Assembly (NCBI GenBank): GCA_028683385.1
Contig: JAQUIJ010000008.1
Coordinates: 186,001-250,000 of the forward strand
Reading direction: 5' to 3'
Length of the DNA: 64,000 bases
Origin: Prolixibacteraceae bacterium
GTDB taxonomy: Bacteria > Bacteroidota > Bacteroidia > Bacteroidales > Prolixibacteraceae
Shown piece after piece: positions 1-64,000 of the stretch (the stretch's first letter is position 1; each line of letters opens with the position of its first letter). The position numbers and the translations under genes were made by a program. The notes below the pieces were generated by a model. That model saw only the letters and a program-made list of their open reading frames with translations, did no database searches and was not told the DNA's origin.

Positions 1-331
1 CTTCAGGCTCCTGAGGTTTAATGATAAACTTATCGGCTCCAAGACTTAAAGCAAATTCTCCGTCTTTTGGATGTGTGTATGTGGCAGTGTAAAAAACGAA
101 TGGAATGTTTTTTAGTGTGTCTTCCTTTTTCCATTCGCGGCAAAGGGTATAACCATCCATAACGGGCATCAGGATGTCAGCAATAATAATATCTGGCGGT
201 TCTTTCAAGCCGAGGCCAAGCGCTTCGGCGCCATTGTTTGCAGTAACGGTTGTATAACCATACCCTTTAAGTAGCGATTCCAGTAGATACAGGTTTTCTT
301 TGATGTCATCAACAATTAGGGCTCGTTTCAT
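1..331 (-). CDS. Response regulator receiver protein (C-terminus cut by window edge)
   Basis: Receiver domain of a two-component system. The start is the ATG at 331-329 and the frame runs off the left edge after about 110 residues. It begins MKRALIVDD, with the acidic pair D8-D9, a phospho-acceptor Asp at about residue 52 in IIIADILMPVMDG, and the conserved Lys in FIIKP. Its start overlaps the stop of the upstream receiver gene in an ATGA arrangement (331-328), so the two are probably translationally coupled. Both follow the sensor kinase at 744-3173 on the same strand. Whether an output domain follows cannot be seen. The receiver assignment is secure; the signal is unknown. Confidence 0.9.
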   Translation of the reverse strand, partial: MKRALIVDDIKENLYLLESLLKGYGYTTVTANNGAEALGLGLKEPPDIIIADILMPVMDGYTLCREWKKEDTLKNIPFVFYTATYTHPKDGEFALSLGADKFIIKPQEPE

Positions 332-729
332 AATTGATTCCTCCTTTGCAAAAGTTCTTTGGGAAAATGGGATTCCATCCGTTGTATAAAATTGTCAGGA
401 TCGATTGGTTTTTCAATATAGCCATTTGCCCCAGAAGCCATCACTTTTTCGCGGTCGCCAACCATGGCATGAGAAGTGACTGCGATAATCGGAATCGTGT
501 TGAGATCGTTCCTGTTTCTCAACTCCCGTGCAATCTGATAACCATCCATTTCCGGCAGTTGAATGTCCAATAATATCACATCAGGCAGGCAATTCGTCGC
601 AGCTTTAATACCGTCTAATCCGTTGAATGCCTGAAATACTTCATAATTATTCTTTTCGAGCAAAAAACTGAGCATATACATGTTTTGTTCGTTGTCTTCA
701 ATAATTAATGCTTTTAGCTTCATATTCAT
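328..729 (-). CDS. Single-domain response regulator (CheY/DivK-like)
   Basis: A stand-alone receiver of 133 residues with no output domain. Visible residues are the E11-D12 acidic pocket, phospho-acceptor D55 in ILLDIQLPEMDG, switch residue T85 and K107 in the IEKP motif, all at the usual receiver spacing. Its stop overlaps the start of a second receiver protein and it lies 14 bases downstream of the sensor kinase at 744-3173, so the three genes look like one operon. Single-domain receivers usually act through protein partners or as phosphorelay intermediates. The closest familiar type is DivK-like, but no specific partner beyond the neighbouring kinase can be named. Confidence 0.9.
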   Translation of the reverse strand: MNMKLKALIIEDNEQNMYMLSFLLEKNNYEVFQAFNGLDGIKAATNCLPDVILLDIQLPEMDGYQIARELRNRNDLNTIPIIAVTSHAMVGDREKVMASGANGYIEKPIDPDNFIQRMESHFPKELLQRRNQL

Positions 730-743
730 TTTTTTTGATTACA

Positions 744-3173
744 TCAGTAATTGTTATCAAGAGGTAACCTGATAATAAAAGTACTACCTTTTGCAAGCTC
801 TGATTCAACAGAAATTGATCCGCCCAACATGGTCATCAGCTTTTTGCTGATTGAAAGTCCCAGTCCGGTACCCTCGTGTTTCCGAGCTATTCCCGAATCG
901 ATTTGTATAAACGGTTTAAACAACTTTGTTATCTGATTTTCTTCGATGCCCAAGCCGGTATCAATTACCCGAACTACCAGATGTTTGTCCTGTAATAGTG
1001 CTTCCACTTTCACTGATCCAACTTCAGTAAATTTCAGTGCGTTATTTACCAGATTGATAATGACCTGTTGTACCCTGAATTGGTCACTGGTAATTTCAGG
1101 CAGGTCAGGTTCTATTTCGGCTGTTAAAAGTAAATTTTTGCTGGTGGCAAATGGTTTTGACAGGTCGATGACGTTTTGAATAACTTCCGAAATTTTAAAC
1201 CTGTCGGTACTCAAATTTAACTGGCCAGCCTCAATTTTCGATAAATCGAGAATGTCGTTTATCAGCGATAACAGGTGGCGACCGCTTTTCTGGGTCATAC
1301 GGAGTTGTTTTTTCTGCTCCTCGTTCAATGGCCCTGGTAATTCCTGAAGCAACATTCCGGTAAACCCAATGATCGAGTTTAATGGGGTGCGAAGTTCGTG
1401 CGACATAGTGGCCAAAAATGCAGATTTTAACTGATCGGCCGACTCGGCGCGTTCTTTGGCTATTTCTAACTCGGCAGTTCGTTCTTCAACCATATTTTCC
1501 AAATGCTTGTGGTATCTTTCCAATTCCATCTCTGCCAGTTTTCGATCGGTTATGTCGGTTACTGCGGCAATGCGGGCATCGCGTTCCATATAATCCAAAT
1601 CGTGCGAAGTTGCAATGATCGAAATAACCGAGCCATCTTTCCTGATGTGATGCCATTCGCCTGCATAGGCATGTCCATGTAAACCTTGGGCTACCTCAAC
1701 AAGAGCCTCTTTTTCTTCCTCCGGGTAAAGATCGGGTAACTGCATGGCTAACACTTCATCCATAGAAAAACCATACTGTTTTATAAATGCTTCGTTGACG
1801 GCACGAAATTTTAATGTTTCCGTATCATAAATTAGTAATGGAACAGGATTTCGCTCAAATAGAAATCGATATTTTTCTTCGTTTAGCCTTAGCAATTCTT
1901 CAGCCTGTTTTCTTTTTGTGATGTCCCAGAAAATTCCCTGAATGCCAATAACGGAGCCATTTCCATCTTTAATAGGAACCTTAACAACTTGAGTCCAGTA
2001 GGTTTGTCCGGCCCGAGTCTCGCATACTTCGGTTTCCAATAGTTTGCCTGATGCTAAAAAAGCAGAATCCTCTTTCCGATATTTTTCAGCCAAGTCAATA
2101 GGAAAGAAGTCATAATCAGTTTTTCCGGCAATTTCAGATGATTGGATATTTAGCTCTTTCGCAAAATTTTCATTGCAGGATACAAAAATTAAGTTGCTAT
2201 TTTTTACAAAAATCTTTTGAGGTAGATTTTCGAGCAATGACCGATGTTTGGTTAGACTTTCATACAGACTTAACTGCATTTTTTTTCGCTCATAAATTAC
2301 TGACGAAAGCACAAGAAACGTAATTGCTACAATGCCAACAAAACTTTGAATTACTAGTATTGATTCATTTTGCTGAAGTGCATTATTAATGGCATGATGC
2401 ATAATTGACCATAATGCTAATCCACTTATTATTAGAACAAACACACTCGTTTCGAATTTGCCAAATCTGAATATAGACCATAACAAAACAGGTATAAACA
2501 GGTAAATTAGGTTATAAATCGTAAAAAATATCAAATAGGATGTAAAACCTAACACAATAATAAAGCCTACTAATTCTGCAAATTTCAGGTAGTTCCATTC
2601 ATTGAATTTGTATTGATTCCAATTAATAATAATTGGTGCCAAAATCAGAATACCCAAGGTGTCTCCAAACCACCAATTTAAAAGTAAGTGATCATAAATT
2701 TCCCAGTGATTTGTAAAAATGCAAAACGACGAAGAACCAACAAGCGCAGCAATAAGAGGTGCAAGTAATGCGCCAAAGAAGATAAAAAGTGTTGTTCCTT
2801 TTAATGTTTCCAACGGATTAGGATTGTTGGAAAAACGAGAAATTAACCCTGCTCCAATAAGAGCTTCCAATGTATTACCCATTGCGGTAATCAATGAAAG
2901 AATAAGTATCGAATGGAAGGGTAATTCAGAAACAATTAAACCCTGAAGATTTGCCAAAAAGGCTGCTATATAAATGGCTGGCCAAACCCTGTATCCTGCG
3001 AGTAAAATTGCCGCAAGAGCAATTCCTGCTGGCATCCAGACCGGCGATGCAACAGTGCCTTCAAATGCAAAAATCAAACCCAGTTTTGCCGTTGAATAAT
3101 AACTCAAAATAATTAAGATCAGCAAGATGAACCAGTGCCATCTTTTCGCGAATGTTGATTTAGTATCTTCCAT
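744..3173 (-). CDS. MASE1-PAS-PAS sensor histidine kinase
   Basis: Membrane sensor kinase of 809 residues. The N-terminal ~290 residues contain many hydrophobic helices, beginning at LILIILSYYSTAKLGLIF, in the style of a MASE1 sensor. Two PAS/PAC units follow (around NLPQKIFVKNSNL and FLFERNPVPLL), then a short coiled coil, a HisKA domain with the phospho-acceptor in SHELRTPLN, and a HATPase_c domain with N-box LVNNALKF and G-boxes DTGLGIE and GTGLGLS. The frame is open further upstream, to 3374, but the 67 extra residues look non-coding and the ATG at 3173 (MEDTKSTF) sits directly before the first membrane segment, so I chose it. It precedes two receiver genes on the same strand, its likely partners. 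The stimulus is unknown. Confidence 0.88.
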   Translation of the reverse strand: MEDTKSTFAKRWHWFILLILIILSYYSTAKLGLIFAFEGTVASPVWMPAGIALAAILLAGYRVWPAIYIAAFLANLQGLIVSELPFHSILILSLITAMGNTLEALIGAGLISRFSNNPNPLETLKGTTLFIFFGALLAPLIAALVGSSSFCIFTNHWEIYDHLLLNWWFGDTLGILILAPIIINWNQYKFNEWNYLKFAELVGFIIVLGFTSYLIFFTIYNLIYLFIPVLLWSIFRFGKFETSVFVLIISGLALWSIMHHAINNALQQNESILVIQSFVGIVAITFLVLSSVIYERKKMQLSLYESLTKHRSLLENLPQKIFVKNSNLIFVSCNENFAKELNIQSSEIAGKTDYDFFPIDLAEKYRKEDSAFLASGKLLETEVCETRAGQTYWTQVVKVPIKDGNGSVIGIQGIFWDITKRKQAEELLRLNEEKYRFLFERNPVPLLIYDTETLKFRAVNEAFIKQYGFSMDEVLAMQLPDLYPEEEKEALVEVAQGLHGHAYAGEWHHIRKDGSVISIIATSHDLDYMERDARIAAVTDITDRKLAEMELERYHKHLENMVEERTAELEIAKERAESADQLKSAFLATMSHELRTPLNSIIGFTGMLLQELPGPLNEEQKKQLRMTQKSGRHLLSLINDILDLSKIEAGQLNLSTDRFKISEVIQNVIDLSKPFATSKNLLLTAEIEPDLPEITSDQFRVQQVIINLVNNALKFTEVGSVKVEALLQDKHLVVRVIDTGLGIEENQITKLFKPFIQIDSGIARKHEGTGLGLSISKKLMTMLGGSISVESELAKGSTFIIRLPLDNNY

Positions 3174-3506
3174 TACAAATGAGTGAAGTATCCTATAATC
3201 GAAATATGTATCGTGAATATGGAAATAAGCTAACTCCTTTTTATGAAATGGTGAAAAGAAAAAGAATTGGACGGCATTCGACCATTTGCAAATTATGAAA
3301 TATACCTGATTCGTGAAGCGAACACGCTCATGGATCACCCTGTTGAAATTTGGATTTTGAGGAACAGATATCAAACTTATCTAATCAATCAGCCTATACC
3401 TCTTTGATCCTTCCCAGTCATTCATCATAACGATGATATGGGAACAACTAAAATAGCGAAATAGAATGAGAAATCCTACTGAAAATAATTTATGAAAATA
3501 ACTTTT

Positions 3507-4394
3507 CTACAACCAGTTAATCCCCTTTTTCAGCAACTCCTGAGTTTGTGCTTCGGGGCTTCCGGCTTCGGGTTGGTATTGATACACCCATTCCACTTCG
3601 GCAGGTAAACTCACCAAGATAGATTCGATGTTGCCGTCGGATTCCAAACCGAATTTGGTTCCGCGATCATGGATTAAATTAAATTCAACGTAGCGTCCGC
3701 GACGAATTTTTTGCCATTTTTTCTGAGCTTCGGTAAACGGTTTTTGCCCATTATCCTTCATCAGGCGACTGTAAATAACGGGGTAAATTCGCAGCAAATC
3801 AGAAGTCAGGTTCAGCATTTTCTCCAAATCTACTTCGTTAGCTGGTTGAATTCGGTCGAAGAAAATTCCGCCAACACCACGGGTTTCGTGCCGGTGACTG
3901 AGGTAAAAATAATCGTCGGCCCACGTTTTCCATGCCGGATAAAAGGAAGTATCGTATTTGTCGCAGATGTCCTTAATCGTTTGATGAAACCAACGCGCTT
4001 CTTCCAGATTGATGTAAGTAGGAGTGAGGTCGATTCCGCCGCCAAACCACGATGAACCATTATCAAGACTGAAATGACGAACGTTCATGTGGATCGTTGG
4101 TACAAATGGATTTCCGGAGTGAAGAATGGACGAAACTCCTGTAGCAGAAAAAGAGTTTGCTTTTTCTCCCAGAAGTTTCGCCATGTTATCGTTATAACTA
4201 CCGCTTACGTGAGAAAAATTAACCCCTGCTTTTTCGATGATTGATCCGTTTTGCATGACGCGAGTCAAACCTGAACCAATCTCCTTTTCCCAAACATCTT
4301 CAGTAAATTTTCCGGTTCCATCGGCTTCTTCCAAAGTTTGGCAAATGTTTTTTTGTAAGCTTTTGTATATAGCGGCGGTTTTCGATACGTTCAC
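3507..4394 (-). CDS. hemF: Oxygen-dependent coproporphyrinogen III oxidase
   Basis: Converts coproporphyrinogen III to protoporphyrinogen IX by oxidative decarboxylation using O2, in the cytoplasm. The 295-residue length matches the HemF family. Family signatures are visible: HMNVR near residue 104, WFGGGIDLTPTY near 116-127, HRHETRGVGGIFFD around 167-180 and the C-terminal GRYVEFNLIHDRGTKFGL. It is the last gene of the heme cluster and is separated from hemG by about 120 bases that contain an inverted-repeat block. The same cluster also carries hemN, which does this reaction without oxygen, so the organism appears equipped for both oxic and anoxic heme synthesis. Confidence 0.96.
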   Translation of the reverse strand: MNVSKTAAIYKSLQKNICQTLEEADGTGKFTEDVWEKEIGSGLTRVMQNGSIIEKAGVNFSHVSGSYNDNMAKLLGEKANSFSATGVSSILHSGNPFVPTIHMNVRHFSLDNGSSWFGGGIDLTPTYINLEEARWFHQTIKDICDKYDTSFYPAWKTWADDYFYLSHRHETRGVGGIFFDRIQPANEVDLEKMLNLTSDLLRIYPVIYSRLMKDNGQKPFTEAQKKWQKIRRGRYVEFNLIHDRGTKFGLESDGNIESILVSLPAEVEWVYQYQPEAGSPEAQTQELLKKGINWL

Positions 4395-4432
4395 TGTTGT
4401 CGTGTTTGGATTAAAAATGTCATTTACTTCGT

Positions 4433-4502
4433 GTCATTCAGTTGTCATTAGCTTCGAGTCAGGACTATTCGAAGGTTCAAATGAATGACTATTAATGACA
4501 AC
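4433..4502. repeat. Intergenic inverted-repeat block between hemF and hemG
   Basis: Three inverted pairs lie in this 70-base spacer: GTCATTCA (4433-4440) with TGAATGAC (4482-4489), GTTGTCATTA (4441-4450) with TAATGACAAC (4493-4502), and an inner CTTCGA/TCGAAG pair at 4452-4474. The first two pairs interleave, so they cannot all form one simple hairpin. The block is one of several degenerate inverted repeats found at gene junctions in this window. It may affect hemF expression within the cluster, but no T-tract makes it a classical terminator. Confidence 0.6.
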
Positions 4503-4511
4503 AATTGACCA

Positions 4512-5897
4512 TTAATGACCTTGAATTTTCCCAATCAGTTCTTCTGCAATTGTGCGCCCTTGTTTCACCCGGTCAGCCATTCCAATACCATCGCGGATGT
4601 TTCCGGCTAAAATCAATCCGGGGTATTTCTGCTGAAGCTGTTCAATCATTTCGAAACGTTCTTTCGAACTTTCGGTATATTGTGGAATGGCTTTCGGATA
4701 GCGGTGAATCCGAATCATATCCGGACTCAGGCTTCGGTTGCTCATCATTCGCGGAAGTTCTTTGTTCAGAAGTGTCTCAATCTCGAAATTATCCATTTTT
4801 GCGATATCCGGACGTTTGGTTCCTCCCATGAAAACAGACAACAGAGCACCACCTTCCGGGGCGCGGCCTTTAAAGAACGACGAGGTAAATAACACACCAA
4901 GTATATTTTTGTTTTCCTTTCCTGGAACCAATCCGCCAAACGCATTCAGCGACATGCCTTTCCATTTTTCAAATCCAAGCAAAACCTGAGTGACCGCAGC
5001 GTATTTTAATTCGTTGAACGGGACAACTTCATTCTCATTCAGGAATGGCAACAAGCCGGGCAAGGCATAACCTCCGCAGGTGGTGACCAAATGCGAAGTT
5101 TCGAGGGTAAATAAATGTTCAGGAGTGGTAACCTGTAACTGAAACCCATTTGTAATAGGTTTCACCATCGTTTCAGCCGATAACAGAATATTTTCGGATC
5201 CGATTGCTTCAGTCAGCGCTTCGGTCAGGCGACTCAATCCTCCCTTGGCCGAAAATACTTCTCTGGTTGCTTTTTTGTCACGGTCGGTTTTCGGAAGTTT
5301 AGCCTTTTTCATGGCGCCTTTGATGAAACTTCCGTATTCCTGCTCCAGATTCCAGAGCTTGGGCATGGCGTATTTGGTAACAAGTTTGGTCGGATCACCG
5401 GCGTAAATTCCGGAGATAAACGGATCGACAGCATAATCCAAATAGCTTTGTCCCATTCGCCGTATAACCAGTTCTGACAGTTTCTCATTTGGATCGGTTC
5501 CTTTTTTGCGGAAAGGTTCGCCCAAAATTCTGAATTTGTCGTACCAGGTAAAAAGTGGAGTGCCAACGGCCGACATTAATCCTGAAGGTAAAGCGTGCCA
5601 TGCCTGGTTTTTCCAGATCAGGCGTCGTTTGGCGCTCGGATCGGCAACTTCGAGCTCGCATTTCCCGGCCAGTTCTTCAAATAACTCGGTCATTTCAGGA
5701 TAAGAAACTACTCCAGTGTTTGGACCTGTTTCGTACACAAAACCCTTTTCGCTGATGGTTTGCATCACTCCTCCGGTTTTGGCTGATTTTTCGATGATTT
5801 TAAAATCGATTCCTGCTTTTTTCAGGTATAAACCCATCGTCAGCCCGGTCAATCCGGCGCCAACAATTACGACTTCGGTTTTGAGTGATTCAGCCAT
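4512..5897 (-). CDS. hemG: Protoporphyrinogen oxidase, FAD-dependent (HemY/PgoX type)
   Basis: Six-electron oxidation of protoporphyrinogen IX to protoporphyrin IX. The 461-residue protein opens with an FAD-binding Rossmann motif, VVIVGAGLTGLTMGLYLKKA, followed by an FAD-linked amine-oxidase-type body and a C-terminal second FAD contact in GLILAGNIRDGIGMADRVKQG. This is the FAD/O2-type enzyme, not the short flavodoxin-like HemG of E. coli; the symbol hemY or pgoX would be equally valid. It starts 2 bases after the hemN stop codon, so the two are surely co-transcribed. No ferrochelatase is present nearby. Confidence 0.93.
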   Translation of the reverse strand: MAESLKTEVVIVGAGLTGLTMGLYLKKAGIDFKIIEKSAKTGGVMQTISEKGFVYETGPNTGVVSYPEMTELFEELAGKCELEVADPSAKRRLIWKNQAWHALPSGLMSAVGTPLFTWYDKFRILGEPFRKKGTDPNEKLSELVIRRMGQSYLDYAVDPFISGIYAGDPTKLVTKYAMPKLWNLEQEYGSFIKGAMKKAKLPKTDRDKKATREVFSAKGGLSRLTEALTEAIGSENILLSAETMVKPITNGFQLQVTTPEHLFTLETSHLVTTCGGYALPGLLPFLNENEVVPFNELKYAAVTQVLLGFEKWKGMSLNAFGGLVPGKENKNILGVLFTSSFFKGRAPEGGALLSVFMGGTKRPDIAKMDNFEIETLLNKELPRMMSNRSLSPDMIRIHRYPKAIPQYTESSKERFEMIEQLQQKYPGLILAGNIRDGIGMADRVKQGRTIAEELIGKIQGH

Positions 5898-5899
5898 AA

Positions 5900-7276
5900 T
5901 TAAACTGGTTTTGAAAAGTTGGTTTGTCCGGCCTGAATAAGCGGATCGAACGAGGCGGCTACATTGCGGATAAACAATTGTCCATCCGGTGTAATTTGTA
6001 TTTTTTCGTCGGAAAGGGTAATTACTCCGTCGTCAGCAAATTGTTGAAGCAGTTCCTGATTGTAAACGGTTTGTGATTTAACTTCTTCGGATGTCATGCC
6101 AAGTATTTCGCCCAAATGGCTCCAGACAATCTGCTCGTTACACATTAGTTCGGTAATTACTTCGCGCACAACCACCTGCTGTTTGGTCAGTGCATAACCT
6201 TTAATCGTGGTTAACTCACCCTGATTGATTTTGGCAATGTATTCGTCAATTGACTTCGTGTTTTGTGCATAAACGCCTTCCAGTTGACTGATTCCGGTTA
6301 CACCGAAAGCATAAACCTGCCCGGTGGTACGGCGAGTGCAATAACCCTGAAAGTTGCGGTGCAATTGTTTATTCTTGCGCGCCACAGTTAATTCGTCAGC
6401 GGCGTTGGCATAATGGTCCATTCCAATGGCTTCGTAGCCATTTTGCGTCATGAGTGAAAATGCAGCTTCGAACATTTTGATTTTTTCGTCAGGAGCCGGA
6501 AGCCCTTCTTTCTCCAATTTCTTTTGAATTTTGCTGACCCATGGCACATGTGCGTACGAAAAAGTGACCAATCGATCGGGTCTCAATTCGATGGCTTTCC
6601 GGATTGTTTCCGAGAAGTTAGCAGCCGTTTGCTTAGGAAGACCGTAAATAAAATCGAGATTAACGGCCATATTGGGCGAATCCTTTTTCAGGAAAGCAAT
6701 TATATCTGCAACCGGAAGAACAGATTGTTCGCGGTTAACCGCATCCAAAACATCATTGTCAAAATCCTGAATACCGATACTGAAACGGTTAAATCCTGCC
6801 TTCTTCAGTCCCGTCATTTGCTCGTATGTGAGGTAGGCCGGGTTGACTTCAATAGCGATTTCAGGTTCGGGTATAAACTCGAACGTTGAAAACAACAATT
6901 CGTTAATCTCCTGAAGATATTCTACCGGAATGGCATTTGGCGTTCCACCTCCATAGTGAATCTGCGAAACTTTCCGGTTTTTATCCAATCGCGAAGTCAC
7001 CATCTTAATTTCCTTGATCAGGGCTTTGTGGTATGCTTCCACCACTTCTTCTTTCCGGAGCGCGTATGAATTGCATCCGCAGAAATAGCACAATTTCAGG
7101 CAAAACGGAATGTGAATGTAAATGGAAATATTCTGCGGGTTCCATTGATTCGACTCGTCGATGGCTTCCAGATAATTGGCCGGACTAAATTCTTCGGTGA
7201 AGAAGTTTGCCGGTGGATAGCTGGTGTACCGTGGAACCGGATGGTTGTATTTTTCGAGTAATTCGCGGTTGATCAT
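5900..7276 (-). CDS. hemN: Oxygen-independent coproporphyrinogen III oxidase (radical SAM)
   Basis: Anaerobic counterpart of HemF, using a radical SAM mechanism. The CxxxCxxC cluster motif is visible as PFCLKLCYFCGC (C59, C63, C66 from the chosen start), followed by the family features HYGGGTPNAIP, EVNPAYLT and RFSIGIQDFD. The C-terminal HemN domain spans roughly 340-450. An upstream in-frame start at 7330 would add 18 residues encoded by an intergenic repeat, so the ATG at 7276 (MINRELLEKYNHPVPRYTSY) is preferred; this motif is the normal HemN N-terminus. At 458 residues it matches bacterial HemN. It lies between hemE and hemG. Confidence 0.95.
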   Translation of the reverse strand: MINRELLEKYNHPVPRYTSYPPANFFTEEFSPANYLEAIDESNQWNPQNISIYIHIPFCLKLCYFCGCNSYALRKEEVVEAYHKALIKEIKMVTSRLDKNRKVSQIHYGGGTPNAIPVEYLQEINELLFSTFEFIPEPEIAIEVNPAYLTYEQMTGLKKAGFNRFSIGIQDFDNDVLDAVNREQSVLPVADIIAFLKKDSPNMAVNLDFIYGLPKQTAANFSETIRKAIELRPDRLVTFSYAHVPWVSKIQKKLEKEGLPAPDEKIKMFEAAFSLMTQNGYEAIGMDHYANAADELTVARKNKQLHRNFQGYCTRRTTGQVYAFGVTGISQLEGVYAQNTKSIDEYIAKINQGELTTIKGYALTKQQVVVREVITELMCNEQIVWSHLGEILGMTSEEVKSQTVYNQELLQQFADDGVITLSDEKIQITPDGQLFIRNVAASFDPLIQAGQTNFSKPV

Positions 7277-7299
7277 GATGTTGTTGTTACGGGTTACGG

Positions 7300-7335
7300 G
7301 TTGCGTGTTACGGGTTTTAACTCGCAACACGCAAC
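7300..7335. repeat. Hairpin-forming intergenic repeat upstream of hemN
   Basis: GTTGCGTGTT (7300-7309) pairs perfectly with AACACGCAAC (7326-7335). The flanks repeat related words such as GGGTTACGGG. The same vocabulary recurs at 11148-11190, 31377-31440 and 36445-36488, so this is a member of a dispersed intergenic family, not a site unique to heme genes. It sits in the gap between hemE and hemN. Confidence 0.65.
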
Positions 7336-7339
7336 TCTT

Positions 7340-8374
7340 TTATCTTTTCCAATCGGTGCGTTTCACCCAATCGGCTAAAAACTTGGCATTTTCAAAAGAA
7401 ATGCCTGGCATGAATCCGTGACCCAGATTGAAAATCCAGTTCGGATTATTCTTGCCAAATTCAATATAAGGTTGCAGCGCCTTTTCAATTTCAGGCTGAC
7501 TTGCATATAACAAACGAGGATCGACATTTCCTTGTAACCCAATTTTCGGATCGACTAATTTTCTCGCCAAATCGAGAGGTGTTTGCCAGTCGATGCTTAG
7601 GTAATCGCAATCTTCAGGAGTAATCTGGGCGATTCCTGTTCCCAGTCCTTTCGGGAAGAAAATAAATGGAATGCCTTTTTCGCGCACGGCAGCAGCGATC
7701 TTTTTAGTTGCGGGCATAAACAGTTCCTGATACAAATCTGCAGGAATCAATCCGGCATGTGTATCAAACAACTGGAAAACGTCGATGCCGTGTTCAATTT
7801 GTCCTTGCGCATAAACTATCGAAAGATCAGTAACAACTTCAATCAGCTTTTTGGTAGTCTCCTTATTTTCATAAATGAATTTAATGGCTTCCGGAAAATC
7901 ACCTTTACGTCCTAACCCTTGAAGCATGAACAGCAAAACAGTCAAGGGAGCGCCACAGAAACCAATCAACGGTGTTTCTTCCTTTTTTGTTCGAATGATT
8001 TCGTCAATCACTTCGTAGATGTAATTCAATTTCGACGGATCTGGATTCAATCCTGCTAACGGATTTTCGCGAAACGCCAAGGGTTGATCGAATAGCGGAC
8101 CACTATCATTAAATTCCAATCCCATTCCCAACGCATGTGGAATCACCAATATATCGGAGAACAGAATTCCGGCATCAACACCCAAATCGTCAACCGGAAG
8201 CAACGTAACTTTAGCTGCGATTTCCGGATTCTGCATCATCTGCCAAAAGGTGTAATCCTCTTTAATTTTCATGTACGAAGGCAACACCCGACCTGCCTGA
8301 CGCATAAACCAAACTGGTGGACGTTCAGTTTTCTCACCCCGGAGTGTTTTTAATAGAATTGAATTTGTTGTCAA
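7340..8374 (-). CDS. hemE: Uroporphyrinogen decarboxylase
   Basis: Decarboxylates the four acetate side chains of uroporphyrinogen III to give coproporphyrinogen III. The 344-residue protein carries the N-terminal signature RPPVWFMRQAGR, the FSDILVIPHALGM segment with its substrate-binding Asp, the signature IGFCGAPLTVLLFM near the middle, and a C-terminal NLGHGFMPG motif. Length and motif order are normal for HemE. It lies between a hypothetical exported protein gene and hemN on the same strand, in pathway order within the heme cluster. Confidence 0.96.
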   Translation of the reverse strand: MTTNSILLKTLRGEKTERPPVWFMRQAGRVLPSYMKIKEDYTFWQMMQNPEIAAKVTLLPVDDLGVDAGILFSDILVIPHALGMGLEFNDSGPLFDQPLAFRENPLAGLNPDPSKLNYIYEVIDEIIRTKKEETPLIGFCGAPLTVLLFMLQGLGRKGDFPEAIKFIYENKETTKKLIEVVTDLSIVYAQGQIEHGIDVFQLFDTHAGLIPADLYQELFMPATKKIAAAVREKGIPFIFFPKGLGTGIAQITPEDCDYLSIDWQTPLDLARKLVDPKIGLQGNVDPRLLYASQPEIEKALQPYIEFGKNNPNWIFNLGHGFMPGISFENAKFLADWVKRTDWKR

Positions 8375-8401
8375 AATATCTCGTTTTAATTATGAATCAG
8401 T

Positions 8402-9637
8402 TTATCTTCTTCTTCCGTTTGAGTTTTCTTTTTTATCTTCTTTTTTAGTCGATTCGGTTTTTTGACTGCTCCTCTGACTCTGTTTTGCCGTATTGTTGGA
8501 TCTACTTTGTCTTGTTACTGAACCCGATTTTTCTCTGGGGGCAGAACTTCTCTGTGAAGATTCAACCCTCTGAGTTGAACGTTGCTGAGTTGAAACCGAA
8601 CGTTGTTCAGGAGCAGAACGCCTTTCATAAGATTGGCTTCTGTTTTCACTTCTCTGCTGAATTTGTTGATTGTTATTCTGAGTTCTGCTTCTGTTCGAAT
8701 TTCTGTTGTATTCTCTTGGCTGAGCTTGAGTTGATCCTGACTTTTCCTGATAAGCCGGACGACGGTATTCATTTGTTGACTGTCGTTTTTGACTACTCTC
8801 TGTTCTTGAATTCTGCCTTTCTGGTCTAACCGTACTATTTGGTCTTTGGGCACTGCTGTTTCGTTGGTATCCTGCACCTGAACGGTCAGAACGCCTTTGA
8901 ATCAATTCATTTCTATTCGTTACACCATTATGCCTGTTCTCAAAAGCCCGGTCGGGATATCTCCTTGCAAAATCATCTCTGCGGATTCGGCTATAGTTAT
9001 CTCCTGAAATGTGAATAATAGGACTGTCAATACGACGATATTTATTTTCGTAATTGATGTGTGCATAAATATTCCTGCGGTATTTAAATGGCGAGCAAGG
9101 TCTGTAAACACTATACCATCTTGGGTAGTAGTTCCAGTAATAGGGCGAAATCCATGGGCTGTAACGTGGACCCCAAAAGAACGAGAAAATTAGAGGGGTA
9201 TGATAAAAGACTGGCTCAATAATGTAGTTTGAACCATAGATATATGGATCGCCAACAATTTGAATCCGTGGATTGCCATTTTGAACCCGTTCAACTTCAA
9301 TAGTTGCAACGTCTTGAAAAACATTGTCGTCAAGGACTGCCTGAACAACAACAAGTGAATTTTGATTCGATGAATTTTCAACAACCCGTAAATAATCGAT
9401 ATAGCCGTCTTGGTTTAAGTCGAGATTAGAAATCGGGTTGTTTGGATCATTCAGCCGACGTTCAAAGTCTTCCAGATTTTCTGAATCGCCAAACATAGAA
9501 GCGACAGCATCCAAATCGAGATTGTCGCTAATATCGTAGCTGGTTGCACGTGCAGTAGTCACTACACGTCGTTGGGCATGTAAATTGAAGAAGCATGTGC
9601 TTAAAGCTAAAACTAAGATTCCAATTTTTGTTTTCAT
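8402..9637 (-). CDS. Exported hypothetical protein with basic, disordered C-terminus
   Basis: Unrecognised protein of about 411 residues. The start at 9637 gives a clear signal peptide (MKTKIGILVLALSTCFFNLHAQ, cleavage after HAQ); an upstream in-frame start at 9694 would bury it. The N-terminal half has an EF-hand-like loop, LDLNQDGYIDYLRVVE, a compact beta-rich region and a Trp/Tyr/Pro-rich patch (FFWGPRYSPWISPYYWNYY). The last ~190 residues are low complexity, rich in Arg, Ser, Gln and Asn, strongly basic and probably disordered. Proteins of this general layout are common in Bacteroidota and of unknown function. It interrupts the heme cluster between hemL and hemE, with no evident heme-binding motif. 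Confidence 0.75.
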   Translation of the reverse strand: MKTKIGILVLALSTCFFNLHAQRRVVTTARATSYDISDNLDLDAVASMFGDSENLEDFERRLNDPNNPISNLDLNQDGYIDYLRVVENSSNQNSLVVVQAVLDDNVFQDVATIEVERVQNGNPRIQIVGDPYIYGSNYIIEPVFYHTPLIFSFFWGPRYSPWISPYYWNYYPRWYSVYRPCSPFKYRRNIYAHINYENKYRRIDSPIIHISGDNYSRIRRDDFARRYPDRAFENRHNGVTNRNELIQRRSDRSGAGYQRNSSAQRPNSTVRPERQNSRTESSQKRQSTNEYRRPAYQEKSGSTQAQPREYNRNSNRSRTQNNNQQIQQRSENRSQSYERRSAPEQRSVSTQQRSTQRVESSQRSSAPREKSGSVTRQSRSNNTAKQSQRSSQKTESTKKEDKKENSNGRRR

Positions 9638-9834
9638 GGTCGTAAGTATTAATTGTTTCCTGTTTTTACTGAATTTTCGAATAGTAATTCTCATCAGTAC
9701 ACATGCTACTTCAAAAAATCTGCCAATTTTAATTTGTTTAGTGTGTTTGTTGAATATCAGAATGTTACAAAATTTGACTTATTTCACTGTCCAAATTCTT
9801 TCCCAATTTTGATTCAGGTTTTGGAATCGTGTTT

Positions 9835-11133
9835 TTATCCCTTCAAGACCTTCAAAGCTTCGTAGGTTGCTTCAATGGTTTTATCGATTTTTTTCGATGT
9901 ATGAGCAGCCGACATAAATCCCGCTTCGAACTGCGATGGAGCTAGATATATACCACTTTCCAAAGCCATCTTAAAGTATTTAGCGTAGGTGGCGGTGTTA
10001 CATTTGAGTGCATCAGCAAAAGAATTCACACGGCCTTCTTCTGTAAAGAATAAAGTAAACATGGAGCCAACGCGGTTTACTACTCCCGGGAAATTCAGAT
10101 CGGCCAGGCATTTTTTGATGCCTTCGCCTAATTGAGCTGATTTATCCTCAAGCATATCATAAAAACCATCGGTTTCATCCAGAATTTTCAATGCGGTTAA
10201 GCCGGCAGCCATTGCTAATGGGTTTCCTGAAAGTGTTCCGGCCTGATAAACAGGGCCTTTTGGCGCCAGTTTATCCATGATTTCCTGTTTGCCACCATAA
10301 GCGCCAACAGGAAGTCCGCCACCGATTATTTTTCCGAAGCAGGTTAGATCAGGGGTAATCCCAAGTATTTGCTGTGCGCCACCTTTTGAAAGTCGGAAAC
10401 CAGTCATCACCTCGTCGAAAATCAAAACTGTTCCATATTTCGTGCAAAGGTCACGAACTCCCTGAATGAATTCAGGTTCAGGAATTACCACTCCCATATT
10501 ACCGGTAACCGGTTCTAATATCAAAGCTGCAATCTGCTCAGGATAGCGATTGAATAATTCTTTCACCGAATCCAGATCATTGTATCCTGCAGTCAGCGTA
10601 TCTCTTGCTGTTCCTGAAGTTACACCCGGCGAATTGGGAGTTCCAAATGTCAGGGCGCCCGAACCTGCTTTAATCAGGAAACTATCGTTGTGGCCGTGAT
10701 AGCAGCCCTCGAATTTAATAACCAATTCGCGGTTGGTGTATCCACGGGCCAAACGCAAAGCGCTCATTGTGGCTTCAGTTCCCGAGTTTACCATGCGGAT
10801 GCTGTCGATCGAAGGAACCATCTTTTTGATTTGAAGCGCCATTTCGGTTTCGAGCAGGGTAGGAGCGCCAAAACTGGTTCCCTTGGCTGCTGTTTTTTGA
10901 ATAGCCATAATCACATCAGGATGGGCGTGCCCTAAAATCATTGGACCCCAGGAGCCCACATAATCGATGTATTCGTGACCGTCGATATCGAAAACTTTGG
11001 CACCTTTGGCACTGGCAATAAACAATGGGTCACCATCAACACTTTTAAACGAACGAACCGGTGAATTTACTCCACCTGGAATATGTTTTTGTGCTTCCTG
11101 AAAAGCAGCGATGCTTTGGGTATAGTTTTTCAT
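9835..11133 (-). CDS. hemL: Glutamate-1-semialdehyde 2,1-aminomutase
   Basis: PLP-dependent isomerisation of glutamate-1-semialdehyde to 5-aminolevulinate, second step of the C5 route. The 432-residue protein has the class III aminotransferase layout: [12 protein letters not shown] near the N-terminus, [17 protein letters not shown] around 114-130, the FDEVMTGFR motif near 239-247 and the PLP lysine K268 in [17 protein letters not shown]. Together with hemA in the same cluster it shows that ALA is made from glutamyl-tRNA, not by ALA synthase. A spacer with a dispersed repeat separates it from hemB. Confidence 0.96.
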
Positions 11134-11147
11134 GCTTTAATTTTTAA

Positions 11148-11190
11148 TCAAGTTACGAGTTTCGGGATACGGAGTTTTGAGTCAACTGCT
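11148..11190. repeat. Dispersed intergenic repeat between hemB and hemL
   Basis: The spacer contains the word AGTTACGAGTTTCGGG followed by ATACGGAGTT and a short inverted pair AGTCA/TGACT. The vocabulary (ACGAGTT, TTCGGG, TACGG) is shared with the junction repeats at 7300-7335, 31377-31440 and 36445-36488. It is less symmetrical than those copies. Confidence 0.5.
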
Positions 11191-11241
11191 AACTGTGACT
11201 GAATATTGCGACTTTTTACCCATGCTCCTTGCCCTTTACTT

Positions 11242-12210
11242 TTACAGCTCTTTGATAATTTCCTGAGCGTGATAAGTAATGATGATGTCGGAACCGGCAC
11301 GTTTAATGGAAGTCAGAATTTCGCGAACCATGCGTTTTTCATCGATCCAGCCGTTTGCTCCGGCAGCTTTCACCATTGCATATTCACCGCTCACATTGTA
11401 GGCGGCTATAGGCATGTTGAAAGTTGTTTTTACACGCTGAATAATATCGAGGTAACTCAAAGCTGGTTTCACCATCACAATGTCGGCACCTTCATCAATG
11501 TCGAGAGCAACTTCACGTAATGCTTCGTTGCCATTGGCCGGATCCATTTGGTAAGTAGCACGGTTTCCAAATTTTGGAGCGCTATCGGCAGCTTCGCGGA
11601 AAGGTCCGTAAAAAGCCGAAGCATATTTGGCTGAATAAGCCATAATTGGTGTGTTGTAAAAGCCATTTTCATCGAGCGATTTGCGGATAGCTCCAACGCG
11701 TCCGTCCATCATATCGCTAGGCGCAACCATATCAACACCTTCTTCAGCCATTGAAACTGATTGCTTAGCAAGTGTAACCAATGTAAGATCGTTGTGAACA
11801 TCGCCATTAACAATAGTACCGCAGTGACCGTGTGATGTATATTCACAATTGCAAATATCGGCAATGATATATAAATCGGGTAAAGCGCTTTTTATGGCAC
11901 GCACGGCCTGTTGTACAATTCCGTTGTGCTCGCAGGCCACAAGCCCGTGTTCGTCTTTGTGTTCGGGAATACCAAAAAGCAAAATCGCCTGAATTCCTAA
12001 TCCGTATAACCGGCGACATTCTTCAACCAACAGATCGACTGAAAGGTTAAAATTGCCTGGCATGGAGGAAATTGGAATTCGCACGTTTGTTCCCGGACAA
12101 ACAAAAAGCGGCATGACCAAGTCATCGCGGGTTAATATTGTTTCTCTGACTAAATTTCGTAAAACAGGAGTTTGTCTTAATCTTCTGAGTCTTGTAGTTG
12201 GGAAAGACAT
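11242..12210 (-). CDS. hemB: Delta-aminolevulinic acid dehydratase (porphobilinogen synthase)
   Basis: Condenses two 5-aminolevulinate molecules to porphobilinogen. At 322 residues it is standard length. Both Schiff-base lysines are visible, in [15 protein letters not shown] and in [12 protein letters not shown]. The metal-site region reads [14 protein letters not shown], the Cys-rich form typical of zinc-using enzymes. Other signatures are RLRRLRQTP at the N-terminus and [12 protein letters not shown]. It begins 4 bases downstream of the hemD stop, so hemD and hemB are tightly coupled. Confidence 0.97.
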
Positions 12211-12214
12211 GGTT

Positions 12215-13000
12215 CTAATTGTTTAAAAGTTGTTTCTTCTGAAAATAATTGAGTATGGCTGAATGTATTCCTTGCGAATTAGCAGTCCCGGCAGTTATCA
12301 ATGGTTCAATTCCATTGCGGATTACTTCGGCTGAGGTTGTTTGCCCAATGCAAACCAATCGGAGTTTTGTAGGGTCAATTTTTCCTGAAAGCAGTTGAAG
12401 TAAATTTTTGCAGCACGATGGACTTGAAAGTACGATCATGTCGTACTGATCATCAAGTATAAGTTTTATAGCTTCAGTATTAATGACTTCAGGAAGAACC
12501 GTTTCGTAAAAAAGAATGCGGGTACATTCGGCCTTTTTCGATATTTTGTCTTCAATAACAGTACGGGCTAAATTCCCAATAGGGAAGAGTACCCGGTCGC
12601 CAGGGTTTACCCGGTGAAAAAAATCTACCACAAAATCCTCAGCAGTGTTTCCTAAATTTATAAATGAAGCTGATGTCCCATAACATTCAAGCGAAGCGGC
12701 AGTTTTCTTGCCAACAACACCTATTTTTAAATGCTCAGGAAGGCCGTAATGATTTTGAAGTTCAAAAAGTCGGGCGAAGAAATAGCGTAATCCGTTTGGA
12801 CTGGTAAAAACTACCCAGTTAAACGATTCGATATTTTTTAATTGTTGCCAGGCAAACTCATCAAGAGGTAATGGCCTGACTTCTATGGTCGGCATTGAAA
12901 TCAGGGTGGCTGAATCTTCAGATAACAGATTTTCAAGTTCAGCAGACTGACCGGCTGGCCGTGTTGATATAAATACTTTGTTTTCGAGTATTTTACCCAT
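12215..13000 (-). CDS. hemD: Uroporphyrinogen-III synthase
   Basis: Closes and inverts ring D of hydroxymethylbilane to give uroporphyrinogen III. HemD proteins diverge strongly; the call rests on the two-lobe HemD pattern ([15 protein letters not shown] at the N-terminus, [14 protein letters not shown] near 60-75, VVLSSPSC-like [13 protein letters not shown] near 193-206 and [14 protein letters not shown] near 225-238), the typical 261-residue length, and its place between hemC (5 bases upstream) and hemB. The Ser/Thr-Ser-Pro motifs of both lobes are intact. Confidence 0.9.
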
Positions 13001-13005
13001 TTGGT

Positions 13006-13944
13006 TTAGTGAGTATTGTTGCTTGATTTAATTTGGTCTAAAATTTCTTTTGCTCCTTTTCCGAGCATTTTTTCGGCCATTTGAACTCCCAATTTAGCTC
13101 CTTCGGTCATTTCTCCTGAAATGTCTTCCCGAATGTATTGCTTCCCGTCAATAGAGGCAACAAATCCGCTCATATTTAGGGTTCCGTTTTCAACCCTTGA
13201 ATAACATCCAAGCGGAACCTGGCATCCACCTTCAAGATGAGCCAGAAACGCACGTTCAGCAACCACCGTATTCCAGGTATTCAAATGGTTTAACTTTTCC
13301 ATTAATTCATCAACTTCAGGATCATTTAGCCGGGTTTCAATGGCAATTGCGCCCTGACTGACCGCTGGCATGATTACTTCAGGATCAATAATTTCGGTGA
13401 TGTATTTTTCGAGACCGAGGCGTTGAAGCCCGGCGGCTGCCATAATCATGGCATCGCAATACCCATCTTCCATTTTCTGAAGACGAGAATTTACGTTTCC
13501 GCGAATATCTTTAATAACGATCTGGTTATTTATTTTCAGAAGCCCTGCAATCCGGCGCAAACTGGATGTGGCAACTACATCGCCTGCTTTCAGGTCAGCA
13601 ATCTTTTTGCCATTTAAACTTACCAGTGCATCTCGGAATTCGCCACGCTCCAAAACGGCACCTAATTTTAGGCCATCTGGTAATTTGGTAGGAAGGTCTT
13701 TTAAACTGTGAACTGCCAAATCAACGCTTCCGTCGATCAGTTCATTTTCAATTTCTTTGGTGAATAACCCCTTGTCTCCGATTTTTGAGAGCGCAACATC
13801 GAGAATTTTATCTCCTTTTGTTTTGATAATTTTCAGTTCAACCTGAAGTTCCGGAAAAATATTTTCGAGTGTTGCTTTTACTTTTTTAGCCTGATAGAGT
13901 GCCAGTTGGCTTCCTCTTGTGCCTATACGTATCGTTTTTTTCAT
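13006..13944 (-). CDS. hemC: Porphobilinogen deaminase (hydroxymethylbilane synthase)
   Basis: Polymerises four porphobilinogens to hydroxymethylbilane. The 312-residue protein shows the N-terminal IGTRGSQLALYQA motif, catalytic Asp in HSLKDLPTKLP (D83), the DIRGNVNSRL phosphate-arm motif and the dipyrromethane cofactor cysteine C241 in HLEGGCQVPLGCY. Everything needed for activity is present. It sits 46 bases downstream of hemA and 5 bases upstream of hemD. Confidence 0.97.
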   Translation of the reverse strand: MKKTIRIGTRGSQLALYQAKKVKATLENIFPELQVELKIIKTKGDKILDVALSKIGDKGLFTKEIENELIDGSVDLAVHSLKDLPTKLPDGLKLGAVLERGEFRDALVSLNGKKIADLKAGDVVATSSLRRIAGLLKINNQIVIKDIRGNVNSRLQKMEDGYCDAMIMAAAGLQRLGLEKYITEIIDPEVIMPAVSQGAIAIETRLNDPEVDELMEKLNHLNTWNTVVAERAFLAHLEGGCQVPLGCYSRVENGTLNMSGFVASIDGKQYIREDISGEMTEGAKLGVQMAEKMLGKGAKEILDQIKSSNNTH

Positions 13945-13990
13945 TCTGATCGGTCAAAAGCAAATCAACCGGATTTGCCTGCAAAATATT

Positions 13991-15244
13991 TTAGTCGAAT
14001 TTAAATAAATCATTGATGATTTTTAACGAATCGATATTTTTTCCGTTATCCGTTAAATTTTTCAGGTTTTTGATCAGCAAACGGGTGTATCGCTGGGTAA
14101 GATGTTGTGCATAATCATCTACAATTTGCTGCATTTCCGGAGTATTTACTTTGCGGTAGGTCGAAAGTTCTTCCTGATTTATAGACTGGAAATTTGCAGT
14201 TATTGTGCTTATTGCCGGGCGAAGTGAGCGACTGGCCAACCATTCAGAAAAATCGGCCACAACTTCGTCCAAAATAAGATGTGCTTTTGCTGCGCTTTCC
14301 TTCTTGTTTTCGGTAGTCTGTTTAACTATTTCCTGAAGGTCGTCAACACCAAGTACTTCAACATTTTCTAATTCAGCAACTGAAGCTTCAATATTACGGG
14401 GAACCGAGAGATCAATATAAACCTGTTTGTGTCCTGGCCTAACCAATTGGTTTTGTTTTACCATTTCAGCAGTGATAACAGGTGTAGCAGAGGATGTTGC
14501 AATCATCACAATATCAAATCCGTGAAGGTATTTTCCGAATGTGTCAAACGAAATGGTCATTCCGTTGTATTTGGCGGCTGTTTTTTCTGCTTTTTCAATT
14601 GTACGATTGGATACGCCAATCTGTTTAACTCCCTTTTTATGAATGTTTTGAAGAGCCAGGTTTCCTGTTTCACCAGCCCCAACCAATAAAACCGATTTGT
14701 CACTTACTCCACCCAGAATGTTGGCACACATTTCAACTGCTGCACTACTCACCGAAGTGATTCCTAGTTTGATGCCCGTTTCCGTACGAACACGTTTCCC
14801 TGCTTCGAAAGATTTCTGGAAAAGTCGCATTAAAACAGCATCGGTAAGCGCCAGTTCAGTACATGTAATGTAAGCTTCTTTTACTTGTCCAATAATCTGG
14901 TCTTCTCCAATGATCAGTGAATCGAGTCCCGAAACCACTTCAAATAAATGACGAACAGCACCCGCATTTGACCGGTGGTAAAAGTACTGCCAGCAATGAT
15001 CGGTAATTCCTTTGAATTTTTTGATTGCTTCATAAATCAACTCAAATGCAGTCTGATTGTCATGTTTATCCTGTGAGAAATAAATCTCAGTCCGGTTACA
15101 TGTCGAAATGAGTACCAAATCAGCAATGTCTGTTTCTTGCTGAAGTAGTTCTGAAAATGGAACAATTTCGTCTTTTGGAAATGAAAATAACTCGCGGATT
15201 TCTAATGGCGCTGTCTTATAGCTTATTCCTATCACCCCTATCAT
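13991..15244 (-). CDS. hemA: Glutamyl-tRNA reductase
   Basis: NADPH-dependent reduction of glutamyl-tRNA(Glu) to glutamate-1-semialdehyde, the committed step of the C5 pathway. The catalytic cysteine is C49 in ISTCNRTEIYF; the central segment GLDSLIIGEDQIIGQVKEAY and the NADP-binding VLLVGAGETGNLAL follow, then a C-terminal dimerisation domain. At 417 residues the length is normal. It is the promoter-proximal gene of the cluster, so control of heme synthesis probably acts upstream of 15244; no clear TAnnTTTG promoter could be placed there. Confidence 0.96.
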   Translation of the reverse strand: MIGVIGISYKTAPLEIRELFSFPKDEIVPFSELLQQETDIADLVLISTCNRTEIYFSQDKHDNQTAFELIYEAIKKFKGITDHCWQYFYHRSNAGAVRHLFEVVSGLDSLIIGEDQIIGQVKEAYITCTELALTDAVLMRLFQKSFEAGKRVRTETGIKLGITSVSSAAVEMCANILGGVSDKSVLLVGAGETGNLALQNIHKKGVKQIGVSNRTIEKAEKTAAKYNGMTISFDTFGKYLHGFDIVMIATSSATPVITAEMVKQNQLVRPGHKQVYIDLSVPRNIEASVAELENVEVLGVDDLQEIVKQTTENKKESAAKAHLILDEVVADFSEWLASRSLRPAISTITANFQSINQEELSTYRKVNTPEMQQIVDDYAQHLTQRYTRLLIKNLKNLTDNGKNIDSLKIINDLFKFD

Positions 15245-15368
15245 AAAATAATCTTATCAGGATTGCTAACGAAAAACAATTATGCACAATAATAGTTGCA
15301 GTTTCAGCTTAATTATAAGTTGAAAAATACAAAATGCCTGAAAATGAAAAGTGTGCTAACTTTTTTTT

Positions 15369-15728
15369 CTAGCACCCTGATGGAGGAGGGCGTGAAAATT
15401 GGAATCCGGAGAAAAGGAATTCATGAACTTTTATGTTCCTGACCTGAAAAATAATAGTTCCCGTATCTGGAATAAATGCTGTAGTTTTAGCTTCAGGCTT
15501 TAAAATGGTATTCTGATTTTCAATCTTTTGGTCGTTGACCTGGAAATAATAAATCGAATGGTCTGCTGCTTTTTGTTTGACTTCGACGGGTATAGTAACT
15601 GATGAAACAGTTTCGATAGCCTCGTCTCCGGTGCTATTATTGAACATACCCATTGCGAAGCCGAAAAAATAAAATGCGGCTAGCAGCAAATAAGGTAGAG
15701 GTGTCGATAATAGTCCTAAAAAAAACAT
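15369..15728 (-). CDS. Small membrane-anchored hypothetical protein
   Basis: A 119-residue protein with one hydrophobic N-terminal segment (PLPYLLLAAFYFFGFAMGMF, about residues 9-28) and a soluble remainder with beta-strand character. No family recognised. It starts about 130 bases upstream of hemA in the same direction and could be co-transcribed with the heme genes or be a separate unit. The C-terminus ends in a Pro-rich stretch and a terminal Cys. It reads as a real gene because codon use and the leading membrane segment are coherent. Confidence 0.6.
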   Translation of the reverse strand: MFFLGLLSTPLPYLLLAAFYFFGFAMGMFNNSTGDEAIETVSSVTIPVEVKQKAADHSIYYFQVNDQKIENQNTILKPEAKTTAFIPDTGTIIFQVRNIKVHEFLFSGFQFSRPPPSGC

Positions 15729-16063
15729 TACTCAGAATTAAAGTTAAACAATTGATCTTAAACGATTCGCCTGAAAAACGATCGTCTTTGTTTGTTTATT
15801 GTGTCGCAAATGTAATAATAATGGATGAATGGTATTGTTTGATGGCATTGATATTTGTCAGTATGAAGTGATGTTGTGTTATCATTATTTTGTCAATAAA
15901 TGATGGATAGGGGTATGAGTTTAGAAGTTGCTAAAAAATCATTAACAAATTAGATCGGATTGCATTTTAGTTCGAATAAAATTAAAAATACTCCATAATG
16001 AAATAATTCTTATTCGCATCTTTGTAATGTTTTTGAACACTCATATACATTAAAATTAAGGAT
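15729..16063. other. AT-rich divergent intergenic region
   Basis: About 335 bases between a minus-strand hypothetical gene and the plus-strand DUF47 gene, presumably holding both promoters. A weak -7-like element CATCTTTG at 16017-16024 (one mismatch to TAnnTTTG) lies 40 bases before the DUF47 start. I see no RNA gene, hairpin terminator or coding remnant. Confidence 0.4.
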
Positions 16064-16711
16064 ATGGATTTTTCAGGTTTACTTAAGTATTTTGTCCCTA
16101 AAGAAAAGAAGTTTTATGTGATGTTTAATCAGGCTGCGGAAAATACAATTGAAGCCTCAGCTGCGTTGGTTAAGCTCATCAATTCGCCGGAATTGGAAGA
16201 TCGCCGGTCTATTGGACTAGCCATTAAGGCAATTGAGAAAAAAGGAGATGAATTTACCAATCAGATTTTTGATGTATTAAATCGCTCTTTTATTACTCCA
16301 TTTGATCGGGAAGATATCAATGAGTTAACTTCAACAATTGATGATGTGGTGGATTTAATTTATAGTTTATCAACAAAAATAGAGATATATCGGTGTACTG
16401 TTTTTAGCTCGTTTATGAAAGATATGGTTGCCTTAATTTCTGATGGATGTCAGCTAATAAAAGTAGCTGTAGGTGGCCTTGATGATTTTAAAAGCTCCAC
16501 TAAGGTTTTAAAGGCTTGTAAAGACATTAATAAGCTCGAAAGTCGGGTAGATGAGTTTTATCACATGGCTATTTCGAGCCTTTTCGAGAACGAAAAAGAT
16601 CCTATTGAACTAATCAAACAAAAAGAAATTCTTCTGAATATCGAGAAGATCGCCAATAAGATGGAAGATGTTTCGGATGTTGTGAAAACAATTTTAGTTA
16701 AATACGCTTAA
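16064..16711 (+). CDS. DUF47 / PhoU-like phosphate transport accessory protein
   Basis: A 215-residue all-helical cytoplasmic protein of the DUF47 (TIGR00153) family, PhoU-like in fold. Conserved metal-binding style segments are visible: IEKKGDEFTNQIFDVLNRSF, ITPFDREDINELTSTIDDVVDLIY and the C-terminal KIANKMEDVSDVVKTILVKYA. Such proteins are almost always encoded beside PiT transporters and are thought to modulate them. Here the pit gene follows 38 bases downstream on the same strand, as expected. Confidence 0.92.
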   Translation: MDFSGLLKYFVPKEKKFYVMFNQAAENTIEASAALVKLINSPELEDRRSIGLAIKAIEKKGDEFTNQIFDVLNRSFITPFDREDINELTSTIDDVVDLIYSLSTKIEIYRCTVFSSFMKDMVALISDGCQLIKVAVGGLDDFKSSTKVLKACKDINKLESRVDEFYHMAISSLFENEKDPIELIKQKEILLNIEKIANKMEDVSDVVKTILVKYA

Positions 16712-16749
16712 TCAGGGTCATTTTAGTTTTAAACTCTTCATTTCAGGCT

Positions 16750-17811
16750 ATGCTTACCATTTTAATTGTTACAATTGTTCTTGCCTTTGTTTTCGACTTG
16801 ATTAACGGTTTTCATGATGCTGCCAATTCAATAGCAACTGTTGTTTCCACAAAAGTACTTGCACCATTCCCTGCCGTCCTTTGGGCTGCATTTTGGAATT
16901 TTGTCGCTTATTGGGTATTCGATCTCAAAGTGGCCAATACAGTTGCCAAAACGGTTGACAGCAGTGCGATTACACTTCAGGTAATATTGGCCGGAATAAT
17001 TGCCGCTATTATCTGGAATTTGTTAACGTGGTATTTTGGTATTCCATCTTCCTCATCGCATACGTTAATTGGTGGTTTTGCTGGAGCTGCGGTGGCACAT
17101 ACCGGAACTTTTTCTGTAGTTAGTGAGGAAGTAATTTTGAAAACGGTAGCATTTATTTTTCTGTCACCAATAATCGGAATGATCATCTCCTATCTGATAA
17201 CGCTTATCATTCTCTGGAGCAGCCGAAGGGTCAATCCTCATCATGCGAACAAGTGGTTTCGAAGGGGACAAATCGTATCTTCCGGAGCATTGAGTTTAGG
17301 CCATGGGGGTAGTGATTCGCAGAAAGTAGTTGGTATCATTAGTGCCGCTATGTTGGTTTACATACATTCTTTGAACGCTAAAGGACTGGCAATTCCTGAT
17401 TGGGTGCATGTAACGGAAACCCTGGATGCAATGGGTAAAACACACTTACATGTTCCTACATGGATTCCAATTTCGTGTTATACTGCAATCTCACTGGGAA
17501 CGATGATGGGCGGCTGGCGAATTGTAAAAACAATGGGTACGAAAATTACCAAAGTCACTCCTATTGAAGGTGTTGCCGCTGAAACTGCTGGCGCAATTAC
17601 CTTGTTTGGTGTTTCTCAGGGGCTGGGTATTCCCGTAAGTACAACTCACACTATTTCGGGTGCTATCATGGGTGTTGGAATGACCAAACGACTTTCGGCG
17701 GTTCGTTGGGGTGTTGCGAATAATTTACTTATTGCGTGGATTTTAACTATACCGGTGAGTATGCTTATTGCAGGGTTGGTTTATTTGGCCATTACAGCTT
17801 TAGGAATTTAA
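16750..17811 (+). CDS. pit: PiT family inorganic phosphate transporter
   Basis: Cation-coupled inner-membrane uptake of inorganic phosphate. The 353-residue protein has the two inverted PiT repeats: DLINGFHDAANSIATVVSTK near residues 16-35 and the second-half GVAAETAGAITLFGVSQGLG with IPVSTTHTISGAI. GIPSSSSHTLIGG in the first half matches the Ser/Thr-rich phosphate-site motif. About ten membrane helices can be counted. It forms an operon with the upstream DUF47 gene. The ion used, and specificity for phosphate rather than sulfate, are inferred from the family. Confidence 0.93.
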   Translation: MLTILIVTIVLAFVFDLINGFHDAANSIATVVSTKVLAPFPAVLWAAFWNFVAYWVFDLKVANTVAKTVDSSAITLQVILAGIIAAIIWNLLTWYFGIPSSSSHTLIGGFAGAAVAHTGTFSVVSEEVILKTVAFIFLSPIIGMIISYLITLIILWSSRRVNPHHANKWFRRGQIVSSGALSLGHGGSDSQKVVGIISAAMLVYIHSLNAKGLAIPDWVHVTETLDAMGKTHLHVPTWIPISCYTAISLGTMMGGWRIVKTMGTKITKVTPIEGVAAETAGAITLFGVSQGLGIPVSTTHTISGAIMGVGMTKRLSAVRWGVANNLLIAWILTIPVSMLIAGLVYLAITALGI

Positions 17812-17861
17812 TCTGCTTCTTGAATAACAATGCCTGCTGGACAAAAATTCAACCGTCATTG

Positions 17862-19106
17862 TTAGCTTTTCAAATACAGATTGCTGTCGCCATAACTCAG
17901 GAATCGGTAATTGTTCTGCAAGGCATGATTGTATATGGTTTGCCATTCATCACCTAAATAAGCCGAAATCAGCAGCAATAATGTACTTTGTGGTTGATGG
18001 AAATTGGTAATCAATCCGTCAACTATCCTGAATTGATATCCGGGTGCAATGATAATTTGTGTTGATGCCGAAAGATAATCAGTCTGGTTTCTTTCCAGTA
18101 GCTGGACTAGCGCTTGCAAAGCAGTCGTTGCGTCAATTGAACAAGCTTCTGCCTGATAAGCTTCCCATTGTGTAACTTTCAAATCAGCAATGCTCATTTC
18201 AGGGTTTCGATGAGCCTGAAGTCCCAGCCAATAAAGACTTTCCAATGTTCTTACGGAAGTTGTGCCGACTGCAATCTTCTTTCCGAAGTGATGAATAAGC
18301 TTTTTTAAAAAATCGCGGTTGATGTATAAATGTTCGGAGTGCATTTCGTGCCCCGAGATGGTTTCGCTTTTTACTGGCTGAAACGTTCCAGCCCCAACGT
18401 GCAGGGTCAGTTCTGCAATTTTATGCCCATCTTCAGTGAGGTGATTAAAAACTTTATCAGTAAAGTGCAAGCCCGCAGTTGGTGCGGCTACCGAGCCTTT
18501 TATTTTGGAATAAACGGTTTGATATCGTTCCAGATCGCTTTGTTCAGTTTCGCGGTTCAGATAGGGCGGAATGGGCAGTGAACCTGCGCTTTCAATAATT
18601 CTTGAAAACTCGAAATCTGGATTGTTCCAGCTAAACCGAATCAGGCTTTTATTATTCACTGGATCGGTTTGTTCGGCACACAATTCAATTTCGGTATCAT
18701 CAATCCTGACGATTTTGCGTAAAGGTTCGCCTTTCCATTTTTTCTGGTTCCCAATCATACATTTCCAAACGCACAATTGGGTGGTTTGAAATGAAATCTG
18801 GTAATCGGACGGATCAACTGGGTCGAGGCAAAACAGTTCGATTTTAGCCCCGGTTTCCTTCTGGAAATGAAGTCGGGCCCGGATAACTTTCGTGTTGTTG
18901 AAGATTAGTAGGCTTTTTGAAGGTAAAAATTCAGGTAAGTTTCCAAATTGTGAATCATGAATCAGACCATTCTTCCACACCAACAGTTTCGACTGGTCGC
19001 GCTCTTCCAGCGGATATTTTGCAATTTTTTCGTCCGGCAGATCGTAAGCATAATCGCTAATCGAAATGCCAGTTACTTGCTCCAAAAGGTTATTTGTGTT
19101 TTCCAT
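17862..19106 (-). CDS. queA: S-adenosylmethionine:tRNA ribosyltransferase-isomerase
   Basis: Transfers and rearranges the ribosyl group of SAM onto 7-aminomethyl-7-deazaguanine at the tRNA wobble position, giving epoxyqueuosine. QueA features are SDYAYDLPDEKIAKYPLEERDQSKLLV at the start (shown in part), FNNTKVIRARL, the SVAAPTAGLHFTDKV motif, LHVGAGTFQPV and GTTSVRTLES. The length of 414 is longer than the usual ~350, owing to an insertion in the middle. It converges on pit with a 50-base gap. A spacer with junction repeats separates it from the divergent Smr gene. Confidence 0.94.
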   Translation of the reverse strand: MENTNNLLEQVTGISISDYAYDLPDEKIAKYPLEERDQSKLLVWKNGLIHDSQFGNLPEFLPSKSLLIFNNTKVIRARLHFQKETGAKIELFCLDPVDPSDYQISFQTTQLCVWKCMIGNQKKWKGEPLRKIVRIDDTEIELCAEQTDPVNNKSLIRFSWNNPDFEFSRIIESAGSLPIPPYLNRETEQSDLERYQTVYSKIKGSVAAPTAGLHFTDKVFNHLTEDGHKIAELTLHVGAGTFQPVKSETISGHEMHSEHLYINRDFLKKLIHHFGKKIAVGTTSVRTLESLYWLGLQAHRNPEMSIADLKVTQWEAYQAEACSIDATTALQALVQLLERNQTDYLSASTQIIIAPGYQFRIVDGLITNFHQPQSTLLLLISAYLGDEWQTIYNHALQNNYRFLSYGDSNLYLKS

Positions 19107-19136
19107 AGATTTCTGGTGGCCAAAAATACGGAAACT

Positions 19137-19200
19137 TTTGAATCTTGAATTCCGGGTCTTGAATCTTCTGACTTCTCACTTCCCACTTCGGACTTTTATC
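19137..19200. repeat. Junction repeat between queA and the Smr gene
   Basis: This short spacer is built from recurring words: GAATCTTGAATTCCGGG, then TCTTGAATCTTCTGACTT, CTCACTTCCCACTTCGGAC. It is a tandem-like reiteration of TTGAATC and ACTTC units and resembles other phrase-like junction repeats in this window. It lies between divergently transcribed genes, so it is not a terminator. Confidence 0.45.
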
Positions 19201-19226
19201 GTAGTTTTGTGTAAAATTTTCAGAAA

Positions 19227-20270
19227 ATGATAAAAGCAGGAGACAAAGTTCGGTTTTTGAATGCCGTTGGAGGCGGGGTTGTGAAATCGGTGATCAATAA
19301 AACCATGGTAAATGTTGAAGATTACGATGGTTTTGAAGTTCCGACCTTGATTAGTGAATTGGTGGTTGTGGATGATGCCAATTCGATGAATTCAGAAAAA
19401 CGGCATGCTAAAATCCGGGCAGACGAGAAAAAGGTAGCCTTAGAAGTGAAGAAAGAACTGCCCAAGGTTGAACCCAAATACATTGCCGGAAAAGATTCAC
19501 CCGATTGCTATTTTGCGTTTGTTCCCCAGAATGAAGCGAATCCGGTTGAAGGTGAGTTGAAAGTTTATCTCGTGAATAACAGCAATAATTTTGTGCTTTA
19601 TAACTATAGCCACCTGAAAAATAAGGTTTATCGCAGCGTTGAATCGGGCAAGATGAACCCGAACAGCAAGCGGTATCTTGAAAGTTTTACCCGAATGGAT
19701 TTGAATGAACTTCCCGATTTTCAGTTTCAGTTAGTGTTTTTCAGGGAAGAATCGTCATCACTCGAAAGCCCTGTGGTAAAAAGTTTTCGCCTGAATCCGG
19801 TTAAGTTTTATCGCCTGAATAGTTATGAGAAAACCAGGTACTTCCCTCAAAATGCCATTGTTTTTTCGTTGCTTGAACCTGATATGGAAACCGAAGTTGC
19901 CAAACTTTCTGATGCTGATATGACTCAGGTTGTACTCGAAAAGGAAGAGCCCAAGGTGGTTGTAAAGCGCACAGTATCTCCTGATTTGGTTGAAATTGAT
20001 TTGCACATTCATGAATTATTGGAAGATACTCGTGGTTTGGCCAATCACGAAATGCTGGAAGTACAGTTGGGCCGGTTTCGCAACGAACTGGATACAGCCA
20101 TTGCCAACGGAACCCGCCGGATCGTATTTATTCACGGTATCGGAAACGGGACACTCAAACAGGAACTTCGCAAAGAATTGACTACGAAATACAAAAAGTA
20201 TTACTTTCAGGATGCCAGTTTTAAGGAATATGGCTATGGCGCCACGATGGTGATTCTGAAGAATGCCTGA
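19227..20270 (+). CDS. DUF2027 and Smr domain protein
   Basis: A 347-residue protein with an N-terminal DUF2027-like region (starting IKAGDKVRFLNAVGGG) and a C-terminal Smr domain, about residues 262-347. The Smr motifs are LDLHIHEL-like IDLHIHELLEDTRG and the turn HGIGNGTLKQELRKEL, with C-terminal YGYGATMVIL. Smr domains, known from MutS2, nick or bind branched DNA or RNA; the role of this Bacteroidota-type architecture is not established. No membrane segment or signal peptide is seen. It is followed by a hairpin-forming repeat before convergent map. Confidence 0.85.
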   Translation: MIKAGDKVRFLNAVGGGVVKSVINKTMVNVEDYDGFEVPTLISELVVVDDANSMNSEKRHAKIRADEKKVALEVKKELPKVEPKYIAGKDSPDCYFAFVPQNEANPVEGELKVYLVNNSNNFVLYNYSHLKNKVYRSVESGKMNPNSKRYLESFTRMDLNELPDFQFQLVFFREESSSLESPVVKSFRLNPVKFYRLNSYEKTRYFPQNAIVFSLLEPDMETEVAKLSDADMTQVVLEKEEPKVVVKRTVSPDLVEIDLHIHELLEDTRGLANHEMLEVQLGRFRNELDTAIANGTRRIVFIHGIGNGTLKQELRKELTTKYKKYYFQDASFKEYGYGATMVILKNA

Positions 20271-20296
20271 ATTAAAGAGTGATCAGTCGCAGTAAT

Positions 20297-20333
20297 CAGT
20301 GTTCAGTTGCAGAATTGGCTTTACTGAACACTG
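20297..20333. repeat. Hairpin between convergent Smr gene and map
   Basis: CAGTGTTCAGT (20297-20307) pairs perfectly with ACTGAACACTG (20323-20333) across a 15-base loop. The flanks contain further echoes (GATCAGTCGCAGTAATC, GAGACTGAACAC). It lies between two convergent stops, where a bidirectional terminator is expected, but lacks a good T-tract. The words recur at 26338-26368 and 29118-29145. Confidence 0.6.
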
Positions 20334-20350
20334 AGACTGAACACTTTTCA

Positions 20351-21121
20351 CTAGTATTCTCCGGTGACGTCAGTCAACACTTCAAATCCAGTTTCAGTAA
20401 TCAGAATGGTATGTTCAAATTGTGCTGAAAGCTTATTGTCAATTGTTCTGGCCGTCCATTTATCTGTTTTGTCAACAACGGCACTTGCACGTCCCTGATT
20501 AATCATTGGCTCAATCGTGAAAGTCATGCCAGGTTTCATTAATGGGCCAGTATTCCGGCGCGAAGTATGATCAATTTGAGGTTCTTCATGAAAATCAACT
20601 CCACAACCATGTCCACAAAATTCATAAACCACACTAAATCCTTTGGCTTTGGCGTATTTGCTGATGGCAAAACCGATGTTCCCAAACTGATTTCCGGGTT
20701 TTACTTGCAGAATGCCCAGATCCATGCAATGTTTGGTTACTTCAATTAATTCGAGCGCAGCTGGTGATACTTCTCCAACCGTATACATTTTACTGGTATC
20801 GCCATAGTAGCCATCCAGAATGGTTGTCACGTCAATGTTTAATATGTCACCATTCTTTAAAATGGTTTTTTCTGAAGGAATTCCGTGGCAAATTACTTCG
20901 TTGAGTGAAATACAGCATGATTTTGGGTAACCTCCGTAACCCAATGTAGCAGGAATGGCACCGTTTTCGCGTATATAAGCTTCTATTTTTTGATCCAGAA
21001 ATTCTGTTGAAACACCTTCTTTTACGAACGGTGCGATAAATTCGAGCGTTTGGCCAGCTAGTTTGCTGCTTTTCCGGATTCCTTCAATCTGAGCCGGAGT
21101 TTTTATGATAATCTTTTCCAT
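20351..21121 (-). CDS. map: Type I methionine aminopeptidase
   Basis: Removes the initiator methionine from nascent proteins. The metal ligands sit in recognisable segments: LNIDVTTILDGYYGDTSKM (two Asp), HGCGVDFHEEPQI (His) and FTIEPMINQG (Glu), with a final Glu near QFEHTILITETG. The 256-residue length is normal for a type Ia enzyme without the extra N-terminal zinc domain. It is divergent from the thioesterase gene, sharing a 95-base promoter region. Confidence 0.95.
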   Translation of the reverse strand: MEKIIIKTPAQIEGIRKSSKLAGQTLEFIAPFVKEGVSTEFLDQKIEAYIRENGAIPATLGYGGYPKSCCISLNEVICHGIPSEKTILKNGDILNIDVTTILDGYYGDTSKMYTVGEVSPAALELIEVTKHCMDLGILQVKPGNQFGNIGFAISKYAKAKGFSVVYEFCGHGCGVDFHEEPQIDHTSRRNTGPLMKPGMTFTIEPMINQGRASAVVDKTDKWTARTIDNKLSAQFEHTILITETGFEVLTDVTGEY

Positions 21122-21140
21122 GACACATTTAAAATTTGTG

Positions 21141-21188
21141 CAAAAGTCGTTAAATCGATTGGTAATTCAAAACTGAACAATAGATTTG
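21141..21188. promoter_or_regulatory. Divergent Bacteroidota-type promoters for map and thioesterase
   Basis: On the plus strand TTG (21159-21161), 19 bases, then TAGATTTG (21181-21188) matches the Bacteroidota -33/-7 pattern TTG-N19-TAnnTTTG exactly and points at the thioesterase start at 21217. On the minus strand TTTTG (complement of 21168-21172), 19 bases, then GACTTTTG (complement of 21141-21148) is a one-mismatch candidate for map. The two overlap. Confidence 0.65.
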
Positions 21189-21216
21189 CACAAAGGTTTA
21201 AAATATCTGTTTCCAA

Positions 21217-21963
21217 ATGGAAAAGTATCAGGAACAAATCAGCATTAAGTCGTATCATACGAATCAATACGGACAGGCATCCATTTCTTCGTTGTTCAAT
21301 ATTTTGATCGAAGCAGCCTGGGCACATGCTCAGGTGATGGATTGGGGTTACGACAGTTTGAAAAGTAACAATCTGTTTTGGGTGCTTTCGCGCATGTATT
21401 TTCAGGTCGAAAAATATCCCTCATGGCAGGATCAGATTACACTGAATACCTGGTCGGCCGGAACGGATGGCATGTATGCTTACCGCGAATACATTCTCGA
21501 GAATGATAAAGGCGAAGTGATTTTGCGTGCCAGTTCTGCCTGGCTGATTTTGGATATGGAAACACACAAAATATTCCGGTTAAGTGAATTTAGAGACACT
21601 TTTCCTAAACGAATTGATCCGAATGCTTGTCGGGCACCTAAAAGAATTAAACCTGATGCTCATACGGATGAGCTTATTTATTATCCGGTTTTATTCAGCG
21701 AACTAGACATTAATAAGCACTTTAATAGTGTAAAATATGTGGAACGTGTGCTCGATGATTTCGGTATTGATTTTCTGAACAGTCATGAACCGGCAGAACT
21801 GGAAGTAAATTACCTGAAGGAGGGACAGGCTGGTGACAGAATTGCGGTAACTCGAACCCAATTAGCCGGAAATGAATACCTGAATTGTTTAGTTCGTGAA
21901 TCGGATAGCGCTGATTTGTGCGTGATGCGGATTGTGTGGAGGGCGAGAGATTCGAAATTGTAG
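21217..21963 (+). CDS. Acyl-[acyl-carrier-protein] thioesterase
   Basis: A FatA/FatB-like hotdog-fold thioesterase of 248 residues that hydrolyses acyl-ACP and releases fatty acids. Two tandem hotdog units are visible; the first has WVLSRMYFQVEKYPSWQDQI and NTWSAGTDGMYAYREY, the second the typical ELDINKHFNSVKYVERVLD with the catalytic Asn-x-His pattern (NKHFNSVKYV). No signal peptide. The stop codon is embedded in a 28-base perfect palindrome shared with the convergent miaA end. Confidence 0.88.
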   Translation: MEKYQEQISIKSYHTNQYGQASISSLFNILIEAAWAHAQVMDWGYDSLKSNNLFWVLSRMYFQVEKYPSWQDQITLNTWSAGTDGMYAYREYILENDKGEVILRASSAWLILDMETHKIFRLSEFRDTFPKRIDPNACRAPKRIKPDAHTDELIYYPVLFSELDINKHFNSVKYVERVLDDFGIDFLNSHEPAELEVNYLKEGQAGDRIAVTRTQLAGNEYLNCLVRESDSADLCVMRIVWRARDSKL

Positions 21964-21987
21964 AGACGTAATGCATTACGTCTCTAC
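21960..21987. repeat. 28-bp perfect palindrome over convergent stop codons
   Basis: GTAGAGACGTAATG followed directly by its exact reverse complement CATTACGTCTCTAC. It contains the thioesterase TAG (21961-21963) and the miaA TAA (21976-21978 on the minus strand), so it replaces any intergenic spacer. It could act as a bidirectional terminator or as an inserted repeat that supplied new stop codons to both genes. Confidence 0.9.
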
Positions 21988-22920
21988 CCTCAACCCAATT
22001 GAATACCATTCCAATACCTTTTCAACCTTTTCCTCCAAAGGCATAAATCCATCCAACCAATGAATTCCTGTTCCCTGGTTTTCCATGCGGCGAAACCAGG
22101 TCATCTGGCGTTTGGCAAACTGATGAATAGCCACATTTAATCCGTCGAACATTTGCTGATATGTGAGTTGTCCGGTCAGGTGTTGAGTCATGTATTTATA
22201 TTCCAGACCGTAATAAGTAAGCTGTTCTGGCGTTAATCCGCTATCGAGTAATCGCTGAACTTCATCGAGCATTCCTTCTTTCAGGCGCTGTTTAAGCCGA
22301 ACTGTAATTTTCTTTCGGCGGTCATCGCGCTCGAATTTTACACCAACCACCAAACTTCTGATTTCGGGCATTCCGGTGTCAATTTCAGGATGAGTCAGGT
22401 AATATTCTTCAATTTCGATGGCACGGATGGCACGTTTCGAACTTTCAGTGTCGGTTTGATTGTGCAGGTAGTTTTTGTAGCCTTTCAGAATGATTTCAAG
22501 TTCCCAAAGTAATTTATCATCTAGCTCTTCGCGAAGTTTTTCATTTATCGGAACCTGAATGAGTTTGTAGTTTTTCAGGATAGCTTCCAGATACAGGCCG
22601 CTTCCACCGCACATGACCGGAAGCTTTCCGCGTTCGCTGATGTCAGCAAAAACCTTCAAAAAGTCTTTCTGATATTCATACACATTGTATTCATAACCCG
22701 CGTCAACAATGTCGATGAGATGATATGGAACTGGTTTGCCGTCTACAATATAATCGGCGTAATCCTTTCCTGTACCGAGATCCATTCCGCGGTAAACCTG
22801 TCGCGAATCGGCAGAGATGACTTCGCCATCGAGTGCCGAGGCTACCTTAGCCGCTACGCTTGTTTTTCCTGATGCGGTTGGCCCAAGAATGGTGATTAGA
22901 TTATATTTTTCGTTGTGCAT
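21976..22920 (-). CDS. miaA: tRNA dimethylallyltransferase
   Basis: Adds a dimethylallyl group to A37 of tRNAs reading UNN codons. The P-loop is ILGPTASGKTSVA at residues 10-22; GEVISADSRQVYRGMDLGTGK and the KRQMTWFRR motif near the C-terminus are classic MiaA. The start at 22920 (MHNEKYNLITILGPTASGKT) is preferred over an in-frame start at 22989 that would add 23 atypical residues. Length 314. The last codons and the stop fall inside the 28-base palindrome, so the exact C-terminus is set by that element. Confidence 0.95.
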   Translation of the reverse strand: MHNEKYNLITILGPTASGKTSVAAKVASALDGEVISADSRQVYRGMDLGTGKDYADYIVDGKPVPYHLIDIVDAGYEYNVYEYQKDFLKVFADISERGKLPVMCGGSGLYLEAILKNYKLIQVPINEKLREELDDKLLWELEIILKGYKNYLHNQTDTESSKRAIRAIEIEEYYLTHPEIDTGMPEIRSLVVGVKFERDDRRKKITVRLKQRLKEGMLDEVQRLLDSGLTPEQLTYYGLEYKYMTQHLTGQLTYQQMFDGLNVAIHQFAKRQMTWFRRMENQGTGIHWLDGFMPLEEKVEKVLEWYSIGLRVET

Positions 22921-23002
22921 GTGTTCTGAGGTTTTCGAAGTGCAAATTAAATGTATTTTTGCAAGGCAAATTATAAATGTAAGTTTCAATCAGATGAATT
23001 TC

Positions 23003-23084
23003 TGCCACGAAGGCACAAAGACTCTAAGAAACACCAAAATTCATTTGTTTTTGTGAAGCTTTGTGACTTCGTGCCTTTGTGGCA
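23003..23084. repeat. Long imperfect inverted repeat between miaA and smpB
   Basis: TGCCACGAAGGCACAAAG (23003-23020) and CTTCGTGCCTTTGTGGCA (23067-23084) are inverted with 16 of 18 matches. The loop has further short words (TTTGTGAAGCTTTGTGACTT). It lies between divergent genes, so it cannot be a shared terminator; it occupies most of the upstream region of smpB and creates a spurious in-frame extension of that gene. Confidence 0.75.
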
Positions 23085-23116
23085 TTGGATTAACTTTTGA
23101 GATTTTTTACAATAGA

Positions 23117-23575
23117 ATGGTACACAAACAACAAAATATTAGCATTAAGAATAAAAAGGCATTCTTTGATTACGAGATCATTGAAACTTTCTATGCCGGT
23201 ATTCAACTGGCTGGAACCGAAATTAAATCAATTCGTGGTGGTAAAGCCGGATTGGTTGATTCGTATTGTTCTTTTTTTGCCAATCAGTTGTACGTAAAGA
23301 ATATGCATATTTCGGAATATGATTTTGGTACCTGCAATAATCATGTTGCCAAACGTGACCGCAAATTACTCCTCAACCGAAAAGAACTGGATAAATTGCA
23401 AAAGAAAACCAAAGAGGGCGGTATTACCATCGTTCCACTTAAACTTTTCATCAACGATCGTGGATTGGCCAAGTTGGAGATCTCACTTGCTAAAGGGAAA
23501 AAGACCTTCGATAAACGCGAAACCCTGAAACTAAAAGACGATGTCCGCGAAATGGATCGGGCCCGGAAGCAATAG
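23117..23575 (+). CDS. smpB: SsrA (tmRNA)-binding protein
   Basis: Binds tmRNA and brings it to stalled ribosomes for trans-translation. Family features are [20 protein letters not shown] at the start, [20 protein letters not shown], the [12 protein letters not shown] segment and the C-terminal [16 protein letters not shown] tail. The start at 23117 gives a normal 152-residue SmpB; an upstream in-frame start at 23063 would be translated from the inverted repeat and is rejected. The tmRNA gene itself is not in the window. Confidence 0.96.
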
Positions 23576-23612
23576 TATCACAGGATCAATATCAATTTTC
23601 TAAATTAATGCG

Positions 23613-24131
23613 ATGACCGAATATAAAGCTTTCGAAACAGAAAGGCTTTTCTTAAAGCCTACCGTTGAAGAGGATGCTGAATTTATATTTGAATTATTAA
23701 ACTCGCCAAATTGGCTGAAGTACATTGGAAATCGGAATGTTACATCGATAGAAAGTGCAAGGGAATACATCAAATTCAAAATGTTGCCGCAGTTGGATCG
23801 ACTTGGATTTGGCAATTATACTGTCATTCGAAAATCTGATCAGGCCAAGATGGGTATTTGCGGACTTTACGATCGGGATGGATTGGAAGGTTTGGATATT
23901 GGGTTTGCTTTTCTTCCTGAATATGAAGGATATGGTTATGCTTTTGAGTCGGCCAATAAGTTGAAACAAGTTGTATTTGATGAATTTAGAATAACAGAGA
24001 TTGTTGCTATTACTTCTCAGGATAATGCTTCTTCGCAAAAACTGTTGGAAAAGTTGGGAATGAGATTGACAGGAACAACAAAAATTCCGAATGACGATGA
24101 AGAACTTTTGTTGTATAAAATCAGCAAATAA
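23613..24131 (+). CDS. GNAT acetyltransferase (RimJ/RimL-like)
   Basis: A 172-residue N-acetyltransferase of the ribosomal-protein-alanine type. It opens with FETERLFLKPTVEEDAEFIF, the usual RimJ/L N-terminus, and has the acetyl-CoA region around GFAFLPEYEGYGYAFESANKL and ITSQDNASSQKLLEKLGMRL. In the pyrophosphate-binding loop the consensus R/Q-x-x-G-x-G/A is seen as YEGYGYA. The substrate is not predictable. It follows smpB by 37 bases on the same strand and may be co-transcribed. Confidence 0.85.
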   Translation: MTEYKAFETERLFLKPTVEEDAEFIFELLNSPNWLKYIGNRNVTSIESAREYIKFKMLPQLDRLGFGNYTVIRKSDQAKMGICGLYDRDGLEGLDIGFAFLPEYEGYGYAFESANKLKQVVFDEFRITEIVAITSQDNASSQKLLEKLGMRLTGTTKIPNDDEELLLYKISK

Positions 24132-24170
24132 GCTGATCAAATAATTTTGGCGCAGATACCCTTCAAGCAG

Positions 24171-24202
24171 AAAAAAGCCCGGTATAAATTCATCTACCGG
24201 GC
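24171..24202 (-). terminator. Rho-independent terminator for the aspartate aminotransferase gene
   Basis: Read on the minus strand, GCCCGGTA (complement of 24195-24202) pairs with TACCGGGC (complement of 24177-24184) across a 10-base loop, followed by six T (complement of 24171-24176). It lies about 30 bases past the aminotransferase stop. The same stem could also stop the convergent GNAT transcript but lacks a T-tract on that side. Confidence 0.85.
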
Positions 24203-24232
24203 ATAATATCTAAAGTTTAAAAGAAAATCTTT

Positions 24233-25426
24233 TTATTTCAAGGTTGCCAAAGCATCTTTAATCCGATCGAGCGACTTAGTCAGATCGGCTTCAGAAGCGG
24301 CATACGAAATGCGAATGCATTCAGGAGCACCAAAGGCTTCGCCCGAAACTACACCAGTAAAGGCATTCGAAAGGATAAATAATCCCATATCGTCAGCATT
24401 ATTTATTGTCAAAGTGCCATCCGATTTTCCGAAGAACGATGAAATGTCAGGGAAAACGTAAAATGCGCCATCAGGTTTGCTGGTTTTAACGCCGGGTATC
24501 GCGGCTAGTTTGGCCAATACCAAATTGCGACGTTTTTCGAATTGCTCAACCATGGCATGTACAGTGTCGAGTGGTGCATTTAGTGCGGCAACTGAGGCAA
24601 TTTGTGATACAGAACATGGACCAGATGTGTATTGTCCCTGTAATTTATTAATTGCTTTGGCCAGCCAAAGTGGGGCAGCTATGTATCCGATGCGGTATCC
24701 GGTCATGGCAAATGCTTTTGAAACTCCATTTACAACAACTACCTGATCTTTGATCTCAGAGAATTGTGCAATGCTTTCGTGTTTGATTCCATAAACGATG
24801 TGCTCGTAAATTTCATCAGAAATTACCATGATGTTTGGATGTTTTGCAAAAATATCAGCAAAAGCTTTTAGCTCTGCTTTGGTATAAACGCTTCCGGTTG
24901 GATTGCTTGGGCTACTGAATAGGAACGCGCGGGTTTTAGGTGTGATTGCAGCTTCCAATTGAGCTGGAGTGATTTTGAAATCGCTGTCAACCGTAGTTGG
25001 AATGATCACATTCACGCCTTCGTTTAGTTTTACCAACTCAATGTAAGTAACCCAGTAAGGAGCTGGAATGATTACTTCATCTCCTTTGTTAATCAAAGCC
25101 TGAAGCAGGTTAGCTATAGAATGTTTTGCACCGTTTGATACAATGATCTGATTGGTTGCATAATCCAGATTATTGTCGCGCTTTAGCTTATCAGAAATGG
25201 CTTTAAGCAACGAAGCGTAGCCAGGGACTGGCGAATACGTTGAATAGTTATCATCAATGGCTTTTTTTGCAGCTTCCTTGATGAAATCGGGGGTGTTAAA
25301 ATCAGGTTCACCAACGCCTAGACTGATCACGTCGATACCTTTTTCTTTTAATTCGCGGCTTTTTTGGGCCACAGCCAGGGTGGCTGATTCGGATAAACAC
25401 GCTACTCTGTCTGAAACTCTCTCCAT
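24233..25426 (-). CDS. aspC: Aspartate aminotransferase (class I PLP enzyme)
   Basis: Transfers the amino group between aspartate and 2-oxoglutarate (class Igamma type). The 397-residue sequence has SLGVGEPDFNTPDFI near the N-terminus, SNGAKHSIANLLQAL, FSSPSNPTGSVY, the ISDEIYEHIVY stretch and the PLP lysine in GVSKAFAMTGYRIGY. ECIRISYAASE near the end holds the carboxylate-binding Arg. Substrate could extend to prephenate or other amino acids; aspartate is the family default. A terminator follows. Confidence 0.9.
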   Translation of the reverse strand: MERVSDRVACLSESATLAVAQKSRELKEKGIDVISLGVGEPDFNTPDFIKEAAKKAIDDNYSTYSPVPGYASLLKAISDKLKRDNNLDYATNQIIVSNGAKHSIANLLQALINKGDEVIIPAPYWVTYIELVKLNEGVNVIIPTTVDSDFKITPAQLEAAITPKTRAFLFSSPSNPTGSVYTKAELKAFADIFAKHPNIMVISDEIYEHIVYGIKHESIAQFSEIKDQVVVVNGVSKAFAMTGYRIGYIAAPLWLAKAINKLQGQYTSGPCSVSQIASVAALNAPLDTVHAMVEQFEKRRNLVLAKLAAIPGVKTSKPDGAFYVFPDISSFFGKSDGTLTINNADDMGLFILSNAFTGVVSGEAFGAPECIRISYAASEADLTKSLDRIKDALATLK

Positions 25427-25537
25427 AACTGATCTTTAGATGTGATTAATTACAAATTAATTATTGGTGCAAGATAAGAAAAAAACTTATTTTGTTCTCT
25501 TTGTTGTTTCGATTTGAAAATAAAACGGCCTAAAAAT

Positions 25538-26371
25538 TTACGATTTGTTATTAGAGCCGTGTTCGGTTAAAAAATGCCTTATCTTAATTTGTGATTTTTT
25601 GTAATCCTCATAATCCGAAATAATCACCAATTCTGATTTTTTAATCAGCTTGTTGAGCTCTTGAGCAGTTTCAAATGGGTGATTTGAATCATCCGGATGT
25701 GCAATAATCAAGGTTGGAACGTTTATTTCGGAAATTTGTTCGCGTGATGGAAAATCAGAAGTTGCACCTCCAAGATATATTTGAGTGTAATATTGAGGTT
25801 CAAAACTCAGTCGGTGTTCAAGTAATTGTTGTCGTGTTCCCGGATGATTTTGCTCAAAATATTCGGGTGGATCCTGATTCAATTGAATAATTCTTTTCAG
25901 AAGTTCAGGAACAGTTTTACTATTTGTTTTTGTAATGACCTTTCGATAAACAATTTTTACCTTTTCGCGCATTTCCCAGGCTGGTGGTGGGGTTACTAAA
26001 ATCAAAGCTTTTACCCGCTCAGGAAATTGAACTGCTGCATGAATTGCCGTTCCTGCCCCCATGGACAGTCCCCCGATCAAGACTTTCCCATATTTTTGAG
26101 CGTCCAAAACGCTGATTAGTTCGTTGGTTAATGCGGGCCACGAATAATCGCCGTAAACAGATTTGTTGCAGTAATTATACCTGACAACCGAAACAAGATT
26201 CTGAAGAGATTCGAAATCAATCAATGAATACACGGAGTCCGATTCAACTGAATTCAGCATTCCATGAAGCCAAATAAATGGTTGGCCTTCTCCCTGTATA
26301 TTTAATTGTGGCGTTTTCAAGATTTTGTTTGTATTTCTGAATACTGAGACTGATAACTGGACACTATTCAA
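25538..26371 (-). CDS. Alpha/beta hydrolase; start uncertain
   Basis: Cytoplasmic alpha/beta-hydrolase-fold protein of up to 277 residues. The oxyanion region is PFIWLHGMLNS, the nucleophile elbow is IGGLSMGAGTAIHA, the acid lies near TLIIAHPDDSNHPF and the final His probably in the C-terminal KIRHFLTEH. Substrate unknown. The first ~15 codons read through a junction-repeat phrase (complement of about 26338-26368), which suggests the true start may be further in, for example a TTG giving LKTPQLNIQGEGQPF. The frame overlaps the co-chaperonin-like gene by 8 bases if the longer start is used. Confidence 0.75.
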   Translation of the reverse strand: MNSVQLSVSVFRNTNKILKTPQLNIQGEGQPFIWLHGMLNSVESDSVYSLIDFESLQNLVSVVRYNYCNKSVYGDYSWPALTNELISVLDAQKYGKVLIGGLSMGAGTAIHAAVQFPERVKALILVTPPPAWEMREKVKIVYRKVITKTNSKTVPELLKRIIQLNQDPPEYFEQNHPGTRQQLLEHRLSFEPQYYTQIYLGGATSDFPSREQISEINVPTLIIAHPDDSNHPFETAQELNKLIKKSELVIISDYEDYKKSQIKIRHFLTEHGSNNKS

Positions 26372-26747
26372 ACAGCCCTTCGTCGCGAATCAGCATCAGG
26401 ATTGAAGAATGTGGCAGAATGATGAATTTTTCTTTGTTGAATTCAATTTCCCATCCGCTCTTATTGAGGTAAACTGCCAGGTCGCCCGCTTTGGCCTGAA
26501 GTGGAACATACTGAACTTGATCCTTCTTTTCTTTCCACGGTTCGTCAGCATCAGTCATGGCCGGAATGGGGTAGCCCGGACCAACTTTGACAATGTAACC
26601 GCTTTGTGTTTTTTCATTTTCCTGAACATTGGGAGGTAAGTACAATCCTGAGGCTGTTTGGCCTTTGGGGTTTTTGGGGCGTATAAGTACACGGTCGCCA
26701 ATCAGTATAAATTTATCCAGATCTTTTTCTTCAATAATAAGTGACAT
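26364..26747 (-). CDS. GroES-like co-chaperonin domain protein
   Basis: A 127-residue protein with a Cpn10-type fold: ILIGDRVLIRPKNPKGQTASGLYLPP is the typical GroES N-terminal strand and mobile loop region, and AGDLAVYLNKSGWEIEFNKEKFIILPHSSILMLI is the C-terminal barrel strand. It is about 30 residues longer than GroES because of an insertion around KVGPGYPIPAMTDADEPW. It is not next to groEL, so it is probably a divergent paralogue and not the housekeeping GroES. The start at 26747 (MSLIIEEKDLDKF) is preferred over 26774. Confidence 0.78.
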   Translation of the reverse strand: MSLIIEEKDLDKFILIGDRVLIRPKNPKGQTASGLYLPPNVQENEKTQSGYIVKVGPGYPIPAMTDADEPWKEKKDQVQYVPLQAKAGDLAVYLNKSGWEIEFNKEKFIILPHSSILMLIRDEGLFE

Positions 26748-26963
26748 TCGGATTTTGTTTTGACTTTGTGACAAAGATAAGACAATCGGGTTTATTCATT
26801 CTCTTTTCAGATCTTTTATAACTCTTTTTTAAACCCAAATTCTATTTATTCAATGCAAAACGTTATTTGTTTTATATGACATTTTAAAATATTTCAAATT
26901 CCTAAATTTTTAATTGTCAATAAATCAGTATTTTATATTTATGCTGAAAAATATTTTAAAAAT

Positions 26964-26994
26964 ATATGGTACTATGTGTTGCATGGTATCATAT
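26964..26994. promoter_or_regulatory. Candidate PadR operator
   Basis: ATATGGTACTA (26964-26974) and TGGTATCATAT (26984-26994) are inverted with 9 of 11 matches around a 9-base centre. The site overlaps the -33 region of the promoter proposed for the PadR gene at 27162, which is where autorepression by a PadR dimer would act. The rest of the 414-base spacer 26748-27161 is AT-rich with no other gene visible. Confidence 0.5.
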
Positions 26995-27010
26995 AAAAGA
27001 TATATATTTG
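26979..27010 (+). promoter_or_regulatory. Promoter for the PadR-PspC operon
   Basis: TTG at 26979-26981 and TATATTTG at 27003-27010 fit the Bacteroidota -33/TAnnTTTG pattern with a slightly long 21-base spacing. A roughly 140-base leader follows, ending in an unusually strong Shine-Dalgarno stretch GAGGAGGAG at 27146-27154, 7 bases before the ATG; most genes here have none. Confidence 0.5.
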
Positions 27011-27161
27011 CAGTACAAATAACAATGCAACGAAAGGTATAGGTTTAAAAAAAGAACTATACAGTTTGTAACCAAAACAAAAAACTGATGTCATAGGAAT
27101 TGAGAACAAACTTTTAAAAACAGAAAACCAAAAAACAATAAAACTGAGGAGGAGAAAAATC

Positions 27162-27491
27162 ATGAAACTGGAAAACACAAAAGCACAAATGAGAAAAGGG
27201 GTACTCGAATACTGTATTCTATCGGTTCTTGAGAACAAACCTCTTTATGTCAGCGACATTATTCAAAATCTGGAAAGGTCGGAATTGGTTGTTGTGGAAG
27301 GCACACTTTACCCAATGCTGACCCGGCTGAAAAACGAAGGCTACCTTGGATATCATTGGGAAGAATCGTTTCAGGGGCCACCACGAAAGTATTACGAACT
27401 AACTGAGCCGGGAAAACTATTCCTGACAGAACTTGGGAAATTCTGGAAGGAATTGGTTGACGCTGTTTTTCGGATTAACAGTCAGCAATAG
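27162..27491 (+). CDS. PadR family transcriptional regulator
   Basis: A 109-residue winged-helix repressor. The PadR motif is clear: KGVLEYCILSVLENKPLYVSDI, then VVEGTLYPMLTRLKNEGYLG as recognition helix and wing, and GPPRKYYELTEPGKLFLTEL. The C-terminal dimerisation helix is short, as in the small PadR subfamily. It leads an operon with two PspC-domain genes and is preceded by a strong Shine-Dalgarno sequence and an inverted repeat likely to be its own operator. The ligand or stress sensed is unknown. Confidence 0.92.
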   Translation: MKLENTKAQMRKGVLEYCILSVLENKPLYVSDIIQNLERSELVVVEGTLYPMLTRLKNEGYLGYHWEESFQGPPRKYYELTEPGKLFLTELGKFWKELVDAVFRINSQQ

Positions 27492-27539
27492 ATCAAAGTA
27501 ATCAAAAGAGAATCAGAAACAATTTAAACAATAGAAACC

Positions 27540-29120
27540 ATGAAAAAGACATTCACAATAAACATTAGCGGGAGCGTTTTCCACATCGAAGAAGATGCTT
27601 TTGAAAAACTACAGGATTATCTGCAACTGTTGAATCGCTTTTTTGAAACCCAGAAAGGTGGGCAGGAAATTTTGCAGGATATTGAATCGCGCATTGCTGA
27701 ACTGCTTCAGGAAAAAATAAACGAAGGACAGGGCGCTGTGACGAACGAATGGGTTGACGAAGTGATGCAACGAATGGGAACCCCTGAAGATTTTATGGAT
27801 CAGGAAGAAACCGAAAATACTGAAACTTCAGCAAAAGAATTGAAAGTCGAAAAAACGAAGAGACGACTGTATCGCGATGGTGAAAGCCGCGTTTTGGGTG
27901 GAGTTTGTTCCGGAATGAGCGCCTATTTCAACATCGATCCAGTATTTCTCCGGATACTTTTTGTATTGCTGGTTTTCGTTGGAGTTGGGGTATCGGCTAT
28001 CGTTTACCTGATTTTATGGATTGTGGTTCCAAAAGCACGCACGACCGCTCAACGACTGGAAATGCGGGGTGAGGACGCCACAATTTCGAACATCCAAAAG
28101 ACCGTTCAGGAAGAAGTGAATGAAGTAAAGAACAGTTTTTCGAAAATGAATCGTTCGGAATCGGTTCAAAAAGGTAAAGATCTTGCAAATAAAGCAGGAC
28201 AAGCTACAGTTCAGGTTGCTAAAGGTTTAGGGCGGCTTGTGGCAGTCTTCTTCGGAAGTTTATTTATTCTGACTGGATTTGTTGGATTTATAGCTGCAAT
28301 GGTTTCGCTTGCAGTTGGCGGTTCTGTATTTCACAGTTCGGTTTCAGGAATGAACTCTGGTGTTGATTTAAGCGGATTTTTAGGCTATGTGGTTAGTCCT
28401 GGATTGGTAAGTGTATCTATTTTATTGATGGTTTTGTTAATCGGTATCCCTTTGCTGGCGATCCTTTTTGTCGGAACCAAATTGGTTTTCAGGTACAAAA
28501 CAAATAATAAATTGATAGGCCTAGGCGCTTTTGGAATCTGGTTGTTGGCTTTGGTTGCAATGATTGGAGTCACTGCTGGTCAGGTCAATAATTTCAGCCA
28601 GAAAAACACCATTTCTTCAGCGAAACAGCTTAATTGCCAGAATGTCAAAACTATTCGAATCGAACTTGGGACTTCACCTGAAAGTGTTGAAAATGATTCG
28701 GATGTGCGATTCGATGATTTTACGCTGATCAAATCGAATGGAGAAAATGTATTGGTCGGAAACCCAAGTCTTCGTATAGAACCGACTACTGCACCTGACT
28801 TTTCGGTAGTGATCAGCAAACATGCCCGTGGACGAAATGCCGCAGAAGTACAAAATAACCTGAATTTGATTCAGTACGAATTTACGAGCAAGGATTCCAC
28901 GCTGACACTCAATCGGTTTTTTAACATCGGAAATCAGGCCAAATGGAGAAAGCAAGAGGTTCAAATTATCCTAAAAGTTCCGGTTGGCAAACAGGTTTAT
29001 CTGGGTAATGATTTGGATCAGTTGCATTTCGATTTCGATAATGTGAATAACATTTGGTCGAAGGAAATGACAGGTAAAACCTGGGCAATGACTCCCGAAG
29101 GACTTTCGATAAAAGAATAA
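27540..29120 (+). CDS. PspC domain membrane protein
   Basis: A 526-residue protein with an N-terminal ~100-residue soluble region, a PspC domain at about 107-170 (RRLYRDGESRVLGGVCSGMSAYFNIDP then the hydrophobic FVLLVFVGVGVSAIVYLILW; quoted in pieces), three further membrane helices around 229-350, and a C-terminal beta-rich periplasmic or cytoplasmic domain. PspC proteins act in envelope-stress responses. It follows the PadR gene by 48 bases, and the arrangement PadR then PspC suggests a repressor-controlled membrane stress module. The C-terminal domain resembles adhesin-like DUF4097/beta-helical folds only vaguely. Confidence 0.82.
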   Translation: MKKTFTINISGSVFHIEEDAFEKLQDYLQLLNRFFETQKGGQEILQDIESRIAELLQEKINEGQGAVTNEWVDEVMQRMGTPEDFMDQEETENTETSAKELKVEKTKRRLYRDGESRVLGGVCSGMSAYFNIDPVFLRILFVLLVFVGVGVSAIVYLILWIVVPKARTTAQRLEMRGEDATISNIQKTVQEEVNEVKNSFSKMNRSESVQKGKDLANKAGQATVQVAKGLGRLVAVFFGSLFILTGFVGFIAAMVSLAVGGSVFHSSVSGMNSGVDLSGFLGYVVSPGLVSVSILLMVLLIGIPLLAILFVGTKLVFRYKTNNKLIGLGAFGIWLLALVAMIGVTAGQVNNFSQKNTISSAKQLNCQNVKTIRIELGTSPESVENDSDVRFDDFTLIKSNGENVLVGNPSLRIEPTTAPDFSVVISKHARGRNAAEVQNNLNLIQYEFTSKDSTLTLNRFFNIGNQAKWRKQEVQIILKVPVGKQVYLGNDLDQLHFDFDNVNNIWSKEMTGKTWAMTPEGLSIKE

Positions 29121-29197
29121 GGAGTGGTCTGTCTCAGTAATCAGTTAAAAACAAACGATAACAACAAAACAATAGAAACAATTTAAAACTTAAAATC

Positions 29198-29401
29198 ATG
29201 AAACGGTTAACACGCTCAAACGACAAATTAGTGGCTGGTGTAATCAGCGGAATTTCAAACTATGTAAATCCTGAACTTGACCCTGTATTTTTACGACTTG
29301 CATTTGCCTGGATTACCTTTTTCAATCCATACCTGATATTGGTATATTTCGGAATGGCTCTGATTCTTCCAAGGGAAACCGTAAGCTATAAGCAACAATA
29401 A
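29198..29401 (+). CDS. Small PspC domain protein
   Basis: A 67-residue protein that is essentially a bare PspC domain: KRLTRSNDKLVAGVISGISN followed by a hydrophobic helical pair FLRLAFAWITFFNPYLILVY. It is a short paralogue of the PspC region in the preceding gene, probably in the same operon (77-base gap), and is followed by a terminator. Confidence 0.85.
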   Translation: MKRLTRSNDKLVAGVISGISNYVNPELDPVFLRLAFAWITFFNPYLILVYFGMALILPRETVSYKQQ

Positions 29402-29411
29402 TTAAATAAAG

Positions 29412-29435
29412 AACCGGTTAAAACCGGTTTTTTTT
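29412..29435 (+). terminator. Rho-independent terminator of the PadR-PspC operon
   Basis: AACCGGTT (29412-29419) and AACCGGTT (29422-29429), itself palindromic, form an 8-bp stem with a minimal loop, followed by a run of T to 29435. It starts 11 bases after the small PspC gene. Confidence 0.85.
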
Positions 29436-29550
29436 ATGAATGGAAAATTTATCGAACATAAATCTAATTGCGTGTAATGTTATCCATCGTTCCGGTACAA
29501 ATGAACACAAATAGGTACTGAATATTAACTAATATTAAGAAGGACAACAA

Positions 29551-29579
29551 TTGATGGCAGGTTTTATCCGTTATCTTTG
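29551..29579 (+). promoter_or_regulatory. Promoter for the S41 protease gene
   Basis: TTG at 29551-29553, 18 bases, then TATCTTTG at 29572-29579 fits the Bacteroidota housekeeping pattern. It lies 80 bases before the S41 protease start, downstream of the PspC terminator. Confidence 0.55.
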
Positions 29580-29658
29580 TTATTCAAATAAATTTGAGAT
29601 TGGTTTGGAGTTGAATGGATTTTGATTAGGATACCAATCCGATTTAATACATACAATT

Positions 29659-31356
29659 ATGAGATTTAAATATAAAATAGCAGGTATTTCGATTTTGTTG
29701 GGGTTAATGGTGGTTGCAGGTGTTGGCGAATTGAAAGCACAAGAAGTTCAGGATAACGCCATGAAATTTGGCCGGTTGCTTCGGTTAGTGGATAGCTACT
29801 ATGTTGATTCAACAAAAATTGGTGATCTTACAGAAAAAGCCATCGTTGAGGTTTTGCGAAACCTGGATCCCCACTCGGTTTATATCTCGAAAGAGGAAGT
29901 AGAAAAAATGAATGAGCCACTTCAGGGTAACTTTGAAGGAGTCGGTATTTCGTTTAATGTTTTTCGCGATACGTTAATGGTTGTAACTACCATTCCTGGT
30001 GGCCCTTCTGAAAAAGTTGGACTTCGGGCAGGCGACCGGATCGTTCAGGTAGATGCGAAAAAAATAGCATCGATTGGTCTGAAAAATACTGATGTGTACG
30101 ACTTATTGCGTGGTAAAAAGGGTACAAAGGTTGATTTGAAAATCAAACGTAAAGGAGAGCTTAACATTTTGGATTTTACCGTTATTCGCGATAAAATTCC
30201 AATCAACAGTCTTGATGCATCGTATATGCTTAATGAGAATACCGGATACATTAAATTGAATAAGTTCTCGGCCACTACAACCAGCGAATTTTACGATGCG
30301 ATTAAGGCGTTAAAATCCAGCTCTAAATTAAATAGTTTGGTTTTGGATTTACGCGGAAATGGCGGTGGTTATCTGACCGCAGCCATCGAATTAGCTGATC
30401 AGTTTTTAACAGCCTATAAACTGGTTGTTTATACTTCAGGGCTTCATGCTGAGAAAAAAGAATACAGCGCAACTCCGTTGGGGGAACTGGAACAGGGAAA
30501 ACTGATCGTGTTAATCGATGAAGGTTCCGCTTCAGCCAGCGAAATCGTATCGGGTGCCATTCAGGATTGGGATCGTGGTGTTTTGATTGGCCGTCGTTCT
30601 TACGGAAAAGGATTGGTTCAACAGCCATTCCCATTGACCGATGGTTCGATGATTCGATTGACAACAGCGCATTATTATACACCAAGTGGCCGATGCATTC
30701 AAAAGCCATATACTGATGGTGTTGAAGCCTATCAGAAGGATTATATGCACCGCATTGAGAATGGTGAACTTTTCTCGAAAGACAGCGTCGTTCAGAACAA
30801 TACTGAAAAGTTTTTGACCAAAACAACTAAACGTACAGTTTATGGCGGTGGCGGTATTATGCCCGATTTGTTTATCCCGCTTGATACTTCAAAATATTAC
30901 ATTTACTACAATACGCTGAATCGCAAAAATGTGGTGTACACCGGTGTCCTCGATATTATGGATGCCAATCGCGACGCTTTCAAGCAGAAATATACAGATT
31001 TCAAAACTTTTAGCGACAAGTTCGAGGTGACTGACGAAATGGTTGATAAAATCATTGCTGCAGGTGATAAAATTGATGCTGATAAGTTAATTGACGACGG
31101 AGATGGTAATCTGGTTGAGGCAAAGCCAGAGAAAAATCCGATTGAGTTGAAGAAAGTGAGCGTTAAACCTGATCAAAAAAGTATTGATTTTGCTCGTCCT
31201 TTACTGAAAAAACAAATGAAAGGCTTGATTGCCCGCGATCTTTTCTCAATTAGTGAATATTTCCAGATTATGAATGGCGACGATGAAGCGATTAAAAAAG
31301 CAGTTGAGGTAATCAACAAAAGGGGAGAGTACGAAAGGATTCTGTCTGGAAAATAA
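29659..31356 (+). CDS. S41 family C-terminal processing peptidase
   Basis: Periplasmic tail-specific protease of 565 residues. A signal peptide precedes cleavage after LKAQ (about residue 28). A PDZ domain lies around 88-170 (NFEGVGISFNVF, PSEKVGLRAGDRI). The catalytic Ser is in DEGSASASEIVSGA and the Lys of the dyad in RRSYGKGLVQ, both at family spacing. A C-terminal region of ~180 residues with a helical tail follows. Substrates are probably envelope proteins. It stands as its own transcription unit between a terminator and pnuC. Confidence 0.94.
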   Translation: MRFKYKIAGISILLGLMVVAGVGELKAQEVQDNAMKFGRLLRLVDSYYVDSTKIGDLTEKAIVEVLRNLDPHSVYISKEEVEKMNEPLQGNFEGVGISFNVFRDTLMVVTTIPGGPSEKVGLRAGDRIVQVDAKKIASIGLKNTDVYDLLRGKKGTKVDLKIKRKGELNILDFTVIRDKIPINSLDASYMLNENTGYIKLNKFSATTTSEFYDAIKALKSSSKLNSLVLDLRGNGGGYLTAAIELADQFLTAYKLVVYTSGLHAEKKEYSATPLGELEQGKLIVLIDEGSASASEIVSGAIQDWDRGVLIGRRSYGKGLVQQPFPLTDGSMIRLTTAHYYTPSGRCIQKPYTDGVEAYQKDYMHRIENGELFSKDSVVQNNTEKFLTKTTKRTVYGGGGIMPDLFIPLDTSKYYIYYNTLNRKNVVYTGVLDIMDANRDAFKQKYTDFKTFSDKFEVTDEMVDKIIAAGDKIDADKLIDDGDGNLVEAKPEKNPIELKKVSVKPDQKSIDFARPLLKKQMKGLIARDLFSISEYFQIMNGDDEAIKKAVEVINKRGEYERILSGK

Positions 31357-31376
31357 AAGGTGGTGAGAAAATAATG

Positions 31377-31440
31377 TTGCGTGTTGCGCGATACGGGTTC
31401 CGAGGAAAACCCGCAACCTGTAACCTGCAACCCGTAACTT
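31377..31440. repeat. Junction repeat before pnuC
   Basis: Contains GTTGCGTGTTGCGCG, an inverted pair CGGGTT (31394-31399)/AACCCG (31408-31413), then CGCAACCTGTAACCTGCAAC and CCCGTAACTT. It shares its vocabulary with the copies at 7300-7335 and 36445-36488. It extends to within 11 bases of the pnuC ATG. Confidence 0.6.
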
Positions 31441-31450
31441 GAAATTTTTT

Positions 31451-32047
31451 ATGGAACTAATAATTAAATGGCTTTCAGGAAACTACATTGAACTCCTGGG
31501 AGCCATTTTAGGTATTGCCTATATCTTCTTCTCCATCCGGCAAAGCATACTCACATGGCCGGTTGGTTTGTTGACATCAATTTTGTATGTCTGGGTGTTT
31601 TTTGTGTCGAAGCTGTATGCCGACATGGGCTTGCAGATGTATTATGTGGTAGTCAGCATTTATGGCTGGTACGAGTGGTTACGCGGAAATAAATCGAATC
31701 ATTCAGAACCCTTAAAAGTGAGTCGTCTTTCTGTGAAATTGGGAGTTGCCCTTTCAATTGTCAGTTTGTTCCTCTTTGTCCTGATTTGGTATATCCTGAA
31801 AAACTACACCGATTCGCCTGTTCCGATGGCTGATGGTTTTGCAACTGCGCTTAGCATTGTGGCTACCTGGATGCTTGCCCGCAAAATTCTGGAGCATTGG
31901 CTGGTCTGGATTTTTGTGGATGCCTTTTCTGTTGGATTGTTCTGGTATAAAGATCTCCTACCAACAGTTATTCTGTTTGTCGTATACACGGTTATGGCTT
32001 ATATCGGTTATCGTGAATGGAAACAAGAGTTAAATGTTGAGCAATAA
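31451..32047 (+). CDS. pnuC: PnuC-like nicotinamide riboside transporter
   Basis: Inner-membrane facilitator for vitamin B3 precursors. About seven membrane helices; the PnuC signatures are NYIELLGAILGIAYIFFSIR, WPVGLLTSILYVWVFF, YVVVSIYGWYEWLRG and WIFVDAFSVGLFWYKDL. The ATG at 31451 is preferred to a TTG at 31439 that lies in the junction repeat, giving 198 residues. The next gene encodes a NadR-type kinase, so uptake is coupled to phosphorylation, the known trapping logic of PnuC systems. Confidence 0.92.
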   Translation: MELIIKWLSGNYIELLGAILGIAYIFFSIRQSILTWPVGLLTSILYVWVFFVSKLYADMGLQMYYVVVSIYGWYEWLRGNKSNHSEPLKVSRLSVKLGVALSIVSLFLFVLIWYILKNYTDSPVPMADGFATALSIVATWMLARKILEHWLVWIFVDAFSVGLFWYKDLLPTVILFVVYTVMAYIGYREWKQELNVEQ

Positions 32048-32095
32048 GCCTCCTTTGTCGCGAACTCTTGTACTTTTGTATTTCACACTGCATCA

Positions 32096-32632
32096 ATGAA
32101 TAATCCGAAACAAATACGAATTGCTGTAACTGGTCCTGAATCGACTGGAAAATCAACATTAAGCCAACAATTGGCTAAAGAGTTTAATGGCCAGTTTATT
32201 CCTGAATTTGCACGGGAATATATCGGGAAGTTACCGCATCATTACACTTTCGACGATGTTGAAGCCATCGCAAAAGCTCAGGTTGAACAATATCGGTTAA
32301 CAAAAAGCAGCTCCGATAATATCTTTTTTTTCGATACCTGGCTTATCATTACCAAAGTATGGTTTATCTGGTCTTTTCAGAAAATGCCGGAATGGTTAGA
32401 TCTAGAAATTCGCAACTGCAAGATGGACTTGTTTTTGCTTTGCCGACCCGATTTGCCCTGGGAGGCCGATCCTGTTCGCGAAAATGGCGGCGAGAATCGG
32501 CTTAAGCTGTTTGAACTTTACATCGAAGAATTGAAACATTATGGTTTTAACTTTGTTGAAATCGGCGGTGTGGGAGAGGAGCGCTTAAATAATGCAATTG
32601 ATGCCGTACGCAATTTTTATCAGATGCAATAA
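32096..32632 (+). CDS. NadR-type ribosylnicotinamide kinase-like ATPase
   Basis: A 178-residue P-loop protein: ITGPESTGKSTLS-like VTGPESTGKSTLSQQL at residues 10-26, FIPEFAREYIGKLPHHYTFDD, FFDTWLIITKVWF and the lid region RENGGENRLKLFELYIEEL. This matches the C-terminal kinase domain of NadR without its nucleotidyltransferase or HTH domains. It lies 48 bases after pnuC, so it probably phosphorylates imported nicotinamide riboside to NMN. Confidence 0.85.
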   Translation: MNNPKQIRIAVTGPESTGKSTLSQQLAKEFNGQFIPEFAREYIGKLPHHYTFDDVEAIAKAQVEQYRLTKSSSDNIFFFDTWLIITKVWFIWSFQKMPEWLDLEIRNCKMDLFLLCRPDLPWEADPVRENGGENRLKLFELYIEELKHYGFNFVEIGGVGEERLNNAIDAVRNFYQMQ

Positions 32633-32760
32633 AACTTTCAGCAGTTTGAGTTTGAATTCATCACTAAATATTTGATTTTTGCTGAATATCAAATTTCATT
32701 CGAATTTCATGTTAGTAGTGAAAATGAAAACAGTTATTAATCGTAATAAATTCCTGTAAA

Positions 32761-33690
32761 ATGTCTTCCGAAATAAATATTGAACACAAAGTGCGGAGTG
32801 CCGTTGAGCAATTGGCCAATCAGGATTCTTTAAATCTGGTATGCCACGAACACCGCATTGGCGAACCATTGCCGTCAATCGAAAAGCTGAATAAGTTTGT
32901 TGGAATTGTCCGCGAGATTTTGTTCCCGGGATATTTCGGGAATACGAGTTTGCGTTCGAATACGATCAAACATTATATCGGTGTATATATTGATGAGCTG
33001 TTTGAACTTCTTTCGGAACAGATTCTGGCAGGTTTATGTTTTACCTGTGCTAATCCGGAGCAGGTCGATATGCAGGAACGGTCGAAGTTTGCGCAGGGAT
33101 TAGCATCTGATTTTATTTCTTTTTTACCCGAAATCCGCAGATTACTCATTACCGATGTTGAAGCTGCATATCTGGGCGATCCGGCTGCCAATAGCCAAAG
33201 CGAGGTTATATATTGCTACCCAACCATTCGGGCAATTATCAACCACAGGGTGGCTCATCAATTACTTAATTTGGGAGTTCCGCTTATTCCCCGAATCATT
33301 TCAGAAATGGGTCATTCCGAAACTGGCATCGATATTCATCCGGGGGCACAAATTGATGAAGCATTTACAATTGATCACGGAACGGGTGTGGTAATTGGCT
33401 CAACTTGTATCATTGGCAAAAATGTGAAACTCTATCAGGGAGTAACACTGGGAGCAAAAAGTTTTCCGCTCGATAAAGATGGGAATCCAATTAAAGGTAT
33501 TCCTCGTCACCCAATCGTTGAGGATAATGTGATTATTTATGCTCAGGCAACCATTTTAGGCCGGATTCGGATTGGAGCCAATTCAGTAATCGGAGGTAAC
33601 GTGTGGGTAACCAGTAGCTTGCCGCCAAATTCAAAACTCGTTCAGTCGAAAGCCAAAGAAACTGATTTCAGCGACGGAGCCGGAATTTAA
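32761..33690 (+). CDS. cysE: Serine O-acetyltransferase
   Basis: Acetylates L-serine to O-acetylserine for cysteine synthesis. Of 309 residues, the N-terminal ~170 are helical; the C-terminal half is a left-handed beta-helix with hexapeptides. Key segments are IHPGAQIDEAFTIDHGTGVV with the catalytic Asp/His, GVTLGAKSF, and RHPIVEDNVIIYAQATILG. The long N-terminus matches the Bacteroidota-type SAT rather than the short E. coli one. It abuts a Crp-family regulator gene (1-base gap). Confidence 0.92.
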   Translation: MSSEINIEHKVRSAVEQLANQDSLNLVCHEHRIGEPLPSIEKLNKFVGIVREILFPGYFGNTSLRSNTIKHYIGVYIDELFELLSEQILAGLCFTCANPEQVDMQERSKFAQGLASDFISFLPEIRRLLITDVEAAYLGDPAANSQSEVIYCYPTIRAIINHRVAHQLLNLGVPLIPRIISEMGHSETGIDIHPGAQIDEAFTIDHGTGVVIGSTCIIGKNVKLYQGVTLGAKSFPLDKDGNPIKGIPRHPIVEDNVIIYAQATILGRIRIGANSVIGGNVWVTSSLPPNSKLVQSKAKETDFSDGAGI

Positions 33691-33691
33691 A

Positions 33692-34255
33692 ATGACAGAA
33701 CTTATTGAATTCATAAATCGCTTTGTTGAACTTGATTCAGAAACAGAACAAGCTATACTTGACTATTTCAAAACGGAAGTTTACGAGAAAAATGAATTTA
33801 TTTTCGAAGAAGGGAAAATATGCACCAAAGTAAGTTTTCTCAAATCAGGATTAGTTCGTAAATTTTACATTAATGACGGTCAGGATGTTACGAGTTGGAT
33901 TTACTTTGGTAGCCAATGGCTGACTTCGATGACCAGCTTTTTCGAACAGAAACCTTCGTTTGAAAATTTTCAGACTTGCGAAAAGACCGTACTTTATTCC
34001 CTGTCGTATGCTGATGAGCAACGGCTTCTGGAATATCCGCTATTCGCGAAGTTTCACATCAAGATGCTCAGACAATATTTAGCTTCACTTAACGAATTCC
34101 ATCACAAATATAAATTGATGAATGCCCACGAGAAGTATTCGTACCTGCTGACTTATTTTCCTGAAATTGTAAAGAAAGCCAAGCTTAAGCACATTGCATC
34201 ATTGATGGATGTAAGCCAAGAGACTCTGAGCCGTATCCGCGCATCGATTAATTGA
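33692..34255 (+). CDS. Crp/Fnr family transcriptional regulator
   Basis: A 187-residue protein with an N-terminal cyclic-nucleotide-binding-type beta-roll (YEKNEFIFEEGKICTKVSFL, KSGLVRKFYINDGQDVTSWI) and a C-terminal helical region ending in a degenerate helix-turn-helix, LKHIASLMDVSQETLSRIRA. The phosphate-binding cassette of true cAMP receptors is not recognisable, nor are Fnr cysteines. Many Bacteroidota carry such small Crp-like proteins. It begins 1 base after cysE and is probably co-transcribed. Confidence 0.85.
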   Translation: MTELIEFINRFVELDSETEQAILDYFKTEVYEKNEFIFEEGKICTKVSFLKSGLVRKFYINDGQDVTSWIYFGSQWLTSMTSFFEQKPSFENFQTCEKTVLYSLSYADEQRLLEYPLFAKFHIKMLRQYLASLNEFHHKYKLMNAHEKYSYLLTYFPEIVKKAKLKHIASLMDVSQETLSRIRASIN

Positions 34256-34320
34256 CATTACATCAAATAAACTCTTTTTTATTTAAGCAACATTTGCACT
34301 TTTAACTTAACAGAAATGCT

Positions 34321-35100
34321 ATGATTTCGAAAAGTGCAATAATTGGCAAAAGTGCCCGGATTGGAAAGAATGTTCAGATTGGAAACTTCACGACAATTGA
34401 TGACGATGTTGTTATCGGCGATAATACCTGGATTGGCAACTATGTCAATATTCAAAACGGAGCCAGAATTGGTGAAAAATGCCAAGTTTACGCAAGTGCA
34501 GTGATCGCCGGAAATCCACAGGATCTTAAATTTAAAGGCGAATACACAACTCTGGAGATTGGAAACAATACTATTATTCGTGAATTTGTCACCATCAACA
34601 AAGGAACAGCTTCAAGGGGAAAAACAGTTATAGGACACAACAACCTGATCATGGCAAATTCGCACATTGGACACGACTGTGTGATAGGCGATCATTGTGT
34701 GATTGGGTTTAATGTTGGGATGGCCGGCGAGGTTATTGTATCAGATTGGGCAAATATCAGCGGATTAACTGGGATTCATCAGTTTTCAAGGATTGGCGCT
34801 CATGCAATGGTCGGTGGGCTCAGCAAAATTGTGAAAGATATTCCGCCGTATGTAATTGCTGCGCGAGATCCACTGACTTACGAAGGAATAAACTCGATCG
34901 GATTAAATCGCAGAGGATTCGAGGCCAGTAAAATCAACGAGTTGAAAGAGATTTACCGGATAATTTTTCAGGAGGGAAGAAACATATCTCTGGCGCTTGA
35001 ACTGATTGAAACTAACTTTAAAATGACTCCGGAACGGGATGAAATCATTCGTTTTATCCGAAACTCGACCCGTGGAATAATTAAAGGTTGTAAGGAATAG
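34321..35100 (+). CDS. lpxA: LpxA-like acyl-ACP--UDP-GlcNAc O-acyltransferase
   Basis: First step of lipid A assembly in its family. The 259-residue protein is a left-handed beta-helix of hexapeptides (ISKSAIIGKSARIGKNVQIG and onward) with the LpxA core: IAGNPQDLKFKGEYTTLEIG, the catalytic His H118 in SHIGHDCVIG, GLTGIHQFSRIGAHAMVGG and the C-terminal NSIGLNRRGF...FIRNSTRGI helical part. It stands alone, away from lpxD, lpxC-fabZ or lpxB, so it may be a second copy with another substrate; the motifs alone cannot separate these cases. Confidence 0.85.
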   Translation: MISKSAIIGKSARIGKNVQIGNFTTIDDDVVIGDNTWIGNYVNIQNGARIGEKCQVYASAVIAGNPQDLKFKGEYTTLEIGNNTIIREFVTINKGTASRGKTVIGHNNLIMANSHIGHDCVIGDHCVIGFNVGMAGEVIVSDWANISGLTGIHQFSRIGAHAMVGGLSKIVKDIPPYVIAARDPLTYEGINSIGLNRRGFEASKINELKEIYRIIFQEGRNISLALELIETNFKMTPERDEIIRFIRNSTRGIIKGCKE

Positions 35101-35177
35101 AAACTTCTGCAAATATTTTAGACTTTTGTAGTGAATATAGAATCGTTGCATAACTTAAAATAGACAAATTGAAACGA

Positions 35178-35229
35178 ACATGTTGTACGGTAGTAAAAAC
35201 ACCGATGGAAATAATTTCCAACAACATGT
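35178..35229. repeat. Inverted repeat in the leader of the RlmL-like gene
   Basis: ACATGTTGT (35178-35186) pairs with ACAACATGT (35221-35229), and between and beside them GGAAAT/ATTTCC and GATGGAA/TTCCATC form further pairs. Its end is about 40 bases upstream of the start at 35269. It may be an RNA structure in the leader or another junction repeat. Confidence 0.5.
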
Positions 35230-35268
35230 GAGTTCCATCAGACAATTAAAAAAACAAATTCTCTACTG

Positions 35269-36426
35269 ATGAAAAAACAGCAATATACTGCCACCACATT
35301 AGCCGGACTTGAAGAAGTACTGGCCCAGGAATTGATTGAAATTGGCGCTGACGAAGTCCAGATTGGACGGCGGTCGGTTTATTTTAGCGGCGATGTAAAA
35401 ATGCTTTACAAGGCCAATTATTGTCTGCGCACGGCTTTGCGCATATTGGTTCCAATCGATTCGTACAAGATTTATTCGGTTGACGATTTGTATCAACGTG
35501 CAAAAAATTTCAAATGGGAAGAACTGTTTGATTGCGATCAGACTTTCGCGATTCAGAGTACTGTTTTTTCTGATTTGTTCGATAATTCGATGTATGCATC
35601 GCTTAAATTGAAAGATGCGATTGTTGATCGTTTCCGATACAAATTTGACAAACGGCCAAATGTTGATTCCAAAAATCCTGATGTGTTGATCAACCTGCAC
35701 ATCAGCGCCGAGTTTTGCACCATTTCGCTCGATAGCAGTGGCGAATCGCTGCACAAACGTGGTTACAGGGTAGGGCAGAACGAAGCTCCAATGAGCGAGG
35801 TCCTGGCCGCCGGATTGTTGCGCCTGTCGGATTGGGACCAGAAAAGCGAATTGATTGATCCGATGTGCGGCTCCGGAACCATTGCCATCGAGGCAGCCAT
35901 GCTGGCCAACGGGATTTATCCGGGAAGTATTCGCAAAAATTTTGGCTTTAAGAACTGGCGTAGTTTTAAACCTGAGTTATTTAAATGGATGGAAGATGAG
36001 GTTCAGCCAGTTGCCCAAACACCGGTTAAAATTTCGGCTTCCGATATTTTACGCCGGAATATTGATATTGCATCAAAAAATGCTAACGAAGCAGGCGTTG
36101 CTTCCTTAATTGATTTTAAGGTGTCTGATTTTAGATTACTTGAACCTGCATCAGAAAAGCCCTTTTTGTTGTTCAATCCGCCTTATGGCGAACGGTTGAC
36201 TCCCGACGACACTAACTTTTACGGTATGATTGGTGAACGTTTGAAACACCATTATACCAATGCAACGGTTTGGATGATCAGCACGCCGCAATGCCTGAAA
36301 TCGATCGGATTACGTCCGTCACGTAAAATTCCAATCCTGAATGGTTCGCTGGAATGCAGTTTCCGGAAATACGAGCTTTATTCTGGTTCGAAGAAAATCT
36401 CGTCTGTAAGTGTTAATGAGAAATAG
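35269..36426 (+). CDS. rlmL: THUMP domain rRNA N2-guanosine methyltransferase (RlmL/YpsC-like)
   Basis: A 385-residue methyltransferase. N-terminal residues 1-60 are ferredoxin-like and 60-160 a THUMP domain for RNA binding. The Rossmann MTase part has the SAM motif DPMCGSGTIAIEAA and the catalytic motif IV, LFNPPYGERL (N/D-PP-Y), expected for exocyclic amine methylation of guanosine. It corresponds to the N-terminal half of E. coli RlmL and to stand-alone YpsC. The 23S rRNA G2445 target is inferred from the family. Confidence 0.88.
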   Translation: MKKQQYTATTLAGLEEVLAQELIEIGADEVQIGRRSVYFSGDVKMLYKANYCLRTALRILVPIDSYKIYSVDDLYQRAKNFKWEELFDCDQTFAIQSTVFSDLFDNSMYASLKLKDAIVDRFRYKFDKRPNVDSKNPDVLINLHISAEFCTISLDSSGESLHKRGYRVGQNEAPMSEVLAAGLLRLSDWDQKSELIDPMCGSGTIAIEAAMLANGIYPGSIRKNFGFKNWRSFKPELFKWMEDEVQPVAQTPVKISASDILRRNIDIASKNANEAGVASLIDFKVSDFRLLEPASEKPFLLFNPPYGERLTPDDTNFYGMIGERLKHHYTNATVWMISTPQCLKSIGLRPSRKIPILNGSLECSFRKYELYSGSKKISSVSVNEK

Positions 36427-36444
36427 TGATTGAAAAATATAATG

Positions 36445-36488
36445 CGAGTTTCGGGTTCCGAGTTTAGAAACCCGTAACCCGAATCTCG
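36445..36488. repeat. Hairpin repeat between rlmL-like gene and aroE
   Basis: CGAGTTTCGGGTT (36445-36457) and AACCCGAATCTCG (36476-36488) are inverted with 12 of 13 matches; the loop includes a second pair AGTTT/AAACCC-like words. It lies between convergent genes, 18 bases after one stop and 7 bases from the other, and may terminate both. Confidence 0.7.
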
Positions 36489-36495
36489 TAACTCT

Positions 36496-37245
36496 TTAAG
36501 CGTTCCAAATCTCCCAGGCACGGATGGCTTGCAGGTGGAGCATTTCCAATCCATTTTTGATTTTTGCACCTTGCGCTTTCCCTTTTTTCAGGAACAACGT
36601 TTCTTCGGGATTGTAAACCAAATCGAACAACACATGGTCTGAGGTGATTGATTCGTAAGGAATGTCAGGGCATTTGTCCACATTTGGGAAAGTTCCGATT
36701 GGTGTGGCGTGTATAATGATCAGATATTCTTTCAGTAGTTCATCAGTAATCTGGCTATACCTGATTTCTTTTTCGAACAATTGTTCCTCGATTGATGCAG
36801 AAACAAACTCGATTTGTAATTTATTCAGGATGTGTTTAATTGCTTTTGAGGCCCCGCCAGTTCCCAGGATCAAAGCTTTGGTGTGTTTTTCTTCTAGCAT
36901 CGGGCGAAGCGAATTCTCGAATCCATAAACGTCGGTATTGAATCCTTTTAGATGACGCTTCCCATCTTTTGTGGTAATTTTAACCGTATTCACTGCTCCA
37001 ACCTGAGCTGCTTCGGCATCAATTTCGTCCAGAAAAGGCATGATTTGTTGCTTGTATGGAATGGTGCAGTTTAATCCGCAGATGGTTTTATCACCGTCAA
37101 AAATGCCTGGGAATTCGTCGATACTATCAAGTTCAAAATTCACATATTCATGTTCCGGAAGGTTTTCTTTGGCAAATTTTTCAGTAAAGAAATTTCTGGA
37201 AAACGAGTATCCCAACCGGTGTCCAATAAGTCCGAATGTTTTCAT
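36496..37245 (-). CDS. aroE: Shikimate dehydrogenase
   Basis: NADPH-dependent reduction of 3-dehydroshikimate. The 249-residue sequence has the substrate site GLIGHRLGYSFSRNFF (a variant of GxPxxHSxSP), GLNCTIPYKQQIMPFLDEI with the catalytic Lys, NTVKI, FNTDVYGFENSL, the nucleotide motif LILGTGGASKAIKHIL and DLVYNPEETLFL. It is somewhat short, as in other Bacteroidota. A junction repeat precedes it. Confidence 0.93.
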   Translation of the reverse strand: MKTFGLIGHRLGYSFSRNFFTEKFAKENLPEHEYVNFELDSIDEFPGIFDGDKTICGLNCTIPYKQQIMPFLDEIDAEAAQVGAVNTVKITTKDGKRHLKGFNTDVYGFENSLRPMLEEKHTKALILGTGGASKAIKHILNKLQIEFVSASIEEQLFEKEIRYSQITDELLKEYLIIIHATPIGTFPNVDKCPDIPYESITSDHVLFDLVYNPEETLFLKKGKAQGAKIKNGLEMLHLQAIRAWEIWNA

Positions 37246-37285
37246 ATATAACGAGTTTCAAGTTTAAAATTCCAAGTTTCAAGTC

Positions 37286-37306
37286 ATGCTGAACTTGTTT
37301 CAGCAT
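37286..37306. repeat. ATGCTGAA/TTCAGCAT hairpin
   Basis: ATGCTGAA (37286-37293) and TTCAGCAT (37299-37306) form a perfect 8-bp stem with a 5-base loop, preceded by reiterated AAGTTTCAAG-like words (37256-37283). It lies between the ABC-F gene and aroE, both on the minus strand, 10 bases past the last ABC-F start-side feature, i.e. in the gap where an internal terminator or processing site could act. Confidence 0.65.
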
Positions 37307-37315
37307 CTATAAAAA

Positions 37316-39178
37316 TTACGCCAGTTCGCTCAGTTCCAGCCAGCGCATTTCTTTTTCTTCCAGCAAATCTGTAATTGCTCCATACCGGTGCGATTTCTCC
37401 TGCAGTTGGTCGCTATCGAGTGTCCCTGAATTTAAATCGATATCAATCTGTACCTTTTCCGTTTCGAGCGATTCAATGTCTTTTTCGAGTTGCTCCAACT
37501 CCTTTTTCTCGTTGAAAGTTAACTTTCTTTCCTTTTCTTTTACCGGTTTTGGCGACGCTTTAGTTTCCGGCTTTTTCAGCTTCTTCTCCAGTTCCTCTTC
37601 CTCCAACTGCTTGTTTCGCCATATCGTATAACTCCCCGGGAAATCCTTGATGTTTCCATCTCCTTTGAATACAAACAAATGATCGACGATTTTGTCCATA
37701 AAATACCGGTCGTGCGAAACTATAATTACACATCCCTGAAAAACGCGAAGATAATCTTCCAGAACGGCCAGTGTCATGATGTCCAGATCGTTGGTTGGCT
37801 CATCCAGAATCAGAAAATTCGGATTCGTCATCAGGATAGTACACAAATACAATCGTCTTTTTTCTCCTCCTGAAAGTTTCTCCACGAACGAGTATTGGGT
37901 ATCAGGTGGAAACAGAAAAGTTGTCAGTAATTGTGACGCAGTCAGTTTTCTGCCATCCTCGAAATTGATGACTTCGGCAATTTTATTCACCACATCAATC
38001 ACTTTGTCGCCCGGATTAAATTCGATCCCGGTTTGCTGGTAATAACCAAAACGAATGGTTTGGCCGATTTCAACTGTTCCGGAATCAGCCTGAAGGTTTC
38101 CGGTAACAATATTCAGAAAAGTGGATTTTCCAGTTCCGTTTTTACCAACTATCCCGAGCTTTTCGCCACGCTGAAATTTGTAAGTCAAGTCTTTGATGAG
38201 ACAAAGATCGCCGTACGATTTGCTGATGTTTTCCAAATCGAGAATTTTATTCCCGATCCGCGACGAATTCATACTCAATTCGATGTTATTCTCATTCAGG
38301 TTTTGACCAGCTTTAACAATCAAATCATCCACGCGCTCCATACGGTATTTCGATTTGTGTCCACGCGCCTGGGGCATCCTGCGCGACCATTCCAGTTCGG
38401 TGCGAAGCAGATTTTTTGCCTTCTCAACGCTTGTTACTGTCGATTCCATTCGTTCCTGCCGTTTTTCAAGAAAATACGAATAGTTTCCGCGGTGACGATA
38501 AATCGTATTGCCTTCCATTTCCAGAATTTCGTTGCATACACGATCCAGAAAATACCGGTCGTGCGTTACCATAAACAGCGTGATTTTGGTCTTTTCGAGG
38601 TAGTTTTCAAGCCATTCAATCATTTCCAGGTCAAGGTGGTTGGTAGGCTCGTCGAGCATCAGCAAATCAGGTTCATTAATCAGAACGTTTGCCATTGCCA
38701 CACGCTTTTTTTGTCCTCCTGAAAGTTCTGAAATACGCTGATCGTAATTAAAAATCTTTAGTTGAGTTAGTATTTGCTTGACTTTAAACTCAAAGTCCCA
38801 GGCATGATGGATCTCCATCAGTTCCGTATATTTGGTAATATCTTCTTTCCGATTGTGGAGAACAGCATCTTCAAAGTTACGAATGGTCTCTACCATTTCA
38901 TCACCCGATTGAAAAACGGCTTCGAAAACCGTCAGGTTATCATCCAGATCAGGTATTTGTTTCAGGTAGCCAATTTTGATGTCGCCGGTTTTGGTAATTT
39001 GCCCGGATTCAGGAGTGTCATTCCCGGCCAGAATTTCCATGAGCGTAGTTTTTCCGGTGCCATTTCGGGCAATAAGCGCAACTTTTTGATGTTCGAATAT
39101 GGTGAATGAAATATTTTCGAAGAGTAATTGGTCGCCAAATCGCTTCGATAAATTTTCAGCCTGTAAATACGGAGTCAT
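37316..39178 (-). CDS. ABC-F family ATPase (Uup-like)
   Basis: Soluble protein of 620 residues with two ABC domains and no membrane segments. Walker A motifs are ARNGTGKTTL and GKNGTGKSTF; signature motifs LSGGQKKRVAM and LSGGEKRRLYL; Walker B LLMLDEPTNHLDL and FLILDEPTNDLDI. A linker of about 80 residues separates the domains, and a C-terminal coiled coil rich in Glu and Lys (about 540-620) is Uup-like. ABC-F proteins act on ribosomes or in DNA-related processes; antibiotic protection is possible but not indicated by context. Confidence 0.93.
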   Translation of the reverse strand: MTPYLQAENLSKRFGDQLLFENISFTIFEHQKVALIARNGTGKTTLMEILAGNDTPESGQITKTGDIKIGYLKQIPDLDDNLTVFEAVFQSGDEMVETIRNFEDAVLHNRKEDITKYTELMEIHHAWDFEFKVKQILTQLKIFNYDQRISELSGGQKKRVAMANVLINEPDLLMLDEPTNHLDLEMIEWLENYLEKTKITLFMVTHDRYFLDRVCNEILEMEGNTIYRHRGNYSYFLEKRQERMESTVTSVEKAKNLLRTELEWSRRMPQARGHKSKYRMERVDDLIVKAGQNLNENNIELSMNSSRIGNKILDLENISKSYGDLCLIKDLTYKFQRGEKLGIVGKNGTGKSTFLNIVTGNLQADSGTVEIGQTIRFGYYQQTGIEFNPGDKVIDVVNKIAEVINFEDGRKLTASQLLTTFLFPPDTQYSFVEKLSGGEKRRLYLCTILMTNPNFLILDEPTNDLDIMTLAVLEDYLRVFQGCVIIVSHDRYFMDKIVDHLFVFKGDGNIKDFPGSYTIWRNKQLEEEELEKKLKKPETKASPKPVKEKERKLTFNEKKELEQLEKDIESLETEKVQIDIDLNSGTLDSDQLQEKSHRYGAITDLLEEKEMRWLELSELA

Positions 39179-39287
39179 ATTTTTTTCTGCAAAAATAACA
39201 TTTTACGCCTACCAAAATGAACTCAGGTCAAAGACTCGGTGTTTAGCGGTTTTTGTTTAAGTTTGAAATTCAAAAATCAGGATTGAA

Positions 39288-39944
39288 ATGGAAAAGAAAG
39301 AATTGTTTGAGCGGGTGATTAGTTATTTTCAGAAAGAAATGCCCATTGCAGAAACTGAACTCGACTACAAAACCCCTTACGAATTGCTGGTAGCTGTTAT
39401 TTTATCGGCTCAGTGTACCGACAAGCGGGTGAACCAGATTACTCCCGATTTATTAAAACGGTTTCCAACTCCTGAAAAGATGGCTGAAGTTGAGTCTGCT
39501 GAGGTTTTTGATTACATACGTTCGTGCTCCTATCCAAACAATAAAGCCAAACATTTGGTTGGAATGGCGCGAATGTTGGTTTCCGATTTTGGAGGAGTTG
39601 TTCCGGATGATATTGATGAATTGCAGAAATTACCCGGAGTGGGACGTAAAACAGCCAATGTAATTGCGTCTGTGGTTTTCAATAAGCCGGCAATGGCTGT
39701 TGATACTCATGTTTTTAGAGTGGCCGCCCGAATTGGATTGAGTGTCAATTCGAAAACTCCACTGGAGACAGAAAAACAGTTGGTTGAGTTCTTTCCTGAA
39801 GAATTATTGCCATTGGCTCATCACTGGTTGATTTTGCACGGAAGGTACACTTGTCTGGCCCGCTCTCCGAAGTGCGAAAAGTGCGGATTGACTAATGTTT
39901 GTGCGTTTTTTAGATCGAAAACGGAATCAAATTCAGCAGTTTAG
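39288..39944 (+). CDS. nth: Endonuclease III
   Basis: Bifunctional DNA glycosylase/AP lyase for oxidised pyrimidines. The 218-residue protein has the helix-hairpin-helix LPGVGRKTANVIASV with the catalytic Lys, the catalytic Asp in AVDTHVFRVAAR and the C-terminal [4Fe-4S] loop CLARSPKCEKCGLTNVC (C-x6-C-x2-C-x5-C pattern). Length and order are standard. It is divergent from the ABC-F gene. Confidence 0.96.
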   Translation: MEKKELFERVISYFQKEMPIAETELDYKTPYELLVAVILSAQCTDKRVNQITPDLLKRFPTPEKMAEVESAEVFDYIRSCSYPNNKAKHLVGMARMLVSDFGGVVPDDIDELQKLPGVGRKTANVIASVVFNKPAMAVDTHVFRVAARIGLSVNSKTPLETEKQLVEFFPEELLPLAHHWLILHGRYTCLARSPKCEKCGLTNVCAFFRSKTESNSAV

Positions 39945-40009
39945 CTTATTAGGTGAGCTGCCTTAATATTAAATGATTTCATTTTGGCTGAAATTACTTT
40001 TGCAATTTT

Positions 40010-40039
40010 TTTGATTTTTTGTCAAACTTCGTACTTTTG
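40010..40039 (+). promoter_or_regulatory. Promoter for the ferredoxin gene
   Basis: TTTG at 40010-40013, 18 bases, then TACTTTTG at 40032-40039: an excellent match to the Bacteroidota pattern. It lies 29 bases before the ferredoxin ATG, giving a short leader. Confidence 0.7.
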
Positions 40040-40067
40040 CCCAATATAAAACCTAAAAAATTGAGTT

Positions 40068-40238
40068 ATGGCTTATAAAATTTCAGAAGAATGTATTGCA
40101 TGTGGTACTTGCATTGACGAATGTCCTGTAGAAGCGATTTCTGAGGGAGATATCTATAAAATTGATGCAGATCTTTGTACCGATTGCGGTTCGTGTGCCG
40201 AAGTTTGCCCGGTTGATGCAATTTCTGTTGCTGAGTAA
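40068..40238 (+). CDS. 2[4Fe-4S] ferredoxin
   Basis: A 56-residue clostridial-type ferredoxin starting MAYKISEECIACGTC. It has two complete cluster motifs, CIACGTCIDECP and CTDCGSCAEVCP (CxxCxxCxxxCP twice), and pseudo-twofold symmetry with PVEAISEG and PVDAISVA after each. It serves as a low-potential electron carrier, for example for pyruvate:ferredoxin oxidoreductase. It is a single-gene unit with its own promoter and terminator. Such carriers suit a facultative or anaerobic lifestyle. Confidence 0.96.
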   Translation: MAYKISEECIACGTCIDECPVEAISEGDIYKIDADLCTDCGSCAEVCPVDAISVAE

Positions 40239-40260
40239 TTTCCGGTCGACATAAAGCTAA

Positions 40261-40296
40261 AAGAAGCTGTTCTATAAAGATCAGCTTCTTTTTTTT
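40261..40296 (+). terminator. Rho-independent terminator of the ferredoxin gene
   Basis: AAGAAGCTG (40261-40269) pairs with CAGCTTCTT (40282-40290), a 9-bp perfect stem with 12-base loop, followed by eight T. It begins 22 bases after the stop. Confidence 0.9.
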
Positions 40297-40357
40297 GTGC
40301 TGTCTGCAACTATCTGGTCTGATTTTTGTCTTTAGAGTAGAGAGAAAAACATTGGCT

Positions 40358-40738
40358 ATGAAAACAATTTTTACAATTATATTTCTATTTGTTTCAATTA
40401 TAAGTACTTATTCGCAAGTTAAACCTTTGGTCAGCCAAAAAGATGGCGCTTTGGTTTCAGGAATAATTGCAGAGAATCAGTCATTTTCTATCAAAAAGAT
40501 ATTTCCTAACCCTGTAAAAGATATAGTTACAGTTGATGTTAATACTGTAAGTTCGGGAAATATACAAGTCAGCCTATACAATATTTTGGGAACTGAAGTT
40601 AAAAAATTTGAGCCAATTTATCTTTCAATGGGAGAGCAGCAATTTCAACTGGATTTATCAATCCTAAAGCAGGGAATTTATATTCTTAAAGTGAATATGT
40701 CAGGGCAGGTTTTTTCGCAGGTCGTAAAGAAGAACTAG
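40358..40738 (+). CDS. T9SS sorting-domain protein with almost no cargo
   Basis: A 126-residue exported protein. The ATG at 40358 gives a signal peptide MKTIFTIIFLFVSIISTYSQ; the frame is open to 40295 but that part overlaps the terminator. After a ~25-residue linker, the type IX secretion C-terminal sorting domain fills the rest: IKKIFPNPVKDIVTVDV, SLYNILGTEVKKF, GIYILKVNMSGQVFSQVVKK. T9SS domains normally tail large cargo proteins, so a near-bare domain is odd: either a tiny secreted protein, or a remnant whose cargo part was lost. The frame is intact. Confidence 0.8.
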   Translation: MKTIFTIIFLFVSIISTYSQVKPLVSQKDGALVSGIIAENQSFSIKKIFPNPVKDIVTVDVNTVSSGNIQVSLYNILGTEVKKFEPIYLSMGEQQFQLDLSILKQGIYILKVNMSGQVFSQVVKKN

Positions 40739-40921
40739 GATTTGCGGTTTAAATTAGTATCGTTTTTTTGTCCCGGGAGCACAATTTTCTTTTCTTCCCG
40801 AATTTTTCAATCCATATTTCCGATAAATAAGCTTGTTGCTATAGGCATAAGCGTGCAATTTAACTTTACGACATGTTATACATGTACGGCTATTGCTCCA
40901 GCATTAACCAGAGCTGAATAG

Positions 40922-41002
40922 CGAATTGCCAGTCCGGATTTTCGCTTAAAGCTTGAAGATATTGCAGATAAATTAGTTGATTTGGCTTATTTGGGAAAAT
41001 GA
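40922..41002 (+). pseudogene. Possible gene remnant before the isomerase gene
   Basis: A short open stretch reads RIASPDFRLKLEDIADKLVD then LAYLGK and a stop; just upstream, across a TAG, the frame continues as ALTRAE. The peptide looks helical and protein-like, but no family can be named. The rest of the 310-base gap 40739-41048 holds nothing else I can support. Confidence 0.25.
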
Positions 41003-41048
41003 TATTTACAAGTTATATTTAACCGTCTATAAACCAACTAACACTAAC

Positions 41049-41939
41049 ATGGAAAATAATCTTTCACGTCGCATTTTTCTGCAAAGAAGCATTGTCGCTG
41101 GCATTGGCCTTTCTTTGATTGAACCAATGTCTGTATTCGCAAAAGCTAAAGAATCAGGAATGAAATTTGGCTTGGTAACTTATCAGTGGGCGAAAGACTG
41201 GGATTTACCAACACTAATTACTAATTGCGAACAAACCGGTTTTTTAGGTGTCGAACTTCGCACCGGACATGCTCATGGTGTTGAAACATCATTAACTGCC
41301 AATGAACGTTCTGAAGTTAAAAAACGATTTGCCGGTAGCGCTGTTACTTGTCTGGGTTATGGTGCAAATTTTGAATATCACAGTCCCGATCAGGCTATAC
41401 TTCGAAAGAATATTGATCAGACGAAAGAATATATTGTACTTTGTAAAGATATTGGAGCCACGGGTATAAAAGTAAAGCCGAATAACCTGCCAAAAGAAGT
41501 TTCAAAAGAGAAAACAATCGCCCAGATTGCTGCTTCATTGAATGAAGTTGGTCGGTTTGCCAAAGATTATGGACAAATTGTGAGGGTAGAGGTTCATGGG
41601 GAATTAACTCAGGAAATTCCAAACATGAAAGCTATTTTTGAACAGGTGACCGAAAAAAATGTAAAGATGTGCTGGAATTGTAATGACCAGGATTTGTTGC
41701 CACCCGGATTGGAAGCCAACTTCAATTCTGTGAAAAAGTGGTTTGGCGATACTGTCCATGTTCGTGAGTTGAATGTAGGTGAATATCCGTATCAACAACT
41801 CTTTAGTTTATTTGACGAAATGAAATACGATGGCTGGATCTTGCTTGAAGCCCGAATAGAACCTGATGATAAAATCACTGCAATGAAAGAACAGCTCAGG
41901 TTGTTTAATTCAATGCTTTCAAATGCTAAAAAAGGATAA
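41049..41939 (+). CDS. Tat-exported sugar phosphate isomerase/epimerase-like TIM-barrel protein
   Basis: A 296-residue xylose-isomerase-like TIM barrel. The start at 41049 gives a twin-arginine type leader, SRRIFLQRSIVAGIGLSLI, so it is probably periplasmic. Barrel strands are visible as MKFGLVTYQWAKDW, FLGVELRTGHAHG, TCLGYGANFEYHS, GIKVKPNNLP, RVEVHGEL, VKMCWNCND and WILLEARIEPDD, with metal-type Glu, His and Asp residues at strand ends. Proteins of this kind in Bacteroidota often act on sugars or inositols; substrate unknown. A terminator follows. Confidence 0.82.
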   Translation: MENNLSRRIFLQRSIVAGIGLSLIEPMSVFAKAKESGMKFGLVTYQWAKDWDLPTLITNCEQTGFLGVELRTGHAHGVETSLTANERSEVKKRFAGSAVTCLGYGANFEYHSPDQAILRKNIDQTKEYIVLCKDIGATGIKVKPNNLPKEVSKEKTIAQIAASLNEVGRFAKDYGQIVRVEVHGELTQEIPNMKAIFEQVTEKNVKMCWNCNDQDLLPPGLEANFNSVKKWFGDTVHVRELNVGEYPYQQLFSLFDEMKYDGWILLEARIEPDDKITAMKEQLRLFNSMLSNAKKG

Positions 41940-41966
41940 TTAGTAGTTCTCTTTTTATGTTTGAAC

Positions 41967-41997
41967 AAAACCTATCGTTTATCGGTAGGTTTTTTTT
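41967..41997 (+). terminator. Rho-independent terminator after the isomerase gene
   Basis: ACCTATCG and CGGTAGGT form an 8-bp stem with one G-T pair and a TTTAT loop, flanked by AAA and followed by a T-tract to 41997. It separates the isomerase unit from the sigma-54 locus. Confidence 0.8.
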
Positions 41998-42156
41998 ATG
42001 TCTTTGATTTTGGATTAGTCTAAGGCTAGATTTTAGTTTGTTTAGGTTTTATACTCTTTTTTTGAAGTATTTTGGCTATTTCAGAGCAGGAAAATGTAAA
42101 AAATGAATTTTTATGATTTGAAGTGCTGATAAATTCAACAGGTGTAAAAAATATAT

Positions 42157-42217
42157 GCAGTTGTGTTAAGTGATAGTAAATGAGTTAGATAGTTGTTGTT
42201 TGTTGCATTTGTGTTGA
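42157..42217 (+). promoter_or_regulatory. Candidate upstream activator sites
   Basis: GCAGTTGTGTTAA (42157-42169) and GCATTTGTGTTGA (42205-42217) are direct repeats, 11 of 13 identical, 48 bases apart. They lie 90-150 bases upstream of the candidate sigma-54 promoter, the usual place for enhancer sites of NtrC-type activators. The surrounding spacer is very AT-rich, so chance similarity is possible. Confidence 0.3.
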
Positions 42218-42304
42218 ATAAATATACAATATCCTCTATTTTGTTTTTAATCTTGTATTTGTTAAAGTGCAGTATTATAGGTTGTTGTGTTGTGTTTTCT
42301 TCAT

Positions 42305-42320
42305 TGGCACTGGTTTTGAA
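42305..42320 (+). promoter_or_regulatory. Candidate sigma-54 (-24/-12) promoter
   Basis: TGGCAC (42305-42310), five bases, then TTGAA (42316-42320). The consensus is TGGCAC-N5-TTGCA, so the -24 element and spacing are exact and only the C of the -12 GC differs; that position is usually conserved, which lowers confidence. Transcription would start near 42331, 24 bases before the ATG at 42355. The same locus encodes an NtrC-type sigma-54 activator at 48957, its likely regulator. Confidence 0.55.
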
Positions 42321-42354
42321 TTCCCATGTATTATCATTCTAAAAGGGAAAAATC

Positions 42355-44046
42355 ATGAAAACCAGGATCTTTTTAATCGTCACATTTCTTCTATTAAATT
42401 GCCTTTATTCAAATAGTAAAGAAGTTTCTTCAGGAGATTCTAATTCTTTGTCAGGTTCAATAAATGTAGCCACTTCTTCAGAATTATACGACCTGACAAT
42501 GAAGTGGGCAAACGAATACAGCAGGTTGAATCCAAACCAGAAAATCAATGTGAGTAAAGCTTCAGAAAATAATGTTTCAGAAATGATTCGTTCTGGAGAA
42601 TTGGGGATTGTATCTGAAGAGTTCTTTCATAAATTAAACAATTCTTCAACTTGGAGTATGGTTGTCGGCCGGGACGTGATTGTACCGGTTATGAGCTCCA
42701 AAAATCCTCTACTGAACGAGATTTGTCTTAAAGGAATTACAACTAAAGAATTGTCTCAAATTATTTCAAACCCTGAAAATAGAAATTGGGGAGATCTCAT
42801 TGGTAGTGCCCAAAAGATTCCTGTCCATTTTTATACTACCAATGATCAATCAGCTGCGTCGGTATTGCGAAGTTTGAAGAACTTGCATCAATCAATTAGT
42901 AATGGGATTCAATCGTCAAGCACAGCCGAAATGATTCTGGCAATTCAAAACGATCCGAATGCAATTGGCTTTTTCAACCTGACACAAATTTCTGACCAAA
43001 ACAATAAAAACCTTCTGGAAGGATTGAGGTTCGTTCCGATTGATAAAAACGGGAATGGAAAGATTGATTATGTGGAAAACATATATACTAGCATTGAATC
43101 GTTTTCAAGAGGTGTGTGGATTGGAAAATACCCCAAAGTTTTAACATCCAATATTTATTCTGTTTCATCAACGAATCCAAATAATATTTCAGAGGTTGCA
43201 TTTCTGAAATGGGTACTCACTGATGGTCAGAGTTTCTTGAATGAAAATGGTTATAGCGATCTTGTATATAATGAAAGACTTGCCCAATTAGGAAAATTCG
43301 GTCAACCTGATTTTTATGCCACAGTTCCTATGGAACGTACAAGTTCATTAATGTCAGTATTACTATTAATCTTGGTTTTCATCGTAATAACAGGAGTTGT
43401 TGCTGAGCTGGTTTTCAGGGTATTTAGAAAAAGAAGTAAAGTCAGTCATAAAATAACATCAGTCTCAACAGGTGTCTTCAATGAAGAGTCAGTAGTTATT
43501 CCCAAAGGACTCTACTTCGGGAAAACTCACTCCTGGGCATTCATGAAAAAAAATGGGTTGGTGAAAATTGGGATTGATGATTTTCTGCAGCATGTCACCG
43601 GCAAGATAACTAGGGTTGAGTTAAAGCGCGCAGGAGAAACGGTTAAGAAAGGAGAACTCCTGATGTCGATCATTCGGAAAGGAAAACTTCTGAACATTTA
43701 TTCACCCATATCTGGAACAATTACTGAAGTCAATGAAAATCTGGAATCCAATTCTTCACTGCTAAATTCATCTCCATATTCTGAGGGATGGGTATATCTG
43801 ATTGAGCCATTGAATTGGGGACTTGAAATTCAGTATTTATTGATCGCTGAAAAATATAAAGAAGCATTAAAGGATGAATTTACCCGATTAAAAGACTTTT
43901 TCACAACATTGATAAAGGCCAATTCTCATGACTTTGCTTACGTTACAATGCAAGATGGCGGAGAACTTTCTGACCATCCGTTAGCCGAGCTTGAACCTGA
44001 AGTTTGGGATGATTTTCAGACAAAGTTTATTGATACTTCAAAATAA
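42355..44046 (+). CDS. Solute-binding domain / TM / GcvH-like fusion protein
   Basis: An unusual 563-residue fusion. After a signal segment (1-19), residues ~36-310 resemble PstS-type substrate-binding proteins (INVATSSELYDLTMKWANEY, AIGFFNLTQI, AFLKWVLTDGQSFLNENGY). One membrane helix at about 331-353 follows, then a cytoplasmic GcvH/lipoyl-like barrel at ~385-487 (THSWAFMKKNGLVKIGIDDF, YSPISGTITEVNENL, YSEGWVYLIEPLNW) and a ~70-residue C-terminal region with MQDGGELSDHPLAELEPEVW. The position matching the lipoyl Lys of GcvH is Gly443; Lys444 is next to it. The barrel and tail are paralogous to the gene at 46268. It is first in a probable sigma-54 operon. Confidence 0.8.
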   Translation: MKTRIFLIVTFLLLNCLYSNSKEVSSGDSNSLSGSINVATSSELYDLTMKWANEYSRLNPNQKINVSKASENNVSEMIRSGELGIVSEEFFHKLNNSSTWSMVVGRDVIVPVMSSKNPLLNEICLKGITTKELSQIISNPENRNWGDLIGSAQKIPVHFYTTNDQSAASVLRSLKNLHQSISNGIQSSSTAEMILAIQNDPNAIGFFNLTQISDQNNKNLLEGLRFVPIDKNGNGKIDYVENIYTSIESFSRGVWIGKYPKVLTSNIYSVSSTNPNNISEVAFLKWVLTDGQSFLNENGYSDLVYNERLAQLGKFGQPDFYATVPMERTSSLMSVLLLILVFIVITGVVAELVFRVFRKRSKVSHKITSVSTGVFNEESVVIPKGLYFGKTHSWAFMKKNGLVKIGIDDFLQHVTGKITRVELKRAGETVKKGELLMSIIRKGKLLNIYSPISGTITEVNENLESNSSLLNSSPYSEGWVYLIEPLNWGLEIQYLLIAEKYKEALKDEFTRLKDFFTTLIKANSHDFAYVTMQDGGELSDHPLAELEPEVWDDFQTKFIDTSK

Positions 44047-44094
44047 GGCTAAAAATTAATTCTAGGACTTAACTACCTAATAAATAATAAAGCT

Positions 44095-44952
44095 ATGAGT
44101 ATAAATCGAAGAGGCTTTTTTGGCCTGCTGGGTGCAACCGGTATTACACTTGCTATTGGTAAAAATACATTTGCATCGTCTAAGGATAAAAGCAATGTTG
44201 AATTTTCTGGAGTTTTGTATGATTCGACTCGTTGCGTGGGCTGTCGAACTTGCGAATATGAATGTGCAGCGGCACATGGACTTCCCGAACCTTTATCAGA
44301 AGTTGAACCAATTCGCAAGACAAATGAGACCTGCAATACCGTGGTAAATACATTTCAAACTACCAAAGGCGAGGTTTACATCAAGCGTCAGTGCATGCAT
44401 TGCAACGAACCTGCCTGCGATGCTGCTTGCCTGACACAAGCCATGCATAAAAATGAAACAGGACCTGTTACCTGGAATGGCGATAAATGTATGGGATGTC
44501 GCTATTGTATGGTTTCCTGTCCGTTTGATAGCCCCAAGTTTGAATTTCACAGTACAAATCCCAAAATTCAGAAATGTGATATGTGTTTTGATCGGCAAAA
44601 TGCTGGGGAAAAGCCAGTTTGTGTGACAAATTGCCCCAATGACGCGCTAATGTATGGTAAACGTCGTGATTTGATTAAAGAGGCACGCCGGAGAATCTAT
44701 GAAAACCCTGACTTATATACAGATCATATTTATGGTGAACATGAAGTAGGAGGTACCGGATGGCTTTACCTTTCTCCAGTTCCGTTTGAAGAACTTGGTA
44801 TGAATACGAACTTGCAACAATCATCATATCCCTCATTGACAAAAGGATTCCTGTATAGTGTTCCTTCAGTCGATTTATTACTGCCACCACTCTTGCTAGG
44901 CATATATACTGCAACCAAAAACAAACAACATAAAGAAGACGACAATGAATAA
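44095..44952 (+). CDS. Tat-type four-cluster ferredoxin subunit (HybA-like)
   Basis: A 285-residue iron-sulfur protein. A twin-arginine leader (INRRGFFGLLGATGITLAIG) points to export in folded form. Sixteen cysteines make four [4Fe-4S] sites: C47/50/53/57, C100/103/108/112, C132/135/138/142 and C161/164/176/180. A C-terminal hydrophobic segment (SVDLLLPPLLLGIYTA, about 259-275) anchors it, as in HybA of hydrogenase 2. Its stop overlaps the start of the HybB-like gene by 8 bases. In known complexes this subunit passes electrons between a catalytic subunit and the membrane partner; no catalytic subunit is encoded here. Confidence 0.92.
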   Translation: MSINRRGFFGLLGATGITLAIGKNTFASSKDKSNVEFSGVLYDSTRCVGCRTCEYECAAAHGLPEPLSEVEPIRKTNETCNTVVNTFQTTKGEVYIKRQCMHCNEPACDAACLTQAMHKNETGPVTWNGDKCMGCRYCMVSCPFDSPKFEFHSTNPKIQKCDMCFDRQNAGEKPVCVTNCPNDALMYGKRRDLIKEARRRIYENPDLYTDHIYGEHEVGGTGWLYLSPVPFEELGMNTNLQQSSYPSLTKGFLYSVPSVDLLLPPLLLGIYTATKNKQHKEDDNE

Positions 44953-46168
44953 TCGGGCCTACTCTTTAGAAAACGAAAAAGAACATAAATTCAGTTGGAA
45001 ATTTTTGTTTAGCGAATTAAAGCCGAAAGGTAAATGGCTTACCCCATTCAATATAATCTCGATTCCAATTATACTTTTAGGCATTTCCCTAATCGTAATA
45101 CGTTTTTGGAAAGGGTTGGGGTCTATAACTAACCTCACACAGGATGTTCCGTGGGGATTATGGATCGGGTTTGATGTAGTTACTGGTGTTGCATTTGCCG
45201 GGGGTGCATATGTGGTCACTTTTATGGTTTACGTCCTGAATATGAAAAAATATCATCCAATTGTAAGGGTTACTGTACTGAATGGCTTCCTGGCCTACGC
45301 GTTTTATACCGGTGCATTACTGCTCGATTTGGGTCGCCCGTGGCACGTAGTTAATCCTGTAATCGGAAATAGTTATGGAACCAGTTCTGTACTCTTTTTA
45401 GTTGCATGGCATTTTATACTTTACATGCTTGCCGAACTGATCGAGTTTTCGCCTGCTATTGCTGAATGGCTCGGGTCGCGGCACGCACAGCGAATTCTAT
45501 CAGGAATGACCATTGCCGCGGTTATCTTCGGTATTACCTTGTCAACCTTACATCAGTCCGGTTTAGGAGCGCTTTACCTGATGGCCAAAGAAAAAATTCA
45601 TCCTCTGTGGTATTCCGAATTTATACCTATGCTATTTTTGGTTTCGAGTATTTTTGCCGGGCTTTCAATGGTCATTTTTGAGGGATCAATCAGTCATAAA
45701 GTATTTTCCGACCAAATCAGTGAAAAGAATTATCATTCGCAAAATGGTATCATCCATGGACTCTCAAAAATATGTGCAGTTGCCATGTTTGCCTATTTTT
45801 GTTTACAAATTCTTGTTTTTCTTCATACCAAACGATGGGGTTTATTAAATACTCCAATGGGTTATTGGTTTTTGCTTGAAATGATAGGATTTGTGTTTAT
45901 TCCAATGGTTATGTTTTTTTACAGCTATCGTACAAGCAATATTTTCCTGATACGTTTTGCTGCAATTTTAACCATGATTGGAGTGGTACTGAATCGTTTG
46001 AATGTTACGGTGATTGGTTTCAGGTGGGATGCGGCAGTACACTATGTTCCGTCATGGATGGAAATTGTTGTAACTTTAGCCGTCATTTTTACTGAAATCT
46101 GGATATTCAGGTGGGTTATTCGTCGCATGCCGGTTCTCAGGGAATCACCCGCATGGGCCAAAGAATAA
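44945..46168 (+). CDS. HybB/NrfD-like integral membrane subunit
   Basis: A 407-residue protein with about ten membrane helices, of the NrfD/PsrC superfamily and closest in pattern to HybB: DVPWGLWIGFDVVTGVAFAGGAYV, TGALLLDLGRPWHVVNP, STLHQSGLGALYLMAKEKIHPLWYS, and the C-terminal NRLNVTVIGFRWD (quoted in short pieces). This family has no heme and exchanges electrons with menaquinone while moving protons. It overlaps the HybA-like gene by 8 bases and so forms with it a membrane electron-transfer pair. Direction of flow cannot be read from sequence. Confidence 0.92.
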   Translation: MNNRAYSLENEKEHKFSWKFLFSELKPKGKWLTPFNIISIPIILLGISLIVIRFWKGLGSITNLTQDVPWGLWIGFDVVTGVAFAGGAYVVTFMVYVLNMKKYHPIVRVTVLNGFLAYAFYTGALLLDLGRPWHVVNPVIGNSYGTSSVLFLVAWHFILYMLAELIEFSPAIAEWLGSRHAQRILSGMTIAAVIFGITLSTLHQSGLGALYLMAKEKIHPLWYSEFIPMLFLVSSIFAGLSMVIFEGSISHKVFSDQISEKNYHSQNGIIHGLSKICAVAMFAYFCLQILVFLHTKRWGLLNTPMGYWFLLEMIGFVFIPMVMFFYSYRTSNIFLIRFAAILTMIGVVLNRLNVTVIGFRWDAAVHYVPSWMEIVVTLAVIFTEIWIFRWVIRRMPVLRESPAWAKE

Positions 46169-46267
46169 AATTGATAAACCAACAGTTCTCAGAACTGGTT
46201 GAAATATAATAAAAGCAAATTAATCAGCTATCGCAACTATTTAAGCGATGGCGCAAAAATAATAGCA

Positions 46268-47038
46268 ATGGAAGGATTTACTTACAACAACATTTTCGAA
46301 ATGAAAGGGATTGAATATTTGGCGATCGTTGCATTTTTCGCTATTCTGATTCCATTCTGGATATTTTTAAATAAAGAGGTAAAAACGAAGAAGCATACTC
46401 AGAAATCGTTAGGAACACTAGTACCTAATTCGTTGCAAATTCCTCAAGGATTATTTTTTAGCAGATTTCATACCTGGACTCACCTTGAAAGATCTGGAGT
46501 TGCTAAAGTTGGACTCGACGATTTGTTGGTGCATATTACCGGCGAAGTTAAACTAAGCCGACTTTTGGATTCGGGTGAACGGATTAAAAAAGGAGATTTT
46601 CTAGGCGAAATAGTTCAGAATGACAAACGACTCAAAGTTTATTCACCTATTTCCGGAGAAATAATGGAAACAAATTCGTTGCTCACTGAAAATCCTGAAT
46701 TGATGAATGAAGATCCATACTTGAAAGGGTGGATATACAAAATTAAACCCACAAGTTGGGTGGCCGATACTCATTCATATTTTCTGGCCGAGGATGCCAG
46801 CCAATGGGCAAGACAAGAGTTGGCTAGATTCAAAGATTTTTTGAGCGAATCGATTGTGAAATATTCGCCAGATCCTTCATCTGTAGTTTTGCAAGATGGT
46901 GGCGAATTGCGTGATCAAGTGCTTTCAGAACTTTCAAACGAGATCTGGCAGGATTTCCAACAAGAATTTATGAGTAAAAAAGTATTATGCCGACGAAAAA
47001 ACTGTTTTCGGGAACCGGAGAAGTTGAAAAATGATTGA
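46268..47038 (+). CDS. Membrane-tethered GcvH-like protein
   Basis: A 256-residue protein: one membrane helix at about 16-34, a linker, a GcvH-like barrel at ~60-163 (HTWTHLERSGVAKVGLDDLL, RIKKGDFLGEIVQNDKRLKV, YSPISGEIMETNSLL, YLKGWIYKIKPTSW) and a C-terminal tail with LQDGGELRDQVLSELSNEIW. Barrel and tail are paralogous to the C-terminal half of the protein at 42355. The residue matching the GcvH lipoyl Lys is Asp119, with Lys120 beside it. I start at ATG 46268; a TTG frame from 46199 adds residues without character. It ends the putative operon, before a strong terminator. Confidence 0.82.
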   Translation: MEGFTYNNIFEMKGIEYLAIVAFFAILIPFWIFLNKEVKTKKHTQKSLGTLVPNSLQIPQGLFFSRFHTWTHLERSGVAKVGLDDLLVHITGEVKLSRLLDSGERIKKGDFLGEIVQNDKRLKVYSPISGEIMETNSLLTENPELMNEDPYLKGWIYKIKPTSWVADTHSYFLAEDASQWARQELARFKDFLSESIVKYSPDPSSVVLQDGGELRDQVLSELSNEIWQDFQQEFMSKKVLCRRKNCFREPEKLKND

Positions 47039-47096
47039 TTTTTCGATGAATTTGTCAATCTAAAAATTCTAAATGATTTATAATAAGTTGTTTGGT

Positions 47097-47133
47097 AAGA
47101 AAGCGATGAGAGAAATCATCGCTTTCTTAATTT
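47097..47133 (+). terminator. Strong Rho-independent terminator
   Basis: AAGAAAGCGATGA (47097-47109) pairs perfectly with TCATCGCTTTCTT (47116-47128), a 13-bp stem with loop GAGAAA, followed by AATTTTT. It closes the GcvH-like/HybAB-like operon and separates it from the two-component genes. Confidence 0.9.
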
Positions 47134-47270
47134 TTACTTCTGTGAATGAGTTTTATAGTCATTAAACATACAATTCACTGAAACAAAATCGAATAGTTGA
47201 GGCTGAATTTAAAATTTTGAGACTAAATTAGCATTCAGTAAAATGGCTTAAGAATTTAATCCTATTTTTC

Positions 47271-48944
47271 ATGAATTGGTTTAAAAGAGTAGCAAAAAAG
47301 AATATTGCAGGGAGTCCAATAATTAGTCATTATGTGAAATTTCGCTCTTCAATATATGGGAGAGTTGTTTTTATAATTGCTATTTTATCTGTTTTCCTTT
47401 TTGTATCATTCAACATTATTTTTCAGTCGGTTAACGAACAATATCTGAATACAATTATTCGTCAGAGCGGTAATAATATTGGCTCAATTGTAGAAGGAGC
47501 GTTGTATCATTCGATGCGTCAAAACGATAAAGGAGCCCTTCAGAACACCCTTGATATTATTAATACGCTGCCAGGAATCGATGAGGTAAATATGTACGAT
47601 AGTAACGATAGTCTGGTTTACTCCTCGTTTGCTGAGGATACGGACAAGAGTCATAGCGATCCGAATTGTATAAGTTGTCACACAAATATCCGGTCATTGT
47701 TTCCAGGCTTAGAGAAGTCGTATAAAATTATCGATATAAACACGGATTGTTTGATGAATAAAAACGATAATGGTAGCCGGCATTTACTCATTCGCTCGCC
47801 AATTCTGAACGAAAGATCGTGTTATGTCAGCTCTTGTCATTTTCATCAGGAGTCCGATACTCTTTTGGGTTCGCTCGTCATCAAAATCCCACTTGAAGCA
47901 CAGGACCAGGCCATTCAAAAATCATCAACCGAGTTTTTCTTTTTGGCTATTTTGGCAACCATGCTGCTTGCTTCATTTTTGTTACTCTTCACCCGTAAGA
48001 AAATTAAGAATCCGTTGAATGAATTGGTTAAGGTTAGCGTTGCAGTAGCCAGTGGCGATAAAAGTACCCGCCTTGAAATAAAACCTAACCAACTGGACGA
48101 TATGCGGGTGGTTTCCGAAGCATTTAACGACATGTTGGATAATTTACAAACTGCAACTGTTGAGTTGGAAAACTGGTCGCAGCAATTGGAATATAAAGTT
48201 CAGAAAAAGTCGGAGGAACTGGGTGCCGCTCAGAATGAACTGATGCACGTTGAACGATTGGCTTCTTTGGGAAAATTATCATCTTCTGTAGCGCACGAAA
48301 TCAATAATCCTTTATCCGGAATTTTGATTTACACCAAATTGCTTTTGAAACAGGTAGGCAATCCGGAACTGTATGCCTCCAAACGAGAGTCGATGCTCAA
48401 ACATTTACGATTGATTGAATCGGAAACAAAGCGTTGCGGCGACATTGTAAAAGGATTGCTTGATTTTTCGAGGAAAGATCAGAATGACTTTGAACCTAAA
48501 CATTTACATGAAATATTGAAGGAAACTTATGAGTTAATGACTCACCCGATCAAAATTGCTGACATCAAATTTGAATACGATTTTGCAGCCACTTCAGACC
48601 TGATTTATTGTAATCCAAACCAGATTAAACAGGCCTGTATTGCGATTCTGGTAAATGCTTCTGAAGCGATTAAGGAAAACGGTGAAATCACGATCAGGAC
48701 CAAAAATTTGGATGAGGAAACCATTTGTATTGATATTTCAGACAATGGATCGGGTATTGCGGAAGAAGACATTCCCCATATTTTCGAGCCATTTTTCTCG
48801 ACAAAACAAGTAGTCAGCGGCATTGGATTAGGTCTTGCGATTGTTCATGGCATTATTCAAAACCATAAAGGTAAAATTCAGGTAAATTCCGAGTTGGGCC
48901 GGGGAACAACTATTTCAGTAAATTTACCATTGATAAAAAGTTAA
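47271..48944 (+). CDS. Histidine kinase with heme-c-type motif in its sensor domain
   Basis: A 557-residue membrane kinase. TM1 lies at about 33-51 and TM2 at 221-241, enclosing a periplasmic domain of ~170 residues. That domain holds CISCH at 133-137, an exact CxxCH heme-c attachment motif, and CYVSSCH at 184-190, a CX4CH variant. HAMP follows (about 242-295), then HisKA with phospho-acceptor H342 in [12 protein letters not shown] and a HATPase domain ([21 protein letters not shown]). It is followed 12 bases later by the NtrC-type regulator, its evident partner. The heme motif suggests redox or gas sensing; covalent heme is inferred, not shown. Confidence 0.93.
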
Positions 48945-48956
48945 GGAGGTTGAAGA

Positions 48957-50300
48957 ATGGCAAAAAAGATTTCGATATTGATCGTTGATGATGAAGAATC
49001 AGTGAGAGATTCCTTATACAATTGGTTTCTGGAAGATGGATTTCGCGTTGAATGTGCTGAAAACGCCAAAAGAGCGCTGACAATTCTCGAATCTGACCAG
49101 TTTGACATCATTCTTGCAGACATTAAAATGCCAGGAATGGACGGTCTTGAAATGCTCCGGAGAATTAAATCAATTAAACCTGATTCAATTGTCATTGTTA
49201 TGACAGCCTTCGCAACTGTAGATACAGCCGTAAAGGCACTCAAAGATGGCGCTTATGATTATGTAACGAAACCTTTTGACCCTGATGATTTGACCCATTT
49301 GATTCGAAACGCCACCAAACAAATCGCTCTGGTTGAAGAAAATGAAACCTTAAAGCAAAAGGTAACTTCACTCGAAAATGTGGAAGATCTGATCGGAAAG
49401 AGTGAGGCCATGAAAAACGTATTGAAGCAAGTTGAGAGTGTGGCTCAAACCAATTCTTCTGTTATTATTACCGGCGAAAGTGGTACTGGGAAGGAGCTTA
49501 TTGCCCGTGCTATTCATGCCAATTCTCCACGTAAATTTTTCCCTTTTGTGAGTGTTCATTGTGGCGCATTAACCGAAAGTTTACTCGAAAGTGAATTGTT
49601 CGGTCACGAAAAGGGAGCGTTTACTGGCGCCATGTACAATCGCAAAGGTCGGTTCGAGATGGCCGACAGTGGTTCCATATTTTTAGACGAAATAGCAACG
49701 ATTTCAACAAAAATGCAGGTTGAATTGCTTCGGGTTCTGGAATCAAAAACATTTATGCGTGTCGGTGGAAATAAGGAAATTAGTTCCGATTTCAGGGTCA
49801 TTTGTGCTACCAACAAAGATTTGAAAAGCATGGTTGAAAAGGGAACTTTCCGTGAAGATCTTTTTTACCGTTTAAATGTAGTAAACATCCAAATTCCGCC
49901 TTTGCGCGATCGCAAAGATGATATCCCATTATTGGTCAATTACTTTATAAACAAGTATTGTACATCAATGAATAAACCTCCTGCATCAATCGACCAGGCA
50001 GCGTTAAATCGAATTCAGGAGTTTAATTTCCCTGGAAATATCCGCGAACTTGAAAACATGATCGAACGAGCCATTGTTGTCGGAAATGGGAAAAAAATAA
50101 CGTTGAAAGATCTTCCGTTGAATAAGACTTTTGTAAGTAATTCAGCCGAAAGTCTCGACGATTTTGAGCGGGCATTTATACTTCAGATTCTTACTAAATA
50201 CGATTGGAATATTTCGCGTACTGCCCGGGCACTGAAAGTTGACCGTGTAACTCTTTACAACAAAATCAAGAAATACGATTTAAAATTGGCAGATCAATAA
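48957..50300 (+). CDS. NtrC family sigma-54-dependent response regulator
   Basis: A 447-residue three-domain activator. Receiver: DDEES acidic pair D11-D12, phospho-acceptor D55, T83 and K105. AAA+ domain: Walker A GESGTGKE (173-180), the sigma-54 contact loop GAFTGA (220-225), Walker B SIFLDEIA. C-terminal Fis-type helix-turn-helix: NISRTARALKVDRVTLYNKI. A strong Shine-Dalgarno (AAGGAGGT, 48943-48950) overlaps the kinase stop, so kinase and regulator are tightly coupled. Its most likely target is the candidate -24/-12 promoter at 42305. Confidence 0.95.
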   Translation: MAKKISILIVDDEESVRDSLYNWFLEDGFRVECAENAKRALTILESDQFDIILADIKMPGMDGLEMLRRIKSIKPDSIVIVMTAFATVDTAVKALKDGAYDYVTKPFDPDDLTHLIRNATKQIALVEENETLKQKVTSLENVEDLIGKSEAMKNVLKQVESVAQTNSSVIITGESGTGKELIARAIHANSPRKFFPFVSVHCGALTESLLESELFGHEKGAFTGAMYNRKGRFEMADSGSIFLDEIATISTKMQVELLRVLESKTFMRVGGNKEISSDFRVICATNKDLKSMVEKGTFREDLFYRLNVVNIQIPPLRDRKDDIPLLVNYFINKYCTSMNKPPASIDQAALNRIQEFNFPGNIRELENMIERAIVVGNGKKITLKDLPLNKTFVSNSAESLDDFERAFILQILTKYDWNISRTARALKVDRVTLYNKIKKYDLKLADQ

Positions 50301-50309
50301 AGTTGCCAA

Positions 50310-50840
50310 ATGAAACTGCAAACCATTACTTTAGTTTCGTTCGGTTTCTTCGAAAAAGACATTTTAGAGAAGACTGCTGAAGCTGTGATTGAGGAGTATC
50401 ACAGCTCTGTCGTTATTAAAGATGGGCATTTGGATTTAAGTGAATATTACGATGCACCCCGTAGACAATATGATGCGAATACATTACTGAAGCAGGTTCA
50501 TTCCATGTCGTTTCCTGAATCGGATAAGAACCTAGGGATATTTAATGTTGATCTTTTTATTCCGATTTTGACCTTTATATTTGGACAAGCTTTTTTGGGC
50601 GGGCAAACTGGTATCGCTTCACTTTACAGGCTTAGTAATGAGCGGTATGGTATGGTTCATGACGAACAATTGATGCTTGAACGGTTCAAAAAAGAGGTTA
50701 TACACGAACTTGGCCATATGTTTGGTTTAATTCACTGTTTAAGTCCGACATGTGTTATGCGTTCGAGTACTTATGTTGAAGACATTGATCAGAAGAGCGT
50801 GCATCTCTGCCGCGATTGCAAGTCTAAATTGGACATTTGA
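50310..50840 (+). CDS. Archaemetzincin-like zinc metalloprotease
   Basis: A 176-residue protein with the full archaemetzincin signature: HELGHMFGLIHC at 132-143 (HExxHxxGxxH/C-type metzincin helix), then x4-C-V-M at 148-150 and CRDC at 167-170, which in known members bind a second zinc. No signal peptide, so cytoplasmic. It starts 9 bases after the regulator gene and is probably co-transcribed with the kinase-regulator pair. Substrates of bacterial archaemetzincins are unknown; the linkage to a sigma-54 redox circuit is a possible lead. Confidence 0.92.
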   Translation: MKLQTITLVSFGFFEKDILEKTAEAVIEEYHSSVVIKDGHLDLSEYYDAPRRQYDANTLLKQVHSMSFPESDKNLGIFNVDLFIPILTFIFGQAFLGGQTGIASLYRLSNERYGMVHDEQLMLERFKKEVIHELGHMFGLIHCLSPTCVMRSSTYVEDIDQKSVHLCRDCKSKLDI

Positions 50841-50917
50841 ATTGCAAATCTGATGAATTTTAAAAGGAACATACTTAAATCTTAAAATTATTGCGGTGCA
50901 TAGGAAGCTTCCATTAT

Positions 50918-52585
50918 TTATTTTTTGAATTCGAAGACTTGCTTAGTTGTATAAACATATCTTGATTTTGGTTCATAATATGCTGAATCTGCAAAACTTA
51001 GTTCCTGAATAAAAGTTTTATATTTAATATTAGCTAAATCAGAAATTGTATAAAATAATTGATCATTGGTTGTTAATAGATTTTTATTCTTTATTAAATT
51101 TCTATATTTTACTTCATTATTAAAAATATATTTATCTGAGCCCCATATAAATAATGGAATGTGAGTTTCTAATTCAGTTGGATTGTCTGAACCATAACCA
51201 AACAAGGATCCCCCATCAAATAAATGACATGCATGATCCGGTGTAAATATAAAAACTGAAGATAAATTCCGTTTTTCTGTATTTTTTATTAATTCTCCAA
51301 GTACATAGTCCTGAAATAGAATAATGTTATCATAATCATTAATGAATAAATGAGCATTTTGGGCTATAAACGGGTATGCTTTCCCACTAGTATTTGGTAT
51401 GAATTTATTAAACCTAGCTGGCACTTTCCCATGACCTCCGGCCATATTAATAACAATAAACTTTTTCTTATTAGTATTTTTATTTAATATAGTGTCAAAT
51501 ATTGGAATTATGTCTAAATCGGTACTTCGTATTTGATTTTTATCTAAAATGTATAATTTATTAGGTTCGTTTTGGTTATTAAGATATAAAAAAATATTGC
51601 TCTGATTTGAAATCCAAGATGTTTCGTATCCAGCTTCTTTAAAAAGTGATACTATAGTTTTTTGGCGGTATACATCATTGAAATTCTGTGCAGTTGCTTC
51701 TGTAATGATTAAAGGTATTGAATTATTTGTTTCATTTCCATTTGAATAGTGTTTTTGAAAAGTAACTAATTTTTTTATTTTTTCTAATTGAGGACTTGTT
51801 TGTCTATCATAACCATTAATAGACCAATTACTATATCTAATTCTCTCTCCGATAACGAATATAACTATATTAGGCATTATGGAATCCTTAGAATTAGATA
51901 CCTCAAATTTAAAATTTTCCTTTTCTGAACGATATTTATTAATATTTCTATTTATTTTCAGAAAGTTATAAATTCTATAGTAAAGGTTAATAGGTGGGTC
52001 TTCTATATAATAAGTTTTCATCACACTGTAGGTTAAATTTTTCGCGCCTGGATAAGTAAAATATTTAGAATTAGTATATTTATATGTAGAAATTCCAATT
52101 GAAATCGATAATAGTATCAAGGATGTAAAGATTATTTTTTTTCCAGAATATAGATTATAAGAAATAAATTTATACTTTTTTAATATGTAAATATATATAC
52201 CAATTAAGGTAAACGGCAGAAAAGAATATAGATAAAATTTACCAATAAATTCTTCAATTTCAATCATATTGGTATAAAATAAAGCCTTCATAACATCAGT
52301 AGAAATATATTTACTTAAAAGTATCAAATTTGGAATTTCTACAATTGAAGATATTAAATAGGGAATTCCAATAATTAAATATGAATAATAATATGATTTT
52401 GTAATCCGCAAAATGATTATTCCAAAAAAAATCAATATAGAAATTTTAGATATTATGTAAAGTAAATAATATGTAAAATTTAAATTGCCTCCTCCGACTA
52501 TGTTTGGTATAATTAATATTAGTATTGATGAAACCATCAATAAAATATTTTTAATTGTTATCCACCTAATTTTATTTTTCACCAT
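50918..52585 (-). CDS. Phosphoethanolamine transferase-like membrane protein (EptA/CptA type)
   Basis: A 555-residue protein with five N-terminal membrane helices (to about 165) and a C-terminal sulfatase-fold domain. The metal site Glu247 lies in FVIGERIRYSNWSINGYDR; Thr286 in SNGNETNNSIP aligns with the phospho-acceptor Thr of EptA; NMAGGHGK and FTPDHACHLFD supply the remaining ligands. Such enzymes add phosphoethanolamine to lipid A core or other glycans and can raise polymyxin resistance. The gene is much richer in A+T than its neighbours, with many ATA and TTA codons, a sign of transfer. It marks the start of the accessory region. Confidence 0.85.
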   Translation of the reverse strand: MVKNKIRWITIKNILLMVSSILILIIPNIVGGGNLNFTYYLLYIISKISILIFFGIIILRITKSYYYSYLIIGIPYLISSIVEIPNLILLSKYISTDVMKALFYTNMIEIEEFIGKFYLYSFLPFTLIGIYIYILKKYKFISYNLYSGKKIIFTSLILLSISIGISTYKYTNSKYFTYPGAKNLTYSVMKTYYIEDPPINLYYRIYNFLKINRNINKYRSEKENFKFEVSNSKDSIMPNIVIFVIGERIRYSNWSINGYDRQTSPQLEKIKKLVTFQKHYSNGNETNNSIPLIITEATAQNFNDVYRQKTIVSLFKEAGYETSWISNQSNIFLYLNNQNEPNKLYILDKNQIRSTDLDIIPIFDTILNKNTNKKKFIVINMAGGHGKVPARFNKFIPNTSGKAYPFIAQNAHLFINDYDNIILFQDYVLGELIKNTEKRNLSSVFIFTPDHACHLFDGGSLFGYGSDNPTELETHIPLFIWGSDKYIFNNEVKYRNLIKNKNLLTTNDQLFYTISDLANIKYKTFIQELSFADSAYYEPKSRYVYTTKQVFEFKK

Positions 52586-52791
52586 AATTAGAAAGTATTT
52601 ATCGAACTATATTCAGGTAATTGTGCCATTGAAAATTATGCTACCAGAGATATGGCGTTTTTTTTATTTTTATTATTGTTGATAATCAGCAATTTGATTT
52701 AATATTTATGCATTTAAATTGATCATAGCACACATCGATCTAGCTGAAAATGTCTAGCACGACCCTTTTATGCCAATGTCCAATTTTGATT

Positions 52792-53055
52792 TTACCTTCT
52801 TAAAAATAGTTTTGCAGCAATTTCAGGGTCAACAACCTTATGTTCTGCTTTCAAAGTGTTGAAGTTCGCTGATCGTCTCAGCTATGAGAACAGTTTCATG
52901 CTTGATATAAGCAGGTTCAGAGTGCCATTAGTTGCTTTATTTCTCTCAACTTGATCAAAGTTACAAAGAATCAGACGATGATTATCATTGTTTAACAACA
53001 TATAAACGTATTTTGTGTTCAATTCCAGTTTCGCAGTTTCCCAGATGACCCGCTT
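52792..53055 (-). pseudogene. Decayed coding sequence, family unknown
   Basis: One frame reads about 88 codons with a single internal TAG. It is plainly protein-like: KRVIWETAKLELNTKYVYML, LNNDNHRLILCNFDQVERNK, ATNGTLNLLISSMKLFS, then after the stop ANFNTLKAEHKVVDPEIAAK. It lacks a start and is flanked by stops. A transposase fragment is likely from context, but no family motif is present. Confidence 0.45.
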
Positions 53056-53625
53056 TTATATATTCAAGAAATCAGGAACTATAACCTGACTTTTGGAACG
53101 GCTCTGAGCGGGTGTGATTAGAGTGTGTCTTTTGCACTAGATGGGTGCTGATAATTTCAAACGCTAGTCAAATGATTTCTCGTCTAAAGTGTCAGAATCA
53201 GGGTGAGAAAATTTACGAAAAACTCTTGTTTTGGGTAGAAAACGGATATAAAAAACGCCCCACCAATTACATATCCTCCCGGCTCGTTTTAACTGGGAAA
53301 AGTTGATTTTTGTTTGCTCTCCGGCTTACCCATCGAAGAATATTTTTGATCCGGTTCAGTTCGCAATACAGATATATTTTAGCAAATCGCAGAGGAAATC
53401 TATGAGCTATATTTAGAATTAGTTGGATGAGTTATCTTAATTTGTTGACAGCTAGCTGTTAATATTAAAAATAAAGTGCGGCCGGCAGTCAATTTACCTT
53501 TATCCCAAATTACGCGTTAGAAAACTTAAATGGCAGACTGACTTGATTTGAATGGTTCCACAAACCTTCAAGCCATTCCCTTCGTTTCATATTCAAGCTC
53601 AGTTTGAGTGTATATTTGTAGTTGA

Positions 53626-53713
53626 TTTTCTGGAAATATACACCAATGGCTTAACTTGTTTATTTCAATCGAAAAGTATACCAGTAGTTTAGTCCAAAAG
53701 TATACCTTTTAAA
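53626..53713. mobile_element. Terminal-repeat remnant resembling an IS21-type end
   Basis: Spaced copies of a word occur within 90 bases: GGAAATATACACC (about 53631), GAAAAGTATACC and CCAAAAGTATACC (to about 53707), the last two 23 bases apart and separated by AGTAGTTTAGT. Multiple short terminal repeats of this kind are typical of IS21-family ends. No istA or istB gene is present, so only a fragment remains. Confidence 0.4.
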
Positions 53714-53728
53714 TTAAATAAAAAGGTT

Positions 53729-53766
53729 GTACTCATCAGATCGGGGTACCCCGATCTGATGAGTAC
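53729..53766. repeat. 38-bp perfect palindrome
   Basis: GTACTCATCAGATCGGGGT is followed immediately by its exact reverse complement ACCCCGATCTGATGAGTAC, with no loop. It lies 16 bases past the IS21-like repeats. On its right, GGATCCCGG follows and a T-rich stretch. It may be the fused ends of an element, a recombination site, or a terminator stem. Confidence 0.9.
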
Positions 53767-54068
53767 TGGATCCCGGATTTTTTGATTCTTATTTTTCATT
53801 TTTTCATCATTTTTGTTGTTTCCCTTAAACGGTATGATTCTCCATTCATGTTTACTAAATGAGCCTCAAAGTGAATCTAATAAAATATTTGTATTCAATT
53901 AGTTGCAGAGTTTGCCGCGACCATCGGCAGTGATGAAAATCAGGGTCTCGATTTTGTCCCTAAAAACATGACTTTTAATGAAGATTTTTGAGTTTTTAGC
54001 TAGAAATGAAAAGCGCTTAAATCATTGAATTTAAGCACTTTTGATCTGATTTGACTTCTACTTTTGTG

Positions 54069-54167
54069 CACCCAAGCGGAGAAGTATCGAACTTTTCGTT
54101 GGAAGATTATGAGGCAGTGACGAAGTTTATGGAAGCTGAAATGGAGAAGAAAAGATTTAAATTATAA
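54069..54167 (+). pseudogene. C-terminal gene fragment
   Basis: Thirty-two codons and a stop read HPSGEVSNFSLEDYEAVTKF then MEAEMEKKRFKL. The sequence is clearly protein-like and has no upstream start in frame. It is probably the tail of a gene cut by a deletion or insertion. Family unknown. Confidence 0.35.
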
Positions 54168-54480
54168 ACAGATGATGTTGATCCTCCTGTGATATCCATG
54201 AAAATACAAGGTTCTTAAAGGATCGAAATGTCTGCTAAAAATGAAAAGATATTACTTATTCCGGAGAAAGGATTTGGAATTGTAGTGATTATCTCTCCAT
54301 AAAATCATCGCACCCAACTATAAATATCTTCTTTCAAAAACAATAGTACTGACCAAAAAACAAAAATATCTTGTAAGACTATTTGGCTTTTGATTTTTAG
54401 ATGTCGCATTAACTAAAAATAAGATTAACGTCTATGATATGAGGAAAAATATGATAAAAAAATCCATCCATTCTACGAAC

Positions 54481-54996
54481 TTACTTATCTCTAGCTTTCA
54501 AAAGTTTACTTACTATGTACGAACCATTGGCATAAACAGGATGCGGAATATTATCGGAGGAAAATACACTTAATCCTCTCAACACTAGCGTATCGCCAAT
54601 AAAAGAACATTTGAATTTTGCTATTCCGTTTACAAACATAGGATTTAGTGCAAAGGTGGCTTTCGTGGTTAGCACGGAGTCTTTAAGCTCAAAAGTCCCA
54701 GCATTAATTATTGATTGATTATACCGGCTTAACTTTATACTATCTGTAATTTGCCATGTGTGAACGTCCGAAATGTTGCTTGTCCAACAAAAACTATAAT
54801 AATTGTTTGAAAAAGAAACCAGACTTTCTTTTGGAAATACAGATGTCAAGGAACCATCAGATTTAACAGTTTGAACCTCGACAATCGAATAAACCCCATC
54901 AATTGATAGTTTCTCTTTTGTACAGAAACTGAAGAGCATTGTTGTTATAACTATTGCAATAATAGCGGACAGTGTAAAGATAAACTTAGCTTTCAT
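54481..54996 (-). CDS. Hypothetical lipoprotein (lipocalin-like)
   Basis: A 171-residue protein with an N-terminal hydrophobic leader (FTLSAIIAIVITTMLFSFC) ending in a Cys at residue 25-26 that could be a lipobox, although FSFC is not an ideal match. The mature part is beta-rich with regular alternation (IDGVYSIVEVQTVKSDG, HTWQITDSIKL, GTFELKDSVLTTKATF), as in lipocalin-like lipoproteins of Bacteroidota. Function unknown. Isolated minus-strand gene in the accessory region. Confidence 0.65.
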   Translation of the reverse strand: MKAKFIFTLSAIIAIVITTMLFSFCTKEKLSIDGVYSIVEVQTVKSDGSLTSVFPKESLVSFSNNYYSFCWTSNISDVHTWQITDSIKLSRYNQSIINAGTFELKDSVLTTKATFALNPMFVNGIAKFKCSFIGDTLVLRGLSVFSSDNIPHPVYANGSYIVSKLLKARDK

Positions 54997-55223
54997 TCAA
55001 ATCATTATTTAGATTTATACTATGGTTGTCAAACGTTTGTTCAATGCGATGCGTCAATATTTAAATGTATTATTGCAATGTGTAGGTATTCAGATGTTTA
55101 TTGCCGCTGTTTGATTTTGAGATTTTAAATAGCTATTTGTTCATCATTGTTTTAATTAGCTCCTTTAATATATAAGCTCAAGTTCAAAACAGTCACCATA
55201 AATGTAGCAAAGCATTACGATTG

Positions 55224-55910
55224 TCAAAAATGGGTAGCGGCGTCTTCTTCTCCTGGTTCTTGATACTGCTCAATTTGGTTAAGCAACTCCATTGATTGAA
55301 GAACGGGTTCCCACTCTTTACCTCTAAATATCAACTTGAACCATTTTTTGTTTCGGTTTTCGTATTTAATATTGAAAAACAACCATAATGCTATATATAC
55401 AAATGAAATCGTAACTATCGCTTGTAGAACCCACAATAACCAATTTTCGGCTAAAAACATTCTCTCATTCCAATAAAAAGTCGTCCAAACAGGAAGTTGT
55501 AAAAAAAGCAGTCGGGTTACGTTTAGTGTTGATATTTTAAGTTTTGAAACTTTTTCCTGAATAGTAAGCACTGGCTCACTAAAATCAATTTTGCTAATTA
55601 AGTCTATTTGATAAACATAAATACCTATGGTGATGGCTGTAAGCAATACCTGGATTGTTGCAGAAAGCAAGAAAAACAGACTAACATCGCCTAAATGATT
55701 GACTATTAAGTTGCCGAGAATACTTCCAAGTCCTATTACCCAAATGATACCTACAATAAGTGTAAATAATTTTGTTGGTTTCATTGAGGCAAGAACATTT
55801 TGTGCTTTCAACCTTGTAATTTCATCAGTATTATTTTTATTTACTCGTAGGCTGCTTTCTAATTTTTCATTAGTAGAGTGCCAAAGTAATTTAAGCTCTT
55901 GTTCGTTCAT
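55224..55910 (-). CDS. Four-helix membrane protein encoded with an ECF sigma factor
   Basis: A 228-residue protein with a soluble N-terminal ~45 residues (NEQELKLLWHSTNEKLESSL) and four predicted membrane helices (about 49-69, 76-101, 138-155 and 160-185), then a charged C-terminal tail. It starts 4 bases after the ECF sigma stop. In this position an anti-sigma factor is expected, and the cytoplasmic N-terminal segment could hold the sigma, but no known anti-sigma motif (ZAS, FecR) is seen. Several Bacteroidota ECF genes have a similar partner. Confidence 0.7.
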   Translation of the reverse strand: MNEQELKLLWHSTNEKLESSLRVNKNNTDEITRLKAQNVLASMKPTKLFTLIVGIIWVIGLGSILGNLIVNHLGDVSLFFLLSATIQVLLTAITIGIYVYQIDLISKIDFSEPVLTIQEKVSKLKISTLNVTRLLFLQLPVWTTFYWNERMFLAENWLLWVLQAIVTISFVYIALWLFFNIKYENRNKKWFKLIFRGKEWEPVLQSMELLNQIEQYQEPGEEDAATHF

Positions 55911-55914
55911 TGTA

Positions 55915-56421
55915 TTATGTATTTATTTGTGAAAATCTCTTTTTTAGTTTTTCCTTGATGCGTCCCAATTTTGTTCCAACATTGGTTACTGATAAGCCCA
56001 TTATTTCTGAAATTTCGGCGTGGCTTTTATCTTCTAAATACAGTAACATTATGGCTTTATCAAGGTCGTTGAGTTCAGAAATGAACTTTTCCAGAAGGTA
56101 TAATTGCTCTTGTTTTTCGTTACTAACTTCATCTTGGATTGATGCAAGGTCCTCAATTATCGGATTGTTTAAAACTTGCCTTTTTGCATTTTTTCTGTAA
56201 TATGAAATTGCTACGTTTAATGAAATACGATATAGCCAGGTTGTGATAGCAAATTTATCATTGTACTTGTCCAATGATATCCAAATTTGCATCATCATTT
56301 CCTGTATAAGGTCTTGTATATCATTATTTCGACAATAAGTTAAGGCAACCTTGAATAAAATACCTTTATGCTGTAAAATGATTAGCTGAAACTTTTTGCT
56401 TAGTTCTTTGTCGCTTCTCAT
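55915..56421 (-). CDS. ECF-type RNA polymerase sigma factor
   Basis: A 168-residue sigma-70 family protein with region 2 (ILFKVALTYCRNNDIQDLIQE, MMMQIWISLDKYNDKFAITTWLYRISLNVAI, quoted in pieces) and region 4 (LDKAIMLLYLEDKSHAEISEIMGLSVTNVGTKLGRIKEKLKK, likewise), joined by a short linker. No region 3. Its ATG overlaps the stop of the upstream hydrolase/barrel fusion by 4 bases (ATGA) and it is followed by a membrane protein gene after 4 bases, so all three are one operon. The signal is unknown. Confidence 0.93.
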   Translation of the reverse strand: MRSDKELSKKFQLIILQHKGILFKVALTYCRNNDIQDLIQEMMMQIWISLDKYNDKFAITTWLYRISLNVAISYYRKNAKRQVLNNPIIEDLASIQDEVSNEKQEQLYLLEKFISELNDLDKAIMLLYLEDKSHAEISEIMGLSVTNVGTKLGRIKEKLKKRFSQINT

Positions 56422-58157
56422 ATTATATTTCTTGCTGTTATCTGTAAGCCTATTTTTATATCATAACTATTCGTAGGACTATTTGAAATTGACTTAAAAA
56501 TGTTTGTGGAATAATACGTTCCTTGCAGAAAAAATTTACTTGAAATAGCTTTCCTTTCTTTACATAAAGCCATTTTAAAACTATGTCCTAACTGGAAATT
56601 TTCTGTACCGCCAATATTTTCTTTATACCTTGTTGTTACAATGTTGTCGCTTTTTGCATAAGTCTTCCATTTGTTATATGCCTGAATTCCAAATACTGCT
56701 CCCCATTCAAATGAAATAAATCTGCTATTCTTGTTTTTGGGGGTATCAAAATAAAGAGAAAACGGTAACTCAATTAAAAACTGTTGGAATGTACTTGTTT
56801 TAATGTTTGTAGAATCAGGTATTTCCATAAAAGTTAACCTGTTGTTCGTTTCCGAAATCAATTTATTTAACCCAAAAACTCTGGATTGTGGTCCAATACC
56901 GATTTTAAATCCGAAACGATCATAATTTTTGACTACGGGTAAACTAACAGAAAAATAATAGTTAAAACTTAATGGCTGAAATTCTGTATTCAAACGATTT
57001 TTCAGAGTGTTGGTATTCAATAAGTTGGATTGCCCAATTCCAAATTCCCAACTCAATTTTGCTTTTTGAGTTTTTACCTCATTAATTTTTGAGCTATTAC
57101 CTAATAGCATCAAATTGGCATACCAATTTTTAATGAATTTATAAGATTCAGGATTGTGCCTTACACCATTATGAGTTGCACCATTAATAATTTGAACCTG
57201 TGCTGAACAGTTTTCATTCACTACTTTTTTCATGACTTCTGAATTGAAAACTTCATCGTTCATTCCAATCAAAACTAAAGTCGGCACATTAAGTGATTTT
57301 AAGCCAACGATATAGTCTTCAGGTGCCATACTCATATTTGCTCTGAAGGTATATTTTCTTGAAGGCACATTTTCAGGTAAATTCAAAAAAAGTACGGGCA
57401 AACTATCGTGTGAGTGATCACCAATTTCATTAAACATTTTTAAACCAATAATTCTGGCAAAATGAATTTTCATGAATGGTTCTATATTGTTGTTCTCTGC
57501 CGGCGATGTTTGCTGAATAGCTGGTGAATTGTTCCCAATAAGTGGGGCAAACAGGATAAAGCCATCAATCTTGTCTTTATTTTTCTGAATGGCATAATTC
57601 AAGGCAACGCCTCCACCCATAGAGTGTCCTGCTATGATAATTTTTCCCTTAGGTTTTTGTTTACGAATGGTACTGACAATATCAGCCAAATCGTCTGCGT
57701 ATTGATTGATATAATCAACATCGCCATCTTTGCCATCTGATTTTCCATGTCCTCTTAAGTCAATTGCAAATACTTCTGCTTGTGTCGCCTCTTGCAGCAG
57801 TCCTGCGGTCTTATTATACAGATAACCAGTGCTTGCCACACCGTGAATTAGGATTATTGTATTGTCTGATTTTTTAGGGAATTTGTAAGCAAATATTTTC
57901 TTTTTATCCCTAACGGTGAAGAAATAGTCTTCGGATTTATAAACCTGTTCAAACCCCATTTCCTTTATTGCCTCCGGGTCAGTGTTCGTTGGCTGCGAAG
58001 CGTTAAAAGAGGGTTCTGGCATATTGATAAGTTTAGTTGCCTCTATTACCATACTATCTTTATTCCCCTTGAAATAATCTTGTAGAATACTTTGTCCTGA
58101 AGCAGTTGTAACAGATAGGAACAGTGTTACGATTGAAATAATTTTTGTCATTCTCAT
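56418..58157 (-). CDS. Alpha/beta hydrolase fused to an outer-membrane-barrel-like domain
   Basis: A 579-residue exported protein. After a signal peptide (cleavage near SGQS, about residue 22), residues ~75-345 are an alpha/beta hydrolase of the monoacylglycerol-lipase kind: ILIHGVASTG, DLRGHGKSDG, nucleophile Ser179 in AGHSMGGGVA, acid near LIGMNDEVF and His in GATHNGVRH. Residues ~365-579 alternate like outer-membrane beta-strands (FEFGIGQSNLL, YFSVSLPVV, FGFKIGIGPQSR, and final YDIKIGLQITARNII). The pair in one chain is rare. It is first in the operon with the ECF sigma gene (4-base overlap), which suggests linkage to envelope lipid or stress. Confidence 0.78.
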   Translation of the reverse strand: MRMTKIISIVTLFLSVTTASGQSILQDYFKGNKDSMVIEATKLINMPEPSFNASQPTNTDPEAIKEMGFEQVYKSEDYFFTVRDKKKIFAYKFPKKSDNTIILIHGVASTGYLYNKTAGLLQEATQAEVFAIDLRGHGKSDGKDGDVDYINQYADDLADIVSTIRKQKPKGKIIIAGHSMGGGVALNYAIQKNKDKIDGFILFAPLIGNNSPAIQQTSPAENNNIEPFMKIHFARIIGLKMFNEIGDHSHDSLPVLFLNLPENVPSRKYTFRANMSMAPEDYIVGLKSLNVPTLVLIGMNDEVFNSEVMKKVVNENCSAQVQIINGATHNGVRHNPESYKFIKNWYANLMLLGNSSKINEVKTQKAKLSWEFGIGQSNLLNTNTLKNRLNTEFQPLSFNYYFSVSLPVVKNYDRFGFKIGIGPQSRVFGLNKLISETNNRLTFMEIPDSTNIKTSTFQQFLIELPFSLYFDTPKNKNSRFISFEWGAVFGIQAYNKWKTYAKSDNIVTTRYKENIGGTENFQLGHSFKMALCKERKAISSKFFLQGTYYSTNIFKSISNSPTNSYDIKIGLQITARNII

Positions 58158-58265
58158 TTTGTGAATAATTTTACATGAAACTTAATTTTCCTAATTATTC
58201 GCAACGAGTCTCAAAAAATCACAGTTAGGTTTAAAATTTTCCCATTTGTATTGTAAGTGGTCTTT

Positions 58266-58433
58266 TTACGCTTGCCAATATGCAGAAAGCTTGATTCTGA
58301 TATTTACGTTGGAGTCTCCTGTTAGCTTTTTCATTTTGTAGCTGTCTTTTTTTGTATAGAATTTTCCAAGTAGAATCCACTGATAGTTGCCTATTTCTCC
58401 TAGGCTTACCGGCAAACTTATTTGGGGCAACAG
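58266..58433 (-). pseudogene. Possible gene remnant
   Basis: About 55 codons without a start read LPQISLPVSLGEIGNYQWIL, then LGKFYTKKDSYKMKKLTGDS and NVNIRIKLSAYWQA before a stop. The alternation suggests strands of a beta-rich protein. It lies in the ~300-base gap between two hydrolase genes. Family unknown and chance open frame not excluded. Confidence 0.25.
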
Positions 58434-58454
58434 TTAAATATTTTACTTCGCAAA

Positions 58455-59386
58455 TTAATTTTTCTTTTTAGTTTGAATTCCGAAACCATTTTCGTTTAAC
58501 CAGTCAATGCACCAATCGAACCATTTATCTCCTCTTGTCGGATGTTCTAAAGCAAAAGCATGGCCTCCACTTTGGAGAACATGAAGTTCAGATTTCACTT
58601 TTGCATTTTGTAAGGCTTCGAAAAACGACAAACTATGTTGTACAGAAACTCTTTCATCATCTGCCGCATGAAGCAGAAATGTAGGGGGTGTATCACCAGT
58701 TACATGTTTTTCGTTGCTAAAAAAATCAGGGAATCTTCAGAAGGGTTTGTACCAAGTAGTTTTGTTATTGTTGCATTGACCTTAGCTTGTGTAAAGCTAA
58801 TAACAGGGTATAATAGTATCATGAAATCTGGTCGAAGATTAACCTTTTCTTTATTGTCAATTACCACTTTGTCAAGGTGTGTAGCTTCTGTTGTTGCAAG
58901 ATGCCCACCTGCCGAAAGTCCTACAAAACCAATTTTATTTGGATCGATGTTATAACCTTTTGCGTTCATGCGAATATGCTTAATAGCCATTTGAGCGTCT
59001 TGTAATGCTCCTATGGATTTATCTTGCATTATTTCATCACTGGGTAAGCGATATTTTAAAACAAAAACTGTTATTCCTTTACGAATAAACGCTTTTGCAA
59101 AATCTTCGCCTTCATCAACAACCACTCTGTAACCACCGCTTGGAAAGATTATTACGGCCGTTCCGTTTTCTATGCCTTCAGGGGGAGTAAAAACTGTTAA
59201 AGTAGGGACACTAATATTTGTAAAATACCCCCTTGTAGTATCCTTAATTTCCTGATAACTTAGAGGTGTTTGTTTTGAATTTGGAATCTTTCCTGAATAT
59301 AGTGGTATTACTTTTCCCTGAGCAAAAGATATGCTTAGAAAAAGCATACAAAATATTATTGCCGGTATAAAAGATATTTTTCTCAT
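58455..59386 (-). pseudogene. Exported acetylesterase-like hydrolase broken by one frameshift
   Basis: A BD-FAE/acetyl-xylan-esterase-like alpha/beta hydrolase. The start at 59386 gives a signal peptide (ISFIPAIIFCMLFLSISFAQG). Intact parts: IIFPSGGYRVVVDEGEDFAKA, the nucleophile motif VGLSAGGHLATTEA. Near 58713 a run of seven T (minus strand) shifts the frame: the reading ends at 58700 after FLATKNM, while the +1 frame continues cleanly as SNEKHVTGDTPPTFLLHAAD, with acid ADDERV and His GGHAFALEH, to a stop at 58455. Eight T would restore one ~310-residue protein. It is either a recent mutation, a phase-variable tract or a sequencing error. Confidence 0.85.
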
Positions 59387-59545
59387 GTATGTGCCAATTA
59401 TATTTTTGTTGAATTGGTTTTGTAATTGCCGCCTGCGTCCAGCCGTCGAATTCTGTTCCAGATGTTCTAACAGCTTACTTAATGACTGATTTGACTGCAA
59501 AAAAGCATTCACGCCATTGTAACAATAACACTTACCTGTTTTCTT

Positions 59546-59932
59546 CTATTCAAATAGATAAGTAATAGCTCCCGAAGTAGAAGTAAATGTTTGTGACTTC
59601 ACTATTGAGTTGTTTATCAAAATTTCCAGCTTCACCGTTTGATTGGTATTGGTGCCATATCCCAATGACAACACATCATTTTTATTCACTGTTCTGGTAA
59701 AAGTCTTTGTGTAGGGCAAGGCTGGGTTTGCCACATTGGTATTGCCACCTATTTCATTTTGATATATTATAAGTGACGCACTTGACGTAGTGGTGCTTGA
59801 TACTATGTAAGTGATGCTTACCTGTTTTGGATAGGAAGAGCTGCTGTTGTCATCATCTTTAGAGCAGGATGTAAATAACATTGTCAAAATTGACACTGAA
59901 AAAAGCAAGAAGTTTCGTTTAAGTGATTTCAT
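59546..59932 (-). CDS. Small hypothetical lipoprotein
   Basis: A 128-residue protein. The start at 59932 gives a typical lipoprotein leader, MKSLKRNFLLFSVSILTML with lipobox FTSC and then SKDDDNSSSS, a Bacteroidota-style surface-export tail. The mature part (~95 residues) is a small beta domain (QVSITYIVSSTTTSSASLII, TFTRTVNKNDVLSLGYG). It is similar in style to small immunoglobulin-like lipoproteins. Function unknown. The frame is open to 60001 but that part has no leader character. Confidence 0.72.
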   Translation of the reverse strand: MKSLKRNFLLFSVSILTMLFTSCSKDDDNSSSSYPKQVSITYIVSSTTTSSASLIIYQNEIGGNTNVANPALPYTKTFTRTVNKNDVLSLGYGTNTNQTVKLEILINNSIVKSQTFTSTSGAITYLFE

Positions 59933-60126
59933 TTTTATAAGATTAAAATTATAAAGCAAAAATCGTTTCAGAGATAATTTTATACAATACTGAATTATCA
60001 TTACTTTTTGTCCCCTGAAACTTCAGGCAGAAATCTTATAAAACTATGGAATGCTTTCTTTTTATTGGGTATCAGAAGTTGTCGGTTTAGGAACAACCTT
60101 ATTCATTGTATTGGGATGACAGAAAG

Positions 60127-61206
60127 TTAGTTGCAGTAATTTTCTTTCAGCTTTCTCATTAATAGTCTTACTCCTTGCTGTGTGTCATTATTAAAAGAGT
60201 TTGTGAAAATAATATAAGCCTTGTATGTTAGCCTGTCAATATGTACCAGTGTATAATATGTTCCTGCTGTTCCCGAATGAGTGGAAAGTTCTTTCCCGTT
60301 TTCATAAATATTAAACCAGCCCAATGAATAATTTTCCATTCCCCTATGAATAAAGTTATATGTTCCGGCTTTCAGGTAATTGTCCCGGCCTTGAAGACCT
60401 TGTAAATTCAACTGGATAAACCTGATATAGTCTTTGAGTTTTATATTTAAATCTCCAGCGGGTTCGGTATAATTCAAATGGTAATCTGTTGAAGAAGGAA
60501 CGGGGCTTAATTTATCGTTTTCATAAATATGACCCCAGGTGTCTTTGTGTAGCTGGTTTTCTGGCCATGAAAATTTCACATCTAACTTTAAATCTTTATT
60601 GAACACTTTTTCAACCAGTTGCTCCCAACTTTTACCTGTAACTTTTTCGACCATCAGTGTGGCTAAAGTATATCCCGCATTTGAATAAATAAATGGATTT
60701 TGTTCGTCAGGGAACACAGGTTCTAAGGTTAGAACAAACTGACAGAATTGTTCTCTTTTCTGTTGATTTGTCCCTTTAAAGTCTGGAATCTGAGGGTCCC
60801 CTTCACCTTGAAAGGGCTGTATTCCTGCTCTGTGCGAAAGCAAATCCTGTAAAGTTATATTCTCGTATTCGGTTTTGCTTTTGGCTTTCCATTCAGGAAA
60901 TACATCGAAAAACTTGGTTGTCCATTGCAATTTCCCTTTTTCAACATATTTGACAATTATAAAAGCAGTCATTGCCTTGGTATTCGATCCGATATGAAAC
61001 CTGTCGTTTAAAGTTGCCGTGTCTGGCAGATCAACCGAATGTCTTCCCAATGCCGCAATTTCCAAGGTCGATTTACTGTCAATTACCGCATAACTTATTT
61101 CAGGAATATGAAATGATTGTCGGATCGAATCTGCAAATTGAACAGTCTTCTGTCCGTAGCATATTGTCGAAATTCCGATTAATAAAAATGGAAGCAGTCT
61201 TTTCAT
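60127..61206 (-). CDS. Exported serine hydrolase of the class C beta-lactamase family
   Basis: A 359-residue penicillin-binding-protein/esterase-like enzyme. Signal peptide MKRLLPFLLIGISTICYGQ. Active-site motifs: S74-x-x-K77 in HIGSNTKAMTAF, Y174-x-N176 in YSNAGYT and HSGTAGT near 318 as the third box (HxG instead of KTG). The HxG box points to an esterase or D-aminopeptidase-like enzyme and not a true AmpC, though beta-lactam hydrolysis is not excluded. A ~20-codon remnant of a paralogue lies at 61724-61789. Confidence 0.87.
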   Translation of the reverse strand: MKRLLPFLLIGISTICYGQKTVQFADSIRQSFHIPEISYAVIDSKSTLEIAALGRHSVDLPDTATLNDRFHIGSNTKAMTAFIIVKYVEKGKLQWTTKFFDVFPEWKAKSKTEYENITLQDLLSHRAGIQPFQGEGDPQIPDFKGTNQQKREQFCQFVLTLEPVFPDEQNPFIYSNAGYTLATLMVEKVTGKSWEQLVEKVFNKDLKLDVKFSWPENQLHKDTWGHIYENDKLSPVPSSTDYHLNYTEPAGDLNIKLKDYIRFIQLNLQGLQGRDNYLKAGTYNFIHRGMENYSLGWFNIYENGKELSTHSGTAGTYYTLVHIDRLTYKAYIIFTNSFNNDTQQGVRLLMRKLKENYCN

Positions 61207-61332
61207 GAATGTTAATACTATTTGTTCTTCTTAAGCTAAACACGTTCTCCGAAAGTCAGCAGGTTACTGTCTGAGTAAAGCATCGAAAATTCTTTTTGTC
61301 CCCGGAGTTTCACCTGTATATCTATATTTATG

Positions 61333-61722
61333 TTATCGTCGCTCGTCTGAAAAAATTAAGGTCAGTAACATGAAGATTAGCACGAAGCTAAATTCCATTC
61401 CGTTTCTTCCCGCACCAACTACAAACCAACCCTCTTTAAAATGAACTGTTATAATTCCTGATATTAAAATTATAATGTTGATGATTGACGCAATTTTTGT
61501 GTATTTGTCGGCCAATAAAAGCGATGAAGTGACTATTTGAGAAATTACTGTTGCCCAGGCAATGAAAACTCCAAAGGGAGCAAACCCAATTTGATTTAAA
61601 AACAAATTGCCAAAATCATTTACATCATTATTGGTAAAAATACCGTGCAAACTATGCGATAAGAAAATAGTTGCCAGTGCGAAACGTAGTAAAAAAGTGT
61701 TGTTAAAGGTTTTCATTTTCAA
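61333..61722 (-). CDS. DoxX family membrane protein
   Basis: A 129-residue protein with four membrane helices in the DoxX pattern: FLLRFALATIFLSHSLHGIF, PFGVFIAWATVISQIVTSSLLLA, ASIINIIILISGIITVHF and FSFVLIFMLLTLIF (quoted in pieces). The GWFVVGAGRNGMEF loop is typical of the family. DoxX proteins are linked to thiosulfate:quinone oxidoreductase in archaea and to redox/detoxification in bacteria, but most are uncharacterised. It sits among accessory genes on the same strand. Confidence 0.85.
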   Translation of the reverse strand: MKMKTFNNTFLLRFALATIFLSHSLHGIFTNNDVNDFGNLFLNQIGFAPFGVFIAWATVISQIVTSSLLLADKYTKIASIINIIILISGIITVHFKEGWFVVGAGRNGMEFSFVLIFMLLTLIFSDERR

Positions 61723-61723
61723 A

Positions 61724-61789
61724 CTATTTTAGAATAAACGCTGTCATTGCTTCAGTAATAGAACCAATCTGGTACTTATCATTTTGGTG
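61724..61789 (-). pseudogene. Remnant of a serine hydrolase SxxK region
   Basis: Twenty-one codons read HQNDKYQIGSITEAMTAFILK, bounded by stops. This matches NDRFHIGSNTKAMTAFIIV in the intact serine hydrolase at 60127-61206 with 12 of 19 identities, but the catalytic Lys of SxxK is Glu here. It is the debris of a paralogue between the DoxX and beta-lactamase genes. Confidence 0.6.
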
Positions 61790-61795
61790 TCAGTA

Positions 61796-62695
61796 TTATT
61801 TCGTCTTCAATATAAAATAGTTCCAGGTCGCAATTGCGATATCAGCAATTAATTTTTCATTTGTTTCTGCATCTTCTTTGGAATTTGTGACAAACACACT
61901 AATGAAAAAATGTTGTCCGTTCGGTAAAAACACAATTCCAATATCATTTACCGCTGCTGTCAAACCCTCATTATTTGTTCCTGAAGAGCCTGTTTTATGC
62001 GCAATTATTGTTCCTTTTGGCAATTGTCCTTTTAATCTGTTTTGGCCTGTTTCTGTTTCTTTCATTACTTTCCAAATGAAATCGTAACTTTCTTTTGAAA
62101 GAAACTTTTCTGTATTGTAATAAAATTTTGTTAACACTTCATTTGCCGCCTTCGGTGTTGTCCAATTTTGAAACTGCAAATCCCAGTTCGATTGTTGCGT
62201 TTCTTCATCCAATTTTATCGACAGACCGCGAATGTTATTTTTCCTGAAGTAATCTTCAACCACATTTGGACCTCCAACAAGTTTCAGCAAAGCGTCGCAA
62301 GCTACATTGTCGCTCAGCGAAACTGCATATTCTATTAGTTTCGAAATTGGGAAACTACCTCCATCAGGGTTTTCTTCCCGAAGAGGACTCCATAAGTCGG
62401 GTAGTAAATCCTTTTTCTGTATTTCAATTTTCTGGTCTAATGCAAATAAGCCATAATCGATTTGAGATAATATTGTTAATGCAATATGGAATTTAAAAAC
62501 GCTTTGTAATGGGAATTGTCTATCACCATTAAGAGAAATGGTGTCTTTTCCGCTATTTCCACTAATGGCAACGCCCACAGTAACGTTCTTCCCCGCAACG
62601 ATTTGTTCTATTTTGTGCCTTAATGATTCCGTCGTTTGAGCCTTTATTAAGGAAGTAATAGATAGAAAAACTGTTAAGCAAAATAATCTAGTCAT
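61796..62695 (-). CDS. Class A beta-lactamase (subclass A2-like)
   Basis: A 299-residue secreted serine beta-lactamase. Signal peptide ends near IKAQ (residue 20). Active-site motifs are S65-x-x-K68 (SVFK), SDN at 128-130, the omega-loop Glu at 164 or 165 in KLDEETQQSNWDLQFQNW, and KTG at 234-236 in HKTGSSGTN. The omega-loop sequence and SVFKFH box resemble the Bacteroidota A2 group (CfxA/CepA/CblA/PER relatives) rather than TEM-type. All motifs are intact, so hydrolysis of penicillins or cephalosporins is likely. No mobile element is directly attached. Confidence 0.93.
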   Translation of the reverse strand: MTRLFCLTVFLSITSLIKAQTTESLRHKIEQIVAGKNVTVGVAISGNSGKDTISLNGDRQFPLQSVFKFHIALTILSQIDYGLFALDQKIEIQKKDLLPDLWSPLREENPDGGSFPISKLIEYAVSLSDNVACDALLKLVGGPNVVEDYFRKNNIRGLSIKLDEETQQSNWDLQFQNWTTPKAANEVLTKFYYNTEKFLSKESYDFIWKVMKETETGQNRLKGQLPKGTIIAHKTGSSGTNNEGLTAAVNDIGIVFLPNGQHFFISVFVTNSKEDAETNEKLIADIAIATWNYFILKTK

Positions 62696-62836
62696 ATTTT
62701 TTCTGTTTAGAAATATTGTCTTGTTTATGTCAAAATTGCCATCAAAATTAAAAGAGAAAAGATTGGAAATAGCATTTTTAAAATTCCCAATTATTTTTAG
62801 TTAGCTGATTATCCGGAAGCCAATAGTTCCATCCCA

Positions 62837-64000
62837 TTAAAATTCAATTTTGTAGGTCAGATTTGGTATGATTGAGGCTGGTTTGTCTTGGTCTATTTTA
62901 TTATTTATAAGGTTGTATTTAAAGCCATTATAATCGGGTTGGCGTGTTAGATTTACAATTTTCAAAGCGATTTCCCGGGAATTCTTACTTTTGTTTATCC
63001 GATAGCTGGCAGTGAAATGTACATTTAAAGCAGGGTCGAAATGCATGGAAAATGCCTTAGTTTCATCAAAGACGACTTCTTTTGAGGAATTCGATGCTGC
63101 ATTGTTGATGGGTGAGTAACGGTTCCCACCCTGGTATGTCGCTCTGACATTAATGCTCAATGTGTTCTGATTGTTTTTACCAACCTGCCACTCTTTTCCG
63201 GTTAAAAAGTTTAATATATAATTTCGGTTGTATCGTGTATCACGCCACACACCATCTCCACCTTTATACTCCGATTCAAACAACGAACCAGTCAACATAT
63301 AATAGTAGCCTTTAGACATGTATTTTTCAAGAGTAAGGTCAATTCCATAATTTCTTCCTTCGCCTGTGTTTTGCAGTTTTTCAGCAAAAAACCAATCATT
63401 TTGAAGATTGAGAAATGAAAATGAACTATTTGCTACTACCGGAACTGAATATAGTTGCTGATAATAAGGTTCAACTTTAAAATGAACCAAATCAGAAACA
63501 TTCCAGTCATAACTGAACACAAAGTGATGTGATTTTGTAAAATCCAGGTTTTTATTTACAGCTTTTGCTCCAGTAGTCAAGGAATTATTGAAGTAGTAAT
63601 TTAAACCCTCTAACCTGCTATGCAAACCATAAGCTAATCCAAAAGAATGATTTTGTTTGAATTGATACCGAAATCCAAGCCTTGGTTCTACTGTATAATG
63701 ATTATTCAAGGTGAAAAATTGACCATTAATCCCAATATTCATAAGCAATTTACCTGTAAGATTGATGGTTGAGTTACTGTATGCCGAAAGTAGAGTACTA
63801 AATCCACTTGAATTTACAATTTCCTGAGGTGGGGAATTGTGGGAAAACGACTTGTTTAAAAGCAAATCGTACATCATTCCTGTTAGTAATATTCCGGTTT
63901 TATTGGTATGTTTTGAACTATATCTTTTATTTACAAATGATGATAGTACAACATTCGAGTTTGCAACTTTTATACTGCTTTGTGGTATTAGTGTCGATAA
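62837..64000 (-). CDS. TonB-dependent receptor, C-terminal part (5' end beyond window)
   Basis: The frame is open to the right edge: 387 residues of the C-terminal beta-barrel of an outer-membrane receptor. Alternating strands with aromatic girdles are clear (GFRYQFKQNHSFGLAYGLHS, HHFVFSYDWNVSDLVHFKVEPYY, YYYMLTGSLFESEYKG, TLSINVRATYQGG), ending ASIIPNLTYKIEF, with a C-terminal Phe as usual. The plug, carboxypeptidase-like and TonB-box parts are missing from the window. The ligand is unknown. The segment at 62696-62836 shows no gene. Confidence 0.88.
   Translation of the reverse strand, partial: LSTLIPQSSIKVANSNVVLSSFVNKRYSSKHTNKTGILLTGMMYDLLLNKSFSHNSPPQEIVNSSGFSTLLSAYSNSTINLTGKLLMNIGINGQFFTLNNHYTVEPRLGFRYQFKQNHSFGLAYGLHSRLEGLNYYFNNSLTTGAKAVNKNLDFTKSHHFVFSYDWNVSDLVHFKVEPYYQQLYSVPVVANSSFSFLNLQNDWFFAEKLQNTGEGRNYGIDLTLEKYMSKGYYYMLTGSLFESEYKGGDGVWRDTRYNRNYILNFLTGKEWQVGKNNQNTLSINVRATYQGGNRYSPINNAASNSSKEVVFDETKAFSMHFDPALNVHFTASYRINKSKNSREIALKIVNLTRQPDYNGFKYNLINNKIDQDKPASIIPNLTYKIEF

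Follow-up and report, generated by a model that had tools for sequence, protein, structure and literature searches.

Positions 42355-50840 of the window, the 64,000-nucleotide stretch of Prolixibacteraceae bacterium DNA analysed here (assembly GCA_028683385.1, contig JAQUIJ010000008.1, positions 186,001-250,000, forward strand), carry a seven-gene cassette that is also found in related loci of Bacteroidota, with four genes (P1 to P4) followed by those for a sensor kinase, an NtrC-type regulator and an archaemetzincin. The cassette looks like an undescribed unit for redox sensing and electron transfer. We propose that it is a sensor-controlled membrane electron-transfer unit, in which a heme kinase controls a quinone-periplasm relay and GcvH-like barrels act as docking or signalling parts, and we put the probability of this reading at roughly one half. 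An earlier description made from the DNA letters (the sequence-only reading) had listed the same seven genes and seen in them a self-contained circuit; all seven are present, profile matches confirmed the domains assigned to them, and the idea of a circuit is supported, with sigma-54 in control. It had also named no described system with this exact set, and our literature search, which covered the extracellular-electron-transfer literature in part (including PMC6295460), found no paper on one. The combination not found described joins a hydrogenase-free HmcBC-type pair and membrane H-protein barrels without the carrier lysine to an archaemetzincin and a kinase that bears two heme motifs.

The full gene order was kept in 55 of 91 unique loci, with 8 reduced and 28 irregular; the sequence ends less than 6 kb from P1 in 22 of the irregular loci. 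ORF calling missed P2 in L031 and L048, with gene overlap the apparent cause in L031. Across 395 genomes of the phylum, an HmcC-like gene was found in 59, a GcvH-like gene in 59 and both in 52 (Fisher's test, 2.6e-49), and 55 of 65 HmcC genes had a GcvH-like gene no more than 12 kb away. Twelve of 20 distant loci carried the same kind of set (GcvH-like, ferredoxin, HmcC, GcvH-like, heme kinase, NtrC-type regulator, archaemetzincin), and five combined HmcB-HmcC with a multiheme cytochrome, a heme kinase and REC-GcvH proteins. Among the 80 matches listed out of 230 in a contig scan, all titles named Bacteroidota except that of L114, titled Alphaproteobacteria, which we take for a mislabelled bin.

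P2 (44095..44952, forward strand) is a Tat-type, tail-anchored HmcB/HybA-like ferredoxin with a twin-arginine motif and a C-terminal hydrophobic tail (Fer4_11, 2.4e-20), and P3 (44945..46168, forward strand) is an HmcC/HybB/NrfD-like membrane subunit with 10 predicted transmembrane segments (NrfD, 1.8e-15). Their best curated matches are HmcB and HmcC of the Desulfovibrio Hmc complex, both below equivalog level (P2, NF045715, 328.9 bits, cut-off 420; P3, NF045714, 397.3 bits, cut-off 550), and the HmcC equivalog cut-off was exceeded in none of the 395 phylum genomes. Hmc likewise joins a tail-anchored ferredoxin to an NrfD-like protein without a hydrogenase subunit, and its multiheme cytochrome is also encoded in some sister loci; unlike Hmc, the window operon has no HmcA, D, E or F, and contains GcvH-like subunits and its own kinase and regulator instead. 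P2 and P3 also belong to the families of HybA and HybB of hydrogenase-2 (220.3 bits against a cut-off of 263, and 252.5 against 450), but no hydrogenase adjoins the cassette. The earlier likening of the pair to HybA/HybB holds as to HmcBC/HybAB-type electron transfer, but hydrogenase-free pairs are already in print, both for Hmc and for ferredoxin/quinol-oxidase modules (PMC10924467). These modules pair a tail-anchored ferredoxin with a HybB-like quinol oxidase without a catalytic subunit, usually with c-type cytochromes, and one form has no signal peptide (Gallego-Parrilla, 2024; PMC10924467). The module section of that paper (section 12) does not name GcvH-like, PstS-like or archaemetzincin partners, and a histidine kinase and sigma-54 regulator are drawn there only as unrelated flanking genes. 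By analogy with HmcB/HmcC and HybA/HybB, P2 and P3 would connect the menaquinone pool by electron transfer to a periplasmic partner whose gene lies elsewhere. A c-type cytochrome is the probable partner, because one is encoded next to the pair in some sister loci. The ferredoxins of the distant set (variant B) have no Tat motif, and its side of the membrane is therefore not uniform.

The sensor kinase P5 (47271..48944, forward strand) has a periplasmic Cache-like domain followed by HAMP, HisKA and HATPase domains. The CxxCH motif reported earlier in its sensor domain was confirmed, and a second motif, CxxxxCHxH, is also present; among close kinase rows, in which some genomes are represented twice, these were found in 81 of 81 and 80 of 81, respectively. 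A Foldseek search with the sensor model, which is of moderate confidence (pLDDT 72), returned WalK domains as best matches and the heme-c domain of GSU0935 in fourth place (E 4.4e-4); WalK domains are not known to carry heme c. The Pfam heme-Cache profile (DUF3365/Tll0287) did not match the window kinase and matched the sister kinase of L138 weakly (0.022). Sensors of the sCache_heme type (DUF3365/Tll0287) are described in PMC12889525 as having a periplasmic Cache-like fold with CxxCH; P5 likewise has a Cache-like domain with CxxCH and a Foldseek match to GSU0935, a likeness of predicted fold, but differs from them in having no Pfam match and an extra CxxxxCHxH motif. The kinase hemes would report the redox state of the periplasm or the presence of a small ligand, for example NO. 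Downstream, P6 (48957..50300, forward strand) is an NtrC-type response regulator with REC, sigma-54 AAA+ and Fis HTH domains (Sigma54_activat, 4.5e-71) and a GAFTGA motif.

The link to sigma-54, unproven in the sequence-only reading, was borne out by comparison. A -24/-12 promoter element, TGGCACTGGTTTTGA (TGGCAC-N5-TTGA), lies at 42305..42319 on the forward strand, 50 bp before P1, and 77 of 97 related loci have a strict element of this kind ahead of P1, whereas 200 shuffles gave 0.075 on average and at most 1. The remaining 20 loci include the nearest relative, L020, and 17 of them have the element with one change, a post hoc count that has no control. A sigma-54 scan of the window alone was at chance level (6 sites, 4.99 expected), and no such site preceded the kinase in any of 74 loci. 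A conserved -24/-12 element upstream, together with a GAFTGA-containing NtrC-type activator in the locus, is as expected of a sigma-54 regulon.

The promoter also offers an unusually regular enhancer-like array, in that 21-bp palindromes are conserved at fixed spacing before P1 and not before the kinase. The window has two copies, AGTGCTGATAAATTCAACAGG (42122..42142, no strand assigned), centred at -173 from the sigma-54 site, and TGTGTTGAATAAATATACAAT (42210..42230, no strand assigned), centred at -85, each matching the consensus AGTGTTGAATnATTCAACACT at 15 of 20 scored positions. A copy occurs near the position of the first in many related loci, and the highest-scoring copy is found between -84 and -86 in 53 of 77 loci. 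By their position both are putative regulator sites, which P6 may bind and from which it would switch on P1-P4. The region delimited in the sequence-only reading starts at 42157 and excludes the palindrome at 42122-42142. Our scans for further regulator targets were insensitive. A search of 61 genomes for a half-palindrome with a sigma-54 site recovered 11 P1 promoters and scattered other matches, with four pairs of look-alike matches from two genomes each, and a reversed control pattern also matched. A scan for the strict palindrome, with one mismatch allowed, matched at nine sites across eight genomes and missed every P1 promoter, so its stringency is too high for other targets to be excluded. 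Between P4 and the kinase, a hairpin resembling an intrinsic terminator (47096..47129, forward strand; 14 pairs, T-rich tail) corresponds to the strong terminator claimed earlier, but the class of such sites as a whole shows no excess over shuffles (7 against 8.0).

P1 (42355..44046, forward strand) comprises a signal peptide, a PstS-derived periplasmic domain, a single transmembrane segment (residues 332-350), a cytoplasmic GcvH-like domain (residues 386-507) and a conserved tail. Profiles matched PBP_like_2 (1e-11) and GCV_H (3.1e-25), and the model (pLDDT 75) matched PstS folds and the H-protein 1onl (TMt 0.91). The periplasmic domain is a relative of Bacteroidota PstS with the same fold, but it scores 49.6 bits against TIGR02136 (cut-off 206.6), and the cassette has no ABC transporter gene. 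The motifs SGAFALYP, GGAGKGM and RSDACG of five PstS proteins, which we take to be the phosphate-binding loops, were all absent from 14 co-aligned P1 sequences, although an EF-hand-like loop was retained. P1 was rejected as an active phosphate receptor because of this loss; its earlier designation as a solute-binding protein is correct as to PstS ancestry but not as to an ordinary receptor function. The domain may instead have kept a binding or sensing role while losing the ability to hold phosphate.

P4 (46268..47038, forward strand) consists of a transmembrane segment, a cytoplasmic GcvH-like domain and a tail (GCV_H, 1.2e-22); its conserved start is the ATG at 46268, and the listed ORF begins at a TTG at 46199. 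The cassette barrels share the barrel-sandwich fold of the glycine cleavage H-protein (38% identity to 1onl in structural alignment), but have a membrane anchor and an extra conserved tail, and cassette and sister-locus barrels are fused to PstS-like or receiver domains. At the lipoyl lysine column, all 88 P1 sequences have Gly, and the 63 P4 sequences have Gly (57), Asp (5) or Asn (1); we thus rejected an ordinary lipoyl carrier. Lysine occupied this column in single rows of distant GcvH-like domains (1/25 and 1/16), and a separate, ordinary GcvH with the lysine is encoded in the same genome. A lysine one residue past the usual site is invariant in 37 aligned P1 sequences and not in P4. P1 and P4 would be non-lipoylated barrels of H-protein fold at the cytoplasmic face, with docking or signalling rather than chemical carrier roles.

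Sister loci encode receiver-GcvH fusions (REC-GcvH and TM-REC-GcvH), in which the GcvH-like domain stands in place of a DNA-binding domain. Phospho-acceptor residues were retained in 15 of 16 fusion rows (13 of 14 after removal of two duplicate loci), and the exception, L177, has no kinase within the 13.5 kb examined. Judged from sequence, these fusions point to signalling. We tentatively suggest that the H-protein fold was recruited as a non-lipoylated two-component output or adaptor that gates the electron pair, the heme-c kinase acting through sigma-54 transcription in the window and through direct phosphorylation of the barrels in sister loci. If the fusions act in this way, electron flow would be controlled by phosphorylating the membrane complex itself.

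The fusions and their retained phospho-acceptors would also suit a cassette that is primarily a signalling device, with P1, the heme kinase, the regulator and the archaemetzincin as its core and P2-P4 as an optional redox input, feeding the quinone pool or reading it; the GcvH-like domain of P1 would then serve as an adaptor or output, with the PstS-like domain as an accessory sensor. In the 8 reduced loci of the 91, P1 is accompanied by kinase, regulator and protease but P2-P4 are missing, and an HmcC-like gene is absent from 7 of these 8 genomes, so the role cannot be electron transfer alone. However, P2-P4 are usually present where a locus is not truncated, after the same promoter, and both P2 and P3 are electron-transfer proteins with good conservation. 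A primarily signalling function is possible but, in our estimate, rather unlikely, and we retain the sensor-controlled electron-transfer unit as the preferred reading.

The absence of a catalytic subunit, noted earlier, held up when neighbourhoods were compared. In flanks of at most 10 kb, on contigs many of which end early, recurrent families reached at most 9 of 91 loci, and a catalytic subunit was therefore rejected as a regular partner. A PhsA-like gene was found in the flanks of three of the 91 (L026, L028 and L031), and the hydrogenase family PF00374 had no match in the window's genome. The flanks were screened for molybdopterin enzymes with a single PhsA-like seed, and coverage of other enzyme families came from clustering of the flanking genes and from PF00374 and PF00384 searches of 61 genomes. 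It is improbable that P2-P3 serve a PhsA-type molybdoenzyme or hydrogenase encoded elsewhere, with the cassette as its membrane anchor and regulator. The PhsA-like operon does lie upstream on the same strand in the three loci, and PF00384 (molybdopterin enzymes) was found in 22 of the 25 full-P1 relatives and 23 of the 36 others, but the operon of L028 includes an NrfD of its own and that of L031 its own ferredoxin, molybdopterin enzymes are also common in the absence of P1, and PF00374 occurs in 3 of these 25 full-P1 relatives, on other contigs. Highly doubtful is a role of the barrels in carrying a lipoyl, sulfur or acyl group passed across a membrane-linked redox step, akin to the sulfur, redox or acyl carrier of the sequence-only reading and paralleled by the lipoate-binding proteins of sulfur oxidation: the fold, the neighbouring lysine of P1 and the sulfur genes that adjoin the cassette in a few genomes favour it, but the lipoyl lysine is missing from all P1 and P4 sequences, its neighbour is not invariant in P4 and sulfur genes are rare as neighbours.

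The last gene, P7 (50310..50840, forward strand), encodes an archaemetzincin (M54) with an intact HExxHxxGxxHC motif (NF033823, 163.5 bits, cut-off 145), and the motif is present in 84 of 85 archaemetzincin rows. P7 agrees with the family in profile and motif and differs by its place in a two-component operon, where it might trim a module protein or the regulator. Very little is known of this family biologically, according to the abstract of PMC3427221. Phylum-wide, 21 of 53 genomes with an archaemetzincin have no HmcC-like gene, so the protease is not tied to the ferredoxin/HmcC pair across the phylum. Among the relatives, all 25 that have full P1 also have an archaemetzincin, as does 1 of the 36 others, which carries a P1 fragment (Fisher's test, 3.0e-16); conversely, P1 was present in 26 of 26 relatives with an archaemetzincin, in one as a fragment only, and the cassette gives the archaemetzincin a testable genetic partner.

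We compared the cassette across genomes using 20 loci of the 61 relatives and 80 of 230 matches from a contig scan, which gave 91 unique loci when deduplicated by the P1 end. All seven genes described in the sequence-only reading are present, at 42355-50840 of the window, whose host genome is 5.9 Mb. The full order on a single strand, namely P1 (PstS-like domain, TM segment and GcvH-like domain), P2 (ferredoxin), P3 (membrane protein), P4 (TM segment and GcvH-like domain), kinase, NtrC-type regulator and archaemetzincin, was found in 55/91 unique loci when a doubled kinase was permitted and unrelated intervening ORFs were ignored. The cassette is a conserved unit, and the conservation of neighbourhood across genomes that had been proposed as a check is borne out by this count. 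A reduced form (P1, kinase, regulator and archaemetzincin) was seen in eight loci. The remaining 28 were irregular, and 22 of these run out within 6 kb of P1, including L063, where a kinase would fit and none was seen. Two of the six irregular loci that are not cut short, L033 and L079, have P1-P4 and lack the remaining genes. The kinase, regulator and archaemetzincin lie upstream instead in L073, no regulator or archaemetzincin was found after the kinase in L042, and P2 was not called in L031 and L048. Among the matches listed in the profile scan of genome contigs, cassette loci carried titles such as Bacteroidetes, Bacteroidales and Prolixibacteraceae.

Named or cultured carriers include Sunxiuqinia dokdonensis (L116), Bacteroidales bacterium 6E (L093) and Tangfeifania diversioriginum (L113), the last with P1-P4 and without the kinase group. 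The locus of the cultured S. dokdonensis strain DH1 (L116) is complete in gene order, and its sigma-54 site differs from the strict form by one change. Two kinases occur in each of L067, L112 and L025, in tandem in L025, whose single cassette also holds two archaemetzincin genes, the second shorter. The gene at 41046-41939, ahead of P1, encodes a xylose-isomerase-like TIM barrel protein; it is present at only 5/91 loci and so lies outside the unit.

The GcvH-like domains of P1 and P4 lie C-terminal to a TM segment and the Lys/Arg residues next to it (simple hydropathy), and are therefore predicted to be cytoplasmic by the positive-inside rule. The periplasmic domain of P1 is related to PstS proteins of the same group, which have adjoining transporter genes recognised by eye. 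Three PstS motifs, taken as phosphate loops, are missing in 14 P1 sequences aligned with PstS, and an EF-hand-like loop (D230, N232, N234, D238 and E241) is invariant across 37 aligned P1 sequences. This PstS-like domain diverges faster, with a mean identity to the window of 46.6% vs 63.7% for the GcvH-like domain (36 sequences). The latter has the H-protein fold. However, the carrier role suggested earlier for the barrels is not supported by the alignment: the lipoyl lysine column holds Gly in 88/88 P1 sequences, and Gly, Asp or Asn in 63/63 P4 sequences. Lys occupies this column in 2/50 distant GcvH-like domains, and is retained in the genome's own separate GcvH. An invariant Lys one residue past the column in P1 leaves a small opening for another modification.

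P2, with a twin-arginine motif and a hydrophobic C-terminal tail, has HmcB as its best curated match (328.9 bits vs a cut-off of 420), and P3 has HmcC (397.3 vs 550); HybA and HybB come next, below their equivalog cut-offs. Simple hydropathy predicts ten TM helices in P3, with an excess of Lys/Arg on the N-terminal side (20 vs 9). The P2-P3 core is of a known kind, since hydrogenase-free HybA/HybB-like pairs have already been described (Hmc; PMC10924467).

The absence of a catalytic subunit, noted from the sequence alone, held on wider search. Clustering of flanking ORFs gave no recurrent family in more than 9/91 loci, and whole-genome search of the window's genome found no hydrogenase (PF00374). 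This profile matched in 9/61 relatives, never on the same contig as P1. Molybdopterin enzymes (PF00384) occur in 45/61 relatives (22/25 with full P1 and 23/36 of the others), and in G010, G020 and G022 one lies no more than 6 kb from P1; these are the same three loci that have a PhsA-like gene (3/91; L026, L028 and L031). The PhsA-like operon is directly upstream of P1 on the same strand; it also encodes NrfD, two sulfur-transport proteins (Sulf_transp halves) and two rhodanese proteins in L028, and a ferredoxin in L031. In L021 (15236-19477), the cassette is followed by genes whose sequence starts, judged by eye, resemble those of a sulfide-quinone reductase, a cysteine desulfurase and DsrE-type proteins.

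In the kinase, CxxCH was present in 81/81 close rows and CxxxxCHxH in 80/81, and nine distant kinases displayed in the same alignment have both. The model of the sensor domain (pLDDT 72) matched WalK Cache-like domains best, with the heme-c domain GSU0935 ranking fourth. A heme-c Cache family is described as having NO-sensor properties when joined to signalling modules (PMC12889525); the window kinase did not match the Pfam profile of this family.

The sigma-54 link was a guess that comparison bore out. While a scan of the window by itself gave sites no commoner than by chance, a strict TGGCAY-N5-TTG(A/C) site lay 30-140 bp upstream of the P1 start at 77/97 loci (88 of the 97 stretches mutually distinct), against 0.075 in shuffles. 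Of the 20 others, the nearest relative, L020, among them, 17 had a one-change site, mostly with TTGG replacing TTGA, in a post hoc count that had no control. Nearly all sites carry TTGA as their -12 part; the textbook form is TTGC. No strict site was seen in 74 stretches of 300 bp upstream of the kinase; it is therefore P1-P4, and not its own gene, that the regulator most probably activates. A 21-bp palindrome, AGTGTTGAATnATTCAACACT, had its best copy at -84 to -86 from the sigma-54 site in 53/77 loci, with other copies around -173, -155 and -61, and is the regulator's putative binding site. The window's two copies are weak (15/20 each).

Archaemetzincin was found in 26/61 relatives: all 25 that have a full-length P1, plus G008, where P1 is a fragment. 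None was found in G004, G007 and G053, where pieces of P1 or P4, or a split P1, are present. Across the phylum, 53/395 genomes had a match, 21 of them without an HmcC-like gene; 19 of these 21 belong to the window's class, and their proteins are mostly longer and lower-scoring. The tie to the cassette is looser across the phylum than among the relatives. The archaemetzincin-like genes in these 19 genomes of the window's class are mostly in open frames of ~200-350 aa, all except one scoring below the family cut-off.

The gene set, the promoter and the motif losses are seen directly in the sequences, and the proposed mechanism is an electron relay controlled by the heme kinase. The periplasmic sensor domain of the kinase would bind heme and the regulator would recognise the palindrome; electrons would then pass between menaquinone and the periplasm, the P1 and P4 barrels may serve docking or signalling, and the archaemetzincin may trim a module protein or the regulator. 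The set of GcvH-like, PstS-derived, heme-kinase and archaemetzincin components around P2-P3 appears to be a new variant in the open-access literature: we found no paper there pairing NrfD with GcvH, and none on such a set for other component combinations.

Among the 395 phylum genomes, 59 had an HmcC-like gene, 59 a match to the GcvH-like profile (which at 1e-20 also catches some short GcvH of ordinary length) and 52 had both; 55/65 HmcC genes had a GcvH-like neighbour no more than 12 kb away. We examined 20 sister loci and 12 extra, ten of the 12 picked for HmcC without a nearby GcvH-like match. Twelve of the 20 (variant B) held one or more GcvH-like proteins, ferredoxin, HmcC, a second GcvH-like protein often Cys-rich at its N-terminus, heme kinase, NtrC-type regulator and archaemetzincin, with a tetraheme cytochrome within the set in two cases. 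Their ferredoxins have no Tat motif, and 14/15 Tat-less ferredoxin rows are from these distant loci; a weak hydrophobic C-terminal tail is kept (L119-L138). Five of the 20 (variant C, L133-L137) held HmcB, HmcC, a 13-heme cytochrome (5-heme in L136), heme kinase, REC-GcvH and TM-REC-GcvH, L135 additionally holding part of the variant B set. A contig end interrupts the set in L123, L128 has two GcvH-like genes close to a contig end, and L132 has GcvH-like, ferredoxin and HmcC genes with no kinase. Several extra loci (L174-L176, L178 and L179) are HmcB-HmcC-cytochrome alone.

In 15/16 REC-GcvH rows, or 13/14 without duplicates such as L136 and L185, which are the same place, the receiver retains its acid pair, its phospho-Asp and its Lys. 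The exception, a TM-REC-GcvH protein in L177 (745-1845, minus strand), has a degenerate receiver and no kinase in the stretch examined. These fusions, together with the eight reduced loci without P2-P4, seven of whose genomes have no HmcC-like gene, favour the chief rival, that the cassette is a signalling device first, which we still consider rather unlikely; the electron relay remains our preferred reading. If the receiver-GcvH idea is true, the novelty would go beyond a variant of the hydrogenase-free pair.

Cytochromes with 14, 16 and 19 CxxCH motifs lie close to the HmcB-HmcC-heme-kinase locus in L133 and L137, and those with 16 and 19 only in L184, which suggests extracellular electron transfer.
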